This document shows, piece after piece, positions 1 to 64,000 of a DNA stretch of 64,000 bases. Under the pieces are notes generated by a model. That model did no database searches. It was not told the DNA's origin and saw only the letters and a list, made by a program, of their open reading frames with translations. The position numbers were made by a program, and so were the translations under genes. This stretch comes from Leeia oryzae DSM 17879 (GTDB taxonomy: Bacteria; Pseudomonadota; Gammaproteobacteria; Burkholderiales; Leeiaceae), in the NCBI RefSeq assembly GCF_000376945.1, contig NZ_AQXU01000016.1:1-64000 (forward strand), read 5' to 3'. Numbering within the stretch: the stretch's first letter is position 1; every line of letters begins with the position of its first letter.

Positions 1-180
1 TCTTTTCTTGACTGTGTAAGCACTTATTTCTTTGCAGACCCGAAGGTCTTTGTCCGAAACAAGCACTCACACTTATCGGTTGTTCGTTTGTTAAAGAGCA
101 GTTGCAACCAACTTCAAACTTTCGTAAACTCAGCGATTAATCGCTTCGTTTCGTCGTCTGCGTCAGCAGCAGAGATGCGA
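1..180 (-). other. rRNA operon leader (transcribed upstream region)
   Basis: Transcribed leader reading leftwards; the 16S gene would begin beyond the left edge. It holds a boxA motif at 89-100, a short hairpin at 36-49 (AGACC/GGTCT arms around a 4-base loop), and two related segments, GTGAGTGCTTG and ATAAGTGCTTAC in transcript sense, of the kind seen before 16S genes of Neisseriales. The assignment is inferred from boxA plus the strong promoter; the rRNA gene itself is not visible. Confidence 0.75.
89..100 (-). promoter_or_regulatory. boxA antitermination element of rrn leader
   Basis: On the minus strand this reads TGCTCTTTAACA, the standard boxA recognised by NusB/S10 in rRNA leaders. It lies about 80 bases downstream of the -10 element of the promoter at 181-209, the expected place in an rrn leader. 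Confidence 0.8.
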
Positions 181-209
181 ACTATACGCACCATCTCCAC
201 AACCGTCAA
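181..209 (-). promoter_or_regulatory. Strong sigma70 promoter of rRNA operon
   Basis: On the minus strand: -35 TTGACG (204-209), a 17-base spacer and -10 TATAGT (181-186). The stretch upstream (about 240-300) is rich in A/T and could act as an UP element. A boxA-containing leader follows, so this is most likely the rrn P1 promoter. Confidence 0.8.
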
Positions 210-327
210 CTCCTTTTGACGACATCTTCTGCAAATTCACCCAAAATTCACAATAAACCCCTGTTTATATTGGGAAATTATTTTACAGGGATTTTAAACC
301 TATCAGGCAAATGCATGCACGGCCCTT

Positions 328-1134
328 TCAGGTATTAGCGTATTCCGTCAAAACGAGCATTTCTTCTTCTGTAAATCCGGCTTTACTGCGGGCCTCTTTG
401 TTCATCTCCCCTTTATGTCTGGGGGCATCAAACTGCGGCAACATGGCACGGAATGTGTCGACAGGATCCAGGCCACGCTCTTTGCACAACCATCGGAACC
501 AGTGATTACCAACGGTGACATGCCCCACTTCATCCCGGAAGATAATATCCAGCAGGGCGGCTCCTTGCTGCTCGCCTGCGGCAAGCAAACGGGCCTGTAG
601 TCCGGGCGTCACATCCAGCCCCCTTGCCTCCAGCATCCTCGGGACCATGGCCATCCGGGCCAGGAGATCGTGCGTGGTTTTTCTGGCCATCTCCCAGAGC
701 CCGTTATGGGCGGGGAAATCACCGTAATCGAAACCAAGTTCTCTTAATCTGGTGCGTACCAGCAAAAAATGCTCTGCTTCTTCTTTGGCGACCCGCAGCC
801 AATCGTTATAAAACGCGGTGGGCATACCCGGGAATCGGCAGACGACATCCAGGGCAAGGTTGATGGCATTGAATTCAATATGGGCAACAGCATGCAACAT
901 GGCGGCACACCCCTGCACGGAACCAAGCCGGCGTCTTGGCACCTGATCCGGCGGGACAAGCACGAGCCCGCTGGGTAGACCGGCACATTCAATGTGCTCT
1001 ATTGCATTATCACTAATTTCTAGTTTGGCATCTTGCCATTGGACCCACAGGGCTTGCGTCAACGCAGCTTTTTGATCGGGATTGCGCTCTTTCAGTGCGT
1101 TCGCTGCGAGTGTCTGTATGGAATTTGTGACCAT
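328..1134 (-). CDS. DUF455 family ferritin-like protein
   Basis: A 268-residue protein of the DUF455 family, predicted to be a ferritin-like four-helix protein; its reaction is unknown. Possible di-iron ligands are Glu87 in AHIEFNAINLALD, the ExxH at 119-122 and a second ExxH in RDEVGHV near residue 217. The fold group includes the tRNA hydroxylase MiaE, so an oxygenase role is possible but not shown. I chose the ATG at 1134 because GCGGGA stands six bases before it; an ATG at 1140 overlaps the stop of the upstream gene but has no room for a ribosome site. It is probably co-transcribed with the DUF599 gene. The rrn promoter lies just downstream. Confidence 0.85.
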   Translation of the reverse strand: MVTNSIQTLAANALKERNPDQKAALTQALWVQWQDAKLEISDNAIEHIECAGLPSGLVLVPPDQVPRRRLGSVQGCAAMLHAVAHIEFNAINLALDVVCRFPGMPTAFYNDWLRVAKEEAEHFLLVRTRLRELGFDYGDFPAHNGLWEMARKTTHDLLARMAMVPRMLEARGLDVTPGLQARLLAAGEQQGAALLDIIFRDEVGHVTVGNHWFRWLCKERGLDPVDTFRAMLPQFDAPRHKGEMNKEARSKAGFTEEEMLVLTEYANT

Positions 1135-1136
1135 GA

Positions 1137-1829
1137 TCATTCCCGCATGGCATCCAGCGCTGGCGAAGCAAAGTCTCTGCGATAGAGCACAAAGACCACC
1201 AGCGACGTTGTCAGAAAGACGGCCGCGGGCTGAATGAACCATGCAATGGCTGCCAATCCAAAATAATAGGCACGGATGCCGCTGTTGAATTCATCACCCG
1301 CATAACTATTGAGTTTGGCCAACCGCTCTGCATAACGGTCAGATTGAGCAATCGGCGTATCTGTTGGCGGCGTAGCGCCTAGCAAAATGGAAAAGAAGTT
1401 GAATTGGCGGAGTGACCAAGTGAATTTGAAATAGGCCACCACAAAAACCGATACGAGGAGCAGCAGTTTTAATTCCCATAGCTCTCTGCTGGCTTCATGC
1501 ATGAATGGTAGATCGGCAGCAAAAGACATGACTTTATCTACAGTACCCATTAATGCAAGCAAACCTGCCAGCACATAGATGGTGGTCGACGCGTAAAACG
1601 AGACACTATGCATCAGATTACCGACGAGCGCGGCATCTGCGACGTGCAGGCCTCTGCGCATGACGGATTTCGCCCAAGCCAGTCGATGAGTGTGGGATGC
1701 ACCAATCAGGCCATGCCGCGCAATGGGTGCACGATCGGCCAACCAGCTATAGCCAATCCAGCAAACAAAAAACCAGATGACGGCCAAAACGTCCAGTAAA
1801 GATAGTGAAATCAATAATTTGTGCAGCAT
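1137..1829 (-). CDS. DUF599 domain membrane protein
   Basis: A 230-residue inner-membrane protein of the DUF599 family, function unknown. Hydrophobic segments can be seen near residues 8-30, 75-97, 118-137 and 190-215, the last two flanking a polar stretch that carries the family-type sequence around QFNFFSILLGA. The gene ends at the start of the DUF455 gene, with the stop TGA overlapping an upstream ATG, so the two are probably translated from one message. Codon use resembles the neighbours. The start ATG at 1829 gives a sensible N-terminal membrane helix. Confidence 0.8.
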   Translation of the reverse strand: MLHKLLISLSLLDVLAVIWFFVCWIGYSWLADRAPIARHGLIGASHTHRLAWAKSVMRRGLHVADAALVGNLMHSVSFYASTTIYVLAGLLALMGTVDKVMSFAADLPFMHEASRELWELKLLLLVSVFVVAYFKFTWSLRQFNFFSILLGATPPTDTPIAQSDRYAERLAKLNSYAGDEFNSGIRAYYFGLAAIAWFIQPAAVFLTTSLVVFVLYRRDFASPALDAMRE

Positions 1830-1933
1830 GCCGGTCTCTTTTTGACAGTAGGATGAATTACTTGCGGTTTAATTAATTTTGAAAACAAATAAAAAGCACG
1901 TCTGCCATTTTTATGATAATGTACTCGTTTGAT

Positions 1934-1976
1934 TTGATCAAAATCATGCAGCATCAAGATATAAACCAAGTATTTT
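1934..1976 (+). promoter_or_regulatory. FNR-like box with class II promoter spacing
   Basis: TTGAT-CAAA-ATCAT (1934-1947) matches the FNR/ANR consensus TTGAT-N4-ATCAA in 9 of 10 positions. A -10-like TATTTT (1971-1976) puts the start site near 1982, so the box is centred about 41.5 bases upstream, the class II activator position. It would drive the hydrolase gene at 2003. Prediction only. Confidence 0.45.
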
Positions 1977-2002
1977 AGTCGAATGCTTTGAGGATATATA
2001 CA

Positions 2003-2542
2003 TTGAGCAAGGTGATTATTGTCCCCGGATATTTAAACTCCGACCCTGATCATTGGCAAACCCGGTGGGAAAAGCTGTATGCCGGGACCCGTGTAAAACA
2101 GCATGATTGGGAGTTTCCAGTCATGACGCAATGGGTGCAAGGGTTGGATGATGCGATCAGGCAGATAAATGATCGGGTCGTGCTGGTTGCGCATAGTCTT
2201 GGCTGCAGCACCATTGCATTCTGGGCCAGAAGCGTTTCCGCCGAAACACTGGCCAAAGTAGATGGCGCGTTATTGGTTGCGCCACCGGATACGGAAGCGC
2301 CAGATTTCATCCCCGCTATCCAGGGCTATGCGCCACTCCCGCAAACACGCCTCCCTTTTCAGAGCATCCTGGTCGCCAGTAGTGACGACCCCTACTGCAA
2401 ACTGGAGCGTGCGGAACAAATGGCAAACCACTGGGGGAGTACATTTAAAAAGCTGGGGCCCTATGGCCACATCAATACGGCAAGCGGGTTAGGTGAGTGG
2501 CCAGAAGGCCAGCGCTGGCTAGCAGACATTACGCATTCATGA
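2003..2542 (+). CDS. RBBP9/YdeN-type alpha/beta hydrolase
   Basis: A 179-residue serine hydrolase of the RBBP9/YdeN family, single small alpha/beta fold, probably cytoplasmic. The nucleophile elbow AHSLG puts the serine at residue 65; Asp128 or Asp129 (SSDDPY) and His156 (PYGHINTASG) complete the triad. The family start motif VIIVPGYLNS is at residues 4-13. I chose TTG at 2003 because TTGAGGA ends eight bases before it; an in-frame TTG at 1988 has no ribosome site and adds five residues absent from the family. Substrate unknown. A possible FNR-dependent promoter lies upstream at 1934-1976. The diguanylate cyclase gene follows 25 bases later. Confidence 0.85.
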   Translation: MSKVIIVPGYLNSDPDHWQTRWEKLYAGTRVKQHDWEFPVMTQWVQGLDDAIRQINDRVVLVAHSLGCSTIAFWARSVSAETLAKVDGALLVAPPDTEAPDFIPAIQGYAPLPQTRLPFQSILVASSDDPYCKLERAEQMANHWGSTFKKLGPYGHINTASGLGEWPEGQRWLADITHS

Positions 2543-2567
2543 TAACGCCGTTCGCCTGGTACCGTTT

Positions 2568-3797
2568 GTGAATATCCGCCCGACTCCCTCTTCCACCGAC
2601 AGCCTGCATGGCACACGCACGGATCAGGTCAAGCACATGTATGACATGAGTGCCAGCCTGATTTTTCTGGAGCCTGTCGGTTATGTGCTGGTGGCGAGAC
2701 TGCTTTGGCATGATTTGGCTCACGACTTGTTGAGCTACTGGATCAGCGCACTATTCTTGTCGTGGCTGTTTGGCTTGATCACCAACCGGCGGTTTACCCT
2801 TTGCAAGCCCGAAGAAAAAGCGCATTCACAGTGGTTAAGCCTGAAATACTTTCATGCCAGCCTGTGCAGTATCAGCATGACGGCTGGCAGCATGCTCGTG
2901 ATGCTGACAGATGCATCTACGACCTCTATCCTGGTAGTTTGCATGTTCCTGAGCATGGCATCTGCCATTACCTCGATTATCTATAGTGCCGTCAGGGGCG
3001 TATTAGCTTTATATAACGCCATGATCTGGCTCCCCATGTCGGTCATGCTCCTGATGCGTGATGACGAATTCTTGATGACGTTAGGCATAGGCTGCCTGGT
3101 CTGCATGGCAGCCATGCTGCTTATTGGCCAGCGCCTGAATCAATACCTGATTGCAGGCTTTGATTCCAGAGTGGCGCATTCTCAGGCAGTACAGAAGCTG
3201 GCCACGTCAAAATCCAAACTGGAAAAAGCATTGATTGCAACCCGGGGTCTCGCTTTCAGGGATGAATTGACGGGATTATATAACCGACGGCAGCTATGGA
3301 CCCGGATGGAGCAAGAACAGGCAAGATCGGAAGCCATGCGGCATCCGCTCTGTTTTGCCTTGATGGATCTGGATCATTTCAAGCAAATCAATGACCAGTT
3401 TGGTCACCCGGCGGGGGATGTCGTCTTGAAAACAATAGCGCAACTGGCGCTGGAAGAGTTTCGAGACAGGGATGTTGTGTCTCGGTATGGTGGTGAAGAA
3501 TTTGCCGTTATTTTGCCTAAAACCTCGTTATCCGAAGCAGAAAGCTCAGTGCAGCGATTTTGCAAACGGGTTGCGGAAGCACATATCGTACTGGAAGACT
3601 CCCCTATACAAACAACGATTTCGATCGGGGTGACTCAATACCGGCGAGGTGAGCAGATTAAAGACACCATTGCCAGAGCGGATCAGGCCTTATATCACGC
3701 CAAGCGCAAAGGCAGAAATCAGGTCATGAGTGACTTTGATGTACTGAACGGACTAACGTCTCTGGATGAAGTGACCATTCGGCTAGATAAAGACTGA
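2568..3797 (+). CDS. Membrane-bound diguanylate cyclase (GGDEF)
   Basis: Makes cyclic di-GMP from two GTP. The N-terminal half holds about six membrane helices (roughly residues 30-185) with no recognisable sensor family; a short linker leads to a C-terminal GGDEF domain (about 240-400). The active-site motif is GGEEF at 308-312, an active variant, and RDRD five residues before it is a proper RxxD inhibitory site, so product feedback is expected. No EAL domain is present. The GTG at 2568 has no clear ribosome site; ATG at 2637 is a reasonable alternative and keeps all membrane helices. A bidirectional terminator follows. Confidence 0.88.
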   Translation: MNIRPTPSSTDSLHGTRTDQVKHMYDMSASLIFLEPVGYVLVARLLWHDLAHDLLSYWISALFLSWLFGLITNRRFTLCKPEEKAHSQWLSLKYFHASLCSISMTAGSMLVMLTDASTTSILVVCMFLSMASAITSIIYSAVRGVLALYNAMIWLPMSVMLLMRDDEFLMTLGIGCLVCMAAMLLIGQRLNQYLIAGFDSRVAHSQAVQKLATSKSKLEKALIATRGLAFRDELTGLYNRRQLWTRMEQEQARSEAMRHPLCFALMDLDHFKQINDQFGHPAGDVVLKTIAQLALEEFRDRDVVSRYGGEEFAVILPKTSLSEAESSVQRFCKRVAEAHIVLEDSPIQTTISIGVTQYRRGEQIKDTIARADQALYHAKRKGRNQVMSDFDVLNGLTSLDEVTIRLDKD

Positions 3798-3827
3798 AGA
3801 AATTCGCCCGCCTTGTCATGCCGACAT

Positions 3828-3860
3828 AACAAAAAACCCGCACAAGGCGGGTTTTTTGTT
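3828..3860. terminator. Bidirectional intrinsic terminator
   Basis: Perfect 14-base inverted repeat (3828-3841 and 3847-3860) around a five-base loop, with a GC core and A/T runs on both sides. It separates the convergent cyclase and helicase genes and can serve both. Confidence 0.9.
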
Positions 3861-3874
3861 GGGGTGAGCCCAGC

Positions 3875-5434
3875 TTAGTCTTCGTAACGACGACGGGCTG
3901 GTGCACCTTCACGGCTACGGTTGTCACGGCTGCCACCATCACGGAAACCGCCTTGAGCACCTGCTGGACGTGGCTTGCGTGGAGGACGGGCAAACTCGGT
4001 ACGACCGGCTTCGCTGCCTGAATCCGCAAAACGGCGTGGTGCGCCACCATCACGTGGTTGCTGATCACCAAATGCCGGACGCGGACCATTGCTGCGCTGG
4101 CCTTCTGCACCGTAACCTTGCTGACGCGGTGCGCCAGACACGTCACGATCACGACCCCAGCCACCTGGACGGCGACCGCCTTGTGCGTTTTGAGGACGGC
4201 CACGGCCACCGGCACCAGCAGGACGACCACCAGTAGGACCACCTGGACGCTGTGGCTTGATGCGTGGTTCCAGACCAGGTACAACTGCAGCGAAAATGCG
4301 GTTGCCGATGAAACGTTCGATACGGGACAGCAGACCACGTTCGCGTGGGGATACCAGAGAAACAGCGGTACCACTGCGACCTGCACGACCGGTACGACCG
4401 ATACGGTGAACATAATCTTCTGCATTTTTTGGTAGATCGTAGTTGATCACGTGGGTGATGCCGTCCACGTCGATACCACGGGCAGCCACATCGGTAGCCA
4501 CCAGCACACGTACATGACCGTTACGCAAACGGGTCAGGGTACGGTTACGTTCACGCTGAGGCATATCACCGTGCAGTGCAGCGGCTGACATGCCTTGCTG
4601 AACCAGATGATCTGCCAGGTCGTCTGCATCCAGCTTGGTTGCAGTAAACACGATAGCCTGTTGCAGGGTGTCATCACCCAGCAGGTGGCTCAGCAGTTTG
4701 CCTTTGTGTGCCAGATCATCTGCGTAATGCAGACGCTGGTCGATTTTGCCTTTGTGAGCAGCGGTAGGTGCAATCTGGATACGCTCAGGCTGACGCAGCA
4801 GCTTGGCGGCCAGGGTACCCACAGCGCCATCCAGCGTTGCAGAGAACAAAGCGGTCTGACGGGTAGCTGGGGTTGCCAGGGCAATCGCTTCTACGTCGTC
4901 GATGAAGCCCATGTCCAGCATGCGGTCAGCTTCGTCCAGTACCAGGAATTCCATTTGAGACAGATCCAGGCGACCACGTGACAGGTGATCCAGCAGACGA
5001 CCAGGGGTAGCAATCAGCACTTCCACCGGACGTGACAGCAAACGGTTCTGTACTGGGTAAGGCATGCCGCCCACGATGGTTACCACGTTGAAACGTGGGA
5101 TGAATTTGCCGTATTGAACCGCTGCGTCAGCAACCTGGGTAGCCAGTTCGCGGGTTGGCACCAATACCAGGGCACGTGGGCCGAAGTAGTTGTTTGGACG
5201 AGCAGTTTCGTTAATTTTTTGCAAAATTGGCAGCAAGAACGCTGCGGTCTTGCCAGTACCAGTAGATGCAGAAGCCATTACATCTGTACCGCCCATCAGA
5301 ACAGGCAGTGCAGCAGCTTGAATCGGGGTTGGTTCTTCGTAACCGGCTTCAGACAGGCCACGCAAGATGCGGGCGTGCAGGTTGAAATCAGAGAACAGCA
5401 CGGTGCTGTCGGCGGTATCCAGATGATCCGTCAT
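3875..5434 (-). CDS. DEAD-box ATP-dependent RNA helicase (RhlE/SrmB group)
   Basis: Unwinds RNA duplexes, probably in ribosome assembly or cold adaptation. All core motifs are present: Q motif near 33-40, ASTGTGKT at 56-63, PTRELA at 93-98, DEAD at 167-170, SAT at 198-200 and HRIGRTGR at 343-350. From about residue 393 to 519 the tail is low-complexity and rich in Gly, Arg, Pro and Gln, typical of RNA-binding extensions. The body resembles SrmB (for example the ADDLAHKGKLLSHLL stretch) while the tail is RhlE-like, so I give no symbol. A consensus promoter at 5735-5763 implies an untranslated leader of nearly 300 bases. Confidence 0.93.
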   Translation of the reverse strand: MTDHLDTADSTVLFSDFNLHARILRGLSEAGYEEPTPIQAAALPVLMGGTDVMASASTGTGKTAAFLLPILQKINETARPNNYFGPRALVLVPTRELATQVADAAVQYGKFIPRFNVVTIVGGMPYPVQNRLLSRPVEVLIATPGRLLDHLSRGRLDLSQMEFLVLDEADRMLDMGFIDDVEAIALATPATRQTALFSATLDGAVGTLAAKLLRQPERIQIAPTAAHKGKIDQRLHYADDLAHKGKLLSHLLGDDTLQQAIVFTATKLDADDLADHLVQQGMSAAALHGDMPQRERNRTLTRLRNGHVRVLVATDVAARGIDVDGITHVINYDLPKNAEDYVHRIGRTGRAGRSGTAVSLVSPRERGLLSRIERFIGNRIFAAVVPGLEPRIKPQRPGGPTGGRPAGAGGRGRPQNAQGGRRPGGWGRDRDVSGAPRQQGYGAEGQRSNGPRPAFGDQQPRDGGAPRRFADSGSEAGRTEFARPPRKPRPAGAQGGFRDGGSRDNRSREGAPARRRYED

Positions 5435-5728
5435 TATATTTGGTTCCTAAGCTTGAAAAATTAAAACGCAAGCAGGGCACCCGCTCAGCATCCGAATGCT
5501 GAAAATGGGCAGCATCACATCAACGGCCAAGTGACTAAACCTGGTCATGAGCGATTTTGAACATCTCTTGTGTAGAGTAATCTGCTAGCGCACGACATCG
5601 ACGCTAACCGAGAGAGCGGCTCTAAAGGCCAACTCAATTTGACACGCGACCAGAAAAGGTGCGGAAAAAAGTCAGGGTACGATGCTTTGCCCTTAATGGG
5701 CCTTCTTGTATCAACGATTGATCAAGAA
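5435..5728 (-). promoter_or_regulatory. Long 5' untranslated leader of the helicase gene
   Basis: The region between the predicted start site (about 5728) and the helicase ATG carries no gene I can support. It opens with a hairpin at the very 5' end of the transcript (arms 5701-5708 and 5723-5730, CCTTCTTG/CAAGAAGG). Long structured leaders are common for cold-induced DEAD-box helicase genes, so a thermosensor or autoregulatory role is possible. Confidence 0.5.
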
Positions 5729-5734
5729 GGGCGA

Positions 5735-5763
5735 ACTATACGTGAAGTTTCTATATAAATCAA
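5735..5763 (-). promoter_or_regulatory. Sigma70 promoter of the helicase gene
   Basis: On the minus strand: -35 TTGATT (5758-5763), a 17-base spacer and -10 TATAGT (5735-5740). Confidence 0.7.
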
Positions 5764-5788
5764 GCAGATATTTGCGATTGGCTTTTGA

Positions 5789-5826
5789 CGGCATGGAGAC
5801 GGTCAGCGAAGTTCGTCTCCATGCCG
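5789..5826. terminator. Stem-loop after mscL
   Basis: Perfect 13-base inverted repeat (5789-5801 and 5814-5826) nine bases past the mscL stop. There is no run of T on either strand after it, so it is an imperfect terminator or an mRNA-stabilising 3' hairpin. Confidence 0.5.
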
Positions 5827-5834
5827 GTTGAACA

Positions 5835-6263
5835 TCAGCGTTTTAGCGAGTCACGGATTTCGCGCAGCAACAGGACTTCTTCGGTTGGTTCTGCAGGCGC
5901 AGCGGGCGTTTCAGCCTCGACCTTCTTGAAGCGGTTGAGCTGTTTGATCATCACGAAGACAGAAAACGCAACAATCAGGAAGTTGACCACAGCGTTAACA
6001 AACACACCGTACTTGATCACGACGGCACCTGCTTCTGCGGCTTCTTTCAGGCTGGTGTAAGGACCCGCGGCTTTTGCGCCCTCTTTCAGCACGAAGAACA
6101 GATTGGAAAAGTCTACATTGCCAAGAATCAGACCAATGGGGGGCATGATCACGTCGTCCACCAGCGATTTTACGATGGCGCCAAATGCCGCACCGATAAT
6201 GACACCAACGGCCAGGTCAACGACATTGCCCTTCATGGCAAATTCTTTGAATTCTTTTAACAT
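5835..6263 (-). CDS. mscL: Large-conductance mechanosensitive channel MscL
   Basis: Forms a homopentameric inner-membrane channel that opens under membrane tension to release solutes during hypo-osmotic shock. The 142-residue protein has the usual N-terminal amphipathic helix ([13 protein letters not shown]), the pore-lining first membrane helix with the glycine/alanine pattern [17 protein letters not shown] (19-35), a periplasmic loop, the second helix near 80-103 and a charged C-terminal helix after an Ala/Pro-rich linker. The start at 6263 is set by GGAGGG seven bases before it; a longer frame to 6347 adds an unrelated extension. Divergent from the neighbouring methyltransferase gene. Confidence 0.97.
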
Positions 6264-6394
6264 GGTGTAAACCCTCCGGAAATGAACGAATGAATAATGG
6301 CGGTTTTCATGATTTATTTTGCCTTGGCACGATGGCAACCGCCTCACACTTGGTAAACTAACAAAATTGCAAACAATTGTCTTCTATTTAGCAT

Positions 6395-7351
6395 ATGACC
6401 ACTCGCCTGCCTGAGCTGTTTTTTGAAAAACTCCAACAGATAATCCCTGCCGACAGACTGGAAAGTGTGTTGCAGAGCTTTGCCGCTGAAAAGGCGATTG
6501 CATTTCGTATCAATACATTGAAAGCGGATATCGAGGAGACCGTTGCCGCGCTTCGCGCTGCCGGTTTTGATTTGACGCCAGTTGACTGGTATGCCGCTGC
6601 CTTTACCTTGCCACCGGCACAGAAACGGGCACTGACAGAAACTGTACAGTTCAGGGACGGGCATATTTATATCCAGAACCTGTCGAGCCAGATTGCCCCG
6701 ATTGCCTTGGCGCCACAGCCAGAAGAAACCGTACTGGACCTGGCGGCTGCGCCCGGCGGCAAAACTACCTTGATTGCGGCATTGATGCAAAACGAGGGAC
6801 GACTGTCTGCGGTGGAGCCGGTACGCGACCGGTTTTTCCGGCTGAAGGCCAATCTGGATCAGCAAGGGGTGACGATGGCCAGAACCTACATGACGGACGG
6901 CCGGAGTGTGGGTAACAAATGCCCCGCCATGTTCGACCGGATTTTACTGGATGCGCCCTGTTCGTCCGAAGCGCGGTTTGACCTGAATGATGCGGACTCC
7001 ATGAGCCACTGGAGCCCGGCCAAGGTGAAGGAAACCTCGCACAAACAGCGTCGTCTGTTGTTGTCTGCGATGTATGCCTTGAAACCCGGCGGGAAGTTGC
7101 TGTATTGCACCTGTGCGTTTGCACCGGAAGAAAACGAATTGTCTGTGGCACATCTGCTACGTGACCATCACGATGAAATGAGCATTGTGCCGATCGAGCT
7201 TCCTGCGGCCTTCCCGAAAGACGTGATCCAGCCAGGACTGACCAGTTGGCAAGGCAAAACGCTACCTGACGACATGGTAAACGCCATTCGCATCTTGCCA
7301 GATGTGATTCATGACGGGTTTTTCATGTGCATGTTGCAAAAAAAGGCCTGA
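6395..7351 (+). CDS. RsmB/NOP-type RNA (cytosine-C5) methyltransferase
   Basis: Transfers methyl from SAM to C5 of a cytosine in rRNA or tRNA. The SAM-binding motif LDLAAAPGGKT is at 114-124, DAPCS at 186-190 and YCTC at 237-240; Cys240 is the expected catalytic nucleophile and Cys189 the releasing residue. At 318 residues it lacks the N-terminal NusB-like domain of RsmB and the C-terminal PUA domain of RsmF, so it belongs to the short members of the family and the target base cannot be named. The stop codon lies in the loop of its own terminator. Confidence 0.9.
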   Translation: MTTRLPELFFEKLQQIIPADRLESVLQSFAAEKAIAFRINTLKADIEETVAALRAAGFDLTPVDWYAAAFTLPPAQKRALTETVQFRDGHIYIQNLSSQIAPIALAPQPEETVLDLAAAPGGKTTLIAALMQNEGRLSAVEPVRDRFFRLKANLDQQGVTMARTYMTDGRSVGNKCPAMFDRILLDAPCSSEARFDLNDADSMSHWSPAKVKETSHKQRRLLLSAMYALKPGGKLLYCTCAFAPEENELSVAHLLRDHHDEMSIVPIELPAAFPKDVIQPGLTSWQGKTLPDDMVNAIRILPDVIHDGFFMCMLQKKA

Positions 7352-7363
7352 CGGCCTTTTTTT
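7338..7363. terminator. Intrinsic terminator overlapping the stop codon
   Basis: A-run, GGCC, four-base loop, GGCC, seven T. The TGA stop of the upstream gene (7349-7351) sits in the loop, so translation to the end would compete with hairpin folding. A/T symmetry allows function on both strands, serving the convergent rlmM as well. Confidence 0.85.
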
Positions 7364-7388
7364 ACTGACGTGTGATGCGCTGCACGGC

Positions 7389-8522
7389 TTAGCGCTTGTT
7401 GGTACGCTGGCGTGGCGGACGATCTACCGTCATTTTGCGCACATACACTGTGATTTCTTCACGGTCGTGATAAAGCTGTTTGGCTTGCAGGCTATGTTTG
7501 ATGCCTGCGCCATCCAGCGCTTCATGAATCACGTTAAAGCAGCGGGCCACTTCGGCCAAGCGCTTTTTCATGGGCAGTTTCAGGTTGAAAATGGCTTCGC
7601 GGGTCAGACCTTCTACAAACCAGGTGGCCATGAGATTGGCGACCCGGACCGGTTGTTCGACCATATCGCACACCAGCCAGTCGACCGGTTTATCCGGGCG
7701 GAACTTGAAACCATCCTGACGCAGGTGCTTAACCTGCGGGTGACCCTGAACGGAACCCTTTAGCGGCCCGTTATCAATTGCAAACACTTTCAGACCACGC
7801 GTGACCAACTGCCACGTCCAGCCGCCCGGTGCTGCGCCAATATCGACACCGCGCATGCCTTCCTTGAAACGCTGGTTGGCTTCCTGGTCTGTCATGAAGA
7901 CATGAATGGCTTCGGCCAGTTTCAGGGTGGAGCGGCTCGGCGCCTCAAACGGCATGCGCAAGCGCGGAATGGCATTTGGCCATTCGTTGCGGTTGCCATG
8001 TTTTGCCAAAGCAAAGTGGACCGTTTTCATGTCTGGCCAAAAAAGGACCAGACGATGCCCATCCGGATCATCCGTCAGGTAGCCGGCTTCAAAGGCGGCA
8101 TCGGCCAGTTTCTCGCCAAAACGGCGACAAAATCCGGACAGCGACTTGGCTTCATTGGTATCGGCGGTTTCCAGCCATAGCTCCCCTACCCGGCTTGGCA
8201 GTTTGGACATGGCGTCAAGGACCGGGGTCAGGCGGTCTTTTTCTGGCAAGTCTGTCAGCATGGCGACTTCGAACAGGATTTGCCGGGAAAAGATAAGGCC
8301 GGAGATTTTTAGCCCCAGCAGCCCCATATGCGGTATTCTTTTGGGGACGAGGCGTACCATGCCGCCACCGGCTTTCCATTCGGCTTTGATTTCACCTTCT
8401 TCGGCGTGCGCCATCTGGATGGCTTCTTCTGCGCATTCAGATTCGAATCCTGCACGACAATAGAGAATGATGGCGGAACATGGCCAGTTGGGACGGGGGT
8501 GATTACGGTGCTGATTTGACAT
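7389..8522 (-). CDS. rlmM: 23S rRNA 2'-O-ribose methyltransferase RlmM (Cm2498)
   Basis: Methylates the 2'-OH of cytidine 2498 in 23S rRNA using SAM. The 377-residue length fits the family. The N-terminal THUMP-like RNA-binding part (about 15-170) carries SAIILYCRAGFESECAEEA; the Rossmann domain has VDIGAAPGGWTWQL at 226-239, CDMVEQP at 285-291 and the catalytic lysine of NLKLPMK near 314. The basic C-terminus PPRQRTNKR is usual. Convergent with the RsmB-type gene, sharing its terminator. Confidence 0.96.
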   Translation of the reverse strand: MSNQHRNHPRPNWPCSAIILYCRAGFESECAEEAIQMAHAEEGEIKAEWKAGGGMVRLVPKRIPHMGLLGLKISGLIFSRQILFEVAMLTDLPEKDRLTPVLDAMSKLPSRVGELWLETADTNEAKSLSGFCRRFGEKLADAAFEAGYLTDDPDGHRLVLFWPDMKTVHFALAKHGNRNEWPNAIPRLRMPFEAPSRSTLKLAEAIHVFMTDQEANQRFKEGMRGVDIGAAPGGWTWQLVTRGLKVFAIDNGPLKGSVQGHPQVKHLRQDGFKFRPDKPVDWLVCDMVEQPVRVANLMATWFVEGLTREAIFNLKLPMKKRLAEVARCFNVIHEALDGAGIKHSLQAKQLYHDREEITVYVRKMTVDRPPRQRTNKR

Positions 8523-8697
8523 GATTCTTTACTTGCGGATTTCTATTGGCGCGATTGTCCTCTGTGGGGGGGCAGATAGCAAGCAGGAAATACACCCGAG
8601 GAGATGAACGCCGTGGGTACCGAAGTTTGACTTGAATCAGTAATACCCCTAAAGATTGACAGGTTTTTACCCTGCGACAAATTGGCGCATCCGATTA

Positions 8698-8739
8698 TTG
8701 ACCAAGATCAAAGTTCTCGCCCCCTAAAAGGATTGATAT
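8698..8739 (+). promoter_or_regulatory. FNR/ANR box with class II promoter
   Basis: TTGAC-CAAG-ATCAA (8698-8711) fits the FNR/ANR consensus with one change. A -10 element TGATAT at 8734-8739 places the start site near 8746, exactly 41.5 bases from the centre of the box, the class II activation geometry. It should make the DUF3149 gene oxygen-regulated. Confidence 0.65.
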
Positions 8740-8793
8740 ATGCATATTGTAATTTTGTGCTTATTAATCAAAGTCGTTTGTGGGAGAAATACC

Positions 8794-8967
8794 ATGCAAG
8801 AGCTAATGAAAGAATTGTTTACTACTGATATCGGTCTGCTGAGCCTGTTCACGATTGGCTTTGTATTGGTCATCGGCATCTACATTTACAACTTTGTACG
8901 CCGCCACGTGGCTGAAGATACCGCAGCACACATGCATGACGAAGATACCCATAAAATCAGCCACTGA
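8794..8967 (+). CDS. Small DUF3149 single-helix membrane protein
   Basis: A 57-residue protein of the DUF3149 family, function unknown. One membrane helix (about residues 13-35, LLSLFTIGFVLVIGIYIYNF) is followed by a short cytoplasmic or periplasmic tail rich in His and Asp (HMHDEDTHKISH) that could bind metal. GGGAGA five bases before the ATG at 8794 sets the start; the longer frame from 8740 lacks one. The gene stands alone between a predicted FNR-dependent promoter and an intrinsic terminator, so it is likely switched on at low oxygen. Similar small proteins often accompany respiratory complexes, but no such genes are adjacent. Confidence 0.8.
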   Translation: MQELMKELFTTDIGLLSLFTIGFVLVIGIYIYNFVRRHVAEDTAAHMHDEDTHKISH

Positions 8968-9010
8968 TTTGTTGTGATTGATTTGTAGTTACTGCCCCTC
9001 TCCGGCAAGT

Positions 9011-9041
9011 ACAAAAACAGCCCGTCAAGGGCTGTTTTTGT
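9011..9041. terminator. Bidirectional intrinsic terminator
   Basis: Perfect 13-base inverted repeat (9011-9023 and 9029-9041) with a five-base loop and A/T runs on both sides, between the convergent DUF3149 and glycine-zipper genes. Confidence 0.9.
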
Positions 9042-9074
9042 TGGCGCTACCTTTATGCAGATTCCGTATTCAGG

Positions 9075-9473
9075 TTAATCGTAGCGACGGTAGTAATAGT
9101 TGTGACGGTAATCATCATGCCGGTATTGGCCAAGATGCAATCCGTTATCATGATGGAAGCGTTTCCAGTGGCGTTTGCCATGGTCGTGATCGTCATCGTC
9201 ATCGTAGTAATAACGTGGCTCGACGTACCGTACTTCTCTCACGACCGGTGCCGGGCGGCTTCTTCTGTGGGTATCGCTACCGATTGCTGCACCTGCGGCA
9301 CCACCGATAGCAGCCCCGAGGATGGCGCCGTCGCGGTCGCCTACTTCGTGCCCGACCACAGCACCAACACCAGCGCCAATCGCGCCACCAATCCATGTAT
9401 TGCTGCTGATACTATCTGCTTGGGCAAACGTGCTCAGCGCCAGAAAGCCGACCAAACCAAGTAGTTTTTTCAT
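9075..9473 (-). CDS. Exported glycine-zipper protein with His/Asp/Tyr-rich tail
   Basis: A 132-residue envelope protein. Residues 1-19 are a signal peptide (MKKLLGLVGFLALSTFAQA, cleavage after AQA). Residues 27-63 form a glycine zipper (IGGAIGAGVGAVVGHEVGD and a second G-rich hairpin), which inserts in or lies against the outer membrane. The C-terminal half is strongly charged and aromatic, with a run of Asp/His and many Tyr and Arg, and may bind metal or cell wall. CAGGAG seven bases upstream sets the start at 9473. Exact role unknown; glycine-zipper proteins of this size often belong to envelope-stress regulons. Confidence 0.8.
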   Translation of the reverse strand: MKKLLGLVGFLALSTFAQADSISSNTWIGGAIGAGVGAVVGHEVGDRDGAILGAAIGGAAGAAIGSDTHRRSRPAPVVREVRYVEPRYYYDDDDDHDHGKRHWKRFHHDNGLHLGQYRHDDYRHNYYYRRYD

Positions 9474-9611
9474 GATGTTACTCCTGTCTGCGTTGGAACA
9501 TGGGGCCAGTATGTCACTGGCGAGCTGAACCGAACCTGAACACAAGTTACATCGCGTTTCTGGCGATCTGGATTAAAATACCAGCCCGAACCGTCGTTGA
9601 GTACATGCCAG

Positions 9612-10010
9612 ATGAAAGCCAAACCTGTTGATCTTTGCCCATGTGGCAGTCAGCGCCCTGCCAGCGCCTGTTGCCTGCCGTTGCTGGACGGACTGCGACC
9701 AGCCGCGACGCCTGAAGCACTGATGCGGTCCCGCTATGTGGCGTATGTACTTGGTAACGAGCCTTACCTGCTACGAACCTGGGCGGCAGAAAATCGTCCG
9801 GACTCATTGGGACTTGCGGATGATACGGCAACCAAGTGGCTGGGATTAACGGTGCATCATGCCAGGCAAGCAAATGACCGTGAGGGAGAGGTGCGGTTTA
9901 CCGCCCGTTACAAGGTACAAGGTAAAGCCCACCGGCTGACCGAGACCAGCCGCTTTCGTCTGGAAGGTGAGCAATGGGTGTATGTGGATGGCGTGATCGA
10001 GGAAGCTTAA
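9612..10010 (+). CDS. YchJ family SEC-C zinc-motif protein
   Basis: A 132-residue member of the YchJ/UPF0225 family, function unknown. The N-terminus has the SEC-C zinc motif, CPCGS followed by CC (about residues 9-22), and the remaining residues form the NTF2-like fold with the typical MRSRYVAYVLGNEPYLLRTW segment near 38-57. The Cys pattern is intact, so zinc should bind. ATG 9612 is chosen as the first methionine next to the motif; an upstream TTG at 9597 is possible. Ends eight bases before the convergent SRPBCC gene. Confidence 0.88.
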   Translation: MKAKPVDLCPCGSQRPASACCLPLLDGLRPAATPEALMRSRYVAYVLGNEPYLLRTWAAENRPDSLGLADDTATKWLGLTVHHARQANDREGEVRFTARYKVQGKAHRLTETSRFRLEGEQWVYVDGVIEEA

Positions 10011-10017
10011 CCCTTGC

Positions 10018-10500
10018 TTACAGGGTTGCAACCAGTGCTTCTAGCTGGTCAGTCGCCTGATCCCAACCGGGGTGAAACCCCATCTGCTCATGCATTTCCC
10101 TGTCCGCCACCGTCCAGTGCATTACCCGGGCGGTGTAGCGGGTATCACCATTCACGTCTTCAAACGTCAGGACAACCGTCATGAACGGTTTTTCCGAAGG
10201 TTCCCATGCCGAGGTGTAGGCATCGGTAAACACCAGTTTTTCGTTCGGAACAACTTCCAGATACACGCCATGGTTGGGAAATTCATTGCCATCGGGTGCA
10301 CGCATGATGATTCTGGACGCACCACCTGGCCGCACATCGACTTCTACCACGGGCGTGGTATAGGGCCTGGGGGTGAACCATTGCTTGAGCAGCTCGGGCT
10401 CTGTCCATGCGCGATAGACTTTTTCACGCGGGGCATGGATGAGACGGGTCAGTACCAGTTCCCGTTCGGTTGTCGGTAGGGATTGCGGATCAGGGCTCAT
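10018..10500 (-). CDS. SRPBCC family protein (AHSA1-type)
   Basis: A 160-residue START-like (SRPBCC) protein of the AHSA1/Aha1-like branch with a deep hydrophobic pocket; ligand unknown. Family features are LVLTRLIHAPREKVYRAWTE near 14-33, the WFTP turn at 41-44, the PGG loop near 58-60 and the C-terminal helix with GFHPGWDQATDQLEAL. AAGGAG seven bases before the ATG sets the start. Bacterial relatives are often paired with ArsR regulators, but none is adjacent here. Confidence 0.87.
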   Translation of the reverse strand: MSPDPQSLPTTERELVLTRLIHAPREKVYRAWTEPELLKQWFTPRPYTTPVVEVDVRPGGASRIIMRAPDGNEFPNHGVYLEVVPNEKLVFTDAYTSAWEPSEKPFMTVVLTFEDVNGDTRYTARVMHWTVADREMHEQMGFHPGWDQATDQLEALVATL

Positions 10501-10602
10501 GAGAAACTCCTTGCATCATCCGGCCGGTCAGGCCAGAACAACGGATGGTTTTTAGCAGTTTGGCATAAGCAATGCCCCAAGACAATGCGCGATTCATACG
10601 AC

Positions 10603-10645
10603 AAAAAAACATCCCCGGTCCAAGTACATGGAACCGGGGATGTTT
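10603..10645 (-). terminator. Intrinsic terminator after the glutamine synthetase-like gene
   Basis: 13-base perfect stem (10607-10619 and 10633-10645) followed on the minus strand by a run of seven T, 25 bases past the stop codon. Confidence 0.9.
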
Positions 10646-10669
10646 GCCGGGGCAACCCTAGCGGGCAGA

Positions 10670-12013
10670 TTAAATCTGGCCAGCCAGGTAGCGGCGCTCC
10701 CAAGGGGTGATTTCGCTATAGAAACTTTGCAGCTCGATCTCTTTGGTGGCGATGAAGGCATTGGTGAACTCTTCGCCAAAACAGCGCTTGGCGGTGTCAT
10801 ACTTGGCCATGTCGGCCAAGGCGGCATCCAGTGTGGCAGGCAGCGTTGCTTCGCCACCGTAGACATTACCGGTTGCAGCTGGAGACGGATACAGCTTTTC
10901 TTCGATACCCAGCAGGCCGGTTGCCAGGCTGGCGGCCAGTGCCAGGTACGGGTTGGCATCACACCCTGGCAAGCGGTTTTCGACGCGGCGAGCCGCTGGC
11001 GAAGAGACCGGTACGCGCAGACCGACGGAGCGGTTGTCGATACCCCATTCCAGGTTGATTGGCGCAGCAGAGCCTTTGACAAAGCGGCGGTAGGCGTTGA
11101 CGTTAGGTGCCAGAATTGGCATCACATGCGGCAGATAACGCTGCATGCCGGCGATGAAATGATAGAAGGTATCGCTGGCTTCGCCATCTTCTTTGCTAAA
11201 TACGTTATTACCGGCTTCATCCACAATGCTCTGGTGAATATGCATGGAGCTGCCGGCTACCCCGGCCATCGGCTTGGCCATACACACTACCAGCAGGCCG
11301 TGCTTGGCACCGACTTCACGCATTGCATATTTGAACAGGAAGGTCTGGTCAGCCAGTTTCAGCGGGTCACCATGTTTCAGGTTGATTTCGAACTGGCCTG
11401 GGCCCATCTCGTGTACGAAGGTATCGCCATCGATCTGCAGCACTTCCAGTGCTTGCAGCAGGTCATCCCAGAATGCGCTAAACGAATTCAGGGCAGAGAA
11501 GCTGAAAGATGCCTGGCCTAGCTCGCGACGACCCAATGGGTCTGTTGGCGGCTGCAATGGCTGGTTTGGATCCGGATTCGGGGCCAGTACGTAGAACTCC
11601 AGCTCTGGCGCCACAATGGCTTGCCAGCCGCGCTTTTTGTACTGTGCCAATACGTTCTTCAGAACAGAACGGGATGCCAGTGGCGTCAGTGAACCATCGT
11701 TGTCTTCACAGTCGTTGATGACCAGTGCACGTGGCTGAGGCGCCCAAGGCACGGCACGCAGGGTGCTGTAGTCTGGCACCAGGGTTGCGTCCGGGTCATG
11801 CTCGCCGTAAAAACGGTAATCAGGATAATCGCCGGTGACGGCCTGAATAGGGATGGCACGTGCACAACGCACGACCTGACCATTCATGAAACCGGCGGCA
11901 GGTAATGCCTTCCCACGTGGAATGCCGTTAATGTCAGGAAAAATACATTCCACTTCACGTGCTTTTAATGCGGTTAAAAACTCGGTGACCTGGCTTGGTA
12001 CTACATTTGACAT
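10670..12013 (-). CDS. Glutamine synthetase family protein (PuuA-like)
   Basis: An ATP-dependent ligase of the glutamine synthetase superfamily, 447 residues. The sequence has the EXE metal ligands (APELEFYVL near 139-147), the glutamate-binding region, the HIHQS catalytic loop of the beta-barrel and the RVENRLPGCDANPYLA segment near the C-terminus. The length and motifs fit the gamma-glutamylpolyamine synthetase (PuuA/SpuI/GlnA3) branch rather than GlnA, which is about 470 residues with an adenylylation tyrosine near the C-terminus that I do not see. Substrate is therefore probably putrescine or another amine, used for amine catabolism. No puu neighbours are present. Confidence 0.88.
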   Translation of the reverse strand: MSNVVPSQVTEFLTALKAREVECIFPDINGIPRGKALPAAGFMNGQVVRCARAIPIQAVTGDYPDYRFYGEHDPDATLVPDYSTLRAVPWAPQPRALVINDCEDNDGSLTPLASRSVLKNVLAQYKKRGWQAIVAPELEFYVLAPNPDPNQPLQPPTDPLGRRELGQASFSFSALNSFSAFWDDLLQALEVLQIDGDTFVHEMGPGQFEINLKHGDPLKLADQTFLFKYAMREVGAKHGLLVVCMAKPMAGVAGSSMHIHQSIVDEAGNNVFSKEDGEASDTFYHFIAGMQRYLPHVMPILAPNVNAYRRFVKGSAAPINLEWGIDNRSVGLRVPVSSPAARRVENRLPGCDANPYLALAASLATGLLGIEEKLYPSPAATGNVYGGEATLPATLDAALADMAKYDTAKRCFGEEFTNAFIATKEIELQSFYSEITPWERRYLAGQI

Positions 12014-12195
12014 GTCGATAATCTCATCAGAACAGGCAACTTGCCTTATTTAATATTCCGCATTGCGAAATCAAAATCCGTTATGCGGTTCATTTGAAAA
12101 GTCTATCAGAGACCAGACCTTAGGGCTAGTCTCACCATCGCTAAATCGCTACACTGCAAAAAGAATACTGTATTCACAAATCCGGGGGAATGAAA

Positions 12196-12828
12196 ATGCT
12201 CATCAGTCATGCACTGATCCTGTTCACACTGACGGCTGCGTTGCTTACCATCACCCCAGGGCTGGATACTGCGCTGGTGATGAGTACCTCCATGCGCCGT
12301 GGAGGACGCTCTGGCTGGGTCGCGGGCTTGGGGGTCTGTGTGGGCTGCCTGTTATGGGGGCTGCTGGTTGCACTTGGGCTGGGGGCGCTGCTGGAGGCCT
12401 CTGGCAAGCTGTACCAGTTACTCAAAATGGCAGGTGCGCTATACCTGATCTATATCGCCATTCAGCTATGGCGACGAAAGGAAAGCACTGCTGACGTAGA
12501 AAGTACTGACAGCGGACTGGTCCAGCAGCAGTCTGACATGCAGCTGTTCAGACAAGGGCTGCTGACCAACCTGCTGAATCCGAAAATCGGTATTTTCTAC
12601 GTGACATTTTTGCCACAGTTCATCCCGCCCCATGTCAATGTGACGGCATTCAGTGTGCTGCTGGCGAGCATTCATGCCATTGAAGGCATGCTCTGGTTCG
12701 GTTTGCTGGCCATGCTGGTGGGACAAAGTCACAAAAAGCTGGATATGCAGCGCTGGCAAAAGCCGGTCGACAAGCTCACCGCTGTGGTATTCATGCTGTT
12801 TGGCGGCAAGTTGCTGTGGGATAAGTAA
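12196..12828 (+). CDS. LysE/RhtB family amino-acid exporter
   Basis: Inner-membrane exporter of an amino acid or derivative, 210 residues with six hydrophobic helices. The family signature ITPGLDTALVMSTSMRRGGRSGWVAGLGV spans about residues 20-48 and includes the TPG...G pattern; the loop LLTNLLNPKIGIFYVTFLPQFI lies near 128-149. GGGGG seven bases before ATG 12196 favours this start over the ATG at 12190. Divergent from the glutamine synthetase-like gene. The substrate cannot be told from sequence. Confidence 0.92.
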   Translation: MLISHALILFTLTAALLTITPGLDTALVMSTSMRRGGRSGWVAGLGVCVGCLLWGLLVALGLGALLEASGKLYQLLKMAGALYLIYIAIQLWRRKESTADVESTDSGLVQQQSDMQLFRQGLLTNLLNPKIGIFYVTFLPQFIPPHVNVTAFSVLLASIHAIEGMLWFGLLAMLVGQSHKKLDMQRWQKPVDKLTAVVFMLFGGKLLWDK

Positions 12829-12836
12829 TAGCGAAA

Positions 12837-12880
12837 ACATGCAAAAAGGCGGCCCGGGATGCGACCGCCTTTTTGCATGT
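12837..12880. terminator. Bidirectional intrinsic terminator
   Basis: Perfect 16-base inverted repeat (12837-12852 and 12865-12880) with GGCGG core and A/T runs, between the convergent exporter and phosphatase genes. Confidence 0.9.
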
Positions 12881-12895
12881 CTGGATAACGTCAAA

Positions 12896-13582
12896 TCAGA
12901 TGAGTGGCGCTTTAAAACCACCTTTGGCGGCCAAGTGTCTGGCGGCAGCCTCTAGCGATGGGCAGACGGTAATGCCATGCGACAGTAGCTCGGTGGTGGG
13001 CGGCTTCAGGTCCGGAATCATGATGGGGGTCATACCGGCGGCCAGTGCGGCGCGAACGCCTGCTTCGGAGTCTTCCAGCACCACACAGTGCTTGGGTTGT
13101 ACTCCCAGACGAGACGCCGCTTCCAGAAAAATATCCGGTGCCGGTTTGCCGTTAACGACTTGATCGCCCCCGATCACATGCGGAAAACGATGCAGTACGT
13201 TGACGCTTTCCAATTTCTTTCTGGCCATGTCATGGCGGGTAGACGTAGCCACCGCCTTGGGCAATGGAATACTTTCCAGCCAGTCCAGCATGGTATGCAA
13301 GCCAGCCTTGACCGGGATACCGTTGCTGAACAGGGCTTCTTCATAGCGCGCCTTGAAGCGCTCCCGCACCGCGGCGGCATCAAACGTCGGACCAAACTGC
13401 TGGGACAGAAAGATATCGGCATCGCGAGAGTTACGCCCCAGTAACTGCATGGCGATCTCGATGGTCATGTTAAACCCGTGGTCTGCACACGCCGCCATGC
13501 CAGCTTGCTGGGCGATACGCTCGGTATCCAGCATCAAGCCGTCCATATCGAATAAAACGGCTTCTATGATTTGAAGGGTCAT
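12896..13582 (-). CDS. HAD superfamily phosphatase (beta-phosphoglucomutase-like)
   Basis: A 228-residue HAD hydrolase, subfamily IA with an alpha-helical cap, acting on a small phosphorylated metabolite. Motif I is DMDGLMLD (12-19) with nucleophile Asp12 and acid Asp14; motif II is the ATSTRH threonine/serine near 111-116; motif III lysine lies in GKPAPDIF near 144-151; motif IV is VLEDSEAGVRAA near 167-178. The PAPDIFLEAA stretch is typical of beta-phosphoglucomutase/YcjU/YieH-like members. Its ATG touches the stop codon of the upstream exonuclease gene, so translation is coupled. Confidence 0.93.
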   Translation of the reverse strand: MTLQIIEAVLFDMDGLMLDTERIAQQAGMAACADHGFNMTIEIAMQLLGRNSRDADIFLSQQFGPTFDAAAVRERFKARYEEALFSNGIPVKAGLHTMLDWLESIPLPKAVATSTRHDMARKKLESVNVLHRFPHVIGGDQVVNGKPAPDIFLEAASRLGVQPKHCVVLEDSEAGVRAALAAGMTPIMIPDLKPPTTELLSHGITVCPSLEAAARHLAAKGGFKAPLI

Positions 13583-14992
13583 TTAGGTGCTTTCTGTCAG
13601 TAAGTGAATCGCCTCTGGCGGGACGGTTCTGATCTGCTTCTGGATGATCTTGCAGATATCCGGGTCAAAATTGGGCTGGGCGGTTTCCAGCAGTTGCCGT
13701 GCATCTTGCAGCGTACGGGCGGTGCCCAGATATCGCCAATCGTCGATGACGTGGTAGTCGGTATGCAGACCACTGGCATCGGCTTCTGCAATGGCCACCG
13801 CCCCCGGATACGGCCAGGATGCCAGCCGTAACTTGTTCATGGCGGCTTCCAGTCGGGCATTGTGGAAAGACAGCGGCTCTTTGCCGACACATGCCCCGTC
13901 GCATCGCTTCATGTGAAAATTGAAACAAGGGCTGTTGTTGCGCTTGCCGGCAGTTTCCAGCCCCGCATAAATCAGACACAGGCGATAACCGTCTGCCAGT
14001 TTACGCAACGCCGCCTGTGCCTCTTTAGCAGAATGGAACAATCCGTATCGAATTTCGTCCTTGCCGGGTAATTCATTGGCCTTGACCAGCACCGGCAACA
14101 GTGCCCCGCTCCCTTGCGGTTTGAGTATCCAGCTGCAAGCACTGTTCGTCGCCCGCAATTGCGGGTTGTAGGCGGGTTTACCGGACTTGATGAGTGAGGC
14201 TTCCAGCAACACGGCACCAAACTCGCCACAGGTCTCGGTAGCGGCCACCCGCCGGATCTGGCGGATCATCTCTTTCACGCGGCTATCTTTATGCTCGCCA
14301 CTGAAATACGACAATACCCGCTTGCGGATCTGGCTGTGTTTGCCCACATACAATAACGTATCGTTCTCGCCATACAGCCGGTACACCCCTACCCCTTCGG
14401 GCAAGGCATCCACGCTATCGGCATCCACCCCCTCCGGCAGGGTTGGCTGCTGCACCATGCGTGTAATTTCTTCGACCACCTTTTCCTTGCCGAGTTCTTT
14501 CTCTGCGGCCTGAATAAACTGCCAGAGCAATTCGGCATCGACCAGCGCCCGGTGACGGTTTTCGGCAATCAGCCCGTGCCTGGCGACGAGCGCATCCAGA
14601 TTATGTTTGTAATGCTCCGGGTACAAAGCCTTGGACAAACGTACAGTACACAGGGTATTGGCGCGGAACGGGCGCCCGAGGCGGGCAAAGGACTGTTTGA
14701 GAAAACCGTAGTCAAAGCGGGCATTGTGGGCAACAAACAGCTTGCCTTGCAAGCGTTGCAATACCTCGTCTGCCACCGCTTCAAAGGCTGGTGCATCGGC
14801 CACCATGTCATCGTCAATGCCGGTTAGCTGCTGGATAAAAGCTGGAATGTGCTGCCCGGGGTTGACCAGGGTACTCCACTGGCGAACACCGTCAGCGTCT
14901 ACTTCAACAATGCCGATCTCGGTGATGCGGTCTTTATGGATGGAGGCGCCGGTCGTTTCCAGATCGACAAAAACATAGCTTGGGGTAGTCAT
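13583..14992 (-). CDS. DnaQ-type 3'-5' exonuclease fused to UvrC-like GIY-YIG nuclease
   Basis: A 469-residue two-nuclease protein. Residues 5-165 form a DEDDh exonuclease with Asp10 and Glu12 (VDLETTG), Asp94 (ARFDYG), His147 and Asp152. Residues 198-280 form a GIY-YIG endonuclease of the UvrC N-terminal/Cho type (GVYRLYG..LLYVGKHSQIRKRVLSYF). The rest is the region found in Cho-like proteins, with several Cys (CFNFHMKRCDGACVG) that could bind metal. This fusion is known in many beta- and gammaproteobacteria and is thought to act in DNA repair. Followed with no gap by the HAD gene. Confidence 0.93.
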   Translation of the reverse strand: MTTPSYVFVDLETTGASIHKDRITEIGIVEVDADGVRQWSTLVNPGQHIPAFIQQLTGIDDDMVADAPAFEAVADEVLQRLQGKLFVAHNARFDYGFLKQSFARLGRPFRANTLCTVRLSKALYPEHYKHNLDALVARHGLIAENRHRALVDAELLWQFIQAAEKELGKEKVVEEITRMVQQPTLPEGVDADSVDALPEGVGVYRLYGENDTLLYVGKHSQIRKRVLSYFSGEHKDSRVKEMIRQIRRVAATETCGEFGAVLLEASLIKSGKPAYNPQLRATNSACSWILKPQGSGALLPVLVKANELPGKDEIRYGLFHSAKEAQAALRKLADGYRLCLIYAGLETAGKRNNSPCFNFHMKRCDGACVGKEPLSFHNARLEAAMNKLRLASWPYPGAVAIAEADASGLHTDYHVIDDWRYLGTARTLQDARQLLETAQPNFDPDICKIIQKQIRTVPPEAIHLLTEST

Positions 14993-15010
14993 GGGGATGA
15001 AGTGTAAGAG

Positions 15011-15049
15011 AAAACAGGCGGAACCTCCAACAACAGGCCGCCTGTTTTT
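15011..15049 (-). terminator. Intrinsic terminator after the ClpP-like gene
   Basis: 11-base stem (15011-15021 and 15038-15048) with A/T runs on both flanks, about 55 bases past the stop of the ClpP-like gene. Confidence 0.65.
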
Positions 15050-15103
15050 CGGTCATGAATAAGATTTCCGGGGTTGCCCAGGGCGTGTGCCGATGGTTGC
15101 GGC

Positions 15104-15739
15104 TTACTTTTTATCCGCTACTGGCTTGCGGCTTTTGCTTGCGGGTTTATCCTGCCCGCCTTTGTTCATTTGATGCAAGCGCTTGCGGATGGCATCCGAA
15201 TCCAGCCACAAGTCTCCCCCTTGCAAAATGATCTCGATTTCTTCATTGCTCAGGAACGGATGGCAGATGCGCTTCATGACTTTCTCGAACCACTTGCCGA
15301 CCGCCAGAATCTGGGCGTGCTGTTCATTGCCTTTGCCGATAAAACTGCCAGAGTAGTTATGGAACATCAGCTGGCAGTTATCGTGTACGTACAGGTCATC
15401 GCCCGCCAGGAAAAGCAGAGCGCCCATCGAGAAGGCCCGAGCCTCCAGCACCGTTACCACGCGCGCGCTGGAATCCAGCATATTGTTGATGATCTGCAAA
15501 CCGGTATCAAAATTGCCGCCCGGGGTGTTCAGATGCAGATAGATGACATCGGTTTCGCTCGCGGTACGCAAGGTATAAAGCATCTCGGCATACGCCATGG
15601 GCGATTGCAGCTCGCCAGAGATGTAATACGAAATCTGGCGGATGGCTACCTGACGCTCGAAGCGCTGGTATACAGGCTCCGGCGGCAGATCATCTTCCAT
15701 GTCATTCTGGATGCCGTTCTGGCTGTTCGGGATAGTCAT
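15104..15739 (-). CDS. ClpP-like serine protease (S14 family)
   Basis: A 211-residue peptidase of the ClpP fold that is clearly not the housekeeping ClpP. The Clp triad can be read as Ser104 (AFSMGALLFLAG), His127 (LMFHNYSG) and Asp176 (QGGDLWLDSDAI); the oxyanion loop NTPGG is at 71-75. The N-terminus lacks the processing site and axial loop of ClpP, and the C-terminus, after the equivalent of the handle, ends in a Lys-rich tail instead of the usual EYGLVD motif. No ATPase gene (clpX or clpA) is near. It may work with another unfoldase or alone. Confidence 0.85.
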   Translation of the reverse strand: MTIPNSQNGIQNDMEDDLPPEPVYQRFERQVAIRQISYYISGELQSPMAYAEMLYTLRTASETDVIYLHLNTPGGNFDTGLQIINNMLDSSARVVTVLEARAFSMGALLFLAGDDLYVHDNCQLMFHNYSGSFIGKGNEQHAQILAVGKWFEKVMKRICHPFLSNEEIEIILQGGDLWLDSDAIRKRLHQMNKGGQDKPASKSRKPVADKK

Positions 15740-15769
15740 GTTGGTCTCCTGTCACCCGCTGCAAGCGGG

Positions 15770-16963
15770 TTATAACGCATGTGGCCGGAACCGGAAAGAC
15801 AGCAACCAGCTTAACAGGCCTGCTGCCACTAATCCTAGCATGCCAAAAGACAACCACAATGCCGATTTGGACAACAAAGGCGACACCACGCCGCTGGTAA
15901 AGCCCGCCAGCCCAATCTGGATGGCGGACTGCAATGAAGCTACCATGCCCCGGCGCAGCGGAAACAGGTCCAGCGCCACCAACGTGACACTGGTAGACGA
16001 TAGCGACATGCCGCAGGTATAGATCATGACCGGCAGAATGGTCCACGGCAATGCCGGATGCCATATGGCATGGTAGGTCACATTAAACACGGCTGCGGTG
16101 CCCATGATGGCAAACGCACAGCCCACCGTGAAACGCGTGGAATACTTGCCCGCCATTTTGCCGGATAACCAGCCGCCGACAAAAATCCCCGCCACCGCAG
16201 GTACGAACAGGTAACCGAATTCGGCGCCTTCCAGCCCCAGATGGGTGGTTAGCAAGACAGGCGCAGAAGAAATATACAAAAACAGGCCCGAGAAATTCAG
16301 CGCCACGGTCAGTGCCACCATCAGGAAGGCCGGATCAAACGCCATTTCTCGATACCCGCCGGCCAGATCACGCGGCGACAACGACTGCCGCTTGTGCTCC
16401 AGCAAGGTTTCCGGCAACAGTTTGTAGCAGGCATAGAGCAGCACGGAAGTCAGGGCGGCCACAAACAGAAAGATGGAATGCCAGCCAAAGGCTTCATGCA
16501 GAAAGCCGCCAATTACCGGTGCAATACCCGGCGCCAGCGAGAAGATCATGGTGACCTTGGACATCAGTTGCTGCGCTTCGTGTCCGTCAAAGCGGTCGCG
16601 AACCATGGCCCGCCCTACCGTAATGCCCGCACCGGCCGACAACCCTTGCAGAATGCGGAAAAACATCAGGTATTCAATGCGATACGATGCGGCACACCCA
16701 AAGGTGGCCACCGCAAAAACAAACAGCGAGACCAGAATGACCGGCCGACGACCGATGGCATCCGAGATGGAGCCGTGCCAGAGCATCATCACGCTGAACG
16801 CCAGCATGTAAGCCGTCAGGGTTTGCTGCACCTCCAGCGGCGTGGCATGCAGACTGCGACCGATCTCAGCAAAGGCTGGCAGATAGGCATCTATGGAAAA
16901 TGGCCCCAGCATGGCAAGGCATGCAAGGATGGTGGCCAGAGACCAGTTTTTGCTTTTATTCAT
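15770..16963 (-). CDS. Bcr/CflA family multidrug efflux MFS transporter
   Basis: Inner-membrane proton-driven drug exporter, 397 residues with 12 membrane helices. The start GPFSIDAYLPAF (helix 1), the loop 2-3 motif GSISDAIGRRPVILV and motif C in helix 5 (TMIFSLAPGIAPVIGGFLHEAFGW) are those of the DHA1 Bcr/CflA subfamily. The gene stands 30 bases upstream of the ClpP-like gene on the same strand, with a small stem (ACCCGC/GCGGGT) between them. Substrates of this family include bicyclomycin, chloramphenicol and sulfonamides; this member's is not known. Confidence 0.93.
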   Translation of the reverse strand: MNKSKNWSLATILACLAMLGPFSIDAYLPAFAEIGRSLHATPLEVQQTLTAYMLAFSVMMLWHGSISDAIGRRPVILVSLFVFAVATFGCAASYRIEYLMFFRILQGLSAGAGITVGRAMVRDRFDGHEAQQLMSKVTMIFSLAPGIAPVIGGFLHEAFGWHSIFLFVAALTSVLLYACYKLLPETLLEHKRQSLSPRDLAGGYREMAFDPAFLMVALTVALNFSGLFLYISSAPVLLTTHLGLEGAEFGYLFVPAVAGIFVGGWLSGKMAGKYSTRFTVGCAFAIMGTAAVFNVTYHAIWHPALPWTILPVMIYTCGMSLSSTSVTLVALDLFPLRRGMVASLQSAIQIGLAGFTSGVVSPLLSKSALWLSFGMLGLVAAGLLSWLLSFRFRPHAL

Positions 16964-17218
16964 AAGGTCCGGATTTCTTTAATGATTTTTGTCACGCACG
17001 TTTCAAGGGTGCCGGTCGGGATGTCAACGGGTTAAGGCTCTATCATCCACCAATATACAATATACGAACAGGTACAGTTGAATTAAAACCCGGGTGAAGC
17101 CGCATGGCAGCACCACCCGGCCAACCCGTTTTGCATAAGATAGGAGGAATCCGGTACAGGCTGTTAAAATACCCTCCGGGCGGGTTCATCCAAGCCGCCA
17201 ATCCATCTGAAAGATTGC

Positions 17219-18400
17219 ATGACTACAGCGCAAGCAGCGACACATTCACCGGTACAGTCAGGGCAAGCCCCCTTTGCTGCTATCCACTGGACAGAAAATG
17301 ACCAGCCACACAGCGCCCGCTGGCGCTCGGAAAACGGCACGCCGGCACCAGACACCGTGATCTGTGTGGATGACCAGATCAGTGCCAATGAGGCATTCCG
17401 TCTGGCAGAAAGCGGCACCGGCCTGTTGTGGCGTGGTGACTATCATAATGCGCGTCAATTATTACTGGCCCTGACCCGTCGGGCAGACCGACCACCACGC
17501 AATCCGCCTAAACCACCGGTTGATGCCGCCGAGTCGTTCCAGCGGCACCGGCAAGGTCTGGCACGCAAAGCAGCCATTCTGTCTAAATTGCTGATTCAGG
17601 TTGATGCCGAGCACCGCATTCCGTTGCGGCGTGCCCAGGATGTGCAGCAGGCGTGTCTGGAAGCCTACGGACCTGCCAGTGAAACCTATGTGGTCGCCCT
17701 GAAAGAATTGCTCGGTTTGATTGGCGCGCACGAGTGGCGCAAGAACGGTGTGCCTGTTCCGGCTCTGGGCGGCAAGAAAATCCACCCGCATTATGGTGTG
17801 TTTTCCCCGGTTCGCGGCGAATACGTCAAACTGGTGCTGGACGCCCCTATCCGGGACAAATCCCTGGCGTTTGACATTGGTACCGGCAGTGGCGTGCTGG
17901 CAGCGGTGCTGGCCAAGCGTGGCGTCAAACAGGTGATCGCCACCGACCAAGACCCGCGTGCCCTGGCATGTGCGGCCGAGAACCTGGGCAACCTGGGTTA
18001 CGCTGACCAGGTCAAGGTGACCGAAGCCGACCTGTTCCCTGAAGGACGTGCGCCATTGGTGGTGTGTAATCCACCCTGGGTGCCTGCCACCCCGAGCTCT
18101 GCGATTGAATATGCGGTGTATGATCCCGACAGCCGGATGCTGCGCGGATTCTTGTCCGGCCTGAAAGCCCACCTGAGCGAAGATGGCGAAGGCTGGCTCA
18201 TTTTGTCGGATCTGGCCGAGCATCTCGGATTGCGGGCCCGCAAAACCTTGTTGGGCTGGATAGACGAAGCCGGACTGACAGTACTTGGGCGCATCGGCAT
18301 CCGCCCACAGCATCCTAAAACCAAAGATACCCAGGACCCGCTGCATAAAGCCAGGGCCGCAGAAGTGACTTCACTCTGGCGACTGGGCATCAAGGGCTGA
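17219..18400 (+). CDS. HemK-like class I SAM-dependent methyltransferase
   Basis: A 393-residue methyltransferase. The C-terminal half has the SAM-binding motif AFDIGTGSGVLAAVLA (about 220-235) and the catalytic motif CNPPW near 282-286, typical of N-methyltransferases acting on an amide or base, as in HemK/PrmC and RsmC. The N-terminal 190 residues show no family I recognise; they contain an LLALTRRADRPPRNPPKPP stretch and a HRQGLARKAA helix. It may modify a protein glutamine or a nucleic acid. Divergent from the MFS gene; a strong terminator follows. Confidence 0.82.
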   Translation: MTTAQAATHSPVQSGQAPFAAIHWTENDQPHSARWRSENGTPAPDTVICVDDQISANEAFRLAESGTGLLWRGDYHNARQLLLALTRRADRPPRNPPKPPVDAAESFQRHRQGLARKAAILSKLLIQVDAEHRIPLRRAQDVQQACLEAYGPASETYVVALKELLGLIGAHEWRKNGVPVPALGGKKIHPHYGVFSPVRGEYVKLVLDAPIRDKSLAFDIGTGSGVLAAVLAKRGVKQVIATDQDPRALACAAENLGNLGYADQVKVTEADLFPEGRAPLVVCNPPWVPATPSSAIEYAVYDPDSRMLRGFLSGLKAHLSEDGEGWLILSDLAEHLGLRARKTLLGWIDEAGLTVLGRIGIRPQHPKTKDTQDPLHKARAAEVTSLWRLGIKG

Positions 18401-18417
18401 AGCTTAAAATTCTGAAC

Positions 18418-18461
18418 ATTAAAAAGCCCCTGCGATCTTTTCATCGCAGGGGCTTTTTAAT
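18418..18461. terminator. Strong bidirectional intrinsic terminator
   Basis: 19-base perfect inverted repeat (18418-18436 and 18443-18461) with a GCCCCTGCGAT core, a six-base loop and A/T runs on both sides. Confidence 0.93.
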
Positions 18462-18743
18462 TTGCTTAGGCTGACGCAATTTTTATTATGTTTTAGTACC
18501 GCCACTTACATGTTTGTCCAATCACATCGTAGCTGCTTAATAAAGTAGCACGAACACAGACCTTTGTACAAACCAAACTGCGAACATTTGTGAATTTTCC
18601 ATTTAAATACAACAAGTAAGCGCGATTTTTGCATGTCATCAGCATTCATGCCTCGCCCCGGCCGACAGACACGCATTGCCAGCAGGCGATGTTGGCTGCA
18701 CAATTCGGCCATTGTTTGATCAGACAGCGACAGATTGCACATC
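18462..18743. other. Intergenic region without recognisable gene
   Basis: About 280 bases upstream of the cupin gene, A/T-rich in the first half. I see no convincing gene, RNA or promoter here; the cupin promoter must lie in it. Confidence 0.5.
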
Positions 18744-19109
18744 ATGAAACACATCACGACACTCCCGCAGCCGGCACCCGACGCAGAGATCGACTACCCC
18801 AAACCGGAGCGATTGGTGACGGGCAACCCCAAGCGGACCACTTATAATTACTTTACCAGCAGCAATAGTGGCATGGATGCCGGTATCTGGTGCTGCGAAG
18901 CAGGTGCGTGGCGCATTGCGTTTGCCGATGATACCGATGAGTTCTTCACGGTACTGGAAGGCATTGTTCGCCTGCATGACGAAGCCGGAATCGTCAAGGA
19001 GATCGGCCCCGGTGAGGCAGCCGTAATACCGGCTGGCTTCAAGGGTATGTTTGAAGTGGTCGAACCCGTCCGCAAGTATTATGTCATCGTAAAACGCACC
19101 GCGGCCTGA
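18744..19109 (+). CDS. Cupin domain protein (EutQ/ureidoglycine aminohydrolase-like)
   Basis: A 121-residue single cupin of the cupin_3 type, a small beta-barrel that often binds a metal and a small organic molecule. The sequence shows the paired cupin motifs [12 protein letters not shown]...[15 protein letters not shown] and [20 protein letters not shown], but the usual metal ligand histidines of motif 1 are reduced, so metal binding is uncertain. The ATG at 18744 lacks a clear ribosome site; a TTG at 18735 is an alternative. The deformylase gene follows 26 bases later, perhaps in the same transcript. Confidence 0.83.
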
Positions 19110-19135
19110 ACCGCCGCACACAGGACAAAACGCAT

Positions 19136-19660
19136 ATGGCTATCCGTACCGTCATCCGCATGGGACACCCGCTGCTGCAACAGACTGCGGCACCGGTGAC
19201 CGAGTGGCAAACTGCTGAACTGAACGATCTGATTACCGATCTGTGGGACACCATGGAAGCGGAAGGCGGGGTCGGCATCGCCGCGCCACAAATTGCCGTG
19301 TCGCTACAGGTGGTGGTTTTCGGGTTTGAGCAGAGCGAACGCTACCCGGAAGCACCTGCAGTGCCCAGAACCGTCCTGATTAACCCTGTCATTACTCCGA
19401 TTGGTGATGAAAAAGTATCCGGCTGGGAGGGCTGCCTGTCTGTTCCCGGCTTGCGTGGCGTAGTGCCGCGCTGGAGCCGTATCCGGTATCAGGGCGTAGA
19501 CCAGCACGGAAACGTGATCGACCGGGAGGCCGAGGGGTTTCACGCACGGGTGGTACAGCATGAATGCGATCACTTGTGGGGGCGTCTGTACCCCAGCCGG
19601 ATCGAGGACATGAACAAGTTCGGCTTTACGGACGTACTGTTTCCGGAACTGGCAAAGTAA
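19136..19660 (+). CDS. def: Peptide deformylase
   Basis: Removes the formyl group from the N-terminal methionine of new proteins. All three family motifs are intact: GVGIAAPQ (45-52), EGCLS (98-102, metal ligand Cys100) and HECDH (142-146, two His ligands and catalytic Glu143). The 174-residue length and the [12 protein letters not shown] wording suggest a second, stand-alone deformylase, since the housekeeping def usually sits beside fmt, which is absent here. Weak ribosome site before ATG 19136. Confidence 0.96.
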
Positions 19661-19785
19661 GACTAACCGGATTTGCCGTATGCAGACGGACAAGCCCGCT
19701 CATGTGGCTTAAGGGTGCATCCGCCTGGCTCTTGGGCGGGATAGGGAGATGCACCAGCCTGGCTGGTGCGTGTGTCAGCACCGGC

Positions 19786-20334
19786 TCAAGCCGTCGCCTT
19801 CTTCAGGGTTTCCACCGTTACCATCACGCTGTTCTCGCCATCTGCCACCCATACCTGACCGTCTTCAATGGTGCATTGCAGCTGCATGGTCCGCTGCGCC
19901 ATACTGGTCAGTGCCTGGGTTTCTGCTGCTGCCAGTTTGAATACGCTCAGGTTATCCAGACGGGTAAAGTCGTTATGATTCTGCTGCCACCAGATGTCTG
20001 CGGCAGAACTGCCGTACACATACAGGATGACTTTTTCAGAGCGGTTGCTGGCTTTTCTTAGCCACTTCGGGTCTGGCAGGCCCACCTGAATCCAGAGTTC
20101 GATTTCGCCGGCGTAGTTTTTGGCCCAGATATCTGCCTCGTCATCGGTCGAAATCCCTTTACCGAATTCAAGCTGTTCACTGGCGTTTAGCGCAAAGGCC
20201 AGCAAACGCACCATCATCCGTTCATCGGTTTCGGATGGGTGTCTGGCCAGCGTAAGTTGGTGGGTCTGGTAGTAATGCCGGGTCATGTCGGCAATTTGCA
20301 GTTCTGCTTTGAAAACGGTTGCTTTGATGGCCAT
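19786..20334 (-). CDS. yaeQ: YaeQ family protein
   Basis: A 182-residue YaeQ protein with a PD-(D/E)XK nuclease-like fold; the E. coli and Salmonella members suppress defects in RfaH but the reaction is unknown. The family start MAIKATVFKAELQIADMTRHYYQTHQLTLARHPSETDERMMVRLLAFAL is present nearly in full (residues 1-48), as is the DEADIWAKNYAGEIELWIQVGLPD segment. Convergent with def; a hairpin (GCACCAGCC/GGCTGGTGC, near 19751-19769) without a T run lies between. Confidence 0.95.
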   Translation of the reverse strand: MAIKATVFKAELQIADMTRHYYQTHQLTLARHPSETDERMMVRLLAFALNASEQLEFGKGISTDDEADIWAKNYAGEIELWIQVGLPDPKWLRKASNRSEKVILYVYGSSAADIWWQQNHNDFTRLDNLSVFKLAAAETQALTSMAQRTMQLQCTIEDGQVWVADGENSVMVTVETLKKATA

Positions 20335-20391
20335 AAAATCTTTGGTTAGCAGTTAGTCTTGCCATGGAATACAAATCCATGATGTTCAGCA

Positions 20392-20697
20392 TTAAGAAGC
20401 AGCAGGCCAGTCGACCGGGCATCCCCAGTCGTCGGCTTTGGCGAGTTTGGCGGGGCGGTCCAGACGCTTGGTCAGGATTTCTTCGCGGGCTGCACCCGTT
20501 CGGTCGTCAAACCGTTTGCAGGCCAGCAGCCGAACCGGCGGGAATGAACGGGTAAACCGCGCACCTTTGCCGGTGGCATGCAACTGGCAACGGTTCAACA
20601 CGTCGCGGGCAATGCCGGTGTAGATGCGATCGCCTTTGCATAACAGCAGGTACACCCACCAGGTGTCGTCGGGTAAAGCGGTACTACCTTCGGTCAC
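20392..20697 (-). CDS. GIY-YIG nuclease family protein (YhbQ/UPF0213-like)
   Basis: A 101-residue stand-alone GIY-YIG domain, probably a DNA endonuclease. The motif reads VYLL...IYTGIARD (residues 15-32), with the catalytic Arg in the DVLNRCQLHATGKGARFTRS helix and a conserved Glu in REEILTKRL. It starts at GTG 20697, overlapping the stop of yceH by four bases (GTGA), so the two are translated together. Members such as YhbQ act on DNA in vitro but their cellular role is unclear. Confidence 0.88.
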   Translation of the reverse strand: MTEGSTALPDDTWWVYLLLCKGDRIYTGIARDVLNRCQLHATGKGARFTRSFPPVRLLACKRFDDRTGAAREEILTKRLDRPAKLAKADDWGCPVDWPAAS

Positions 20698-21338
20698 GGT
20701 GCGGTCAGGGATTCGATCAGGGCACGCAGTTCGGCCACTTCGGCTTCCAGCGTGCTGACACGAGCTTCCAGTGCCGCCTGGGCGGCACTTTGACTACCGC
20801 CACTGGCCGCCGGGGCCGCAGACGTCAGGCTGCTGAGATCCGGCTCTCCGCATAACAGATGCGCCCAGCGCCGCTCGCGCGCGCCGGGCTGGCGAGGCAG
20901 CTCGACAACCAGCGCACCGGCACTGCGTTCTGCCAGCTCGGTCAAAAAGGCTTCTACTGCCGAGACATCGGAAAAACGATGCAAGCGCTCACAATACAGG
21001 CGAATCTCGGCCGGAGTCAGCGGACCGCGCAACATCAATACCGTCAGAATGGCAATAGACTGGGACGGTACGCCCAGTACCCGGTCCATATTATGGGCGT
21101 ACTTGCTTACACGGCCGCCACTGCTCTCGATGGTCAGGGATTGGTGTCGCAGGTTATCCAGTGCTTCCAGCACTTCCGGCTCGCTCAGCTCCATCACGGG
21201 CTCGCGGCTGGTTTTCTGGTTACAGCCAGACAACAGTGCATTCAGCGACAATGGATACGTATCCGGAACTGTGTGCTTTTTTTCGATCAGCACACCCAGA
21301 ATGCGCGCCTCGACGGGCGTCAGTAGCAATGTGGACAT
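20694..21338 (-). CDS. yceH: YceH family (DUF480) protein
   Basis: A 214-residue UPF0502/YceH protein with two winged-helix domains, function unknown but likely nucleic-acid binding. Family sequences LTPVEARILGVLIEKKHTVPDTYPLSLNALLSGCNQKTSREPVM (6-49) and VLMLRGPLTPAEIRLYCERLHRF are present. The C-terminal 45 residues are Ala/Ser-rich followed by a leucine-repeat coiled coil (AALEARVSTLEAEVAELRALIESL). Translationally coupled to the GIY-YIG gene downstream. Confidence 0.95.
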   Translation of the reverse strand: MSTLLLTPVEARILGVLIEKKHTVPDTYPLSLNALLSGCNQKTSREPVMELSEPEVLEALDNLRHQSLTIESSGGRVSKYAHNMDRVLGVPSQSIAILTVLMLRGPLTPAEIRLYCERLHRFSDVSAVEAFLTELAERSAGALVVELPRQPGARERRWAHLLCGEPDLSSLTSAAPAASGGSQSAAQAALEARVSTLEAEVAELRALIESLTAP

Positions 21339-21384
21339 GATAGGTTCAGCCGGTGTTGAATCAGGAGAAGCATTATAGAGACAT

Positions 21385-21738
21385 TCAGGGGGTCTTGTCT
21401 GTCTCTATGCTGGCAGAAGAATCACATCCGACTCCTGCGGCAATCCAGCGAAATAGCATGCGCTGCCATACCGGATGTACAGCTGATGGCAGCCAGCGCC
21501 AAAACGTGCGCGGCTGGCTGACCAGCCCGCACTGATAACGGGTTTCTGAGGATGACCACATCAGTGCGGGGCAGCTGACCGCCGCTTGCCTTGGCCACCA
21601 GAAGCGTGTGAAACGCACGCTGGCCACCGGGCAAGGCGAGGCGGCACAGCACACGCCGCAACCATTGCAGGGTGCACCTTCGGGCGGTTTTGATGGCGAA
21701 AACTGATGAAGCCAGATTGTTTGATAACTTTTAGTCAT
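21385..21738 (-). CDS. Conserved cysteine-cluster protein
   Basis: A small protein of 117 residues with the cluster CNGCGVCCAASPCPV near residues 24-38 and further Cys in YQCG and VGCDS, in the manner of ferredoxin-like or YkgJ-like proteins. It looks like the betaproteobacterial conserved hypothetical family whose members keep PPEGAPCNGCGVCC at the N-terminus and a C-terminal IAAG.GCDS motif. It probably binds a metal or an Fe-S cluster. The start is unsure: ATG at 21738 or GTG at 21768, neither with a well-placed ribosome site. Divergent from the ferredoxin-NADP reductase gene, which may be a functional link. Confidence 0.65.
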   Translation of the reverse strand: MTKSYQTIWLHQFSPSKPPEGAPCNGCGVCCAASPCPVASVRFTRFWWPRQAAVSCPALMWSSSETRYQCGLVSQPRTFWRWLPSAVHPVWQRMLFRWIAAGVGCDSSASIETDKTP

Positions 21739-21848
21739 ATCAATATAAGCAATTCTTCCTTCAATCACTGACCGTTAGAGGTATCAGGATGCTAACCCAA
21801 TGATGTACAATAGCAATTTTGCCTATTTAAGCAACTGCGACTCGGATC

Positions 21849-22628
21849 ATGGCTCATAATTACGCAACTGAAACGGTTACCAGTGTCCGTCACTGGAACG
21901 ACACCCTGTTTAGCTTCCGCACTACCCGTGATGACGGGCTGCGCTTTGAGAACGGCCATTTCGTGATGATTGGCCTGGAAGTGGATGGTAAGCCGCTGAT
22001 GCGTGCTTATAGTATTGCCAGCCCAAACTATGATGAAGAACTGGAGTTCTTCAGCATCAAGGTGCAAAACGGCCCACTGACCTCCCGCTTGCAGCACTTG
22101 CAAGTTGGCGACCAGATTCTGATCAGCCGCAAGCCAACCGGCACGCTGGTGATTTCTGACCTGAAACCGGGCAAGAACCTGTACCTGTTTGGTACCGGCA
22201 CCGGTCTGGCCCCGTTCATGAGCATCATTCAGGACCCGGAAACCTACGAACACTTCGAAAAAGTGGTGTTGTTCCATGGTGTACGGACCGTCAGCGAACT
22301 GGCTTACGCAGACTTTATCACCAAAGAATTGCCTCGCAACGAGTTCTTTGGTGAAGACGTTGCCAAGAAACTGATTTACTACCCTTCTGTCACGCGTGAA
22401 GCGTTCCGCAACCAGGGCCGTCTGACCGACCTGATTGCTTCCGGCAAAATGTGTGCTGACATTGGTCTGCCACAGCTGAACCCGGAAACCGACCGTGCCA
22501 TGATGTGCGGCAGCCCGAGCATGCTGAAAGATACCGCCAAGATGCTGGATGATCTGGGCTTCAAGGTTTCTCCACGTGTGGGTGAACCAGGTGACTACGT
22601 GATTGAACGTGCGTTTGTTGAAAAATAA
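21849..22628 (+). CDS. fpr: Ferredoxin--NADP(+) reductase
   Basis: Transfers electrons between NADPH and ferredoxin or flavodoxin through FAD. At 259 residues it matches the bacterial subclass I enzymes. The FAD site is RAYSIASP (52-59), the NADP site is GTGTGLAPFMS (115-125), and the C-terminus ends in AFVEK, as in Pseudomonas and Azotobacter FPR in which the FAD ring stacks on a non-tyrosine end. A -10-like TACAAT at 21806-21811 may belong to its promoter. A terminator follows the gene. Confidence 0.96.
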   Translation: MAHNYATETVTSVRHWNDTLFSFRTTRDDGLRFENGHFVMIGLEVDGKPLMRAYSIASPNYDEELEFFSIKVQNGPLTSRLQHLQVGDQILISRKPTGTLVISDLKPGKNLYLFGTGTGLAPFMSIIQDPETYEHFEKVVLFHGVRTVSELAYADFITKELPRNEFFGEDVAKKLIYYPSVTREAFRNQGRLTDLIASGKMCADIGLPQLNPETDRAMMCGSPSMLKDTAKMLDDLGFKVSPRVGEPGDYVIERAFVEK

Positions 22629-22654
22629 GCACACCCCCTCACAGTAGCATCCAT

Positions 22655-22686
22655 AACTGCCCGGAGACCCCGGGCAGTTTGTTTTT
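22655..22686 (+). terminator. Intrinsic terminator after fpr
   Basis: 10-base stem (22655-22664 and 22670-22679), five-base loop, then TTTGTTTTT. Confidence 0.9.
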
Positions 22687-22734
22687 GATGCTCGTCTCTT
22701 TCATTGTCCGCTCTGTCTATTTGGGGAATTCACC

Positions 22735-23340
22735 ATGAAGATCACCGTTCTCTTCCCGACAGCCACCGAGGCCAGCCTGTTTGCACGTGAAGAGGTCACG
22801 ACCGTAGTGTCTGGCGTTGGCCTGACGGCAACGGCCTATGCGACCCTCAAAGCCATTTACCAGCACCAGCCGGACATGCTGATACTGGCAGGCGTGGCCG
22901 GGGTTTACCCGCACGCCGCACATAAAATTGGCGACGTGGTGCTGGTGGAAAGCGAAGTTGAAGGGGACCTGGGGTTTCAGACCCCGGACGGATTTGTGCA
23001 TCTGGCCCACCTGCCGATCGACATGGATTTCGAGCGACGGCACCGCTTGTATTGCCCGCATCTGCCAGCCGGCTACCCGCTGGCAAGCGTACACAGCCTG
23101 TCGGCCAATACCGCCTTGTCACCCCTGGTAGATACCCGGGATGTCGCCATCGAAAACATGGAAGGTGCGGCGTTTTTTCATGTCTGCCTGCAAGAACGGC
23201 AGCCGTTTTTGTCGCTACGGGCCATTTCCAACGTGGTTCAGCCCGGGCACGATGACTGGGATCTGGCCGGGTCGGTCAGCGCACTGACGTCTGCCTTGCA
23301 CCAGTTGATTGACCGTTTGCAATCAGACCACACGTCCTGA
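22735..23340 (+). CDS. Nucleoside phosphorylase-like protein (MTAN/futalosine hydrolase fold)
   Basis: A 201-residue member of the purine nucleoside phosphorylase/MTA-SAH nucleosidase superfamily. The C-terminal IENMEGAAFFHVCLQERQPFLSLRAISN (139-166) is the family's substrate-binding signature, with Met142 and Glu143, and the ribose/base loop SGVGLTATA is at 26-34. The last catalytic Asp in the SNVVQPGHDDWDL loop is placed as in futalosine hydrolase MqnB. It is short (about 230 is normal). No other menaquinone futalosine-pathway gene is visible in the window, so the true substrate is unknown. Confidence 0.8.
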   Translation: MKITVLFPTATEASLFAREEVTTVVSGVGLTATAYATLKAIYQHQPDMLILAGVAGVYPHAAHKIGDVVLVESEVEGDLGFQTPDGFVHLAHLPIDMDFERRHRLYCPHLPAGYPLASVHSLSANTALSPLVDTRDVAIENMEGAAFFHVCLQERQPFLSLRAISNVVQPGHDDWDLAGSVSALTSALHQLIDRLQSDHTS

Positions 23341-23501
23341 GGCATCTTAAAATAAACCCCGGCAGGATGGCCGCAAACCGGACTGGTTGCGCTATGCTGA
23401 AAATACGCATGATTAGAATTTGCATTGAATTGCGACCGGCCTGTTTGGCTGCACAGAGGCCGGAAGAAACGCCAATCGCAAAGTGAAAGGGGAATACACC
23501 C

Positions 23502-23714
23502 ATGATTTACATCACCAATGCACTACCCAACTACTGCCCCAAGTGCGGCTGTCATCACAACAATGTCTGGAAAGAAGAAAACCGGCAAGACTTTCTGAAG
23601 AGTATTTCCATGGGCTGCGCCTGCGGCGCCATGTTCCAGTATGCACCGACACAAGACATGCTGGAGCTGGCTCAGCTGCATGGTGACTTGCACAAATTTA
23701 TTGCCCGGGAATAA
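23502..23714 (+). CDS. Small zinc-ribbon-like protein
   Basis: A 70-residue hypothetical protein. CPKCGCHH near residues 12-19 and GCACGA near 38-43 make a C2-C2 zinc-ribbon pattern; the tail is acidic and helical. AAAGGGG eight bases before the ATG is a good ribosome site. No family recognised. It is close to the end of the TauE-like gene on the other strand (19 bases) and follows the nucleosidase gene by 161 bases. Confidence 0.65.
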   Translation: MIYITNALPNYCPKCGCHHNNVWKEENRQDFLKSISMGCACGAMFQYAPTQDMLELAQLHGDLHKFIARE

Positions 23715-23733
23715 CGCGATGAATGGCCGCAGG

Positions 23734-24495
23734 CTACACCAGCAGGCGGCTATCCCACACCAGTTTTAAGCCGGTCAGCAGCATGAACAGGTACGACAGA
23801 CGGTAGAACAGGGTTTCGTTAATCCGGTGATGCAACCAAAGGCCGGCATACACACCCAATGGCGCCAAGGGGGCCAGTACCAGTGCCGTATCCAGATTGG
23901 TGGTATCCAGCTGCCCGAGCCAGGCATACGGGATCAGTTTGATGTAATTCACGGTAGCGAAGAAAAAGGTCATGGTGGCCACCAGCCGGGTTTTGTCCAT
24001 CTGCTTTGGCAGCAGATAAATCATCAGCGGCGGCCCGCCTGCATGGGCCACAAAACTGGTGAGTCCCGACAAACCAGACCACCAGCCAGCTTTCAGCCAT
24101 TCCGGCAGGGAAGACTTGTCGGCCAGCACAGCGCCCGACAGCCGGTGCACGGCAAACAGCGTGGACATGATCCCCAGCAGCAGTTCAATCCACTGGCTGC
24201 TCAAATGCCGGAACAGCAAGGCACCGAGCCCGATCCCCAGCAAGGCCCCTGGCAACAGTTGCAACAGCAGGGCCCGGTCAAACCGCTTGCGGTAGGACCA
24301 CCAGCCAAACATGTCCATGACACACAGAATCGGCAGCATGATGCTGGCTGCTTGCGATACCGGCATCACCAGTGCCATCATCGGTACGCCAAGCAGGCTT
24401 AATCCGCCAGCAAAACCGCCCTTGGAAACCCCCGTCAACAGCACGGCCGGCACGGCCAGCAGATAAAATGCCGGGTCTGTGACAATGGACAACAT
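23734..24495 (-). CDS. TauE/SafE family sulfite/anion exporter
   Basis: Inner-membrane transporter of the TauE/SafE (DUF81) family, 253 residues, about eight membrane helices. The two family repeats can be seen as LLTGVSKGGFAGGLSLLGVPMMALVM near 20-45 and WWSGLSGLTSFVAHAGGPPLMIYLLPKQMD near 140-169. Members move sulfite, sulfoacetate or other organosulfur anions. The ATG at 24495 lies three bases past the stop of the S4-domain gene, so the two form an operon. Confidence 0.9.
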   Translation of the reverse strand: MLSIVTDPAFYLLAVPAVLLTGVSKGGFAGGLSLLGVPMMALVMPVSQAASIMLPILCVMDMFGWWSYRKRFDRALLLQLLPGALLGIGLGALLFRHLSSQWIELLLGIMSTLFAVHRLSGAVLADKSSLPEWLKAGWWSGLSGLTSFVAHAGGPPLMIYLLPKQMDKTRLVATMTFFFATVNYIKLIPYAWLGQLDTTNLDTALVLAPLAPLGVYAGLWLHHRINETLFYRLSYLFMLLTGLKLVWDSRLLV

Positions 24496-24498
24496 CAA

Positions 24499-24717
24499 TC
24501 AGGCAGTCAGCACTTTGATTTGTACGTCACCAATCTGAACCACCTGGCCAGCACGGATTTTGGCGGTTTTACGGGTTTCTGGCTGGCCATCTACCTGCAC
24601 GCGGCCTTCTGCCACCCATAGTTTGCCCTGACCGCCCGAATCCGCCAGGCCGGTGAGTTTCAGCAAATTGCACAGTTCGACAAATTCACGGTCGAGTTCA
24701 AACGTCATTTCTTGCAT
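24499..24717 (-). CDS. S4 RNA-binding domain protein (YbcJ-like)
   Basis: A 72-residue protein made of one S4 RNA-binding fold, like E. coli YbcJ. The core FVELCNLLKLTGLADSGGQGKLWVAEGRVQVDGQPETRKTAKIRAGQVV (12-60) is nearly identical in pattern to the family. Probably binds structured RNA, perhaps rRNA. AGGA six bases before ATG 24717 sets the start. First gene of a two-gene unit with the TauE-like exporter. Confidence 0.92.
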   Translation of the reverse strand: MQEMTFELDREFVELCNLLKLTGLADSGGQGKLWVAEGRVQVDGQPETRKTAKIRAGQVVQIGDVQIKVLTA

Positions 24718-24767
24718 GATGCATCCTGTTCAAAAGGGTGACATTAGGCCTGTAACCACCAAAAAAG

Positions 24768-25835
24768 TCACGTATTTTCCGTGACTTGCACTTCACGACG
24801 CTCACGAATGCTCTGCAACCCGAGCTCGACCAGTAACATGGTCTGGCGGGCACTTTCTGCCGTCACCGGGTTAGCACCGCCCATGGCAATGGCCGCCTGC
24901 ATGCCCTGATAGTAGGCCGGGTAATTGCCGTTGAGCAACGGACATGGCGATTCTTGGGCCGTTTCACCGTCTGCATAACGGGTCAGCAAGCCGGGTTGGG
25001 CCGCCCGACCCCAGTCACAACGGTTTGCAGGTGTTTGGCCGGCTTTCAGGTCGTCTTCTTGCGGGTCCAGACCAAAGCACTGAAAACTCCCCTGTGTACC
25101 ATGCAACTGGAAACGAGGCCCCAACTGCCCTACCAGCGCACTGGCGTGCAAGGTCACGCGCTTGTCGGCATAGCGCAGGATGGCATGGCAGTAGTCGTCT
25201 GCACGGCCATTGTCTCTGGCGACCATGGCATCCACATAGATGGCTTCCGGCATGCCGAACAACTGGATGGACTGATCCAGCAAATGCGGCCCCAAGTCAT
25301 ACCACAAGCCGCTCCCCTGCCCGCCCTGCTCGCGCCAGCGGTCACGCACCAGCGGACGGTAGCGGTCGAAATGGGACTCAAAATGGGTCAACCGGCCCAG
25401 CAGGCCTTTTTTGATCACGGTTTGTACCGTCAGGAAATCGCCGTCCCAACGCCGGTTATGAAAGACGGACAATATCTTGCCCATTGAGCGGGCGGTGGCT
25501 ATCAGGTCGTCTGCCTCGGTCAGGTTCAGGGTAAACGGTTTATCCACCACCACGTGTTTGCCCGCCAGTAAGGCGGCCTTGGCCAGCGGGTAATGGGTGT
25601 TGTTCGGGGTCGGAATGATGATCAGGTCGATATCCGGGCTGGCGATCAAGGCATCCGGGCTGGCCTCGACACGCATGTCCGGATAGTCTGCCAGCACTTT
25701 GCCGGCATCACTGGAGGACACGGCGACCAGTTGCAAACCAGCGGTGGTGGTAATGAGCGGGGCGTGAAACGTTTTACTGGCAAAGCCATAGCCAATCAAA
25801 CCAACACGGACAACCTGGGAAGCATCCTGAGTCAT
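24768..25835 (-). CDS. Gfo/Idh/MocA family oxidoreductase
   Basis: NAD(P)-dependent dehydrogenase of a sugar or inositol-like substrate, 355 residues. The Rossmann motif VGLIGYGFASKTFHAPLI is at 11-28 and the signature EKP-type lysine is in GKHVVVDKPFTLN near 89-101; the catalytic His is in DLGPHLLDQSI. The G-Y-G-F-A-S-K-T-F-H-A-P wording matches YdgJ/YhhX-like members. AGG eight bases before ATG 25835 sets the start; an open frame to 25988 is not used. The substrate cannot be told. Confidence 0.92.
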   Translation of the reverse strand: MTQDASQVVRVGLIGYGFASKTFHAPLITTTAGLQLVAVSSSDAGKVLADYPDMRVEASPDALIASPDIDLIIIPTPNNTHYPLAKAALLAGKHVVVDKPFTLNLTEADDLIATARSMGKILSVFHNRRWDGDFLTVQTVIKKGLLGRLTHFESHFDRYRPLVRDRWREQGGQGSGLWYDLGPHLLDQSIQLFGMPEAIYVDAMVARDNGRADDYCHAILRYADKRVTLHASALVGQLGPRFQLHGTQGSFQCFGLDPQEDDLKAGQTPANRCDWGRAAQPGLLTRYADGETAQESPCPLLNGNYPAYYQGMQAAIAMGGANPVTAESARQTMLLVELGLQSIRERREVQVTENT

Positions 25836-26102
25836 GAAAACACCTATCGAGCGTAATATCGGGACAGTAGACAAGCAGCCATCAAACACGCTGCACAAAG
25901 CGGCCAGTGGCGATGACAATAGCAAGGGGGGAGTCGTCAGTTTACAGTAAGTTTTGCCGATTGGGGTGACCACGGAGGCGTAATGCATGCGTTTTGCGGT
26001 GGCATCAGGCCATTTCTCCGGATAGCACTAATCTCTGAACTGACACGCCCACGGTAAAACCGCTAGACTCTCCCCATGACACATTGGCAGGAAGCCACCA
26101 TC

Positions 26103-26531
26103 ATGCATGAATGGTCCATTATCGATCATCCCACGGACGCGGAACTGGATGTCATCAGTGACGGCGTCACCCGTTTTGGCAGAGCACAAGCAGTGGGGGG
26201 CAACGCCAGACCCGTTGCCTGTCTGGTCAGGGACGGGAGCGAAATTGTGGCCGGTGGTTCTGGCCGAACCGAGTTTAACCGCTTATTTATCAATTATCTG
26301 TGGGTGACAGACGCTTTGCGCGAGCAAGGCATCGGCAGCCAGATACTGGGCACGCTGGAATCCGAAGCCATCGCGCGCGGATGCACAGATGCGTTGATCG
26401 AGACCCTCAGCGACCAGACCGCCGCCTTATATGGTCGGCTGGGCTACCAGCCCTTGGCCATCATTCCGAACTTTGTCGGGCCGTTTACCCGGCATATTTT
26501 GATCAAGCAGTTGGGCAAGCATTCTGCCTGA
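26103..26531 (+). CDS. GNAT family N-acetyltransferase
   Basis: Acetyl-CoA dependent acetyltransferase, about 142 residues. The acetyl-CoA loop is VTDALREQGIGSQILGTLE (about 68-86), followed by the ARGCTDALIETLSDQTAALYGRLGYQ region with the general acid tyrosine. The wording resembles the AAC(6')-like branch that acts on small amines or antibiotics, but the substrate is unknown. ATG 26103 has AGGAAG about nine bases before it; ATG 26076 is an alternative that adds nine residues. Confidence 0.88.
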   Translation: MHEWSIIDHPTDAELDVISDGVTRFGRAQAVGGNARPVACLVRDGSEIVAGGSGRTEFNRLFINYLWVTDALREQGIGSQILGTLESEAIARGCTDALIETLSDQTAALYGRLGYQPLAIIPNFVGPFTRHILIKQLGKHSA

Positions 26532-26903
26532 GCGGTTGTGAGGGATTGGCAGGTGTTTGGCGGAAAATCATCATGTTTGCCAAGATGAAGGTAACCGTTG
26601 GAGTCTATCGCTGCGCTCCATACCCCCTGCCAAAGGGTGGCAGGTGATCAACCGGTGGCTGTACTAGGGGAGATTGCTGCTCACCTCGCGCCTACGGGTA
26701 ACGTCGTGACTCAAATCACGATTTATACATCACGTGTGTAAACAATTAAATGTCATTGTGAATTGGCATGGTTACCTGCATGTTCATGATCTAAGATAAA
26801 GAGAAGCCTATTCGATTTCTCTCTCGGACATATCATGCAATGCCTGAAGCCGGCTGAACCCAGCGGCCTGATCCCTTTTTTGTTGTTCAAACTGCAGCAA
26901 GGC
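26532..26903. other. Intergenic region with REP-like copy and possible promoter
   Basis: Holds the REP-like element at 26600-26630, a small inverted repeat CGTGA/TCACG near 26708-26723 and A/T-rich sequence before the substrate-binding protein gene. No small gene that I can support. Confidence 0.5.
26600..26630 (-). repeat. REP-like palindrome, diverged copy 1
   Basis: 31 bases that match the copy at 36854-36884 in 25 of 31 positions, in the same orientation, between GNAT and substrate-binding protein genes. Shares the GGNGT...CCATAC core of the element. Confidence 0.6.
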
Positions 26904-27584
26904 ATGTGGCGAACCGGCCTGTTGATCCTGCTGGCATGCGGCATGGTCAATGCCGCATCTGAACCCGTCTATAAAATAGCCTATAACGAAACGACAGCCC
27001 CCATGGTGCCGCTGGTCAAGGCCATTTATGCCGAGATGGGTATCACGCCAGTATTTGAGCTGGTGCCATCAGAACGTGCCATCAGTGATACCAATATGGG
27101 GGTTTACGACGCCGACCTCAGCCGCGTGGAGGGTGTGGTGATGGTGTACCCCAATCTGAGGCGCACCAATGAGCCCCTCAGAATGACCGAACTGTATGCT
27201 TATGTGAAAAACACGTCCCGCATCGTGATTTCCACCTCTGGTGATGTTGCCCTCTATTCTGTAGGGGTTCTGGAAGGCTCCAAGCTTTCGGAAGAATATG
27301 TGCGGCAGGCACATATCACCCCTGATGTATCTTTCAGTGCTGATACTTTCTACAAAAAACTCATGGCAAACCGGTTTGACATCGGACTGTTTACCAGCAC
27401 GCAATTGCTAACGCAACGGGCATTACTGGCACAAGGCGCCAGACGTGTCGGTCCGGTGTTGATGAGCAGCCCGTCTTTCCATATCCTGAATCAAAAGCAT
27501 GCTGATCTGATACCGGCGTTTGATGCCGCCCTGAAAAAAATGAAGATGGATGGCAGGTACCTGAAGTTGCTGGAGGCGCAATAA
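26904..27584 (+). CDS. Periplasmic substrate-binding protein, SBP_bac_3-like
   Basis: A solute-binding protein of the family 3 type (about 226 residues), exported by a signal peptide MWRTGLLILLACGMVNA followed by ASEP. The mature part begins VYKIAYNETTAPMVPLVKAIYAEMG, typical of the small one-lobe-pair sensors found in Gammaproteobacteria and Betaproteobacteria without an ABC partner. No transporter or histidine kinase is adjacent, so it may be a stand-alone sensor or scavenger. An open frame to ATG 26835 is possible but gives a poor signal peptide. A second, unrelated protein of this type is at 39477-40187. Confidence 0.8.
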   Translation: MWRTGLLILLACGMVNAASEPVYKIAYNETTAPMVPLVKAIYAEMGITPVFELVPSERAISDTNMGVYDADLSRVEGVVMVYPNLRRTNEPLRMTELYAYVKNTSRIVISTSGDVALYSVGVLEGSKLSEEYVRQAHITPDVSFSADTFYKKLMANRFDIGLFTSTQLLTQRALLAQGARRVGPVLMSSPSFHILNQKHADLIPAFDAALKKMKMDGRYLKLLEAQ

Positions 27585-27604
27585 GCAGGATACTGATGTG
27601 TAGC

Positions 27605-27646
27605 GCAGGGTGTAGCGGTTGGCGTACACCCAACGCGATATACACC
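27605..27646 (+). repeat. REP-like palindrome, copy 2 with an insertion
   Basis: Begins GCAGGGTGTA and ends CGATATACACC, as in the copy at 37008-37038, but with about 11 extra bases containing a second small palindrome (GTGTA/TACAC). Lies between convergent genes. Confidence 0.5.
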
Positions 27647-27675
27647 AGTCAGCGTGCATGCTGGCGTACTGGCCG

Positions 27676-29070
27676 TTACCCCATTAACCGCTGAAAAAAC
27701 TTCAGCAAGACCGGATCACTGGCATAGGCGGCATTCAGGCGAATAAACTGCTCGCCATTGCCAGACATGGAAAACAGCGTGCCACTGGCCAGCAGGATGC
27801 CTTCTGCCTGCGCGGCTTGCGCCCAGTGGCTGCTCATCTGGCCATCTGGCAGTTTTACCCACAGAAACATGCCATCCCGGCCACCAGAAACCACCTGCAA
27901 GCCGATGTGTTCCAGCGCCGCCAGTGCTCTGGACCTGGCGCGTCCCAGGCGGTTGCGCAGTTGCTGGACATGCTTACGGAATCGTCCACTGGCCAGGCAA
28001 TCTGCCACCAGCGCTTCATCAAACGATGAGCCCGTCAGCACCGAGAGCATTTTTTGCTCTTGCAACGCAGGTAACCAAGGCAGGGGCGGCACAACATACC
28101 CTACCCGCATCCCGGGGTTGAGCACTTTGGTAAAGCTGCCCACATGAAACACGCGCTGGAATTCGTCCAGCTGTGCCAGCCGTACCGCACCGGCATCGGT
28201 CAGATCGCCATAGACATCGTCTTCCACCACCCAGAAATCGTGTTTGGCTGCCAGCGACAACAGCTTGTGGCTACGCCCGAGGCTGGTATTACCCCCGGTG
28301 GGGTTGTGCAGCAAGGTTTGAGTGAACATGGCCGAGGGTTTGTATTGGCTGGCCAACTGGTCTAGTGCCTCCAGATCCGGGCCGTCCGTCAGCCTGGGGA
28401 GTGCGATGCAATGTAACCCTGCGGCCTCCAGCTGCCGGCGAATCACAAAATAACCCGGGTCTTCCACCAGCACGGTACTGCCTCTGTGCAACACGGCTTG
28501 GGCAATCAGTTCGAAAGCATGGGTTGCCCCTTGCGTGACCAGAATCTGTCCGGCAGTGACGGCCATGCCTGCCTGTACCAGCCGGATGGCCAATTGCTCC
28601 CTCAGTGCATGGCTGCCTTGTACCGGCGCGGGCATGGTGCCCTCGGCCCCGGGTTTGAGCAGGCGCCTGATGGTGGTCGGGTTGATCATGCCTTCGAACC
28701 ATTCTGCCGGCAAAAAACCGGAACTGGCTGGCAACCGTGGTTGCAGGGTTTCCAGCGCATGATGGGCAAACCCTTCGGCACTCATCAACGTCGGAACCAC
28801 TACCTCGATACGGGGCTGGCTGGCCTCGTTTTGCGAGCGTCTGGCCACAAAACTCCCCTGCCCGGGCCGGGACTCCACCAGTCCTTTGGCGACCAGCCGC
28901 TCGTAAGCGGTGACAATGGTAAACAGGCTGACACCGAGCTTGTCTGCCAGTTGCCGAACCGAGGGCAGCCGCGCCCCTTCTGCCAGCTTGCCAGCCGTGA
29001 TACGCCCTTCCATCTGCTGAACAATCTGTTCGGCTAGCGAGACGGACCTGGTTTTGTCGATCTGGAACAT
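27676..29070 (-). CDS. MocR/PdxR-type GntR regulator with aminotransferase domain
   Basis: Transcription regulator, 464 residues: a GntR winged helix (1-75, with GARLPSVRQLADKLGVSLFTIVTAYERLVAKGLV) joined to a fold-type I aminotransferase domain that binds PLP. The PLP lysine lies in the segment SFTKVLNPGMRVGYV near 306-325. MocR proteins sense PLP or a PLP-substrate adduct and usually control the divergent gene, here an aminotransferase. A perfect 10-10-10 inverted repeat at 29135-29164 is the likely operator, and a -35/-10 pair (TTGTAT, 17 bases, TAATTA) on the minus strand could be its own promoter. Confidence 0.93.
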   Translation of the reverse strand: MFQIDKTRSVSLAEQIVQQMEGRITAGKLAEGARLPSVRQLADKLGVSLFTIVTAYERLVAKGLVESRPGQGSFVARRSQNEASQPRIEVVVPTLMSAEGFAHHALETLQPRLPASSGFLPAEWFEGMINPTTIRRLLKPGAEGTMPAPVQGSHALREQLAIRLVQAGMAVTAGQILVTQGATHAFELIAQAVLHRGSTVLVEDPGYFVIRRQLEAAGLHCIALPRLTDGPDLEALDQLASQYKPSAMFTQTLLHNPTGGNTSLGRSHKLLSLAAKHDFWVVEDDVYGDLTDAGAVRLAQLDEFQRVFHVGSFTKVLNPGMRVGYVVPPLPWLPALQEQKMLSVLTGSSFDEALVADCLASGRFRKHVQQLRNRLGRARSRALAALEHIGLQVVSGGRDGMFLWVKLPDGQMSSHWAQAAQAEGILLASGTLFSMSGNGEQFIRLNAAYASDPVLLKFFQRLMG

Positions 29071-29134
29071 GACGATTTGCGATACCCACCAAACACTGAT
29101 CGCTATATAATTACCGTAAAACAGTCACTTATAC

Positions 29135-29164
29135 AACTGTTATGCCTTTACTGACATAACAGTT
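29135..29164. promoter_or_regulatory. Probable MocR operator
   Basis: AACTGTTATG (29135-29144), a ten-base spacer, then CATAACAGTT (29155-29164): a perfect inverted repeat with arms one helical turn and the same side apart, in the only intergenic space between the MocR gene and the divergent aminotransferase gene. Confidence 0.6.
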
Positions 29165-29246
29165 TGTAAAAATTGCAAGCAACTGAACCGGTACACTGGC
29201 CAAAATTTCGAGTACATTGCCAGCATCGACACAGAAAGATAATTTT

Positions 29247-30443
29247 ATGAAGACACTGACCTTATCTGAAGCCGCAAACCGCACCCGTAGTTCCGACGTA
29301 CGTGAACTGCTGAAAGACGCGCAGCTGCCCGGCATGATCTCGCTGGCCGGCGGCCTGCCTGACCCTGCCCTGTTTGACGTGGAAGGACTGGAAGCGGCCA
29401 CCCGTGAAGTCTTTGCGTCTGAAGCACAAACGGCCTTGCAATACGGGCAAACAGATGGTCAGCTGGCGTTGCGCCAGGCAGTAGCCGGCTTGATGGCCGA
29501 GCGCGGCGCACCGGTAAGCCCGGACCAGGTGCTGATTTCCAGCGGCTCACAACAGGCGCTGGATCTGGTGTCCCGCTCTATCCTGAACCCGGGTGACGTA
29601 GTAGCGGTAGAACGCCCAAGTTATCTGGCCGCGCTGCAGATTTTCCATCTGATTGGTGCTGATACGGTTTCTATCCCGGTCGATGGGGATGGTGCAGTGG
29701 TGGATGCCTTGCTGAGCCTTCCAACAGACAAACCCAAGCCCAAAATGCTGTATCTGGTGAGCAACTTCGCCAATCCGTCCGGTGCAACCCTGTCACTGGC
29801 GCGCCGCAAGCAGCTGGTGCAATGGGCCGTGGATAACCAGGTTTTCGTGCTGGAAGATGACCCGTATGGGGCACTGCGCTACCGTGGCACGGCAGTCGCA
29901 CCGATGATTGCACTGGCCAAGGACGTACCGGGCGCGCTGGAATGGGTAGGCTACCTGTCTTCCTTCTCCAAGATTGTTGCACCAGGCCTGCGTATTGGCT
30001 GGGCAGTCTTGCCGGCCGGCTTGCTGGATGCGTGTGTCCGCATCAAACAGGCGCTGGATCTGCATACGTCTACGTTCAGCCAGTCCGTGGCGGCCAAGTA
30101 CATTGCCTCCGGCCGTCTGCCTGCCCACCAGCAAACCGTGTGCGAAGTCTACGGCAAGCGGGCTGATGCACTGGCCGCCGCCCTGACCGACGCCTTTGGC
30201 GACAAGCTCAAGTTCAACCGTCCGGATGGCGGCATGTTCTTGTGGGGCCGCTTTGAAGACGGCACCAATGCCCGCCAGCTACTGAAAATTGCCCGTGACA
30301 AAGGCGTGATCTACGTGCCGGGCGACGTGTTCTACCCAGACACACCGGATGCATCCGCCATTCGCTTCAGCTTTGTGACCGTGGACAAAGCCAAGCTGGC
30401 CGAAGGCGCACAACGCCTGCTAGCTGCACACAAGGCGTTGTAA
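29247..30443 (+). CDS. PLP-dependent aminotransferase (LysN/2-aminoadipate type)
   Basis: Class I/II aminotransferase of 398 residues. The early motif ISLAGGLPDPALF (29-41) and the PLP lysine in SSFSKIVAPGLRIGW fit the branch that includes 2-aminoadipate aminotransferase LysN and valine-pyruvate or aromatic aminotransferases. GAAAGA lies seven bases before ATG 29247. It is divergent from the MocR gene, which likely controls it. A terminator follows. Substrate not certain. Confidence 0.92.
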   Translation: MKTLTLSEAANRTRSSDVRELLKDAQLPGMISLAGGLPDPALFDVEGLEAATREVFASEAQTALQYGQTDGQLALRQAVAGLMAERGAPVSPDQVLISSGSQQALDLVSRSILNPGDVVAVERPSYLAALQIFHLIGADTVSIPVDGDGAVVDALLSLPTDKPKPKMLYLVSNFANPSGATLSLARRKQLVQWAVDNQVFVLEDDPYGALRYRGTAVAPMIALAKDVPGALEWVGYLSSFSKIVAPGLRIGWAVLPAGLLDACVRIKQALDLHTSTFSQSVAAKYIASGRLPAHQQTVCEVYGKRADALAAALTDAFGDKLKFNRPDGGMFLWGRFEDGTNARQLLKIARDKGVIYVPGDVFYPDTPDASAIRFSFVTVDKAKLAEGAQRLLAAHKAL

Positions 30444-30467
30444 ACATTCAATTAGATGTTTGACCAG

Positions 30468-30497
30468 AAAGCACAGTCGATCCGACTGTGCTTTTTT
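30468..30497 (+). terminator. Intrinsic terminator after aminotransferase gene
   Basis: 12-base stem (30468-30479 and 30483-30494) around a three-base loop, then a run of T. Confidence 0.92.
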
Positions 30498-30683
30498 TAC
30501 GTCTGAACGGGGCACTTGATATTGAAGAACCCCGTTCAGGACTGCCTTGCCAACCCCGCCAAAGAAGCATCTAATCTGATGAAAACCTTCTGCAACGCTT
30601 GGGCGGGCACCGGATTGGCAGTGTGCTGCATCCGGACCTCCGCCTGTTGACGATGATCACCCGCAGGTTTTTGGAGGACATCC

Positions 30684-31532
30684 ATGTCATCCTTTCGTAC
30701 CGTGGCGCTGACAACCCTGGCGATGCTGGCCTTTGCCGGTAACTCGCTGCTGTGCCGGTCTGCACTCAAACATACCAGTATGGATGCAGCCAGTTTTACG
30801 GCTATCCGGTTATTGTCCGGGGCGCTGATGCTGTGGCTGCTGGTTTACATCCGGCGCAGCCCAACCCCGGGCCGCGGTAATTGGCTATCGGCACTGGCCC
30901 TGTTTGTCTATGCGGCGGGATTTTCGTTTGCCTATCTTGGCCTGACGGCCGCTACAGGCGCATTGCTGCTGTTCGGGGCAGTGCAAGCCACCATGATCTC
31001 GCATGGCATCTGGTCTGGCGAGCGCTTGCGCAGCATACAGCTGCTTGGCTTGCTACTGGCGTTTGCCGGGCTGATCGGCCTGTTGTTGCCAGGGCTGTCT
31101 GCCCCGCCACTGGCCAGTGCACTGCTGATGATCCTGGCTGGCATTGCCTGGGGCGTGTATTCCTTGCGGGGAAAAGCGGCGGGGGGAGACCCGACCAAGG
31201 TCACAGCGGGTAATTTTCTGCGCGCGGCCCCCATTTCGCTGGGGTTAAGCATGCTCTTTGGCCATCCATCACTGGACCCTGCAGGCATCTGGCTGGCCAT
31301 GGCCTCTGGTGCGCTGGCTTCCGGGATTGGCTACGCCATCTGGTATGCCGCCCTGCCCCGGTTGCAAGCCACCCATGCGGCCACCGTGCAGCTCAGCGTG
31401 CCGGTCATTGCGGCCGTTGGCGGTGTGCTGTTGCTGAGTGAAACCTTTACTTTCCGGCTGCTGCTGGCTGCCGTCGCCATTCTGGGCGGGATTGCGCTGG
31501 TGATTCTGGAACGACGGCATGCAACCCAGTGA
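30684..31532 (+). CDS. DMT superfamily EamA-type transporter
   Basis: Inner-membrane exporter of the drug/metabolite transporter superfamily, 282 residues with ten membrane helices arranged as two EamA repeats. FAGNSLLCRSALKHTSMDAASFTAIRLLSGALMLWLL (helices 1-2) and the second repeat starting at ILAGIAWGVYSLRGK are typical. Substrate unknown; members export amino acids, nucleosides or other small metabolites. GGAGG lies before ATG 30684. Confidence 0.92.
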   Translation: MSSFRTVALTTLAMLAFAGNSLLCRSALKHTSMDAASFTAIRLLSGALMLWLLVYIRRSPTPGRGNWLSALALFVYAAGFSFAYLGLTAATGALLLFGAVQATMISHGIWSGERLRSIQLLGLLLAFAGLIGLLLPGLSAPPLASALLMILAGIAWGVYSLRGKAAGGDPTKVTAGNFLRAAPISLGLSMLFGHPSLDPAGIWLAMASGALASGIGYAIWYAALPRLQATHAATVQLSVPVIAAVGGVLLLSETFTFRLLLAAVAILGGIALVILERRHATQ

Positions 31533-31679
31533 AATACCTGGTGCGGACCTCTAATCCACCAGTCTCTACCTGAAAACCGTCAAACACGGCGGGAATTCTC
31601 CCTGACTTTTGCCAGGAATTGATCTAGGTTGAAATGAAAACCCGGATTCAATCCCCATTCAAACATCTCAGGAGATGCC

Positions 31680-32327
31680 ATGCATACACCACAAACAACA
31701 AGCCGGTTTTTTCGCAACACGCGCAAGACACTGCTGGCGGCCACCATCTTCGCGGCCGTTTTGGGTCTCTCCGGATGCGCCTTGACCACCGATCGGATCG
31801 AGCTGAGTTATACGCCGCAACCGGGAATTACACCGATTGAGGGGGCTAACAAGGTATCCGTCAGTGTGCAGGTAAACGATATGCGGCAGGACAAAACCAA
31901 GGTCAGCTCCAAAAAGAACGGCTTTGGCATGGAAATGGCCCCCATTCTGGCCATTGAAGACGTAACGGTCACGGTACGTAATGCCATCGAGCAAGAGCTG
32001 AAGGCTCGTGGATTCCAGCCAGGGAACAATACCGCTTTGGTACAGATTCTGGCGGATCTGACACGCTTTTATAACGACCACAAGACAGGCTTCTTTGCGG
32101 GAGATGCAGTAGCAGACCTGAACATGTCCGTCTTGGTCAAAGCCACTGATGGCAAGCTGCTGTACTCGCGCCAGCTGATGGCCCAAGGTCTGGAACCCAA
32201 TATCCAGCTCATGACGGGCAACAATGCCCGGCTTGCCCTGAACCGCGCACTGGAAAACGGCATGAAGAGCCTGTTCTCTGATCAAGCGTTTATCACGGCT
32301 TTGCTGTCAGCCTCTAAAACCCCATAA
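31680..32327 (+). CDS. YajG-like outer-membrane lipoprotein
   Basis: A 215-residue lipoprotein. The signal peptide ends with the lipobox LSGC (about 30-33), and the residue after Cys is Ala, so it should be sorted to the outer membrane. The mature body resembles the YajG/uncharacterised lipoprotein family, with [33 protein letters not shown] and an [13 protein letters not shown] segment. CAGGAGATGCC leads into ATG 31680. Function unknown. Confidence 0.82.
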
Positions 32328-32331
32328 CCGC

Positions 32332-32368
32332 TTGCCGGTTGTGCATGATGATCATGCACAACCGGCAA
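32332..32368. other. Perfect 18-base palindrome with one-base centre
   Basis: Left arm 32332-32349, centre 32350, right arm 32351-32368, starting six bases after the lipoprotein stop and ending 20 bases before the exonuclease start. No T run follows on either strand, though an A run follows on the plus strand, so it does not look like an ordinary terminator. Could be an operator or RNA hairpin. Confidence 0.6.
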
Positions 32369-32388
32369 AAAAAGCCCGGATGCCCATC

Positions 32389-32940
32389 ATGCCAGAAATC
32401 TATATCAGTACCGATGTTGAAGCAGACGGGCCGATTCCAGGACCGCATTCGATGCTGAGTTTTGCCTCTGCCGCCTACACGGCGGACAAACAGCTGCTTT
32501 CGACGTTTACCGTCAATCTGGATACCTTGCCGGGTGCCAGTGCGCATCCTGAGACGGCGGCATGGTGGCTGACCCAACCGGCGGCCTGGGCGGCTTGCAG
32601 AAGCAACCCGGAGCCGCCCGAAGCCGCCATGCCGCGTTATGTTGCATGGCTGCAGTCCTTGCCGGGCAAGCCGGTGTTTGTCGCCTACCCTGCCGGGTTT
32701 GATTTTCTGTTTGTGTATTGGTATCTGATGCGTTTTGCGGGGGAAAGTCCGTTCGGGCATTCGGCGCTGGATATCAAAACCTTTGCGATGGCGATGCTGA
32801 AATCCGGTTACCGTAAAAGCACCAAAAACCATCTGCCGGCACGCTGGTTTGACTGTTTGCCCCACACCCATGTGGCACTGGATGATGCACTGGAACAAGG
32901 AGCACTGTTCTGCAACATGCTGAAAGAAAACCGGGCTTAA
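32389..32940 (+). CDS. DEDDh 3'-5' exonuclease domain protein
   Basis: Exonuclease of the DnaQ/RNase T fold, 183 residues. The first acidic pair is in STDVEADGP (residues 7-15), the second Asp is in GFDFLFVYW and the last motif is [11 protein letters not shown] with the His and Asp, so the DEDDh set is complete. The family seems to act on short RNA or DNA; nothing nearby tells which. ATG 32380 is an alternative start three codons earlier. The stop codon overlaps that of the convergent MarR gene (TTAA). Confidence 0.85.
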
Positions 32941-33371
32941 CCAACAGCATCGCGCATGGTGGCAAAGCGCTGCTCCAGCAGCTTTAATACTTTTTCGACA
33001 GTGGCCAGATCAGCTTCTGCAATACCATCCAGCGATTTGTCCAGAAACCGCTCGCGCGCAGGCTGCATGGACTGAAGCAATTGCTGGCCGGCTGGGGTCA
33101 GCATCACCCGGGTCTGACGATTGTCGGTAGCATCGGTCTGACGGGAGACCAGCCCATCGGCCTCCATCTGCTTGATCTGCCGCGTCATGGCGGCCGGGTC
33201 AATGGCCAGCCGGTCGGCCAGTTGTTTCTGGGTGGGCATTTGCAGCTGATTCAGCACAAACAGGATGCGGGTTCTGGGCAGGCCATGGCCGACTTCCCGC
33301 TCGAAAGCGGCATACATGCAGCGGGTCGTACGTCCGAGCTGTTGCAACAGGTTACGGTCCAGTGTGTTCAT
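32937..33371 (-). CDS. MarR family transcriptional regulator
   Basis: A 144-residue winged-helix repressor. The recognition region [53 protein letters not shown] (about 47-99) is the standard MarR wing. The start at 33371 follows GGGGAAGG and overlaps the stop of the drug-efflux gene by four bases (ATGA), so the efflux pump and its regulator are co-transcribed. A palindrome upstream of the pump gene (34976-34997) is the likely operator, giving feedback control released by a drug or phenolic ligand. Confidence 0.93.
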
Positions 33372-34960
33372 GCGGCCTTCCCCTTTCCTGACTTCTTGCC
33401 TGGGTCCAGCGTCAGATGCGGCACTTTCAGGGCAATGGCCAGCGCAATCAGCAACGTCACCGCCACCAGCCACTGGCTGTCATGAATGGCCCCCACCAGC
33501 GACAATTGCGCCTGGTTCAGGTACGTATGGTAGTTGCGACCGGCAATGATGGCGGTCTCGATGAACACTTTGGCCTGCGGATGGTTCACCAGCAGTTGCG
33601 GGTCATACAAGCCTTGTGCCCACGCAGCATTGGCATACGGGCCAAGGCGCTCCGTCAGCTGTTGCCGGTAATGGTGGTTCATGAAGGTACCGATCAGGGC
33701 CGTCCCCAGCATGCCGCCCGTCATGCGCAGCGATTGCAGCATGGCCGTGCCAATGCCCAGCTGGGCTTTGGGCGCGTTGTACTGCACAAAGATGGTCAGG
33801 TTAGGCAGGGTAATCCCCAGCCCCAGGCCACCCAATGCCATCACCAGCATGGTCAGTGGATGAGGGGTGGTGGCGTTGACCTGTGTCAGCATCAGTGCAG
33901 CCCCCGCAAACAGGGTGATACCGACGTAGAGAATCCGTTTGGGCTTACGCAGGCGCGTTACAATGCGGCCGTTGATGATGCTGCCCAGCGTGATACTGAC
34001 AACCAGCGGTGTCACCAGCATCCCGGCTTTATTGGGGGACAGGCCAAACCCGCCCTGGAACATCAGCGGGGCATAATACATCACGCCAAACAGACAAAAA
34101 CCCATTACCAGCGACAGCAGGAACAAGGGTTTTAGCCCCTTGTGCACCAGCAGACTGATGGGGACCAAGGGCGCTGTCGCACGTTTTTCCCACCAGACCA
34201 GCCCCACACAGGCAGCCACCGATACCATCGCCAATGCAGGTAAGGCCAGCGAGCCTTTATGCGTGGGCAGCCATTCCACAAACACTTGTAAACTGCCCAG
34301 CGCCAGTGCAATCAGCGCAGCCCCTTGCCAGTCCAGCGGCGAAGGGGGCAAATCCGAGTGACGGATTTTTGGCAAATGCCGGCCGATAAACCACAAGCTC
34401 AGCAACCCGATTGGCAGATTGACAAAGAACACCCAGCGCCAGCCGTAGTACTCGGTCAGAAAACCACCCAGTGACGGGCCGATGGCGTTGGCAATGCCAA
34501 ACGCACCACTGAACAGTACTTGCCAGCGCAGGCGCTCGTGCGCATCCGGAAACATGTCCGGCACGCAGGCAAAGGCCGTCCCCACCAGCATGCCGCCCCC
34601 GATACCTTGCAGGCCACGGGCCAGCACCAGCTGCAACATGGTTTGCGCCACACCACACAGCATGGAGGCCACAGTAAAGACAATCACCGCCGCAATGACA
34701 AACGGCTTGCGCCCGTATTCATCCCCCAGTTTGCCAAAGATGGGCACCGTCACCACCGAGGCCAGCAGGTACGAAGTACCCACCCAGGCATACAGCTCAT
34801 AGCCGTGCAGCTCCGCCACCACGGTGGGCAAAGCGGTGCCGACCACCGTCTGGTCCAGCGCCACCATCATCAGCACAAAACACAGACCCAGCATGGCTAG
34901 CAGCCTGAGACGAAACTCTCGGGAAAATACCGGAAACAATTCTTCTAACGCGCGGCCCAC
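33368..34960 (-). CDS. DHA2 (EmrB/QacA) family MFS drug efflux transporter
   Basis: Proton-driven exporter with 14 membrane helices, 530 residues. Helix 1 ends in VALDQTVVGTALPTV, the loop 2-3 motif is GKLGDEYGRKPFVIAAV, and motif C is GAFGIANAIGPSLGGFLTEYYGWRWVFFVNLPIG, all typical of the DHA2 group. I chose GTG 34960, with AGGG eight bases before it; longer frames run through the operator. It is the first gene of an operon with marR. No EmrA partner is adjacent, which suggests it works alone. Confidence 0.93.
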   Translation of the reverse strand: MGRALEELFPVFSREFRLRLLAMLGLCFVLMMVALDQTVVGTALPTVVAELHGYELYAWVGTSYLLASVVTVPIFGKLGDEYGRKPFVIAAVIVFTVASMLCGVAQTMLQLVLARGLQGIGGGMLVGTAFACVPDMFPDAHERLRWQVLFSGAFGIANAIGPSLGGFLTEYYGWRWVFFVNLPIGLLSLWFIGRHLPKIRHSDLPPSPLDWQGAALIALALGSLQVFVEWLPTHKGSLALPALAMVSVAACVGLVWWEKRATAPLVPISLLVHKGLKPLFLLSLVMGFCLFGVMYYAPLMFQGGFGLSPNKAGMLVTPLVVSITLGSIINGRIVTRLRKPKRILYVGITLFAGAALMLTQVNATTPHPLTMLVMALGGLGLGITLPNLTIFVQYNAPKAQLGIGTAMLQSLRMTGGMLGTALIGTFMNHHYRQQLTERLGPYANAAWAQGLYDPQLLVNHPQAKVFIETAIIAGRNYHTYLNQAQLSLVGAIHDSQWLVAVTLLIALAIALKVPHLTLDPGKKSGKGKAA

Positions 34961-34975
34961 AACAGTTGCCCTATC

Positions 34976-34997
34976 AATAATTGACTTATCAATTATT
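34976..34997. promoter_or_regulatory. Probable MarR operator
   Basis: Inverted repeat AATAATTGA-CTTA-TCAATTATT immediately upstream of the efflux gene start. Size and A/T-rich symmetry fit MarR family operators. Confidence 0.6.
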
Positions 34998-35045
34998 TTG
35001 CCAACAAATCCGTCAGCTGTCCAGTTGGTCAGATTTTGGTACAGA

Positions 35046-36005
35046 TCAGATGTTATACATCGAGACACCCACTTCGCCCGCCAAGGCCGGCAAGGCGCAC
35101 GCCAGACAGTCGATAAACACACGCACTGCCGGCACCAGACCGCGCCGGGTAGGAAACACCACGTGCAGGTTGCCTTTAGGGAGCGGCCATTCCGGCAGTA
35201 ATACCTTCAAGCGGCCATTGGCCACATCGTTATTACACAGGAAAGACGGCAGGATACCGGCGGCTACCCCCTCCACCGCCGCCGCCCGCAGCAGCAGCAA
35301 GTCATCCGTAATCAGTTTGGGTTTGTGGGGTACGGTAAACGTGCCGCCATTACCCTGCTCAAAGGTCATCAGATAACGTCCGTCGTGCGGCACCATGCTC
35401 AGGGTATCTTTATCGGTCAGATCGGTCGGGTGCGTCACCGTGCCATGCCGTGCAATCCAGGCCGGGCTGGCAAACAGATGGTTAGACGAATGGCCGAAGC
35501 TGCGCATCACCAGCGAGGCATCTTCGTACGCCACCGTTCTCACGCGTATGGCCACGTCCACACCGTCCTCGATCAGATCCACCCGCCGGTTGGTCGACTC
35601 CAGATGCACCGTCACTTCCGGATAGTCCTTCATGAATTTCGGCAGGATTTCAGACATCAGGGTCTGGGACAGCACCACCGGACAACTCACCCGGATCGGC
35701 CCCCTGGGCGTGGTATTGAGTTGCCTGACCGTGTCGTCGGCCTCTTGCGCTGCTAGCAACATGCTCTGGCAATGCTGCAGGTAACGCTGCCCGACATCCG
35801 TCAACGCAAGGCGCCGGGTTGTTCTTTGCAGCAGGCGTACCCCAAGCTGGTTCTCCAGCTCCGCCACCCGGCGGGACAAGCGGGACTTGGGCACACCCAG
35901 CACCCGGCTGGCAGCGGCAAACCCGCCTTGCAGGGCGACCTGGGTAAAGAAGAACAGGTCATTCCACTCTGGCCCGCCTGTCTGGGCCGGCAATATTTTA
36001 CTCAT
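35046..36005 (-). CDS. LysR family transcriptional regulator
   Basis: A 319-residue LysR regulator with an N-terminal winged helix (FFTQVALQGGFAAASRVLGVPKSRLSRRVAELENQLGVRLLQRTTRRLALTDVG, about 15-68) and a C-terminal inducer domain. The wording (VGQRYLQHC, PRGPIRVSCPVVLSQ) places it in the YhjC/AaeR-like group that often regulates flavoprotein and azoreductase genes. It is divergent from azoR, and T-N-A type dyads at 36038-36059 and 36122-36135 lie between. The start at 36005 is set by homology; an in-frame ATG at 36035 adds ten residues. The pump-marR operon follows on the same strand after 85 bases. Confidence 0.93.
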   Translation of the reverse strand: MSKILPAQTGGPEWNDLFFFTQVALQGGFAAASRVLGVPKSRLSRRVAELENQLGVRLLQRTTRRLALTDVGQRYLQHCQSMLLAAQEADDTVRQLNTTPRGPIRVSCPVVLSQTLMSEILPKFMKDYPEVTVHLESTNRRVDLIEDGVDVAIRVRTVAYEDASLVMRSFGHSSNHLFASPAWIARHGTVTHPTDLTDKDTLSMVPHDGRYLMTFEQGNGGTFTVPHKPKLITDDLLLLRAAAVEGVAAGILPSFLCNNDVANGRLKVLLPEWPLPKGNLHVVFPTRRGLVPAVRVFIDCLACALPALAGEVGVSMYNI

Positions 36006-36037
36006 CGCGCACCGTCTTTTCCGTTGTCTGTCCATTC

Positions 36038-36059
36038 ATTGTTGCAATGATAGAACAAT
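36038..36059. promoter_or_regulatory. Candidate LysR box upstream of azoR
   Basis: ATTGTT-N10-AACAAT dyad 32 bases from the lysR start, a plausible autoregulatory site. Confidence 0.45.
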
Positions 36060-36121
36060 CAATCTGTTTTTTGTGGACTAATCAACACATTAGCACCATG
36101 GCACACTACGTCCATCAAAAG

Positions 36122-36135
36122 CTGTTTCAAAACAG
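36122..36135. promoter_or_regulatory. Short perfect palindrome upstream of azoR
   Basis: CTGTTT-CA-AAACAG, 46 bases before the azoR start, in the divergent promoter region; a second possible LysR contact. Confidence 0.4.
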
Positions 36136-36180
36136 ATGAACCAAACACACAACACATTGACTGATTAAAGGATAAACATC

Positions 36181-36780
36181 ATGAACATTCTGCACATCGA
36201 CGCAAGCCCACTGAACGACTATTCCGTTTCTCGCAAACTGACCGCCGGTATCGTCAAACAGTTGCAAAGCAAACAAGCCAACGCCACCGTGACCTATCGT
36301 GACGTGGTGGTTAATGCACCAGCTCACCTGTCTACCGCGGTATTGATGGCCAGCCAGAGTGATCCGTCTTCATGGAGCCCAGAGCTGCACGCCGACATCG
36401 GCACCAGCGAAGTCATCATGGCCGAATTCCAGAATGCAGACGTGATTGTGATCGGTGCGCCAATGTATAACTTCTCGATCCCTAGCCAGCTCAAAGCCTG
36501 GATCGACCGCGTGGCGGTTGCCGGCAAAACCTTCAAGTACGGCCCGAATGGCCCTGAAGGCCTGGCCAAAGGCAAAAAAGTGATCATCGCCTCCAGCCGT
36601 GGTGGCCAGTATGGTGATGACCACGCCATGGACTTCCAGGAAGGTTACCTGCGCACCGTGCTGGGCTTCCTGGGCATTACCGATGTAGAAATCGTCCGCG
36701 CCGAAGGCGTGAACATGGGTGAAGAAGCCAAAGCTGCCGCATTCGCTGCAGCAGAAGCCAAGATTGCCACCCTGGGTTAA
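36181..36780 (+). CDS. azoR: FMN-dependent NADH-azoreductase
   Basis: Homodimeric flavodoxin-like quinone and azo-dye reductase using FMN and NADH, 199 residues. It starts with MNILHIDASPLNDYSVSRKLTAGIV; the FMN-phosphate loop is around Ser9 and Ser17, and the FMN ring loop APMYNFSIPSQLKAWIDRV is at 93-111. The second FMN loop SSRGGQYG is at 139-146. Likely protects against quinones and electrophiles. AAAGGAT lies upstream of the ATG. Divergent from a LysR gene, which probably controls it. Confidence 0.97.
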   Translation: MNILHIDASPLNDYSVSRKLTAGIVKQLQSKQANATVTYRDVVVNAPAHLSTAVLMASQSDPSSWSPELHADIGTSEVIMAEFQNADVIVIGAPMYNFSIPSQLKAWIDRVAVAGKTFKYGPNGPEGLAKGKKVIIASSRGGQYGDDHAMDFQEGYLRTVLGFLGITDVEIVRAEGVNMGEEAKAAAFAAAEAKIATLG

Positions 36781-36802
36781 TCACTCGCGGTTGTATTACC
36801 TA

Positions 36803-36826
36803 AAAAAGGCCCTTCGGGGCCTTTTT
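36803..36826 (+). terminator. Intrinsic terminator after azoR
   Basis: 10-base stem AAAAAGGCCC/GGGCCTTTTT with a TTCG tetraloop, 22 bases past the stop. Confidence 0.93.
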
Positions 36827-36853
36827 GCATTGGGGGTGGCGTTGAGCGTGTTT

Positions 36854-36884
36854 GGTGTATATCGCTTCGCGCCATACACCCTAC
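36854..36884 (-). repeat. REP-like palindrome, copy 3
   Basis: Read on the minus strand it begins GTAGGGTGTATGGCGCG and ends GATATACACC. It matches copy 4 in 30 of 31 positions, in inverted orientation 123 bases away, a BIME-like arrangement. Confidence 0.75.
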
Positions 36885-37007
36885 GAGACGGACTTATCGG
36901 TGGCGTGATGTGTTGCTTGCGACGACTATCGCACTTGGATACATCGGCAAGCATAAGGTGACGGTACATCCTGCCGCTCCTGTACCGGTGCGGATGTGCG
37001 TCACATG

Positions 37008-37038
37008 GTAGGGTGTATGGCGCGCAGCGATATACACC
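37008..37038 (+). repeat. REP-like palindrome, copy 4
   Basis: GTAG followed by a palindrome whose arms are GGTGTAT and ATACACC. GTAG heads are the mark of REP elements mobilised by REP-associated tyrosine transposases. Confidence 0.75.
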
Positions 37039-37066
37039 AGCCACGCCGGCCCCCCCCACAAACCCG

Positions 37067-37966
37067 TCACCCCTTTTTGGCGCGTCGGGCGGCTTTGGCG
37101 GCCATGACGGCGGCAGCGGCCGCTGCCTGATCCCCTTGCATGGCCTGAAGCACCTCGGCTTCGGTCACAGGTTCGAAGCGCCCCGGGAACTCGGCTGCGG
37201 GCCGTACCCATGTATGTGGCTCGAACGGCCAAAGGTGGGCATACACCACCATCTCGCTTTCGTCTTCGCTGTGTCTGGCCATCCCCAGACGGCGGTAGTA
37301 GCCACCATCCAGATGACGCAGATACCCTTCGCCGGCCTCCACGGCTGGCATGGCGGCCAGCGGCTTTTGGGCCACCACTTGCAACACGGCCGCCTGGCCG
37401 GTGTGCAGTTTGCCTTCTAGCACCGGGCGTTCCAGCTCGGCAAAATGCAGTAATTCCAGACCGGCAATCTCGTGACGGATCACCTCTGGTTCGTACAGCA
37501 GAGCGGCATCTTTCGGGCCGCCAGTGCCAAAGGCGAGCTGACGTGGTGTATAACCTTCCAGCACCAGCAAGCCGCCCGGTTTCAGGCCGGCCACCGCCTG
37601 GCCGAATACCCGGTGCGCCAGCTCCTGCGGCAAGTGGCAGAAAATGGCGACAATCACGTCCCATTGCTTGGGCGCGATCACATAATCGGCAAGATCAGCC
37701 TGTACCGTCTCTACCAGCAATTGCTTGCTGGCCGCCAGTTTTGCCACTTTGGCCAAGCCGGCTTCAGATGCATCTACCGCTGTCACCTGATGACCGAGTC
37801 CAGCCAGAAAAACTGCATTACGCCCCTCGCCTTCCCCCAGACTGAGCACTTTGGCCCCCTTGCCAAAGCGGCCAGCTTGCTGGCGCAAGAAGTCATTGGG
37901 CTCTGTTCCGTATACGTATTCTTCAACGGCAAAACGCGGGTTCCAGAAGGCGGCGGCGTCAGACAT
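37067..37966 (-). CDS. SAM-dependent methyltransferase fused to DUF1653
   Basis: A 299-residue two-domain protein. Residues 1-200 are a class I methyltransferase of the TehB-like type: FWNPRFAVEEYVYGTEPNDFL leads the fold and VLSLGEGEGRNAVFLA (40-55) is the SAM motif. Residues 214-267 are a DUF1653 domain (GYLRHLDGGYYRRLGMARHSEDE...VVYAHLWPFEPHTWVRPAAEF). The tail is Ala-rich with a basic end. DUF1653 is normally a free small protein of unknown role. The substrate of the methyltransferase is unknown; tellurite or thiol detoxification is one option. Confidence 0.88.
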   Translation of the reverse strand: MSDAAAFWNPRFAVEEYVYGTEPNDFLRQQAGRFGKGAKVLSLGEGEGRNAVFLAGLGHQVTAVDASEAGLAKVAKLAASKQLLVETVQADLADYVIAPKQWDVIVAIFCHLPQELAHRVFGQAVAGLKPGGLLVLEGYTPRQLAFGTGGPKDAALLYEPEVIRHEIAGLELLHFAELERPVLEGKLHTGQAAVLQVVAQKPLAAMPAVEAGEGYLRHLDGGYYRRLGMARHSEDESEMVVYAHLWPFEPHTWVRPAAEFPGRFEPVTEAEVLQAMQGDQAAAAAAVMAAKAARRAKKG

Positions 37967-38061
37967 GGATATTCCTTTGCGAAAGACTCCTGACAGGTTC
38001 TGTCAGTGGGGTTCTGTACACTGTGATTCATGCATTACAACCCGTTCATACCAAGGAAGCC

Positions 38062-38433
38062 ATGATGATTCAGCCAGATTTTACCCTCCTCTACGTCAAT
38101 AGCCCAATGGAGAGTGCCACTTTTTACCAGCAGTTGCTGGGTATTGCCCCCGTAGAAACGTCTGCCACCTTTGCCTTGTTTGTGTTGCCTAACGGGCACA
38201 AACTGGGCTTGTGGTCCCGGCATACGGTCGCCCCGGCCGCCACACCGGTGGGTGGTAGCGAGATGGCATTTACCGTCGAAAGTGCAGATGCACTCGCCAG
38301 TCTGCTGGAAAACTGGCAGGCTATGCACATGCCCATCGTGCAAGGTATTACCGTGATGGACTTTGGCCATACCTTTGTCGCCACCGACCCGGACGGCCAC
38401 CGCCTGCGGGCCTTCTGGCCATGCGAGCAATAA
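38062..38433 (+). CDS. VOC (glyoxalase/bleomycin-resistance) family protein
   Basis: A 123-residue one-domain VOC protein with two beta-alpha-beta-beta-beta modules. FTLLYVNSPMESATFYQQLLGIAPV opens the first and GHTFVATDPDGHRLRAFWP closes the second. It resembles PhnB-like/dioxygenase superfamily members; metal ligands are not clear. AAGGA precedes the ATG at 38062, with ATG 38065 equally possible. The EVE-domain gene starts 26 bases downstream and is probably in the same transcript. Confidence 0.88.
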   Translation: MMIQPDFTLLYVNSPMESATFYQQLLGIAPVETSATFALFVLPNGHKLGLWSRHTVAPAATPVGGSEMAFTVESADALASLLENWQAMHMPIVQGITVMDFGHTFVATDPDGHRLRAFWPCEQ

Positions 38434-38459
38434 GCGACCTGCCACCAAGGAGCATCAAC

Positions 38460-38924
38460 ATGACCGTGCGTTACTGGATAGGTGTTGTCAGTGAGTCTCA
38501 TGTCGCCCGCGGGGTAGCGGGCGGTTTTGCGCAGCTTTGTCATGGCAAGGCTGCGCCGCTGAAACGCATGAAACAGGGAGACTGGCTGATTTATTATTCG
38601 CCCAAAACCGACATGCACGACGGTGAGCCACTACAGCGGTTCACCGCCATCGGGCAGGTGGTATCCAACGAGACGTATGCGTTCGAGATGGCGCCCGGGT
38701 TTATCCCCTTCCGGCGCGATATCCGTTATCTGCCTTGCAAGCCAGCGGCGATACAACCCTTGCTGGGGCAATTGTCATTCATTCAGGATATCAAGCGCTG
38801 GGGGTATCCGTTCCGGTTCGGGCATCTGGAAATCACCGAAGCCGATTTCCGCCTGATTGCTGGCGCAATGCAGGCACACCTGCCCGCTCAAAGCTCGACA
38901 TTGAGCGATTCACCGGTGACATAA
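38460..38924 (+). CDS. EVE domain protein (UPF0310)
   Basis: A 154-residue EVE (PUA-like) protein. Family features are YWIGVVSESHVARGVAGGFAQLCHGKAAPLKRMKQGDWLIYYSPK (4-48) and the C-terminal half with FIQDIKRWGYPFRFGHLEI. EVE domains bind modified bases in RNA or DNA. AAGGAGCATCAAC before the ATG is a strong ribosome site. The last 37 bases overlap the convergent flavin-reductase gene. Confidence 0.9.
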   Translation: MTVRYWIGVVSESHVARGVAGGFAQLCHGKAAPLKRMKQGDWLIYYSPKTDMHDGEPLQRFTAIGQVVSNETYAFEMAPGFIPFRRDIRYLPCKPAAIQPLLGQLSFIQDIKRWGYPFRFGHLEITEADFRLIAGAMQAHLPAQSSTLSDSPVT

Positions 38925-39439
38925 AAGGCACCGCCCGCCACATAGTGCAGGGTTTTCAGGTTTTCATCGGCAAAAGACCAGTGCCCGTCTTTAAACGCCT
39001 GGTCATCGGCCCAGGCGTTGACGATTTCGCCAATGAACAGATCGTAGGTTTGCTGGTTGTGTGGCTCGGGGATGATCTTGCAATGCACCCAGGCCGCACA
39101 ACCGCTGACCAGCGGAATCTCTGTGCTGGGCTCGTTCTCTACCGACAGGCCAAAAGTGGAAAACTTGTCGATACATTCCCCGTTGCTGTTACCCACTTGC
39201 ACCACCGCCCTGGCCAACCCTCTGGCAGGAATATTGATGACAAATTCGCCAGAGGCTTCCATCAGCGTGCGCGAGAAAGCGCTTTTGTCGATAACCACTG
39301 TCAGTTTGTCGAAGTCCAGTGCCATGGCCCAAGCCGCCGCCATGACGTTATGCTTGCCGGCATGGGCAGATGTCACCAGCGTGACGGGACCGTGATTGAG
39401 CAAACGGTAAGCTTTGGCTAATGGCACAGGGATACGCAT
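38888..39439 (-). CDS. Flavin reductase-like domain protein
   Basis: FMN-binding split-barrel protein of the flavin reductase family (about 183 residues). The flavin-binding segments are GPVTLVTSAHAGKHNVMAAAWAMALDFDKLTVVIDK (17-52) and EFVINIPARGLARAV. It may supply reduced flavin to a monooxygenase, though none is near, or reduce a small substrate itself. The ATG at 39439 is chosen because the longer frame to 39460 adds seven residues not seen in the family. Confidence 0.88.
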   Translation of the reverse strand: MRIPVPLAKAYRLLNHGPVTLVTSAHAGKHNVMAAAWAMALDFDKLTVVIDKSAFSRTLMEASGEFVINIPARGLARAVVQVGNSNGECIDKFSTFGLSVENEPSTEIPLVSGCAAWVHCKIIPEPHNQQTYDLFIGEIVNAWADDQAFKDGHWSFADENLKTLHYVAGGAFYVTGESLNVEL

Positions 39440-39476
39440 AGGACTTTCTTTGGCAAGCAAGCAACATGATCAGCCA

Positions 39477-40187
39477 TCAGGGCTGATAACCGTATTTCTG
39501 GTAGATCGACTTGACGACACCCCGCTTTTGCATGGCCTGCAGCAAACCGTTCAAGCGGTCGACCAGTGCATCGGGTACTTTGCGGTTACAGGCCAGATAC
39601 ATGCTGGTCCGGTTAAACACCATGATGGGGACGATTTTGTCTTCCAGCTTTTGCTGTTTCAGGCGGTACTGACCAATCAGCTTGCCGGTCGCCCAGTAAT
39701 CGATCCGCTTCAGTAACAGTTTTTGCGGGTTGACATCATCGTTAGGGGCGACATCGACATCGTATCCGCGCGAATGCATCCAAGGAATGATCGCATCGCC
39801 CTGATAGCTGCCGACCCGCATGCGCTCGATGTCGGAGAGCTGCATGATCGGTTTGGCATCTTTCAGTCCGTACAAAATCCAGTCGTTAGATACCAGTGGC
39901 CCGATCCATTTGTAACCCAGCTCGCGCTCCGGGATGCGTGACATGGAAAACACGCACGTATCCGCTTCTACCTGTGTCAGGCTGATCGCCCGCGACCACG
40001 GAAGCAAGGTAATGGTATAGGGCAGTTTTGCATCCCGCATCAGCTGCTGGACAATCTCGGTAGAGATACCGGAAATGTGTCCATTCGGCTCTGCATAATT
40101 AAACGGGGGGTAATCTTCTGTCAGCAGGCTTAACGCCTGGGCTTGCAACCCAAGCGAGGCTATCAACAGGGCAATCCAGTAACGCAT
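39477..40187 (-). CDS. Periplasmic substrate-binding protein, SBP_bac_3-like
   Basis: A 236-residue solute-binding protein of the family 3 type. Residues 1-18 are a signal peptide (MRYWIALLIASLGLQAQA). The mature start SLLTEDYPPFNYAEPNGHISGISTEIVQQLM is classic, with CVFSMSRIPERE forming the ligand-facing loop. No permease or ATPase gene is next to it, so it is probably a stand-alone protein of the type common in Chromobacterium and Pseudomonas. Ligand unknown, likely an amino acid. Confidence 0.88.
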   Translation of the reverse strand: MRYWIALLIASLGLQAQALSLLTEDYPPFNYAEPNGHISGISTEIVQQLMRDAKLPYTITLLPWSRAISLTQVEADTCVFSMSRIPERELGYKWIGPLVSNDWILYGLKDAKPIMQLSDIERMRVGSYQGDAIIPWMHSRGYDVDVAPNDDVNPQKLLLKRIDYWATGKLIGQYRLKQQKLEDKIVPIMVFNRTSMYLACNRKVPDALVDRLNGLLQAMQKRGVVKSIYQKYGYQP

Positions 40188-40322
40188 CTCTCTCTTCTAC
40201 CTGATCAAAGGGTGGTGCCGGCATCGCAGTGTAGCTGAGTGTTGCTGAATACCTGCTGAACAGTATGGCCGGTACCGCCCTGATTTTGTCCGGATCTGAT
40301 GATAATTATGATTATGAGTACA

Positions 40323-40886
40323 TCAGGATCTGGCTGGTATGTCTTCGCCTTTGGCCAAAGCCTGGCAAGCATCCAGCCCCAGGTCGTTCATCACCTGGAT
40401 ATTGCGCTCGAAAATCACCGATGCATCCGGAAACGCTTCTGCCGCCTTGGCAATGCTGCTTTCGCGAATCAGGTGAATGGTCGGGTACGGTGAACGGTTG
40501 GTAAAGTTGCCCAGATCGTCCAGCTCGGTGCCGTCAAACTGGAACTGCGGGTGGAAATTGGCCACTTGCAAAATGCCGGTCAGCTCATGTTCATCCACGG
40601 CTTCTTCGGCAATGGCGACCACATCATTAAAGGTCAGGAAATCGGCCAGCAATGTCGGATGAATCAGCAAGGTGGTATCGGTGACTTCCGGGTCTACTTC
40701 GGCCAGATACAGCATCTCGCGGTCCAGGTCTTCCAGAAATGCATCCAGATGCTTGGCCTCGCTCACCACAATACGTACCTGGTTTTTGACATACACCGCT
40801 TTGGCAAACGGGCACAAGTTCAGGCCGATAACGGCTTTTTCCAGCCAGTTACGGGTGGCCTGAATCACTTCTTCATGGGTAGGCAT
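40323..40886 (-). CDS. DUF1415 family protein
   Basis: A 187-residue member of DUF1415, function unknown. Family features are ATRNWLEKAVIGLNLCPFAKAVYVKNQVRIVVSEA (9-43), the LLIHP segment near 94-98 and NFHPQFQFDGTE. The Cys-Pro-Phe-Ala-Lys motif is invariant in the family and suggests a metal or redox role. ATG 40886 is used; the TTG at 40904 is weaker. Confidence 0.92.
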   Translation of the reverse strand: MPTHEEVIQATRNWLEKAVIGLNLCPFAKAVYVKNQVRIVVSEAKHLDAFLEDLDREMLYLAEVDPEVTDTTLLIHPTLLADFLTFNDVVAIAEEAVDEHELTGILQVANFHPQFQFDGTELDDLGNFTNRSPYPTIHLIRESSIAKAAEAFPDASVIFERNIQVMNDLGLDACQALAKGEDIPARS

Positions 40887-41148
40887 AGTTTTTCCAGAAT
40901 TCAATCCTGCTGATCAGCAGGCATTTTAACCTGAATACCACACCTTCTCATCCAAATCGGGCAAACAAACACCGGGTTTAACAGGATTTAACATGATGAT
41001 GACAAATTACCCCACGCCGACATGACATGCATTGGCCGATCTGGCCAGTCATCTATCCCTGGCGAAGACCTGCTTGCATGGCCGGACGCTGGCCGAATCT
41101 GTCAGCCCCCCCTTAAAAACAGCCACCGAAGTGACTGTTTTATTGCCT

Positions 41149-41171
41149 AAAAAACATGCTAAAGCGTGCTT
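41149..41171 (-). terminator. Possible intrinsic terminator
   Basis: On the minus strand a seven-base stem with one mismatch, a four-base loop and then T6, starting inside the stop codon of the small gene at 41170. Confidence 0.5.
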
Positions 41172-41349
41172 ACGGTTTGTGAGTTGTCTTCACAGATGCC
41201 GGCGCGATCCCGGGTTGCAGGGCTTTGCTTTCAGCTTCTCGTTGTTGGTCTTTTGAATGTTGGTCGGTACTGATGGTTTTACCCGTGTCAGATGTTTTGC
41301 CTTTGGTGCTTTGTGGTCCTTGGGTCATGCGGTTTGATTGATCAGTCAT
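41170..41349 (-). CDS. Small hydrophilic protein, unknown
   Basis: A 59-residue protein rich in Lys, Gln, Ser and Thr with almost no hydrophobic residues, probably disordered. MTDQSNRMTQGPQSTKG at the start, and AGGATAAACAA just before the ATG as ribosome site. A -10-like TATAGT (41379-41384, minus strand) precedes it, and a palindrome AGGCGC-GTT-GCGCCT (41391-41405) covers the place of the -35. A terminator-like structure begins at its stop. No family recognised. Confidence 0.6.
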   Translation of the reverse strand: MTDQSNRMTQGPQSTKGKTSDTGKTISTDQHSKDQQREAESKALQPGIAPASVKTTHKP

Positions 41350-41656
41350 TTGTTTATCCTTGATACGCAAGATTGCACACTATAAAAACCAGGCGCGTTG
41401 CGCCTTGGGTTGTCTCCCGATCGGTAAAAAGGGCTGACGATCCCAGCATAGGTACAGTGACACGACTGGTCTGTTCGCTAACCCACAGTCCCGGATTCTA
41501 CCGACGATGTACAAGCTGCGTTCTGGCCGCAGCGGGCTGGCATGTCTCTGTGAGTATTAGGTGCGCCAGCGCACAGAAGCTTTGTCCGGAAAAGCTCACG
41601 CTAAGGCATGCAGAACCGTAGCAGCTTTCTGCCATGGCTGAGAAAGGACACGCATC
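41350..41656. other. Intergenic region between divergent genes
   Basis: Contains the possible promoter and palindrome of the small gene (41379-41405). I see nothing further that I can support, apart from AGAAAGGA before the slipin ATG. Confidence 0.45.
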
Positions 41657-42652
41657 ATGAACCAAATCACATTATTTATCATGGGTGTACTCGCCCTGTT
41701 CGGAGGCTGGCTGGTACTGGGTCAAAACCTGTTTCTGGGCAGTCTGTTTCTGATTGCAGCCATCGTGGTGGCGCAATCGCTCAAGGTTGCCAACACGTGG
41801 GAAAAATACGTCATTTTGCGGGCGGGCAAGCTGCAAGGTGTCAAAGGTCCCGGCATATTTGTCATTGTCCCGGTGCTGGACAATGTCGTCGCCATTATTG
41901 ACGAGCGGATTCAAACCACCGCTTTTAATGCCGAACAAGCCCTGACCCGTGACACCGTGCCGGTTAATGTGGATGCCATCATCTTCTGGCATGTCAATGA
42001 TGCCCGCAAGGCAGCCTTGGCGATCACGGATTACCGGCAGGCCATTGACCGGGTGGCACAAACCTCCCTGCGTGAAATGATTGGCGCATCGATGCTGGCC
42101 GCCCTGTTATCAGACCGGCGGGAAGCAGACCAGCACCTGTGCGAGGAAATTGGCCGAAAATCCGCCGAATGGGGGGTGACGATCCGCGCGGTCGAGATTC
42201 GGGATGTTGCGATTCCGGTGGCCCTGCAGGACGCCATGTCCCGCCAGGCGCAAGCCGAACGCGAGAAACAGGCGCGGATCATCCTGGGTTCTGCCGAGGC
42301 TGAAATTGCCAGCAAGTTTGTAGAAGCAGCCAAAGTCTATACCGACTATCCGGCCGCCTTGCAGCTGCGTGCCATGAATATCATTTACGAAACCACCAAA
42401 GAGCGCGGCACAACCATTCTGATCCCCAGCTCCATGGTGGACAGCATGAACCCGGCCAGTCTTGCCGCCTTGCAAACCATCCGTAAACCGGCGGCCACCT
42501 CACCGGAAACCCCTGCTTTGTCGCAAGCCAACGGGGCCGGCAATACACCGGCAGACGGAATACCCGGTCTCCAGCCGGTGCTGGCCGAATATGCCCAGAC
42601 TTCGCAGAGGGCATATGTGCTGGCAAGCCAGGATGACTGGAAAGGCAAATGA
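41657..42652 (+). CDS. Slipin/stomatin-like SPFH domain protein
   Basis: A membrane-anchored SPFH/band 7 protein of 331 residues. Residues 5-42 carry one or two hydrophobic helices; the SPFH domain spans about 45-225, with NTWEKYVILRAGKLQGVKGPGIFVIVPVLDNVVAIIDERIQT. A coiled-coil stretch (QAQAEREKQARIILGSAEAEIASKF) near 198-222 leads into oligomerisation. The C-terminus is a Pro/Ala-rich tail. Slipins organise membrane microdomains and often pair with an NfeD gene, which is missing here; the next gene encodes a DksA-like protein. Confidence 0.92.
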   Translation: MNQITLFIMGVLALFGGWLVLGQNLFLGSLFLIAAIVVAQSLKVANTWEKYVILRAGKLQGVKGPGIFVIVPVLDNVVAIIDERIQTTAFNAEQALTRDTVPVNVDAIIFWHVNDARKAALAITDYRQAIDRVAQTSLREMIGASMLAALLSDRREADQHLCEEIGRKSAEWGVTIRAVEIRDVAIPVALQDAMSRQAQAEREKQARIILGSAEAEIASKFVEAAKVYTDYPAALQLRAMNIIYETTKERGTTILIPSSMVDSMNPASLAALQTIRKPAATSPETPALSQANGAGNTPADGIPGLQPVLAEYAQTSQRAYVLASQDDWKGK

Positions 42653-42717
42653 CCCCAGCCTGTCATCCACGCTGCGCAGATGTCCGTCCGAATGTCGCCT
42701 TTACAAGGAACGCTAAC

Positions 42718-43158
42718 ATGCATCTCACGCCAGACACCATTGGTATTGCCGCCCTGCCCGGGCATCAGGCCAGCCGGACAGACCCTCACATCCTGACAAC
42801 AGAACAACTGGCTTATCTGCACGCGTTACTCTGCCAGGAGCGAGACACCTTGCTCTCGTCAGCCAACGACACCATGAATCACCTGCAAATCCTCGAGCTC
42901 ACACCCGATCCGTCAGACCGGGCTTCTCAGGAAGAAGATCACTCGCTGGAGTTACGGGTCCGTGACCGGGAGCGAAAGCATCTGCACATGATCGATGAGG
43001 CGATCAAACGCATTCACAACGGAACGTACGGATATTGTGTCGAAACAGGTGAGCCGATTCAGCTGGAACGATTGCTCGCCCGGCCGACGGCCACCCTGTC
43101 GATAGAGGCCCAGGAACGGCACGAATACTTGCAAAGACAGCAACGCGCCTATCGTTAA
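42718..43158 (+). CDS. DksA/TraR family protein without the zinc-finger cysteines
   Basis: A 146-residue DksA paralogue that would bind the secondary channel of RNA polymerase. The coiled coil is intact, with the catalytic tip DxxDxA (Asp64, Asp67, Ala69) in TPDPSDRASQEEDHSLELR. The zinc-finger positions read Cys107-x2-Thr110 and Ser128-x2-Ala131 instead of four Cys, so no zinc site remains. Similar zinc-independent DksA2-type proteins work under zinc limitation in Pseudomonas. AAGGAACGCTAAC precedes the ATG. It follows the slipin gene by 65 bases, perhaps as one operon. Confidence 0.92.
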   Translation: MHLTPDTIGIAALPGHQASRTDPHILTTEQLAYLHALLCQERDTLLSSANDTMNHLQILELTPDPSDRASQEEDHSLELRVRDRERKHLHMIDEAIKRIHNGTYGYCVETGEPIQLERLLARPTATLSIEAQERHEYLQRQQRAYR

Positions 43159-43185
43159 TCCCAGTCGTGGCGTTCGCGTAAAAAA

Positions 43186-44571
43186 CTAGATCATGTTTTC
43201 CGGTTTGACCCAGGCATCAAACTGATCCGCCGTGACAAGACCGGAGGCAATCGCGGCTTCCCGCAGGGTTGCGCCGGTAGCATGCGCCTGTTTGGCGATC
43301 ACGGCGGCGTTGTCGTAGCCGATATGCGGGCTCAGGGCGGTCACCAGCATCAATGACCGCGACAGATGCTTTGCAATTTGTGCCACGTCCGGCACCAGCC
43401 CGCTAATACAATGTTGTTCAAAGCTGGTGATAGTGTCGGTCAGCAAACGGATGCTTTGCAACACATTGTGGATGATGACCGGCTTGAAGACATTCAGCTC
43501 AAAGTTGCCAGATGCGCCCGCCATCGTGACGGTGACATCGTTACCCATCACCTGGCAACAGGCCATGGTCAACGCCTCGCACTGGGTGGGGTTTACCTTG
43601 CCGGGCATGATGGAGCTGCCGGGTTCATTTTCCGGCAGGTGTAGCTCGCCCAGCCCGCAGCGCGGGCCAGAGGCCAGCCAGCGGATATCGTTGGCAATTT
43701 TCATCAGGGCAACCGCCAGTGTTTTTAACGCCCCGTGCAGGCTGACCAACGCATCGTGACTGGCCAGCGCGGCAAAGCGGTTCTCGGCGCAGCGGAACGG
43801 CAGCCCGGTTTCGAGTGACAATTGCAACGCCACCTTGCGTCCGAATTCGGGGTGGGTATTCAGACCGGTTCCGACAGCAGTGCCCCCCACCGCCAATTCC
43901 AGCACAGCCGGCAACGCCTGCTCGATGGCATGCTCCGCATGGGCCAGTTGTGCCACCCAGCCGGACATCTCTTGCCCCAGCGTCAGCGGGGTAGCATCCT
44001 GCAAGTGCGTACGCCCTATTTTGACGATGTCGGCATTGTCTGCCGCCTTATCAGCCAGTTGTGACTTGAGTGACGACAAGGCCGGCAACAGGCGATGACG
44101 CACCTCGTCAGCAGTGGCTACATGCATGGCCGTCGGGAAAATATCATTGGAAGACTGCCCCAGATTGACATGTTCATTGGGGTGAACACAGCGGTCCGCC
44201 CCCTTGCCCGCCCCCATCAGTTCGGAGGCCCGGTTGGCCAGTACTTCGTTCATGTTCATGTTGGTCTGCGTGCCAGACCCGGTTTGCCAGACCGACAGCG
44301 GGAACGCCTGCGGGTGCATGCCTTGCAGCACTTCATCCGCAGCCTGCGCAATGGCACTGGCTAGCGTGGGTGACAACACGCCCAGTTCTGCATTGGCCTT
44401 GGCTGAAATACGCTTGATGCGCGCCAGTGCCATGATGAGAGCCTCCGGCATCTGCTCGGTCGAGATATGAAAGTGCAGGAGCGAGCGCTGGGTTTGCGCC
44501 CCCCACAACACGTCATCCGCGACTTCGATGGTCCCAAAAGCATCCTGTTCCAGACGTAGATTCATCACCAT
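43186..44571 (-). CDS. fumC: Class II fumarate hydratase
   Basis: Interconverts fumarate and malate in the TCA cycle; iron-free, oxygen-stable homotetramer, 461 residues. The signature [11 protein letters not shown], the early [13 protein letters not shown] loop and the [16 protein letters not shown] segment are all present, with catalytic His and Ser in the expected places. Of the start codons I prefer ATG 44571, with GGGG seven bases before it; ATG 44577 and 44565 are close alternatives, and the open frame to 44625 is not supported. fumC is often part of an oxidative-stress response. Confidence 0.97.
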
Positions 44572-44680
44572 GGCCATACCCCATTGTCGATCTGATTTTT
44601 TGTTCAATGACGCAGCACAATCCATCTCTTCACTATACGCCGCTCAGCACGTATCGCCAGTGATCGTCCTGCAATCGGCC

Positions 44681-44848
44681 TCAGACATCCCGAGGTTTGT
44701 CTTTTTCTGGCCGTTTGCGAAACACGCTGGTGTGCGTCCCGGGCCATCTATACATCGGGTAGACGTGCCGGACCGCTATATTTGACAACCTGCCGGACGG
44801 GTAAGGTCCGATGGGGGAAACGCCGGTGACCGGCTGGATTTTATCCAT
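44681..44848 (-). CDS. Small protein of unknown function
   Basis: A 55-residue reading frame with an excellent ribosome site, AAGGAG six bases before the ATG at 44848. The product is Pro- and Arg-rich (PVTGVSPIGPYPSG near the start, RKRPEKDK near the end) with several Tyr and no membrane helix. I recognise no family. It lies upstream of fumC on the same strand with 109 bases between. Support is the ribosome site alone. Confidence 0.5.
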   Translation of the reverse strand: MDKIQPVTGVSPIGPYPSGRLSNIAVRHVYPMYRWPGTHTSVFRKRPEKDKPRDV

Positions 44849-45026
44849 GTCGCACTCCTTAGACGCAAACACCCGGTGCGGGTATTTGCTGGCACCAGCT
44901 TAGGCGTCATCAGCTGCTCCGTCTGTTCGGCAGAATACATATCCCCCCAGAATCCGTTTGACGCCCCCGGCCAGCTTGCTTACCATCAACTGATCATTAC
45001 AGCTGCATAACCGAAGGAGTCCCCCC

Positions 45027-45830
45027 ATGACCATCAAAGTATGTCTGGCTGGTGCCGCTGGCTGGGCTGGCTCGGAACTGGCACGCGGCATAGCCCATAC
45101 CACAGACCTGAGTCTGATCGCCGGCGTTTCTCGCACGCAGGCCGGCCAGACCATTGCCGATGTGCTGAAAGAGCCCAGACTGACGGGCTGGTTTTACGCG
45201 ACCGCAGCAGAAGCCCTGCACCGCCCGTGCGATGTGTTTGTGGAGTACACCAAGCCCACCAGTGCCAAAACCAACATCATCACCGCACTGGAACATGGCG
45301 CCCATGTCGTGGTGGGGACCTCCGGCCTGACAGACCAGGATTACGATGAAATCGATGCGGTCGCCCAAAAGCATCAGCGCGGGGTACTGGCATGCGGCAA
45401 CTTTGCCCTGACTGCGGTCCTGATGCAGCGCTTTGCCGAAGAAGCGGCCCGGCTGATTCCGCAATGGGAGATCATCGAATACGCAAGCGATGCCAAAGTC
45501 GATGTGCCGAGCGGCACCGTCAGGGAGCTGGTCACCCGCCTGGGCAATGTTACCCCGCACGACACCACCATTCCGGTCGACAAGGTCATCGGCCCCAAAG
45601 AAGCCCGCGGTGCCAATATGGCTGGCACACAAGTGCACGCCGTCCGCTTGCCGGGTCATGTACTGGGTGTCGAGGTGCAGTTTGGCATGCCGGACCAGAC
45701 CCTCAGCATCAAGCACAACTCTGGCAGCAGCGCACGCCCGTATGTGGACGGCGCCATTCTGGCCATTCGCAAAGTCCATACGCTAGTCGGCGTACACCGG
45801 GGGCTGGACAAGGTATTGATCCCGTCCTGA
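45027..45830 (+). CDS. DapB-like 4-hydroxy-tetrahydrodipicolinate reductase family protein
   Basis: A 267-residue Rossmann-fold protein of the DapB family. NAD(P) binding is by LAGAAGWAGSELA (7-19, GxxGxxG-like), and VVVGTSGLT and ACGNFALTAVLM follow as in DapB. However the catalytic HHRHK of DapB reads ASDAK here (residues 153-157): the active-site histidine pair is lost, while the lysine and PSGT (161-164) remain. So either a different chemistry or a non-lysine substrate is likely. No lysine-pathway gene is near. AAGGAG precedes the ATG. Confidence 0.82.
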   Translation: MTIKVCLAGAAGWAGSELARGIAHTTDLSLIAGVSRTQAGQTIADVLKEPRLTGWFYATAAEALHRPCDVFVEYTKPTSAKTNIITALEHGAHVVVGTSGLTDQDYDEIDAVAQKHQRGVLACGNFALTAVLMQRFAEEAARLIPQWEIIEYASDAKVDVPSGTVRELVTRLGNVTPHDTTIPVDKVIGPKEARGANMAGTQVHAVRLPGHVLGVEVQFGMPDQTLSIKHNSGSSARPYVDGAILAIRKVHTLVGVHRGLDKVLIPS

Positions 45831-45845
45831 TAACCACTTTCTGGC

Positions 45846-45877
45846 CGTGGTCAGCTATATCCCTATGACTGACCACG
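45846..45877. other. Hairpin downstream of the DapB-like gene
   Basis: Nine-base perfect arms CGTGGTCAG (45846-45854) and CTGACCACG (45869-45877), 15 bases past the stop; no T run follows. Confidence 0.5.
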
Positions 45878-45914
45878 AACGCCTCCCCATTTGTCCCCTC
45901 GCACCAACCTGCAA

Positions 45915-45942
45915 TTTATATAACATTCATATACGCCGCCCC
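45915..45942 (+). promoter_or_regulatory. Candidate KdpE-binding region before the kdp operon
   Basis: TTTATA at the left and ATACGCCGCCCC at the right resemble the E. coli KdpE site (TTTATA...ACACCCCGCCCG), with a slightly different spacing, about 75 bases before the first gene of the kdp operon. Confidence 0.4.
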
Positions 45943-46017
45943 ATTCATTTGGCAAATTATTTATAGCGTTCTCCCTAGAATATCCATCATGACTTCACGA
46001 CCTGCAAAGGAAGCATC

Positions 46018-46110
46018 ATGGATTTTCTCTTCTGGCTTGGCCTCATTTTTTTCTCTGTACTGATTTATGTCCTGACGGAAGTTTGTGACAAACAAAGGGG
46101 CAAAAAATGA
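46018..46110 (+). CDS. Small membrane protein preceding kdpF
   Basis: A 30-residue protein: a single hydrophobic helix (about 3-21, LFWLGLIFFSVLIYVLTEV) followed by a basic end. AAGGA lies before the ATG, and the stop TGA overlaps the kdpF start (ATGA), so translation is coupled and the protein is first in the kdp operon. Small membrane proteins upstream of kdpF occur in several betaproteobacteria and pseudomonads and are not part of the E. coli operon; the role is unknown. Confidence 0.75.
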   Translation: MDFLFWLGLIFFSVLIYVLTEVCDKQRGKK

Positions 46111-46196
46111 GCCTGATCTATTTCCTGACAGGGGCCTGTGCCATTTTCCTGCTGGGCTATCTGTTTTATGCCTTGTTCTATCCGGAGCACTTTTAA
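46107..46196 (+). CDS. kdpF: K(+)-transporting ATPase subunit KdpF
   Basis: A 29-residue single-helix subunit that stabilises the KdpFABC complex. The sequence MSLIYFLTGACAIFLLGYLF and a short YALFYPEHF end fit the family. It overlaps the preceding gene by four bases, and its stop is directly followed by the ATG of kdpA. Confidence 0.93.
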   Translation: MSLIYFLTGACAIFLLGYLFYALFYPEHF

Positions 46197-48008
46197 ATGA
46201 CAACCAATGCAATGTGGATGCTGGGACTGTTTTTAGTCTCGCTGCTGGTGCTTTCCTGGCCGCTAGGCCAGTATATGGCCCGTGTTTTTCAGGGCGAACG
46301 CCATTTTCTGACGGGTGCTTTCCAGCCGGTGGAGAAGCTGATTTACCGCTGCTGCGGCATTCAGTCCAGCGACGAAATGGGCTGGAAACAATATGCCCTC
46401 GCCCTGCTGGCGTTTAACCTGCTGGGCGCCCTGTTTGTCTATGGCTTGCAGCGTGTACAAGGCATGCTGCCGCTGAACCCGCAGCAGATGGGTGCGGTGG
46501 CCCCCGATTCGGCTTTTAATACAGCGATCTCTTTTGTGACCAATACCAACTGGCAGGGTTACTCAGGCGAAAGCACCATGAGTTATCTGACCCAGATGCT
46601 GGCCCTGACAGTGCAGAACTTCTTGTCTGCCGCCACCGGCATTGCGGTAGTGATTGCCCTGATCCGCGGCTTTGCCCGCCATAGCCTGTCTACCATTGGC
46701 AGCTTCTGGGTCGATATGACCCGCTCCACCTTGTATGTCTTGCTGCCGCTGTCTCTGGTGTTGGCCGTCGTTATGGTCGGGCAAGGTACCATCCAGAATT
46801 TCAAGCCTTACCAGACGGTCCAGACGCTGGACGAGAACACCTACCAGCAAGCAGTGACAGATAAAGCAGGCAACCCGGTCAAAGATGCGCAGGGTCAACC
46901 CGTCATGGAAACCGTCAAAACCCATGAACAAACGCTGGCCATGGGTCCGGTCGCCTCGCAAGAAGCCATCAAGATGATCGGCACCAACGGCGGCGGTTTC
47001 TTTAATGCCAACTCGGCACACCCGTATGAGAACCCGACTTCGCTGACCAACTTCCTGCAAATGCTGGCAATTTTTGTCATCCCCGCCGGCTTGTGTTTCA
47101 CCTTCGGCGCCATGGTGGGAGACAAACGCCAAGGCTGGGCCGTGCTGGCGGCCATGACCGTGATCTTTGTCGTGATGACCTGCATTGTGCTGGTGGCAGA
47201 ACAACACGGCAATCCGGCACTGACACTGGCAGGGGTGGACCAGCATGCATCCACGCTACAAAGCGGTGGCAATATGGAAGGCAAAGAAACCCGCTTTGGC
47301 ATTACTGCATCCGCCCTGTTCATCGCGGTGACCACTTCCGCCTCTTGTGGTGCTGTCAACAGCATGCATGATGCCCTGACGCCGCTTGGCGGACTGGTCC
47401 CTACGGCGTTGATGCAAATGGGCGAAGTGGTCTTTGGCGGGGTGGGCTCCGGTTTGTACGGCATGCTGATCTTCGCGATTCTGGCAGTGTTCATTGCCGG
47501 TCTGATGATTGGCCGCACGCCTGAATATCTGGGCAAGAAAATCGAAATCTTTGAAATGAAGATGACGGCCCTCACCATTCTGGTTACGCCGCTACTGGTC
47601 TTGATGGGGACGTCGATGGCCGTGATGGTGATGGCCGGTAAAACGGGTATCTATAACCCGGGGGCGCATGGTTTCAGCGAAGTGCTGTATGCCTTTACGT
47701 CAGCAGCCAATAACAACGGCAGCGCATTTGCCGGCCTGAGTACCAATACCCCGTTTTATAACACCATGCTGGGTATCGCCATGTGGTTTGGACGTTTTGC
47801 CATGATTGTGCCGATTCTGGCCATTGCCGGTTCGCTTGCCGCCAAAAAACGTCTGACAGCCAATACCGGCACCATGCCGACCCACGGCCCGCTATTTGTT
47901 GTATTGCTGATCGGTACCGTGTTGCTGGTGGGCGCACTGAACTATATCCCGGCGCTTGCACTAGGCCCTGTGGCCGAACATCTGCAAATGCAGACGGTTC
48001 ATCCTTAA
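46197..48008 (+). CDS. kdpA: K(+)-transporting ATPase subunit KdpA
   Basis: The K(+) channel-like subunit that provides the selectivity filter of the Kdp pump. 603 residues with about ten membrane helices in four pore-like repeats. Filter-type sequences are visible: [11 protein letters not shown] (107-117), [20 protein letters not shown] (261-280), [13 protein letters not shown] (380-392) and [14 protein letters not shown] (501-514). Starts directly after kdpF, 12 bases before kdpB. Confidence 0.98.
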
Positions 48009-48020
48009 GGAATCAAGATC

Positions 48021-50105
48021 ATGTCTAAGAAATCTGCATTGACGTCCTTGCTGGACCCAGCACTGATCCATGAAGCCATCAGCGCTTCCTTCAAAAAACT
48101 GGCACCGGACACCCAGTGGAAAAATCCGGTGATGTTTGTGGTGTATATCGGCAGTATTCTGGCCACCCTGCTGTTTGTCCAGACATTGCGTGGCCAGGGC
48201 GAAGGGCACGCATGGTTTGTGGGTGCAATTGCGGTATGGCTCTGGTTTACCGTGCTGTTTGCCAACTTTGCCGAAGCGCTGGCAGAGGGACGCAGCAAAG
48301 CCCAGGCAGCCAGTTTGCGCAGCACCAAGAAAAATGTCATGGCCAAAAAACTGTACCACCACCAGGACAGAAGCAAATGCCTCCCGACCGATAGCGCCAG
48401 CCTGCGCAAAGGCGATTTCATCCTGATCGAAGCGGGCGATATCGTGCCCGCAGACGGCGAGGTCGTGGAAGGCGTGGCCTCTGTAGATGAGTCGGCCATT
48501 ACCGGCGAATCTGCGCCCGTCATCCGTGAGTCGGGGGGAGACTTTTCGGCCGTTACCGGCGGCACCCGCGTATTGTCCGACTGGATTGTGGTCAAAGTCT
48601 CCGTTAACCCGGGTGAAGCTTTTCTGGACCGCATGATTGCCATGGTTGAAGGTGCCAAGCGCCAGAAAACACCGAATGAAATCGCGTTGTCCATCTTGCT
48701 GGTGGCACTGACCATTGTGTTTTTGGTGGTGACGGCCACCCTGTTGCCGTTCTCGCTGTTTAGCGCCACGGCCAGCGGTGCCGGTGCACCGATTACCGTG
48801 ACCACCCTGATTGTCCTGTTGGTCTGCCTGATTCCCACCACGATCGGCGGTTTGCTGTCTGCCATTGGGGTCGCCGGCATGAGCCGGATGATGCAGGCCA
48901 ATGTCATTGCGACTTCCGGCCGTGCGGTCGAAGCTGCTGGTGACGTGGATGTCTTGCTGCTGGACAAGACAGGCACCATTACCCTGGGTAACCGCCAGGC
49001 ATCGGACTTCATCCCCGCCCCAGGCATCCGTCAGGAGCAGTTGGCAGATGCTGCCCAGTTATCCTCTCTGGCCGATGAAACACCAGAAGGCCGCAGCATC
49101 GTGATCCTGGCTAAAGAGACATTTGGCCTGCGCCAAAGTGACTTTAATGCCCAGCAGGCTGTTTTTGTCCCGTTTTCTGCCCACACCCGCATGAGCGGTA
49201 TTAACTATACGGATACCTTTGGTGTCCGCGAAATCCGCAAAGGGGCAATGGATGCCATCCGGAAATATGTCCAGGAAGCAGGCGGCTATTTTCCGGAGGC
49301 AGTAGAAAGAGAAGTCGCAGAAGTTGCACGCAGAGGCTCCACCCCCTTGGTGGTAGCCGAGCAAAGTCGCGTGCTGGGGGTAATTGAACTGAAAGACATC
49401 GTCAAGGGCGGCATCAAGGAACGCTTTGCCGAGCTGCGCCAGATGGGGATCAAAACCATCATGATCACCGGGGATAATCCGCTGACAGCAGCGGCCATTG
49501 CCGCCGAAGCAGGCGTGGACGACTTTCTGGCCGAAGCCACCCCGGAAGCCAAGCTCAAATTGATCCGGGATCACCAGACCGAAGGCAAGCTGGTGGCGAT
49601 GACCGGTGACGGTACCAACGATGCACCGGCACTGGCACAGGCCGACGTGGCCGTTGCCATGAATACCGGCACCCAGGCCGCCAAAGAAGCCGGCAACATG
49701 GTGGATCTGGACTCCAATCCGACCAAACTGATTGAAATTGTCGAGATCGGTAAACAGATGCTGATGACCCGTGGCAGTCTGACCACGTTCTCGATTTCGA
49801 ACGACATTGCCAAATACTTTGCCATTATTCCCGCCGCCTTTGCGACGACCTATCCGCAACTGGCCTCGCTCAACGTCATGCATCTGAACAGCCCGGACTC
49901 GGCCATTCTGTCTGCGGTGATTTTTAACGCCATCATCATCGTGTTCCTGATCCCGCTGGCACTGAAAGGCATTACCTACAAAGCACAAAGCGCCGCCCGA
50001 CTGCTACGCAGCAATCTGCTGATTTACGGCTTGGGCGGGCTGATTGTGCCGTTTATCGGCATCAAAGCGATCGACATGCTACTGGGTCTACTTGGCCTTG
50101 TATAA
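48021..50105 (+). CDS. kdpB: K(+)-transporting P-type ATPase subunit KdpB
   Basis: The energising P-type ATPase subunit, 694 residues. The phosphorylation site is DKTGT with Asp315; TGES (actuator domain) is in [10 protein letters not shown] and [11 protein letters not shown] is the hinge motif near 531-541. Pumps K(+) at very low external concentrations. AAGGA precedes the ATG. Confidence 0.98.
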
Positions 50106-50130
50106 CACGCAGCAGAAACAGGAGAACATC

Positions 50131-50703
50131 ATGAAACTTATCCGTCCCGCCCTGGTTTCTTTCGGGCTGTTAACCGTCCTTACCGGTCTGGCCTATCCGC
50201 TGCTGGTGACCGGTATCGCACAAAGCGTGTTTCCAGATGCCGCAAACGGTAGCCTGATTCATCACCAAGGCAAAGTGGTTGGCTCATCCCTGATCGGCCA
50301 GCAATTCAGCAGCAACCAATACTTCTGGAGCCGTCCGTCCGCAACGGCCCCCATGTCCTACAATGGGGCCGCATCTGGTGGTGCCAATCTGGGGCCGACC
50401 AACCCGGACTTCCTCAAAGGCGTTGTCGCCCGGGTGACGGCCATACGAGCGGCCCATCCGGCCCAGACAGGACCGGTGCCCGTCGACCTGGTGACGACAT
50501 CAGCCAGCGGGCTGGATCCGGACATTTCGCCAGCCTCAGCCTATTACCAAATGGGGCGCGTGGCAGCAGCCAGGCATGTCCCGGTCTCCGTCATTCAAAC
50601 CCTGATCGATCAACACACCCAGGGCAGACAGTGGCGAATGTTTGGGGAAGCCCGTGTAAATGTGCTTCAATTAAACTTGGCACTTGATCAGAAGGTTCGT
50701 TAA
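50131..50703 (+). CDS. kdpC: K(+)-transporting ATPase subunit KdpC
   Basis: The periplasmic assembly subunit with one N-terminal membrane helix (LIRPALVSFGLLTVLTGLAYPLLVTGIAQ), 190 residues. NGSLIHHQGKVVGSSLIGQQFSSNQYFWSRPSAT is the family core, and SGLDPDISPASAYYQMGRVA is near the C-terminus. CAGGAGAACATC sets the start at 50131. Confidence 0.97.
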   Translation: MKLIRPALVSFGLLTVLTGLAYPLLVTGIAQSVFPDAANGSLIHHQGKVVGSSLIGQQFSSNQYFWSRPSATAPMSYNGAASGGANLGPTNPDFLKGVVARVTAIRAAHPAQTGPVPVDLVTTSASGLDPDISPASAYYQMGRVAAARHVPVSVIQTLIDQHTQGRQWRMFGEARVNVLQLNLALDQKVR

Positions 50704-50705
50704 CC

Positions 50706-53387
50706 GTGCAAGACGACCGCCTCTCACCCGACGAATTGCTGGAGGAAATCCAGCGGCAGGAGCAGGAATCGCAACGCGGACGGCTCAAGATCTTTTTTGG
50801 TGCCTGTGCTGGCGTGGGTAAAACCTACGCCATGCTGTCTGCGGCTCGCCAGAAAAGAGAAGAAGGGCTGGATGTCGTGGTAGGGGTGGTCGAAACCCAC
50901 GGACGTCAGGAGACAGAATCGCAACTGATCGGGCTGGATATCCTCCCTCGCAAAGACATCCTGTACAAGGACAACCTGCTGACAGAGTTTGACCTGGACG
51001 CGGCACTGGCCCGAAAACCGGCATTGATCCTGGTGGACGAACTGGCACACTCCAATATCCCCGGCTCCCGCCATCCCAAGCGCTGGCAAGATGTGGAAGA
51101 ACTGTTGGCTGCCGGCATTGACGTTTACTCCACCCTGAACGTACAGCATCTGGAAAGCCTGAATGACATTGTCGGGCAGATTACCGGCATCGTTGTTCGC
51201 GAAACCCTGCCGGACCGGGTATTTGACCAGGCCGCAGACATTACGCTGGTGGACATTCCGCCGGACGAATTGCTGGCTCGCCTGAGCGAGGGCAAAGTCT
51301 ACATGCCAAGGCAGGCAGAACGTGCCAGCAAGCATTTCTTCCGCAAAGGCAACCTGCTGGCCCTGCGCGAACTGGCGCTGCGGCGTACCGCAGACCGGGT
51401 AGATGCCCAGATGCGGGCCTACCGGGCAGATCAGTCGATCCATCCGATCTGGCAAGCACGTGAAAGACTACTGGTGTGCGTCGGGTTGCATGCGGCCGAA
51501 AAACTGATTCGTAACGCCAGCCGGCTGGCTGCCAGCCTCAAGGCCGACTGGATTGTCGCCTATGTGGAGACACCACAGTTATTGAACCTGCCGGCAGAGC
51601 AGCGCAATCACATGTTGAAAATGCTCAAGCTCGCCCAGACACTGGGGGCAGAAACCAGCGTGCTGGCCGGCACCTCCCTGCCCGCGACGCTACTGGCCTA
51701 CGCGCGCAGCCGCAACGTCTCCAGAATGGTCGTCGGTAAATCGCATCAACCCGTCTGGCGCCAACGCTGGCAACCGTCACTCGCCGACCAGTTGTCACAA
51801 CAGGCCAGCGATGTCGATGTCTTCGTGGTAGCACATGATGCCTTTGAACCCTCCCCTGCCAAACCGGGAGAGCCTGCCGCGGCCTCCTTGCTGTTTGAAA
51901 CCACCGATACACCCAAACAACTGAAAGGCTACCTCTTTGCCGCACTTGGCTGCGGACTGACCACCTTGCTGACGGCGGGCTTGTTGCAATATTTTGACCT
52001 TGCCAATGTGGTCATGATTTTTTTGCTGATTGTGGTGCTGATTGCCATCCGCTATGGCCGTGGTCCGGGCATTTTTGCCTCCGTGACCTCGGTCATGGCC
52101 TTTGATTTCTTTTTTGTCCCCCCCCGATTATCGTTCACGGTTTCGGATACCCAATACCTGCTGACGTTTACCGTGATGCTGATTGTGGCCATCCTCATCA
52201 GCCAGCTGGCCGCCAAATTACGTTTCGAGGCCAATATTGCGACCTATCGCGAACGTCGTACCAGTGCACTGTATGAATTGGGTCAGGCGCTGGGTGGCGC
52301 ACTGACCACCAGCCAGATCATCGACATTGCCAGCCAGCAACTGGGGCCATTGTTCCAGTCAAAAATCCTGTTTTATCTGCCGGATAGCCAGGACCGGCTG
52401 ATGCTGGTAGACCATGAGCAAGAACCGGTAGACGCCGGGGTGGCACAATGGGTGTTTGACCATCAGGAAATGGCCGGACTGGGCACCAATACCCTGCCTG
52501 CCAACAGTTACCTGTTTCTGCCCCTGAAAGCGCCAATGCGTACGCGCGGTGTATTGGCCATCCGCCCCAGACAGATTCACCTCATCTACGCCCCGGAGCA
52601 ACAGCGACTACTGGACACCTGCGCCGCGCAGATCGCACTGGCCCTGGAGCGGGTGCATTATGTGGAGGTTGCACAAGATGCCATTGTGGCCATGGAGTCC
52701 GAGCGTTTGCGTAACAGTGTACTCTCGACTGTCTCGCATGATTTGCGTACCCCGCTCACCTCGCTGGTGGGATTGGCCAGTCTGATGGAGTCTGACCACC
52801 TGCCCCCGGCAGAACGCAAAGAAACTGCCAGCCTGATCAAGGCAGAAAGCCTGCGCATGAACAATATTGTGACCAACCTGCTGGACATGGCCCGCTTGCA
52901 ATCTGGTGTTCATCTTCACAAAGAATGGCTGATGATCGAAGAAGTCATCGGTAGTGCCATCCGTGAAACCCAGCGTAGCCTGGCGCAGCATCAGGTTCGG
53001 CTGGAAATCGCGCCTGGTCTGCCGGTGGTGGAAATCGATGCCGTGCTGATCGAGCGGGTGCTGGTGAATCTGCTGGAGAATGCGGCCAAATACACACCAC
53101 CTGGCAGCGAAGTCCGGCTTTCTGCGCATGTGGCATTGTCCATGCTGGTGATCAGCGTATCAGATAATGGCCCCGGTTTGCCGGAGGGCCTAGGCAACAA
53201 GATTTTTGAGAAATTCACCCGGGGCGTCAATGAATCCAGCACCGCCGGTGTCGGGCTGGGCTTGGCCATTTGCAAGAGCATAATCGAAGCACACCAAGGC
53301 AGAATACAGGCAGAGAATATCCAGCCACACGGGGCAAAATTCAGCTTTACCTTGCCGGTAAGTGCCACCCCCGTGTTACCGGAGTAA
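50706..53387 (+). CDS. kdpD: Osmosensitive K(+) sensor histidine kinase KdpD
   Basis: Senses K(+) limitation and turgor and phosphorylates KdpE. 893 residues: the N-terminal KdpD domain (20-235) with Walker A GACAGVGKT (32-40), a universal-stress-like domain, four membrane helices (about 400-500), a GAF-like region, HisKA with His678 (SHDLRTP) and a HATPase domain with SDNGPGLPEG and GVGLGLAICKSI. Starts at GTG 50706, two bases after the kdpC stop. Confidence 0.98.
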   Translation: MQDDRLSPDELLEEIQRQEQESQRGRLKIFFGACAGVGKTYAMLSAARQKREEGLDVVVGVVETHGRQETESQLIGLDILPRKDILYKDNLLTEFDLDAALARKPALILVDELAHSNIPGSRHPKRWQDVEELLAAGIDVYSTLNVQHLESLNDIVGQITGIVVRETLPDRVFDQAADITLVDIPPDELLARLSEGKVYMPRQAERASKHFFRKGNLLALRELALRRTADRVDAQMRAYRADQSIHPIWQARERLLVCVGLHAAEKLIRNASRLAASLKADWIVAYVETPQLLNLPAEQRNHMLKMLKLAQTLGAETSVLAGTSLPATLLAYARSRNVSRMVVGKSHQPVWRQRWQPSLADQLSQQASDVDVFVVAHDAFEPSPAKPGEPAAASLLFETTDTPKQLKGYLFAALGCGLTTLLTAGLLQYFDLANVVMIFLLIVVLIAIRYGRGPGIFASVTSVMAFDFFFVPPRLSFTVSDTQYLLTFTVMLIVAILISQLAAKLRFEANIATYRERRTSALYELGQALGGALTTSQIIDIASQQLGPLFQSKILFYLPDSQDRLMLVDHEQEPVDAGVAQWVFDHQEMAGLGTNTLPANSYLFLPLKAPMRTRGVLAIRPRQIHLIYAPEQQRLLDTCAAQIALALERVHYVEVAQDAIVAMESERLRNSVLSTVSHDLRTPLTSLVGLASLMESDHLPPAERKETASLIKAESLRMNNIVTNLLDMARLQSGVHLHKEWLMIEEVIGSAIRETQRSLAQHQVRLEIAPGLPVVEIDAVLIERVLVNLLENAAKYTPPGSEVRLSAHVALSMLVISVSDNGPGLPEGLGNKIFEKFTRGVNESSTAGVGLGLAICKSIIEAHQGRIQAENIQPHGAKFSFTLPVSATPVLPE

Positions 53388-53393
53388 GGCCCC

Positions 53394-54089
53394 ATGCGTG
53401 AAAACAGCCACATGATTGTTCTGATAGAAGACGAAAAACCCATTCGTCACTTTCTGGGTAGCGCACTTCAGGAGGCTGGCTTTCACTATATTGAAGCAGA
53501 CACGGGCAAGCAGGGACTGGTCGATGCTGCCACCCGCAAACCGGATCTCATCATTCTGGACCTGGGTTTGCCGGATATGGACGGTATCGACGTCATCAAG
53601 CAACTGCGCGCCTGGTCGGATGTCCCCATTCTGATCTTGTCAGCCCGTAGCCGGGAAACCGAAAAAGTCATGGCGCTGGATGCCGGTGCGGATGACTATC
53701 TGACCAAACCCTTCGGCGTGGCAGAATGCCTGGCCAGGGTGCGCGTCTTGCTCCGCCGGCGCCAGGCCTCCAATACTGCTGAACAGTCCGTGTTTGAGTT
53801 TGGGAATATCCGGGTGGATCTGGCCAAACGCATCGTAGAAAAAGCCGGCGAACATATCCATCTAACCCCCATCGAATACCGCTTGCTGGTCACGCTAATC
53901 CGCCATGCGGGCAAGGTGTTGACCCACCGCGAACTACTCCGGGAAGTCTGGGGCCCGTCTTATGCCGAGAGTAACCAGTACGTTCGGATATACATGGGGT
54001 ATTTGCGGCAGAAACTGGAAGAAGACCCGGCACAACCCCGTTACATCCTGACCGAAACCGGCGTCGGATACCGTCTGGTGACAGACTGA
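53394..54089 (+). CDS. kdpE: Response regulator KdpE
   Basis: OmpR-type regulator that activates the kdp operon. 231 residues: receiver domain with phospho-acceptor Asp56 (ILDLGLPDMDG) and acidic pair near 12-13, and a C-terminal winged helix ending with LRQKLEEDPAQPRYILTETGVGYRLV. Six bases after kdpD. A possible binding site lies before the operon (45915-45942). Confidence 0.98.
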   Translation: MRENSHMIVLIEDEKPIRHFLGSALQEAGFHYIEADTGKQGLVDAATRKPDLIILDLGLPDMDGIDVIKQLRAWSDVPILILSARSRETEKVMALDAGADDYLTKPFGVAECLARVRVLLRRRQASNTAEQSVFEFGNIRVDLAKRIVEKAGEHIHLTPIEYRLLVTLIRHAGKVLTHRELLREVWGPSYAESNQYVRIYMGYLRQKLEEDPAQPRYILTETGVGYRLVTD

Positions 54090-54137
54090 CCGTCGTGAAA
54101 TCGCGTCATGCCGAGCTTGCTTTCCGTTCACGGCACG

Positions 54138-55082
54138 TCACTGATACATCTTGCGCCAGGCCATGGGGGATACCCCAAAGGCTTTGCCGAAGTGGTGGCG
54201 CAAGGTCACGGTATTGCCAAAGCCGGTCAGGCGGGCGATTTCTTCTACCGGTTGTCCGGTGGTTTCCAGCAGGCGCTGGGTCAGGGCCAGGCGCTCGCTC
54301 AGTAGCCAGTTGCCCACGGTAGTGCCGGTCAGTTGCCGGAAATGACGGGTAAAGGTACGCCGGCTCATCAGCGATTTTTCGGCCAGGCTGTCGAGCGTAT
54401 GCGGTTCATCCAGATGCGTCCGTACCCATGCAATCAGGTCAGCCAGACGGGAACCACTGGCAGTGGCCGGTAGTGGTTGCTCGATATACTGGGCCTGGCC
54501 CCCCTGCCGGTGTGGGGGCACCACCAACCGCCGGGCAACGGCATTGGCAGACTCGGCACCGTAACGCTGGCGGATCATGTGCAGGCAGCAGTCAATGCCG
54601 GCGGCCGTACCGGCAGACGTTAGCAACCGGCCATCTTCCACATACAGGACATTCGGATCCAGTTGTACATCCGGATACCGCTGGGCAAAGTCCTGCGCGA
54701 ATGCCCAGTGCGTAGTCGCCTTGCGTTGCGACAACAAACCGGCCTCTGCCAGCACGTAAGCCCCCAGACAAAGCCCCACCACCTGTGCACCTCGTTCATG
54801 CGCGGCACGCAAGGCATCCAGCAAGGGCTGTGGCGGGCGTTCGGCCACATCGCGCCAGCTGGGGATGATCACCGTGTGCGCCGTTGCCAGTATCTCCAGC
54901 CCATGCGCCACCATCACCTCGAAACCGGCGGTGGTTTTAAGCGGCCCGGTTTCTGCGGCACACACTTGCAGTTCAAAGTCTGGTGCGTCGGGCCGCTCGT
55001 CCCCAAAGACCACGCAAGGCACCGACAAGTGAAACGGGCTGATCTGGTCAAATGCCACTACGGCAATGCGATGCACAGGCAT
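54138..55082 (-). CDS. GlxA family AraC-type transcriptional regulator
   Basis: A 314-residue regulator with an N-terminal DJ-1/PfpI-like domain (RIAVVAFDQISPFHLSVPCVVFG onward) and a C-terminal AraC domain (about 210-314: LADLIAWVRTHLDEPHTLDSLAEKSLMSRRTFTRHFRQLTGTTVGNWLLSERL). The cysteine elbow VVGLCLGAYVLAEAGLL is present near residues 107-123. Similar to FtrA/GlxA proteins that control nearby catabolic genes. GGAGAGACC precedes ATG 55082. Divergent from the isochorismatase gene, its likely target. Confidence 0.93.
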   Translation of the reverse strand: MPVHRIAVVAFDQISPFHLSVPCVVFGDERPDAPDFELQVCAAETGPLKTTAGFEVMVAHGLEILATAHTVIIPSWRDVAERPPQPLLDALRAAHERGAQVVGLCLGAYVLAEAGLLSQRKATTHWAFAQDFAQRYPDVQLDPNVLYVEDGRLLTSAGTAAGIDCCLHMIRQRYGAESANAVARRLVVPPHRQGGQAQYIEQPLPATASGSRLADLIAWVRTHLDEPHTLDSLAEKSLMSRRTFTRHFRQLTGTTVGNWLLSERLALTQRLLETTGQPVEEIARLTGFGNTVTLRHHFGKAFGVSPMAWRKMYQ

Positions 55083-55207
55083 GGTCTCTCCGGCATGAAA
55101 ACATATTGGCCCGATATTAGCACTTTTTGTCATTCGGGCCACTCATGTAACAAACTGAATGTGCGGATAATACGTTCTGTCGCACACCACAAACACCGGA
55201 GAACACC

Positions 55208-55735
55208 ATGTCAAACACCAAGACCGCCCTGATCGTCATTGATATCCAGAACGATTATTTTGCCGGGGGTAACTACCCGCTGGAAAACGCAGAAGGCGCC
55301 CTCGCAAATGCCCTGACCGCCATGACGCATGCCAAAGACCAAGGTATGCCGATCATCCTGGTCCAGCACATTGCCAACCCGGCCAATGGCGTATCGCCTT
55401 TCTTTAATGAAAACACCGAAGGTGTGCAGATCCACCCAAAGGTACGCGCCGCAGCGCCTGATGCGCCGGTCATCGTCAAACGCTTTGCCGATGCATTCCA
55501 CCAAACCACGCTGGACGATACCTTGCAGCAACTGGGTGTCACCAAGCTGCTGGTCTGCGGCATGATGACGCAAAACTGCGTGACGCATACCGCCATTTCC
55601 AAAACGGCAGAGAAATATCAGGTAGAGATCATTGGCGATGCCTGCGCTACCGTCACCAACTTGCTGCACGCCATTGCACTGGGCGCCGTGAAAACCCGCA
55701 TGACGGTACTGAACACCGCCGAGGCATTTGCTTGA
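55208..55735 (+). CDS. Isochorismatase-like cysteine hydrolase
   Basis: A 175-residue hydrolase of the isochorismatase/nicotinamidase superfamily. The triad is Asp12 (VIDIQNDYF), Lys91 (VIVKRFADAF) and Cys124 (GMMTQNCVTHTA), with the cis-peptide loop just before. Substrates are amides or isochorismate-like ethers; which is unknown. GGAGAACACC precedes the ATG. Divergent from a GlxA-type regulator that probably controls it, an arrangement seen in many proteobacteria. Confidence 0.93.
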   Translation: MSNTKTALIVIDIQNDYFAGGNYPLENAEGALANALTAMTHAKDQGMPIILVQHIANPANGVSPFFNENTEGVQIHPKVRAAAPDAPVIVKRFADAFHQTTLDDTLQQLGVTKLLVCGMMTQNCVTHTAISKTAEKYQVEIIGDACATVTNLLHAIALGAVKTRMTVLNTAEAFA

Positions 55736-55748
55736 TCACCGTTTGTAA

Positions 55749-55785
55749 TCAGAAGCTCACCTCGAAGCAGCTGCCGTAACCGGCG
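55749..55785 (-). pseudogene. 3' fragment of a sensor histidine kinase
   Basis: On the minus strand it reads PAGYGSCFEVSF then a stop, almost the same as the C-terminus PAPGYGCCFEVSF of the intact kinase at 57065-58459. Upstream the frame is closed within a few codons. Only the last part of the gene survives. Confidence 0.6.
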
Positions 55786-55937
55786 GGGATGATGTTTCGG
55801 CTATTAGAATACTCTCTTGGAATTCATGCAGAAGGTTGGTCACGTATCGAGGGTATAGCCAGCAATACTTTTACATTAAATGGATCGCAAGCTATACCCT
55901 ATTTTTTTCTACCGCTTTGCCAGTGACGCAGTCAGCA

Positions 55938-56885
55938 TCAAGCCGACAATTTACCAACCAGGGCGCGCAATTCAGCCGGCAGCGGCGGCAGGGCTTCCGC
56001 TTGCTGATGCACGCGGTATTTGCCCTGATTGCCAAGCTTGGCTTCGCTAGCGTAAATCCAGGCTTGGGCAACCCTGTCTCCACTCGCGGCCTGAGAGGAC
56101 CAGCTCCCGGTAAAGGTACTCACCAGATTCGGTGTCGCATCAAAGGTCAGCGGGTAGGCGTGCGTGGCGCCACTTTGCATATAGGTGACCAGCTGAATGG
56201 TGAAATCACTGTCTGGCCAGAACCAGTTGGCTTCATTGCGAATCGGGCAGCCGCACATCATCGTCACCATCGCGGTACAACTGAGCTGCGCCGACTGCCA
56301 GTCTGCCACCACATTGCTGATGCACAAACCGGGGATTTCGATGACCAGACCTTGCGGGTACTGCGGCGATAGGCCGATGTCTACCCCCGGCAGCAGGGTA
56401 ATGTCGGTCTGCACCAGCCGGGCCTGGCCGGGATGCTTCAATGGACCGAAAACCAGCAGGCGAAAGTCGGTGGGTTCACTGAGCCGGGTCTGCAGCACAA
56501 CATCGGTGGTCTGGCCGTCACTGGCGAAGGGCATGCTACGGCTGACAGGCGCCATCAGGTCCGCAGGCCCTGCACTTTCGGCCGTTGGCGCGCTGGCAAG
56601 CGCATGGGCCACGATGCGGCCGCTGCGGGGGTCCTGCAAGGCAATCAGGGCGCTGTGATTGTCAGCATTGGCCGCATCATGCCCCAGATACTTGCCGCCA
56701 CGCGCTGCTGGCCGAACCAGCAAGCGGGTGTTCAGCGCCGCGTGCCTGTTCGTCGCCTTGCTGCCGGTATCAGCCGCTCGGGCAAGTGCCGGGACACCTA
56801 CCGCCGTTGCCGCAGTGATCAGTCTGGCCGCACTACCTGCCGCAAATCCGGCGCCAAGGCTGCCGAAAAAATTCCGTCTGTTCAT
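55938..56885 (-). CDS. Tat-exported protein of unknown function
   Basis: A 315-residue protein with a twin-arginine signal (MNRRNFFGSLGAGFAAGSA... ending in ALARA, about 37 residues), so it is exported folded, usually with a cofactor. In the mature part, MCGCPIRNEANWFWPDSDF is conspicuous, with two Cys near residues 211-213, and an STFTGSWSSQAASGDRVAQAWIYA segment near 253-276. I recognise no family. GGGAGAAG before the ATG sets the start. It lies between two fragments of a sensor kinase gene. Confidence 0.7.
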   Translation of the reverse strand: MNRRNFFGSLGAGFAAGSAARLITAATAVGVPALARAADTGSKATNRHAALNTRLLVRPAARGGKYLGHDAANADNHSALIALQDPRSGRIVAHALASAPTAESAGPADLMAPVSRSMPFASDGQTTDVVLQTRLSEPTDFRLLVFGPLKHPGQARLVQTDITLLPGVDIGLSPQYPQGLVIEIPGLCISNVVADWQSAQLSCTAMVTMMCGCPIRNEANWFWPDSDFTIQLVTYMQSGATHAYPLTFDATPNLVSTFTGSWSSQAASGDRVAQAWIYASEAKLGNQGKYRVHQQAEALPPLPAELRALVGKLSA

Positions 56886-56894
56886 CTCTTCTCC

Positions 56895-57062
56895 CTATTT
56901 GGCCTGCATGGTCTCTGGCATTATAGTTATAGGCGTGAATGTTTGGCCATTGCAATCATCAGCAGTCCACACCGGGTGGTCTGCCAGTTGCGCACAGTCT
57001 AACGGAATGCCCGGGTTACCGTTACGGGCCAATACCTTCTGATGAATCAGGTCTGCGTCAGA
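56895..57062 (-). pseudogene. Sensor-domain fragment of a histidine kinase
   Basis: In frame on the minus strand: DLIHQKVLARNG and CAQLADHPV and GQTF, matching DLIHQTVLARNG, RAQMTDHPV and GQTF of the intact kinase (residues 95-134). The fragment begins directly after the stop codon of the intact kinase gene and ends in TAG nine bases before the Tat-protein ATG. Remnant of a second paralogous kinase. Confidence 0.65.
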
Positions 57063-57064
57063 CC

Positions 57065-58459
57065 TTAAAAACTCACCTCGAAGCAGCAGCCGTAACCGGG
57101 TGCTGGCGGGGTGAGCCGAGCCGTGGCCTGATACTGACTGGCGATTTCTTGTACGATGGCCAAACCAAGGCCGGCACCGGCAGACGAGGCGGTATCCGAC
57201 CGGTAATGGCGGTTAAAGACCGCCTGCCACTCCGTTTCTGGAATCCCCGGCCCGCTGTCGCTCACCCGCAAGACCGGCCGGCCCTTTTGTTGCAAGACCT
57301 GCACCGTCACCGTTCCACCTTTGGGGGTATACCGCACGGCATTATCAATCAGGTTGGCAATCATTTCTTCCATCAGCCCGCCGTGCCCGCGTATCCAGGG
57401 CGTATCCGGACAATCGGCTTCAAATCCCAGATCAATTTCCCGCCCGATCGCGGCATCCACATAACGCGCCGTCACCCGCCGGGCGACTTCTTCCAGATTC
57501 AATTGCTGCGGGCTTTGCAGCATCAGGTAAGACCCCGCTTCCGCTTTGGATAGCAGCAGCAATTGATCAATCACGTGGGCGGTGCGGGCCGCACTCTCCT
57601 CGATATCCCTCAGCATCCCCAGCATGACCTCCGGTTCGCGATTCTTTTGCGCCAGTTGCGCCTGTAACCGCAAGCCGGCGACCGGCGTACGCAACTGATG
57701 TGCCGCATTGGCGGTAAAGCGCCGCTGGGACTCTATCGACTCTGCCAGTCGGGCCATCAGCCGGTTAATCGCCTGGATCAGCGCCCGGACTTCCAGTGGC
57801 GCAATGGACGGGTCCAGCGGCGCCAGATTGTCGGTAGAGCGCTTGGCCGCCTCAACCTCCAGCACCTGCAATGGTTTCAGCGTCGTCGCAATCCCCCGCC
57901 AGACCAGCGTGATGCTCAGCACCACCAGAATCAGCATCAGCGTCACCACGCCCACCAGAATTTCCCGGGCCAGCAGGTCCCGCTTGTGGCGGGTCTCTCC
58001 CACTTCCACCAGCACCGGGTGATGGTCCGGCTGCAAAAATTCCACCATGGAAATGATGCGAAACGTTTGTCCGTGCAGCACTTCATCGTGATACACGGGG
58101 TGATCCGTCATCTGCGCACGCTCTGGCGGTGTGCCCAGATCTCCGTTACGGGCCAGTACCGTCTGGTGGATCAGGTCCTTGACCTGAAAGCGGATCTGGT
58201 CACTGCGGTCGGTCAACAATACAGTTCTGGCTGCGGGCGGCAAATTCAGCTTCGGCTTGCCGTCTTCGTAAGTCAGCTGCTTGGCCAGACTTTCGGCCGA
58301 GTCCATCAAGGCGCGGTCATAGGCAAAGTTGGCGTAGTTATACGCCAACAAATAGGTCACGACAGAGGCAATCACGCCGATAATGGACAGCGATATCCAC
58401 AACCGGGTTACCAGCGTCTTACGCAGCGACAAAGCCCCATGGCGGCGAAATCGTCTCAT
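57065..58459 (-). CDS. TctE/QseC-like sensor histidine kinase
   Basis: A 464-residue sensor kinase. Membrane helices at about 20-40 and 165-190 enclose a periplasmic 2CSK_N sensor domain; a HAMP region follows, then HisKA with His254 (NAAHQLRTPVAGL) and a HATPase domain with NLIDNAVRYTPKGG, SDSGPGIPETE and GAGLGLAIVQEI. The wording fits the TctE/QseC-like class that senses tricarboxylates or other organic acids. Starts with a four-base overlap with the response regulator. Confidence 0.95.
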   Translation of the reverse strand: MRRFRRHGALSLRKTLVTRLWISLSIIGVIASVVTYLLAYNYANFAYDRALMDSAESLAKQLTYEDGKPKLNLPPAARTVLLTDRSDQIRFQVKDLIHQTVLARNGDLGTPPERAQMTDHPVYHDEVLHGQTFRIISMVEFLQPDHHPVLVEVGETRHKRDLLAREILVGVVTLMLILVVLSITLVWRGIATTLKPLQVLEVEAAKRSTDNLAPLDPSIAPLEVRALIQAINRLMARLAESIESQRRFTANAAHQLRTPVAGLRLQAQLAQKNREPEVMLGMLRDIEESAARTAHVIDQLLLLSKAEAGSYLMLQSPQQLNLEEVARRVTARYVDAAIGREIDLGFEADCPDTPWIRGHGGLMEEMIANLIDNAVRYTPKGGTVTVQVLQQKGRPVLRVSDSGPGIPETEWQAVFNRHYRSDTASSAGAGLGLAIVQEIASQYQATARLTPPAPGYGCCFEVSF

Positions 58460-59115
58460 GACAATTCCCTCAGCACGTAGCCCAGGCCTCGGACGGTGCG
58501 GATTTCCAGCGCAGCAGGCTCCAGCTTTTTGCGCAGTCGATGAATATAGACTTCCACGGTATTGTCACCGGCCGATCCGTCCTGATCGCCCAGCCGGCTG
58601 GCGAGAATTTCCTTGGCCACCATCCGCCCGGGCTGTTGCATGAAGGATTCCAGTACCACCAGTTCTTTCAGCGACAAGGCCAGCGGCACATCATTGCAAT
58701 AGGCGGCCCGCTCGTTCCACAACCAAACCAGCTTGCCCAGCTGTGTACTAGCCCCCTGCCCGCGGCGCAGCAAGGCCCGCACCCGTGCCTCGAACTCGGT
58801 CAGCTCGAAGGGCTTGGTCAGATAATCGTCCGCCCCTTCGTTCAGCCCCAGCACCCGGTCGGTCGTATGGTCGCGCGCACTCAGGATCAGCACCGGTACG
58901 GTCTGTTTTCTGCTCCGCAAGCGGCGCAATACCTCCAGCCCGTCCATCACCGGCAGTCCAAGGTCCAGCACCACCAGATCATAATGCTCGGCCGCAATCA
59001 GGGTATCGGCATAGCGACCATCATGCACCGACTGCACCACATGTCCCATTTCTGTCAGCGCCTGGATCAACCCTTTGCTGAGCAGCAAATCGTCCTCTAC
59101 GAGGATGACATTCAT
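58456..59115 (-). CDS. OmpR-family response regulator (TctD/QseB-like)
   Basis: A 219-residue regulator: receiver domain with phospho-acceptor Asp51 (VVLDLGLPVMDGLEVLRRLR) and acidic Glu7/Asp8/Asp9, winged helix from about 125 to 219. It pairs with the downstream kinase through an ATGA overlap. Divergent from the acyl cassette at 59196; with the -35/-10-like pair on the minus strand near 59150-59180 the promoters would overlap, so it may control that cassette. Confidence 0.95.
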   Translation of the reverse strand: MNVILVEDDLLLSKGLIQALTEMGHVVQSVHDGRYADTLIAAEHYDLVVLDLGLPVMDGLEVLRRLRSRKQTVPVLILSARDHTTDRVLGLNEGADDYLTKPFELTEFEARVRALLRRGQGASTQLGKLVWLWNERAAYCNDVPLALSLKELVVLESFMQQPGRMVAKEILASRLGDQDGSAGDNTVEVYIHRLRKKLEPAALEIRTVRGLGYVLRELS

Positions 59116-59195
59116 CGGAAACGTCCTTTTCAGTAAGTTGTAAGGTTAGGTCGCTAATATTCGGGCATCCAAACTTGCAAACGGTTCATCCGACG

Positions 59196-60104
59196 ATGCC
59201 ACTTGACACGTTATTCCTCACATCAGCCGCCCCAGCTGCCAAGTGCATGCTGTTCCACGGCCTGGTGAGTTCGCCAAAAGAGTTCTCTGTTATTAACAAC
59301 GCGCTCAAGCGGGATCAGGTAGACATTCTGTGCCCGGAAATCCCCGGCTACACCCTGCAGGCAGGTTTTGGGCCTGCGCGCTGGCAAGACTGGCTGCAAC
59401 ATGCGCTAGCCGCCTTCGATGCCGAAGTCGCCCGGTCCGGCCCGATCATGATCGGAGGACTGTGTATTGGCGCCCTACTGGCACTGGCCATTGCCCGGCA
59501 ACGCCCCGGCCAGGTACTGGGCCTTGCCTTGCTGTCACCAACCCTGTTCTACGACGGCTGGGGCTTGTCTCCCTGGCGCAAGCTGCGCCATATCGGCTAT
59601 CTGCCCGGTTTGCGCAACTGGATCCAGATCAAGGAAAAACCGCCTTTCGGCATCAAGAACGAGCAGATCCGCAAGTGGATCGCACGCGAGATGCGCGAGC
59701 AGGCCCTGTCTGGCGCCGGTGCAGCCAAGCTGCCGCTGTGGGCCATTCACGAGGCCGAGAAGCTGATCGCGCATACCATGGCGCAACTGTCGCACATCCA
59801 TGCCCCGACCCTGATCCTGCACGCCAGAGAGGACGAAGTCACCAGCCTGCGCAGCCCGGAATACCTGATGCGACAACTGGCCTCCACCCACAAGCAGCTG
59901 ATCATCCTCAACAACAGCTACCACATGATTACCCTGGATAACGATCGCCACCGTGTGGTCAAAGCACTGGCTGACTTTATCCATCCACAAAAGGTACCCC
60001 GCAATGAGAACAACCCCGAGCACAACTCTGAGCACAACCCTGGACACCATCAAAGACCTGATTCACGACAAGTTTGGCATCAAAAAAGCCTTGTTGCTGG
60101 ATGA
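59196..60104 (+). CDS. Alpha/beta hydrolase with cysteine nucleophile elbow (putative acyltransferase)
   Basis: A 302-residue alpha/beta hydrolase of the serine aminopeptidase S33/lysophospholipase-like type. The nucleophile elbow is GGLCIG, so the nucleophile is Cys90 and not Ser; Asp213 (HAREDEV) and His243 (NNSYHMIT) complete the triad. Cys in this place is found in PHA synthases (GxCxG) and dienelactone hydrolase, and suits acyl transfer to or from a thiol. The last 35 residues are low-complexity and overlap the acyl carrier protein gene in another frame. Substrate unknown; an ACP-bound acyl chain is the natural guess. Confidence 0.85.
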   Translation: MPLDTLFLTSAAPAAKCMLFHGLVSSPKEFSVINNALKRDQVDILCPEIPGYTLQAGFGPARWQDWLQHALAAFDAEVARSGPIMIGGLCIGALLALAIARQRPGQVLGLALLSPTLFYDGWGLSPWRKLRHIGYLPGLRNWIQIKEKPPFGIKNEQIRKWIAREMREQALSGAGAAKLPLWAIHEAEKLIAHTMAQLSHIHAPTLILHAREDEVTSLRSPEYLMRQLASTHKQLIILNNSYHMITLDNDRHRVVKALADFIHPQKVPRNENNPEHNSEHNPGHHQRPDSRQVWHQKSLVAG

Positions 60105-60273
60105 CCAGCCGGTAGCCGAATTCGGCCTGGATTCGCTGAGTCTGGTTGAACTGCTGTTTAGCATCGAAGAACACTTCAAGATTGATTTGCCGGACAACCG
60201 CACCGACCTCAACACCCTCACCGGGCTGGCCGGGCTGGTGGATGACATCCTGGCAGAAACGGCCGCGCAATGA
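60004..60273 (+). CDS. Acyl carrier protein
   Basis: An 89-residue ACP with the phosphopantetheine serine at residue 44 (EFGLDSLSLVELLF). The N-terminal dozen residues are Thr-rich; the helical core runs from LDTIKDLIHDKFGIKK to the end. It is not the housekeeping AcpP (DSLDTVELVM). It overlaps the hydrolase gene by 101 bases in a different frame and the ketosynthase gene by four bases, so the three are made together. Confidence 0.93.
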   Translation: MRTTPSTTLSTTLDTIKDLIHDKFGIKKALLLDDQPVAEFGLDSLSLVELLFSIEEHFKIDLPDNRTDLNTLTGLAGLVDDILAETAAQ

Positions 60274-61487
60274 GCAGGAAAGTCGTGATTACCGGCATCG
60301 GCGTCGTCAGCCCGCTGGGGAATTCACCCGCCGCGCTTTGGCAAGCCTTGTCAGACGGCCAGAGCGGCCTGCAATTGCTGCCGGAATCCATGAGCAATGG
60401 CATCCCGACAGTGGCTGGCCTGTGCCAGTTTGACAGCAGCCAATGGTTCAGCAAAATGCAGTTATCCGGCATGGATAGGGTCAGCCAGTTTGCCGTGGCT
60501 GCAGCCGACATGGCGTTGCAAGACGCCGGACTGGCCGGCCAAGACCTGACAGAAGCCGGTATTTACATGGGTTGCGGCATGGGTGGGGCCCTCGCCATCG
60601 AGCAGGCCTACAAAGCCCACTTCGAGACCCACAGCCGATTGTCGCCCTTATCTGTCGTCGCCGGCATGACCAATGCGCCCGCCGCCCAGATGTCGATGCG
60701 CTTCAAGGTGCAGGGGCCGGTGATGACGTATTCGGTGGCCTGTGCTTCATCCGCCATTGCCATTGGCGAAGCTGCGCGCGCCATTGCCCGTGGCGACATT
60801 GACCTCGCCTTTGCCGGTGGCGCCGAGGCCTTGCTGGGCAGCGGCGTCATCCATGCCTGGCAAGCCATGCATACACTCGCCAAGCCCGATCCGGACCACC
60901 CGGAAGCCTCCTGCAAAGCCTTCTCCAGTGAACGGAGCGGCCTGGTACTGGCCGAAGGAGCTGCTGTGCTGATGCTGGAAGAGGCCTCTGCCGCCATTGC
61001 GCGTGGCACCACCATCTATGCCGAACTCGCCGGGTTTGGCATCAGTGCCGATGCCAGCCACCTGACCAAACCGGATGCATCCGGCCAGCAGCGCGCCCTG
61101 AAAGCTGCGCTAAAGTCTGCCAATCTGGCACCTGCGGATATCCAGTATTGCAACACCCACGGCACAGCCACCCATGTGGGGGATGAAGTCGAAGCGCAGG
61201 CGTTGTCATCTCTGTTTGGTACTACCCTGTTTGCCAGCTCCACCAAAACCTTGCACGGTCATCTACTGGGGGCGGCTGGCGCGCTGGAAGCCGCCATTAC
61301 CGCCCTGGCCGTGCATCACCGGCAAATGCCCCCCGGCATCGCGCATCTGCCGCAAGACCCCAAATGCCCGTTGCAACTGGTCACAGAGCACAACCGGGGC
61401 CAGCTCCCCGCCCCCACCCACGCCATCAGCAACTCGTTTGCCTTTGGCGGTACCAATGCCGTGCTGGTTTTCAGCCAGTACGCTTGA
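60270..61487 (+). CDS. Beta-ketoacyl-ACP synthase (FabF-like)
   Basis: Condenses malonyl-ACP with an acyl chain. 405 residues with the complete elongating triad Cys158 (SVACASSAIA), His297 (CNTHGTAT) and His331 (TLHGHLLGAAG); Lys326 of STK is in place. It differs from FabF/FabB and groups with accessory synthases that serve specialised lipids or aryl polyenes. ATGA overlap with the ACP gene. Neither malonyl transferase, ketoreductase nor dehydratase is present, so those steps must come from the general fatty-acid pathway. Confidence 0.93.
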   Translation: MSRKVVITGIGVVSPLGNSPAALWQALSDGQSGLQLLPESMSNGIPTVAGLCQFDSSQWFSKMQLSGMDRVSQFAVAAADMALQDAGLAGQDLTEAGIYMGCGMGGALAIEQAYKAHFETHSRLSPLSVVAGMTNAPAAQMSMRFKVQGPVMTYSVACASSAIAIGEAARAIARGDIDLAFAGGAEALLGSGVIHAWQAMHTLAKPDPDHPEASCKAFSSERSGLVLAEGAAVLMLEEASAAIARGTTIYAELAGFGISADASHLTKPDASGQQRALKAALKSANLAPADIQYCNTHGTATHVGDEVEAQALSSLFGTTLFASSTKTLHGHLLGAAGALEAAITALAVHHRQMPPGIAHLPQDPKCPLQLVTEHNRGQLPAPTHAISNSFAFGGTNAVLVFSQYA

Positions 61488-61525
61488 GTTTTCATCACCC
61501 TGTCACAGAAAGGCACTAATCTGTT

Positions 61526-62083
61526 ATGGAAGTTGAAGTACCCGAATCCAAGAACCCCAGGCTGAATGCCTGGATTGCAATCACTGTCTTGTGTTTTTCG
61601 GTATGCATGGGCATCGCCAAGATCAAGGACGACAATATCGTGCAGGCCATGCAGCAGTACAAGGCCGATATTGCCGACACCTGGAATGAATACCAGGCCA
61701 AGTCGATCAAGCTGCACATCGACGAGCAAACCCTGCTGGTTGCCTCGTTGCAGACTGGCAAGCCAGGCCCTGCCGCTGCAAAACAGCTGGCAGAGATTCA
61801 GACCGAGGTCGTGCATTACAAGCAGCGCCTGCCAGAATTCCAGGCAACGGCCAAAGCCAAGCAAAAAGCCTTTGATGCGCTAAGCTACAGAGATGACCAG
61901 TTCGATCTGGCCGATGCCTTGCTGTCGATTTCGCTGGCCATTGCCGGTATCGCCGCACTGACCGGCACCTTCTGGCTGCTGGCCACCTGCTGGGGCTTCG
62001 GCAGCATTGGGTTTAGCTTTGTCGTCGCAGGGTTTATGGGGTTGCCATGGCATCCGGATGCCATCATCGCCTTCCTGACCTGA
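61526..62083 (+). CDS. DUF4337 family membrane protein
   Basis: A 185-residue DUF4337 protein: one N-terminal membrane helix (LNAWIAITVLCFSVCMGIA), a long alpha-helical, coiled-coil-like middle (about 35-125, QQYKADIADTWNEYQAKSIKLH...AEIQTEVVHYKQRL) and two membrane helices near the C-terminus. Function unknown. It starts 39 bases after the ketosynthase gene and 51 bases before the ABC permease gene, so it links the two groups. Confidence 0.87.
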   Translation: MEVEVPESKNPRLNAWIAITVLCFSVCMGIAKIKDDNIVQAMQQYKADIADTWNEYQAKSIKLHIDEQTLLVASLQTGKPGPAAAKQLAEIQTEVVHYKQRLPEFQATAKAKQKAFDALSYRDDQFDLADALLSISLAIAGIAALTGTFWLLATCWGFGSIGFSFVVAGFMGLPWHPDAIIAFLT

Positions 62084-62133
62084 GCACTTTTGAAAGTACG
62101 ATAAAAAATAGATAACGGAAGCAGGTAGTACGC

Positions 62134-63864
62134 ATGTTCGAGCTGTTCACGCCGATTCTTCATCAAAATAATAATAGTCTGAAGCCGAACCGCTGGGACT
62201 GGATCTTGCTACCCTTTGTGCTGGCCGTGCTGGTGTTGCTGGCGTATGCCGCCATGCAGATGACCAAGCCGTTCCACATCGGCGAAGTCACGCCCATTTC
62301 GCTGTCGCCAGCCTACCTGCCCTACTACCTGCTGCGCACCATCCTGCGGATGTTCACGGCGCTGTTTTTCTCGCTGCTGTTCAGCTTTGTGTTTGCCGCT
62401 GTCGCCGCCAAGTACAAAACCGCCGAGAAATTCATGATCCCGATGCTTGATATCTTACAATCGGTGCCGATTCTCGGGTTTCAGGCCATTGCCATTGCCC
62501 CGTTTATTGCCTTCTTCCCCGGCAATCTGCTGGGTGTAGAATGCGCGGCCATTTTTGCCATCTTCACCTCGCAAGCCTGGAACATGGCATTCAGCCTGTA
62601 CCAGTCCATCCGTAACGTACCGCCAGAGCTCAACGAAGCCTCACGCGTGTTCCAGATGACGGGCTGGCAGCGCTTCTGGCGGCTGGAGCTGCCGTTTGCC
62701 ATGCCCGGATTGCTGTGGAACATGATGATGTCCATGTCCGGCGGATGGTTCTTTCTGGTCGCGGCCGAGGCCATCTCGGTAGCAGGGCAAGACATCAAGC
62801 TACCGGGTATCGGTGCATATATCGCCGTCGCCATCGAAACCAAGAACGGTTCAGCCATCGCTTACGCTATTCTGGCCATGCTGACCGGCATCCTCTTGTA
62901 CGACCAGTTATTCTTCCGTCCGTTGCTGGCCTGGGCTGACAAGTTCCGCTTTGAAGAAACCCAAGGTGATACGGCCCAGAAATCCTGGTTGCTGGACTGG
63001 GGCCGTAAAAGCAATTGGGTACGTGCAGCCACCGAATCTTTCTGGATGCACATGCGCAAAACGCTGGGCTGGTTCGGCAAGCGCCCGTCAGACAAACCAC
63101 TGGCGCACCCGGTCTTCAAACACCGAGACCGCCTGGCACGCATCGGGGAATCCCTGCTGTTTCTGCTGCTGGCGATTACCGTCTACCGGCTGGTGCTATT
63201 CATCCATCGCGATGTGGGCTGGCAAGAGGCCTTGCACGTCTTCGGGCTGGGGTTCATCACCCTGTTCCGGGTCATGTTGCTCATCGGTCTGGCGTCGCTA
63301 TTCTGGGTACCCGTCGCCATCTGGATCGGGCTACGTCCCCGCTATGCACAAAAGATTCAGGCGGTGGCCCAGTTTCTGGCGGCCTTCCCGGTCAACCTGA
63401 TGTTCCCGGTGGTGGTTTTCTGCATTGTCAGGCTGGACCTGAACCCCGGCATCTGGCTCAGCCCGCTGATGGTATTCGGTACGCAGTGGTACATCCTGTT
63501 TAACGTGGTGGCCGGTGCGTCTTCCATCCCCAACGAGCTGCGCCTTGCAGCCGACAACCTGGGGCTCAAGGGCTGGCTGAAGTGGAAGCGCGTCTATCTG
63601 CCGGCCGTTTTCCCCAGCTTTGTTACCGGCGCCATTACCGCCAGTGGCGGCTCATGGAACGCCAGCATCGTGTCCGAATATGTATCCTGGGGTAAAACCC
63701 GCCTGATTGCCGACGGTCTGGGCAGCTATATCAAACAGATGACCGATATCGGCGACTTTCATCGCATTGCACTCGGCATTGGCGTGATGTGCATTTTCGT
63801 CATGCTGCTGAACCGCTTCTTCTGGCGCAAGCTCTATATTCTGGCCGAAGACAAAGGACATTAA
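62134..63864 (+). CDS. ABC transporter permease, fused double BPD domains (NitT/TauT-like)
   Basis: A 576-residue permease made of two binding-protein-dependent transport domains in one chain, about twelve membrane helices. The two EAA loops are ELNEASRVFQMTGWQRFWRLELPFAMPG and ELRLAADNLGLKGWLKWKRVYLPAVFPS, each contacting one ATPase. The linker between halves (about 270-330) is charged. Fusions of this type occur in anion (nitrate, sulfonate, bicarbonate-like) importers. The ATPase gene follows after nine bases; no substrate-binding protein gene is visible. Confidence 0.9.
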   Translation: MFELFTPILHQNNNSLKPNRWDWILLPFVLAVLVLLAYAAMQMTKPFHIGEVTPISLSPAYLPYYLLRTILRMFTALFFSLLFSFVFAAVAAKYKTAEKFMIPMLDILQSVPILGFQAIAIAPFIAFFPGNLLGVECAAIFAIFTSQAWNMAFSLYQSIRNVPPELNEASRVFQMTGWQRFWRLELPFAMPGLLWNMMMSMSGGWFFLVAAEAISVAGQDIKLPGIGAYIAVAIETKNGSAIAYAILAMLTGILLYDQLFFRPLLAWADKFRFEETQGDTAQKSWLLDWGRKSNWVRAATESFWMHMRKTLGWFGKRPSDKPLAHPVFKHRDRLARIGESLLFLLLAITVYRLVLFIHRDVGWQEALHVFGLGFITLFRVMLLIGLASLFWVPVAIWIGLRPRYAQKIQAVAQFLAAFPVNLMFPVVVFCIVRLDLNPGIWLSPLMVFGTQWYILFNVVAGASSIPNELRLAADNLGLKGWLKWKRVYLPAVFPSFVTGAITASGGSWNASIVSEYVSWGKTRLIADGLGSYIKQMTDIGDFHRIALGIGVMCIFVMLLNRFFWRKLYILAEDKGH

Positions 63865-63873
63865 GGACATACC

Positions 63874-64000
63874 ATGCAGGACTTCCTGTTAGAACTGACC
63901 GCCGTCGACAAAAACTTCCAGACCACTGACGGCACCGCCAGAAAAGTACTGGAAAATGTGGATTTCACCCTGCACGAAGGCGAAATTGTCGCCCTGCTGG
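63874..64000 (+). CDS. ABC transporter ATP-binding subunit (partial, runs off the edge)
   Basis: The first 42 codons of an ATPase: MQDFLLELTAVDKNFQ to HEGEIVALL, the strand leading to the Walker A motif, which lies beyond the window. AAGGA precedes the ATG. Belongs to the permease gene upstream. Confidence 0.88.
   Translation, partial: MQDFLLELTAVDKNFQTTDGTARKVLENVDFTLHEGEIVALL

What the first reader, a model, noticed from the sequence alone, without database searches (positions are those of the whole stretch)
59196..61487. Compact three-gene acyl cassette: Cys-hydrolase, ACP, ketosynthase
Seen: overlapping genes for an alpha/beta hydrolase, a non-housekeeping acyl carrier protein (Ser44) and an elongating ketosynthase with intact Cys158/His297/His331. 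Known: FabF-type enzymes need malonyl-ACP and work with FabG/FabZ/FabI; these are absent. Inference: a minimal chain-extension or acyl-transfer system that borrows the reductive steps from primary metabolism and releases or transfers its product with the hydrolase. I know of no described system with exactly this set.
Basis: partly seen in the sequence, partly recalled or inferred. Interest (0 to 1): 0.75.

Follow-up and report, generated by a model that had tools for sequence, protein, structure and literature searches.

The report
Conserved three-gene fatty-acyl chain module
Three overlapping genes (a lipase-like enzyme with a cysteine in its active site, an acyl carrier protein and a chain-extending enzyme) recur as a unit in many relatives of this bacterium and look like an undescribed cousin of the pair that makes special fatty chains for rhizobial nodulation signals; what it makes is unknown.

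Summary
HYD (59196-60104, Cys90/Asp213/His243), ACP (60004-60273, Ser44) and KS (60270-61487, Cys158/His297/Lys326/His331) are overlapping genes. The trio is a conserved operon: of 300 genomes sampled from the window's order, 32 (18 genera, 14 families) carry HYD-ACP-KS in this order. The nucleophile is Cys in 30 of these 32, but also in 21 of the 38 HYD places without the trio. Two congeners lack the trio.

The KS is not housekeeping FabF. A 100/99 branch separates the FabF, FabB and PRK09116 rows from the 21 trio KSs tested plus NodE-like KSs. The closest described kind is NodFE, a KS/ACP pair that makes special acyl chains. The added part is a lipase-fold enzyme with Cys for Ser, as in PHA synthase.

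Best reading: a NodFE-like chain-modifying module with its own off-loading enzyme, perhaps an acyltransferase. Product and release chemistry are unproven. A 2CSK_N two-component system directly adjoins the trio in 5 of 29 examined loci. No description was found in the literature searches, all in one library (38, 66, 86, 89 and 102 came nearest to the trio).

The parts
59196..60104 (+). Alpha/beta hydrolase (HYD), 302 aa, Cys90-Asp213-His243; monoacylglycerol-lipase/Est30-like fold
   Evidence: Pfam Hydrolase_4 67.4 bits; PDB by sequence 7e0n 3.2e-16; Foldseek 5xks 4.7e-15; C90, D213, H243 invariant in 14 trio members
60004..60273 (+). Acyl carrier protein, 89 aa, phosphopantetheine Ser44 (FGLDSL)
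   Evidence: Pfam PP-binding 38.4 bits; 23.7% identity to the genome's AcpP
60270..61487 (+). Elongating ketosynthase, NodE-clade, 405 aa, Cys158/His297/Lys326/His331
   Evidence: Pfam ketoacyl-synt 153.8 bits; tree; residue map
58456..59115 (-). OmpR-family response regulator, divergent from the trio; possible regulator (inference)
   Evidence: Pfam Response_reg + Trans_reg_C; relatives beside the trio in L053 (63%) and L129 (56%)
57065..58459 (-). 2CSK_N sensor histidine kinase, partner of the response regulator
   Evidence: Pfam 2CSK_N 112.4 bits; same domain in the kinases beside trios L053, L129, L194, L195
61460..61482 (+). Terminator-like hairpin at the end of KS (weak: 4 such sites found in the region, 2.8 expected)

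Best explanation
The trio is a dedicated acyl-chain-modifying module of the NodF/NodE kind with its own off-loading enzyme. The ACP, once phosphopantetheinylated and malonylated by the cell's own enzymes, is the partner of the KS, which adds one or a few two-carbon units to an acyl primer. FabG, FabA/FabZ and FabI of primary metabolism would do (or omit) the reductive steps. HYD then takes the finished chain from the ACP onto Cys90 as an acyl-thioester and transfers it to an acceptor (slightly more likely) or releases it. Shown: the genes, their conservation as a unit, KS kinship with NodE-like enzymes and separation from FabF, intact KS and ACP active-site residues, the Cys-Asp-His triad in a lipase fold. 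Inferred: ACP-KS pairing, borrowed reductive steps, HYD acting on the ACP-bound chain, transfer rather than hydrolysis, and regulation by the adjacent two-component system.
For: Trio in the same order and strand in 32 of 300 genomes of the order (18 genera, 14 families), with different flanks between lineages (20 loci). KS tree of 41 rows: the 21 trio rows (20 of the 32 plus L009) and two NodE-like rows on one side of a 100/99 branch, FabF (10), FabB (3) and PRK09116 (2) rows on the other; the quick tree of 49 rows also has the trio/NodE clade (SH-aLRT 96). All 15 trio/NodE-clade rows mapped have Trp where four FabF/FabB rows have the pocket-gating Phe202 (role from passages of PMC7138838). 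Of the FabF interface residues K65 and K69, the window has M63 and G67, which fits a dedicated ACP. HYD: C90, D213, H243 invariant in 14 members; a GxCxG elbow with Cys-His-Asp is the architecture of PHA synthase, an acyl-transferring enzyme (passages of PMC5509742). nodEF are required for alpha,beta-unsaturated Nod-factor chains and nodG is not (passages of PMC9048898). The window groups with G088 and G022 in both the KS and HYD trees, as expected of a unit inherited together.
Against: I saw no biochemical or metabolite evidence for any member. HYD resembles lipases and esterases, so it could act on a lipid rather than on the ACP. HYD relatives occur without the trio: 38 of 70 places had no ACP-KS downstream on the same strand (L131, L134, L139 have KS nearby in another arrangement; for L023, L035, L123, L127 and L146 the contig ends under 750 nt downstream, so absence is not certain). 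Cys is not peculiar to the trio: 30 of 32 trio places but also 21 of 38 others, and two trios of the sample plus L009, L011, L163, L169 have Ser. My census started from HYD, so it cannot count ACP-KS pairs without HYD; L072 and L073 are such pairs in the same KS clade. The ACP is not NodF-like (19% identity). K65 is Lys/Arg in 4 of 15 clade rows and K128 is Arg in 14 of 15 and His in one, so loss of AcpP contacts is partial. Ala at FabF G399 is also found in Iga11 and ApeO and was neutral in FabF crosslinking; two trio KSs keep Gly. KS identity to NodE-like L075 (38.7%) is no higher than to FabF (37.8-39.3%). Deep nodes of the HYD tree are weak. One of the 32 HYD matches (G097, L040) has an in-frame TAG.
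Confidence: 0.55

Rival explanations
1. HYD is a plain thioesterase: the module makes a modified fatty acid that is released free, perhaps as a diffusible signal, and the neighbouring 2CSK_N two-component system controls or senses it.
For: Alpha/beta hydrolase fold and six Ser-type trios among those seen (G221, G115, L009, L011, L163, L169); weak Pfam Thioesterase match (19.8 bits, cut-off 26.4); 2CSK_N kinase plus OmpR-type regulator directly beside the trio in 5 of 29 trio loci with flanks, divergent in window/L053/L129 and co-directional after KS in L194/L195.
Against: Cys nucleophiles are uncommon in hydrolysing members of this fold (general knowledge). In 24 of 29 loci no such system is directly adjacent, and the L194/L195 regulators (40% identity) are no closer to the window's than two paralogues elsewhere in the own genome (48-49%), so the link may be recruited or chance.
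Confidence: 0.27
2. The KS/ACP pair is a lineage-specific paralogue that helps ordinary fatty-acid synthesis (membrane tuning) and HYD is an unrelated lipase that happens to be in the operon.
For: Housekeeping-like KS active site; HYD kin are lipases; HYD relatives are often found without ACP/KS, and ACP-KS pairs without HYD.
Against: KS lies outside FabF and FabB; gene order kept over 14 families, with overlapping genes in the window.
Confidence: 0.12
3. HYD is a BioH-like pimeloyl-ACP methyl ester esterase and the trio serves biotin synthesis.
For: Weak bioH model match (24.3 bits of 206.95).
Against: A BioH above the cut-off lies elsewhere in the genome (C24:95388-96107, 294 bits).
Confidence: 0.02

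Closest known systems
NodF/NodE of rhizobia (Nod-factor acyl chain synthesis)
   Same: ACP gene directly followed by KS gene (L075); KS in the same 100/99 clade; a pair that needs other enzymes for the reductive steps
   Different: Trio adds a hydrolase gene; no nod genes among the five flanking genes scanned; ACP 19% identical to the NodF-like ACP; KS 39% identical; product unknown
FabF/FabB housekeeping ketosynthases
   Same: Fold and catalytic C-H-K-H
   Different: Separate clade; fabF model cut-off missed (380.3 of 493.75); Phe202 is Trp, K65/K69 contacts changed
Bacterial monoacylglycerol lipase / Est30 carboxylesterases
   Same: Fold of HYD
   Different: Ser replaced by Cys; encoded with ACP and KS
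PHA synthase PhaC
   Same: GxCxG elbow and Cys-His-Asp triad in an alpha/beta hydrolase fold
   Different: No PhaC domain in the Pfam scan; HYD is about half the length of PhaC (recalled)
Uncharacterised cluster with class III aminotransferase, HAD-IB phosphatase, EamA/SMR pair, DegT, GNAT, arginase (Xanthomonas sacchari plasmid, L074)
   Same: Holds a related hydrolase, an ACP and a NodE-clade KS
   Different: Hydrolase has Ser; many more genes; the window's genome has no close homologue of its aminotransferase (eight matches shown at 29-32% and one at 35% identity)

Membership tests
FabF (KAS II) | NCBIfam TIGR03150 fabF equivalog score at or above cut-off | tested here: not met
   380.3 of 493.75 bits
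FabF (KAS II) | Groups with housekeeping FabF in a tree | tested here: not met
   FabF (10 rows) is its own 100/99 group without the trio
NodE/NodF | KS groups with NodE-like KSs apart from FabF/FabB | tested here: met
   100/99 branch; L075 is NodE by context (nodQ, cysD, sulfotransferase, fabG); L076 is only NodE-like
NodE/NodF | ACP gene directly upstream of the KS gene | tested here: met
   4-nt overlap; same order in L075
NodE/NodF | ACP is a NodF homologue | tested here: not met
   19% identity to the NodF-like ACP of L075
NodE/NodF | Encoded with nod genes | tested here: inconclusive
   None among the five flanking genes scanned; the rest of the window and genome was not searched for nod genes
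Aryl-polyene ketosynthases | Match to the PRK09116 or PRK09185 models (their link to aryl polyene clusters is recalled) | tested here: not met
   284.2 of 470 and 231.1 of 407 bits; the two PRK09116 rows lie outside the clade
PHA synthase | GxCxG elbow with Cys-Asp-His | tested here: met
   GLC90IG, D213, H243
PHA synthase | PhaC domain in Pfam | tested here: not met
   Only Hydrolase_4, Abhydrolase_6, Abhydrolase_1 and a sub-threshold Thioesterase
BioH | TIGR01738 score at or above cut-off | tested here: not met
   24.3 of 206.95 bits; a BioH above cut-off lies elsewhere
Monoacylglycerol lipase / Est30 | Ser nucleophile (recalled) | tested here: not met
   Cys90 at the elbow
Monoacylglycerol lipase / Est30 | Fold | tested here: met
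   Foldseek 5xks E 4.7e-15, TMt 0.79; model mean pLDDT 73.5
Each of these | Enzymatic activity | not testable with these tools
   Needs biochemistry

The most novel reading that the evidence does not exclude
A widespread, undescribed lipid or lipid-signal pathway of three genes in the window's order: a NodFE-like KS/ACP pair builds a special acyl chain, and a lipase-fold enzyme turned acyltransferase by a Ser-to-Cys change carries it on Cys90 and attaches it to an envelope or small-molecule acceptor, in several lineages under the control of an adjacent 2CSK_N two-component system.
Probability: 0.3. Interest if true: 0.75.

Novelty: new variant of a known kind. Interest (0 to 1): 0.52.

Why it matters
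NodFE is known as a symbiosis gadget of rhizobia. This evidence puts NodE's kin in a three-gene operon of 32 genomes from 14 families, beside a hydrolase, and in other ACP-KS pairs without one (L072, L073), which suggests that NodFE belongs to a larger family of small acyl-modifying modules. A Cys in place of Ser in a lipase fold beside an ACP gives a concrete, testable case of a hydrolase turned acyltransferase. The product can be looked for by comparing the lipids of trio-positive strains with those of trio-negative congeners or of a deletion mutant.

Tried and rejected
Housekeeping FabF/AcpP duplicate: rejected by model cut-offs and tree. BioH and biotin synthesis: set aside. Aryl-polyene-type KS: rejected. 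PHA synthase membership: rejected on Pfam, kept as a mechanistic parallel. Foreign composition: no signal; GC3 of the trio genes (69.6-71.9%) lies within that of five other genes of the window (66.4-75.4%). The Paraburkholderia and Roseomonas plasmid hydrolases first found show no ACP/KS beside them in the three regions read (H1, H12, H19); 3 of 73 records were read. Rfam gave nothing in 52000-64000. Promoter and terminator scans are near chance level.

Literature: ten paper runs ran. Of these, some were aimed at the trio or a gene set like it, 48 at the X. sacchari cluster, 65 at NodFE, 79 at KS gating, 85 at OlsI, 88 at PHA synthase. Seven returned no paper; no listing named this trio. The library holds only openly licensed PubMed Central papers, and the term sets were narrow. 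Of the four papers cited I saw passages only.

Corrections of my own notes: the notebook says 22 of 30 and 33 of 71; recounted it is 21 of 30 and 32 of 70. In one search the row L027 was labelled AITLG by a first-match expression; the aligned elbow is GLCIG. The Cys/Ser counts here are from the aligned column. In the trees the rows L109 and L111 are the same gene of G001 (C3:90425); its neighbour at C3:89213 was tested only by blastp (35% to the window KS).

Rows dropped: the final KS tree leaves out 19 of 60 KS rows: six duplicates of trio KSs, L111, ten PKS-type rows (L001, L085, L086, L093, L095, L100, L101, L104, L105, L112), and L004 and L077 (long branch or unsure place). The first tree kept 49 rows, among them L001, L004, L077, L086, L093, L101, L104 and L111.
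Full report
What is there. The three genes lie as described: HYD 59196-60104, ACP 60004-60273, KS 60270-61487, all on the + strand, with overlaps of 101 and 4 nt. HYD matches Hydrolase_4 and Abhydrolase models, ACP matches PP-binding, KS matches both ketoacyl-synt models, above the Pfam cut-offs. KS falls short of the fabF equivalog cut-off (380.3 of 493.75 bits) and ACP of the acyl_carrier cut-off (39.9 of 70.45). The own genome (3.79 Mb, 25 contigs) has acpP and fabF on contig 13, with open frames upstream that read as fabD and fabG by eye, and on contig 25 a type I PKS and a PRK09185-type KS with an ACP some 8 kb from it.

Conservation. A genome-contig scan with HYD gave four relatives, of which L009 and L011 carry HYD-ACP-KS. 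A three-row HYD alignment searched against 300 genomes drawn from the window's order matched 61 genomes at 70 places at E <= 1e-40. I read DNA around all 70 (flanks from about 1.5 to 9 kb, some cut by contig ends) and classified them with blastp and with HMMs built from trio members: 32 places, each in a different genome, have ACP and KS downstream of HYD on the same strand. By the codes these genomes span 18 genera and 14 families. Both congeners searched (G001, G002) lack HYD. Of their seven KS matches none looks like the trio's: five fall outside the clade in the tree, one (C3:89213) is 35% identical to the window KS, and one (L105, 3059-aa open frame) was taken as a PKS and not placed. Flanking genes are shared mainly within lineages (20 loci).

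Further out. In 369 genomes of the class the 14-row HYD model gave five matches at 1e-60, the own one included; of the other four, L163 (Ser) has the trio, L164 and L165 (Ser) show none in their flanks, and L162 (Cys) has no ACP/KS in the 9.2 kb read. In 398 genomes of the phylum there were 34 matches; I read 19 of the 20 loci given out (L168-L186; the other is the window): L168 (already known, Cys) and L169 (same order, Ser) have HYD-ACP-KS. So the Cys form of the trio was seen only in the window's order.

The nucleophile. By the aligned column, 30 of the 32 trio HYDs have Cys; the two with Ser are G221 (L048/L066) and G115 (L071). Four trios outside that count, L009, L011, L163 and L169, have Ser. 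Of the 38 places without the trio, 21 have Cys and 17 Ser, so Cys is not a mark of the trio alone. In a 14-row alignment of Cys-type trio HYDs, C90, D213 and H243 are invariant. An AlphaFold model from five sequences (mean pLDDT 73.5, pTM 0.76) finds bacterial and human monoacylglycerol lipases and Est30 in the PDB (best E 4.7e-15), as does sequence search for the bacterial ones (7e0n, 3.2e-16). The HYD tree (80 rows) has weak deep nodes; the window groups with L025, L027 and L129 (99), and neither Cys nor Ser forms make one clade.

The ketosynthase. In a 41-row tree one branch (100/99) separates FabF (10 rows, E. coli and own included), FabB (3) and PRK09116 (2) from the 21 trio rows (20 of the 32, plus L009), two NodE-like rows, the X. 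sacchari cluster KS, and the Azoarcus and Caballeronia KSs. L075 is NodE by context: ACP, KS, fabG, cysD, nodQ and a sulfotransferase on a Sinorhizobium plasmid; L076 is only NodE-like. The NodE-like rows join L009 and L074 (100/99), so the trio rows are not one clade by themselves. The window KS is 59 and 57% identical to L053 and L052, 39% to L075, 38-39% to E. coli and own FabF: kinship with NodE rests on the tree and on shared residues, not on raw identity. At the FabF F202 position all 15 clade rows mapped have Trp and four FabF/FabB rows have Phe; at G399 13 of 15 have Ala; at R68 and K69 none of 15 is basic, at K65 4 of 15 are, and K128 is Arg in 14 and His in one. Passages of PMC7138838 name F202 and I108 as gating residues of the acyl pocket and K65 and K69 as interface residues, and say that G399A is neutral in their assay and natural in Iga11 and ApeO; that R68 and K128 touch AcpP is recalled.

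Mechanism. [quoted passage not shown] passages of PMC4618531 describe NodF, NodE and NodG as ACP, KS and reductase homologues. This is the precedent for a KS/ACP pair that leans on other enzymes for the reductive steps. HYD could play NodA's part (transfer) or that of a thioesterase (release). Its GxCxG elbow and Cys-His-Asp triad are those of PHA synthase, where an acyl-Cys intermediate is proposed (passages of PMC5509742). I favour transfer at about 55:45; this is inference.

Regulation. The window's 2CSK_N kinase and OmpR-type regulator are divergent from HYD. I looked for relatives of this pair in the flanks of 29 of the 32 trios (19 of L052-L071, nine of L113-L129 with about 3 kb of flank, and the window). 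Five have such a pair directly adjacent: window, L053 and L129 (divergent; regulators 63 and 56% identical to the window's), and G128 (L118/L194) and G172 (L115/L195), where the regulator's open frame begins at the end of KS in the same direction and the kinase follows. All five kinases carry 2CSK_N. L066 and L052 have a pair a few kb away, and L194 holds a second pair further on. The L194/L195 regulators are 40% identical to the window's, less than two paralogues in its own genome (48-49%), so the link was made more than once or is partly chance: the first look listed 87 regulator-like candidates in this genome.

A second system. On an X. sacchari plasmid a relative of HYD sits with transporter genes, two EamA proteins, DegT aminotransferase, arginase, GNAT, ACP, KS, class III aminotransferase and HAD-IB phosphatase. 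Aminotransferases 60-82% identical to that one lie beside HYD relatives in 25 distinct places among the loci I read (L014 has only a 24% match). HYD there has Ser except in L178/L190, L179 and L186, one genus (g464), which have GLCAG. Some of these places also hold ACP and KS (L066, L071, L187, L191). The window's genome has only 29-35% identical aminotransferases. This system deserves its own study.

Verdict. The finding is real, ordered and conserved, with KS and ACP that are not housekeeping. It is a new variant of a known kind, NodFE-like acyl-modifying pairs, with a hydrolase, mostly of Cys type, as the new part. The function is unproven.

Noticed in passing
L074:1667-10457 (X. sacchari plasmid NZ_CP010410.1); L010, L066, L071, L187, L189, L191: A widespread cluster of unknown product: class III aminotransferase (60-82% identical in 25 distinct places read), HAD-IB phosphatase, relative of HYD (mostly Ser), SMR pair, DegT aminotransferase, GNAT, arginase, with or without ACP/KS; not all parts in every place. 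Aminotransferase plus phosphatase could make an amino alcohol that is then acylated (speculation).
   Followed up: partly
window 57065-59115; L053, L129, L194, L195: 2CSK_N sensor kinase plus OmpR-type regulator directly beside the trio, divergent in three loci and downstream in the same direction in two.
   Followed up: partly
L056:10615-17565 and L058:11168-18001: In genus g37 the trio is convergent with genes that look (by eye, from the protein sequences) like an arn operon for aminoarabinose addition to lipid A.
   Followed up: no
L117, L119, L122, L123, L127, L128, L130: Seven genus g37 genomes carry a second Cys-type HYD paralogue with no ACP/KS found beside it (contig ends close by in L123 and L127).
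   Followed up: no
L135-L138, L140-L144, L146-L149: Another HYD family with a G(V/M)C(L/M)G elbow (AMCLG in L149) and no ACP/KS found nearby; in L142 and L147 it lies beside what looks by eye like a MASE1-type sensor gene.
   Followed up: no
G000:C25:764045-830250: Own genome has a type I PKS (open frame 2527 aa) and, about 57 kb away, a PRK09185-type KS with an ACP 8 kb from it.
   Followed up: no
L072:6746-8245 and L073:6714-8230: Other ACP-KS pairs of the NodE clade without HYD: one beside an isoprenylcysteine-carboxylmethyltransferase-family gene (Azoarcus), one beside a KS III, a methyltransferase and an FAD oxidoreductase (Caballeronia).
   Followed up: no
window 61526-62083: A DUF4337 protein starts 39 nt after KS; no match in the two congeners, and not recognised by eye after KS in the two nearest trio loci.
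   Followed up: partly
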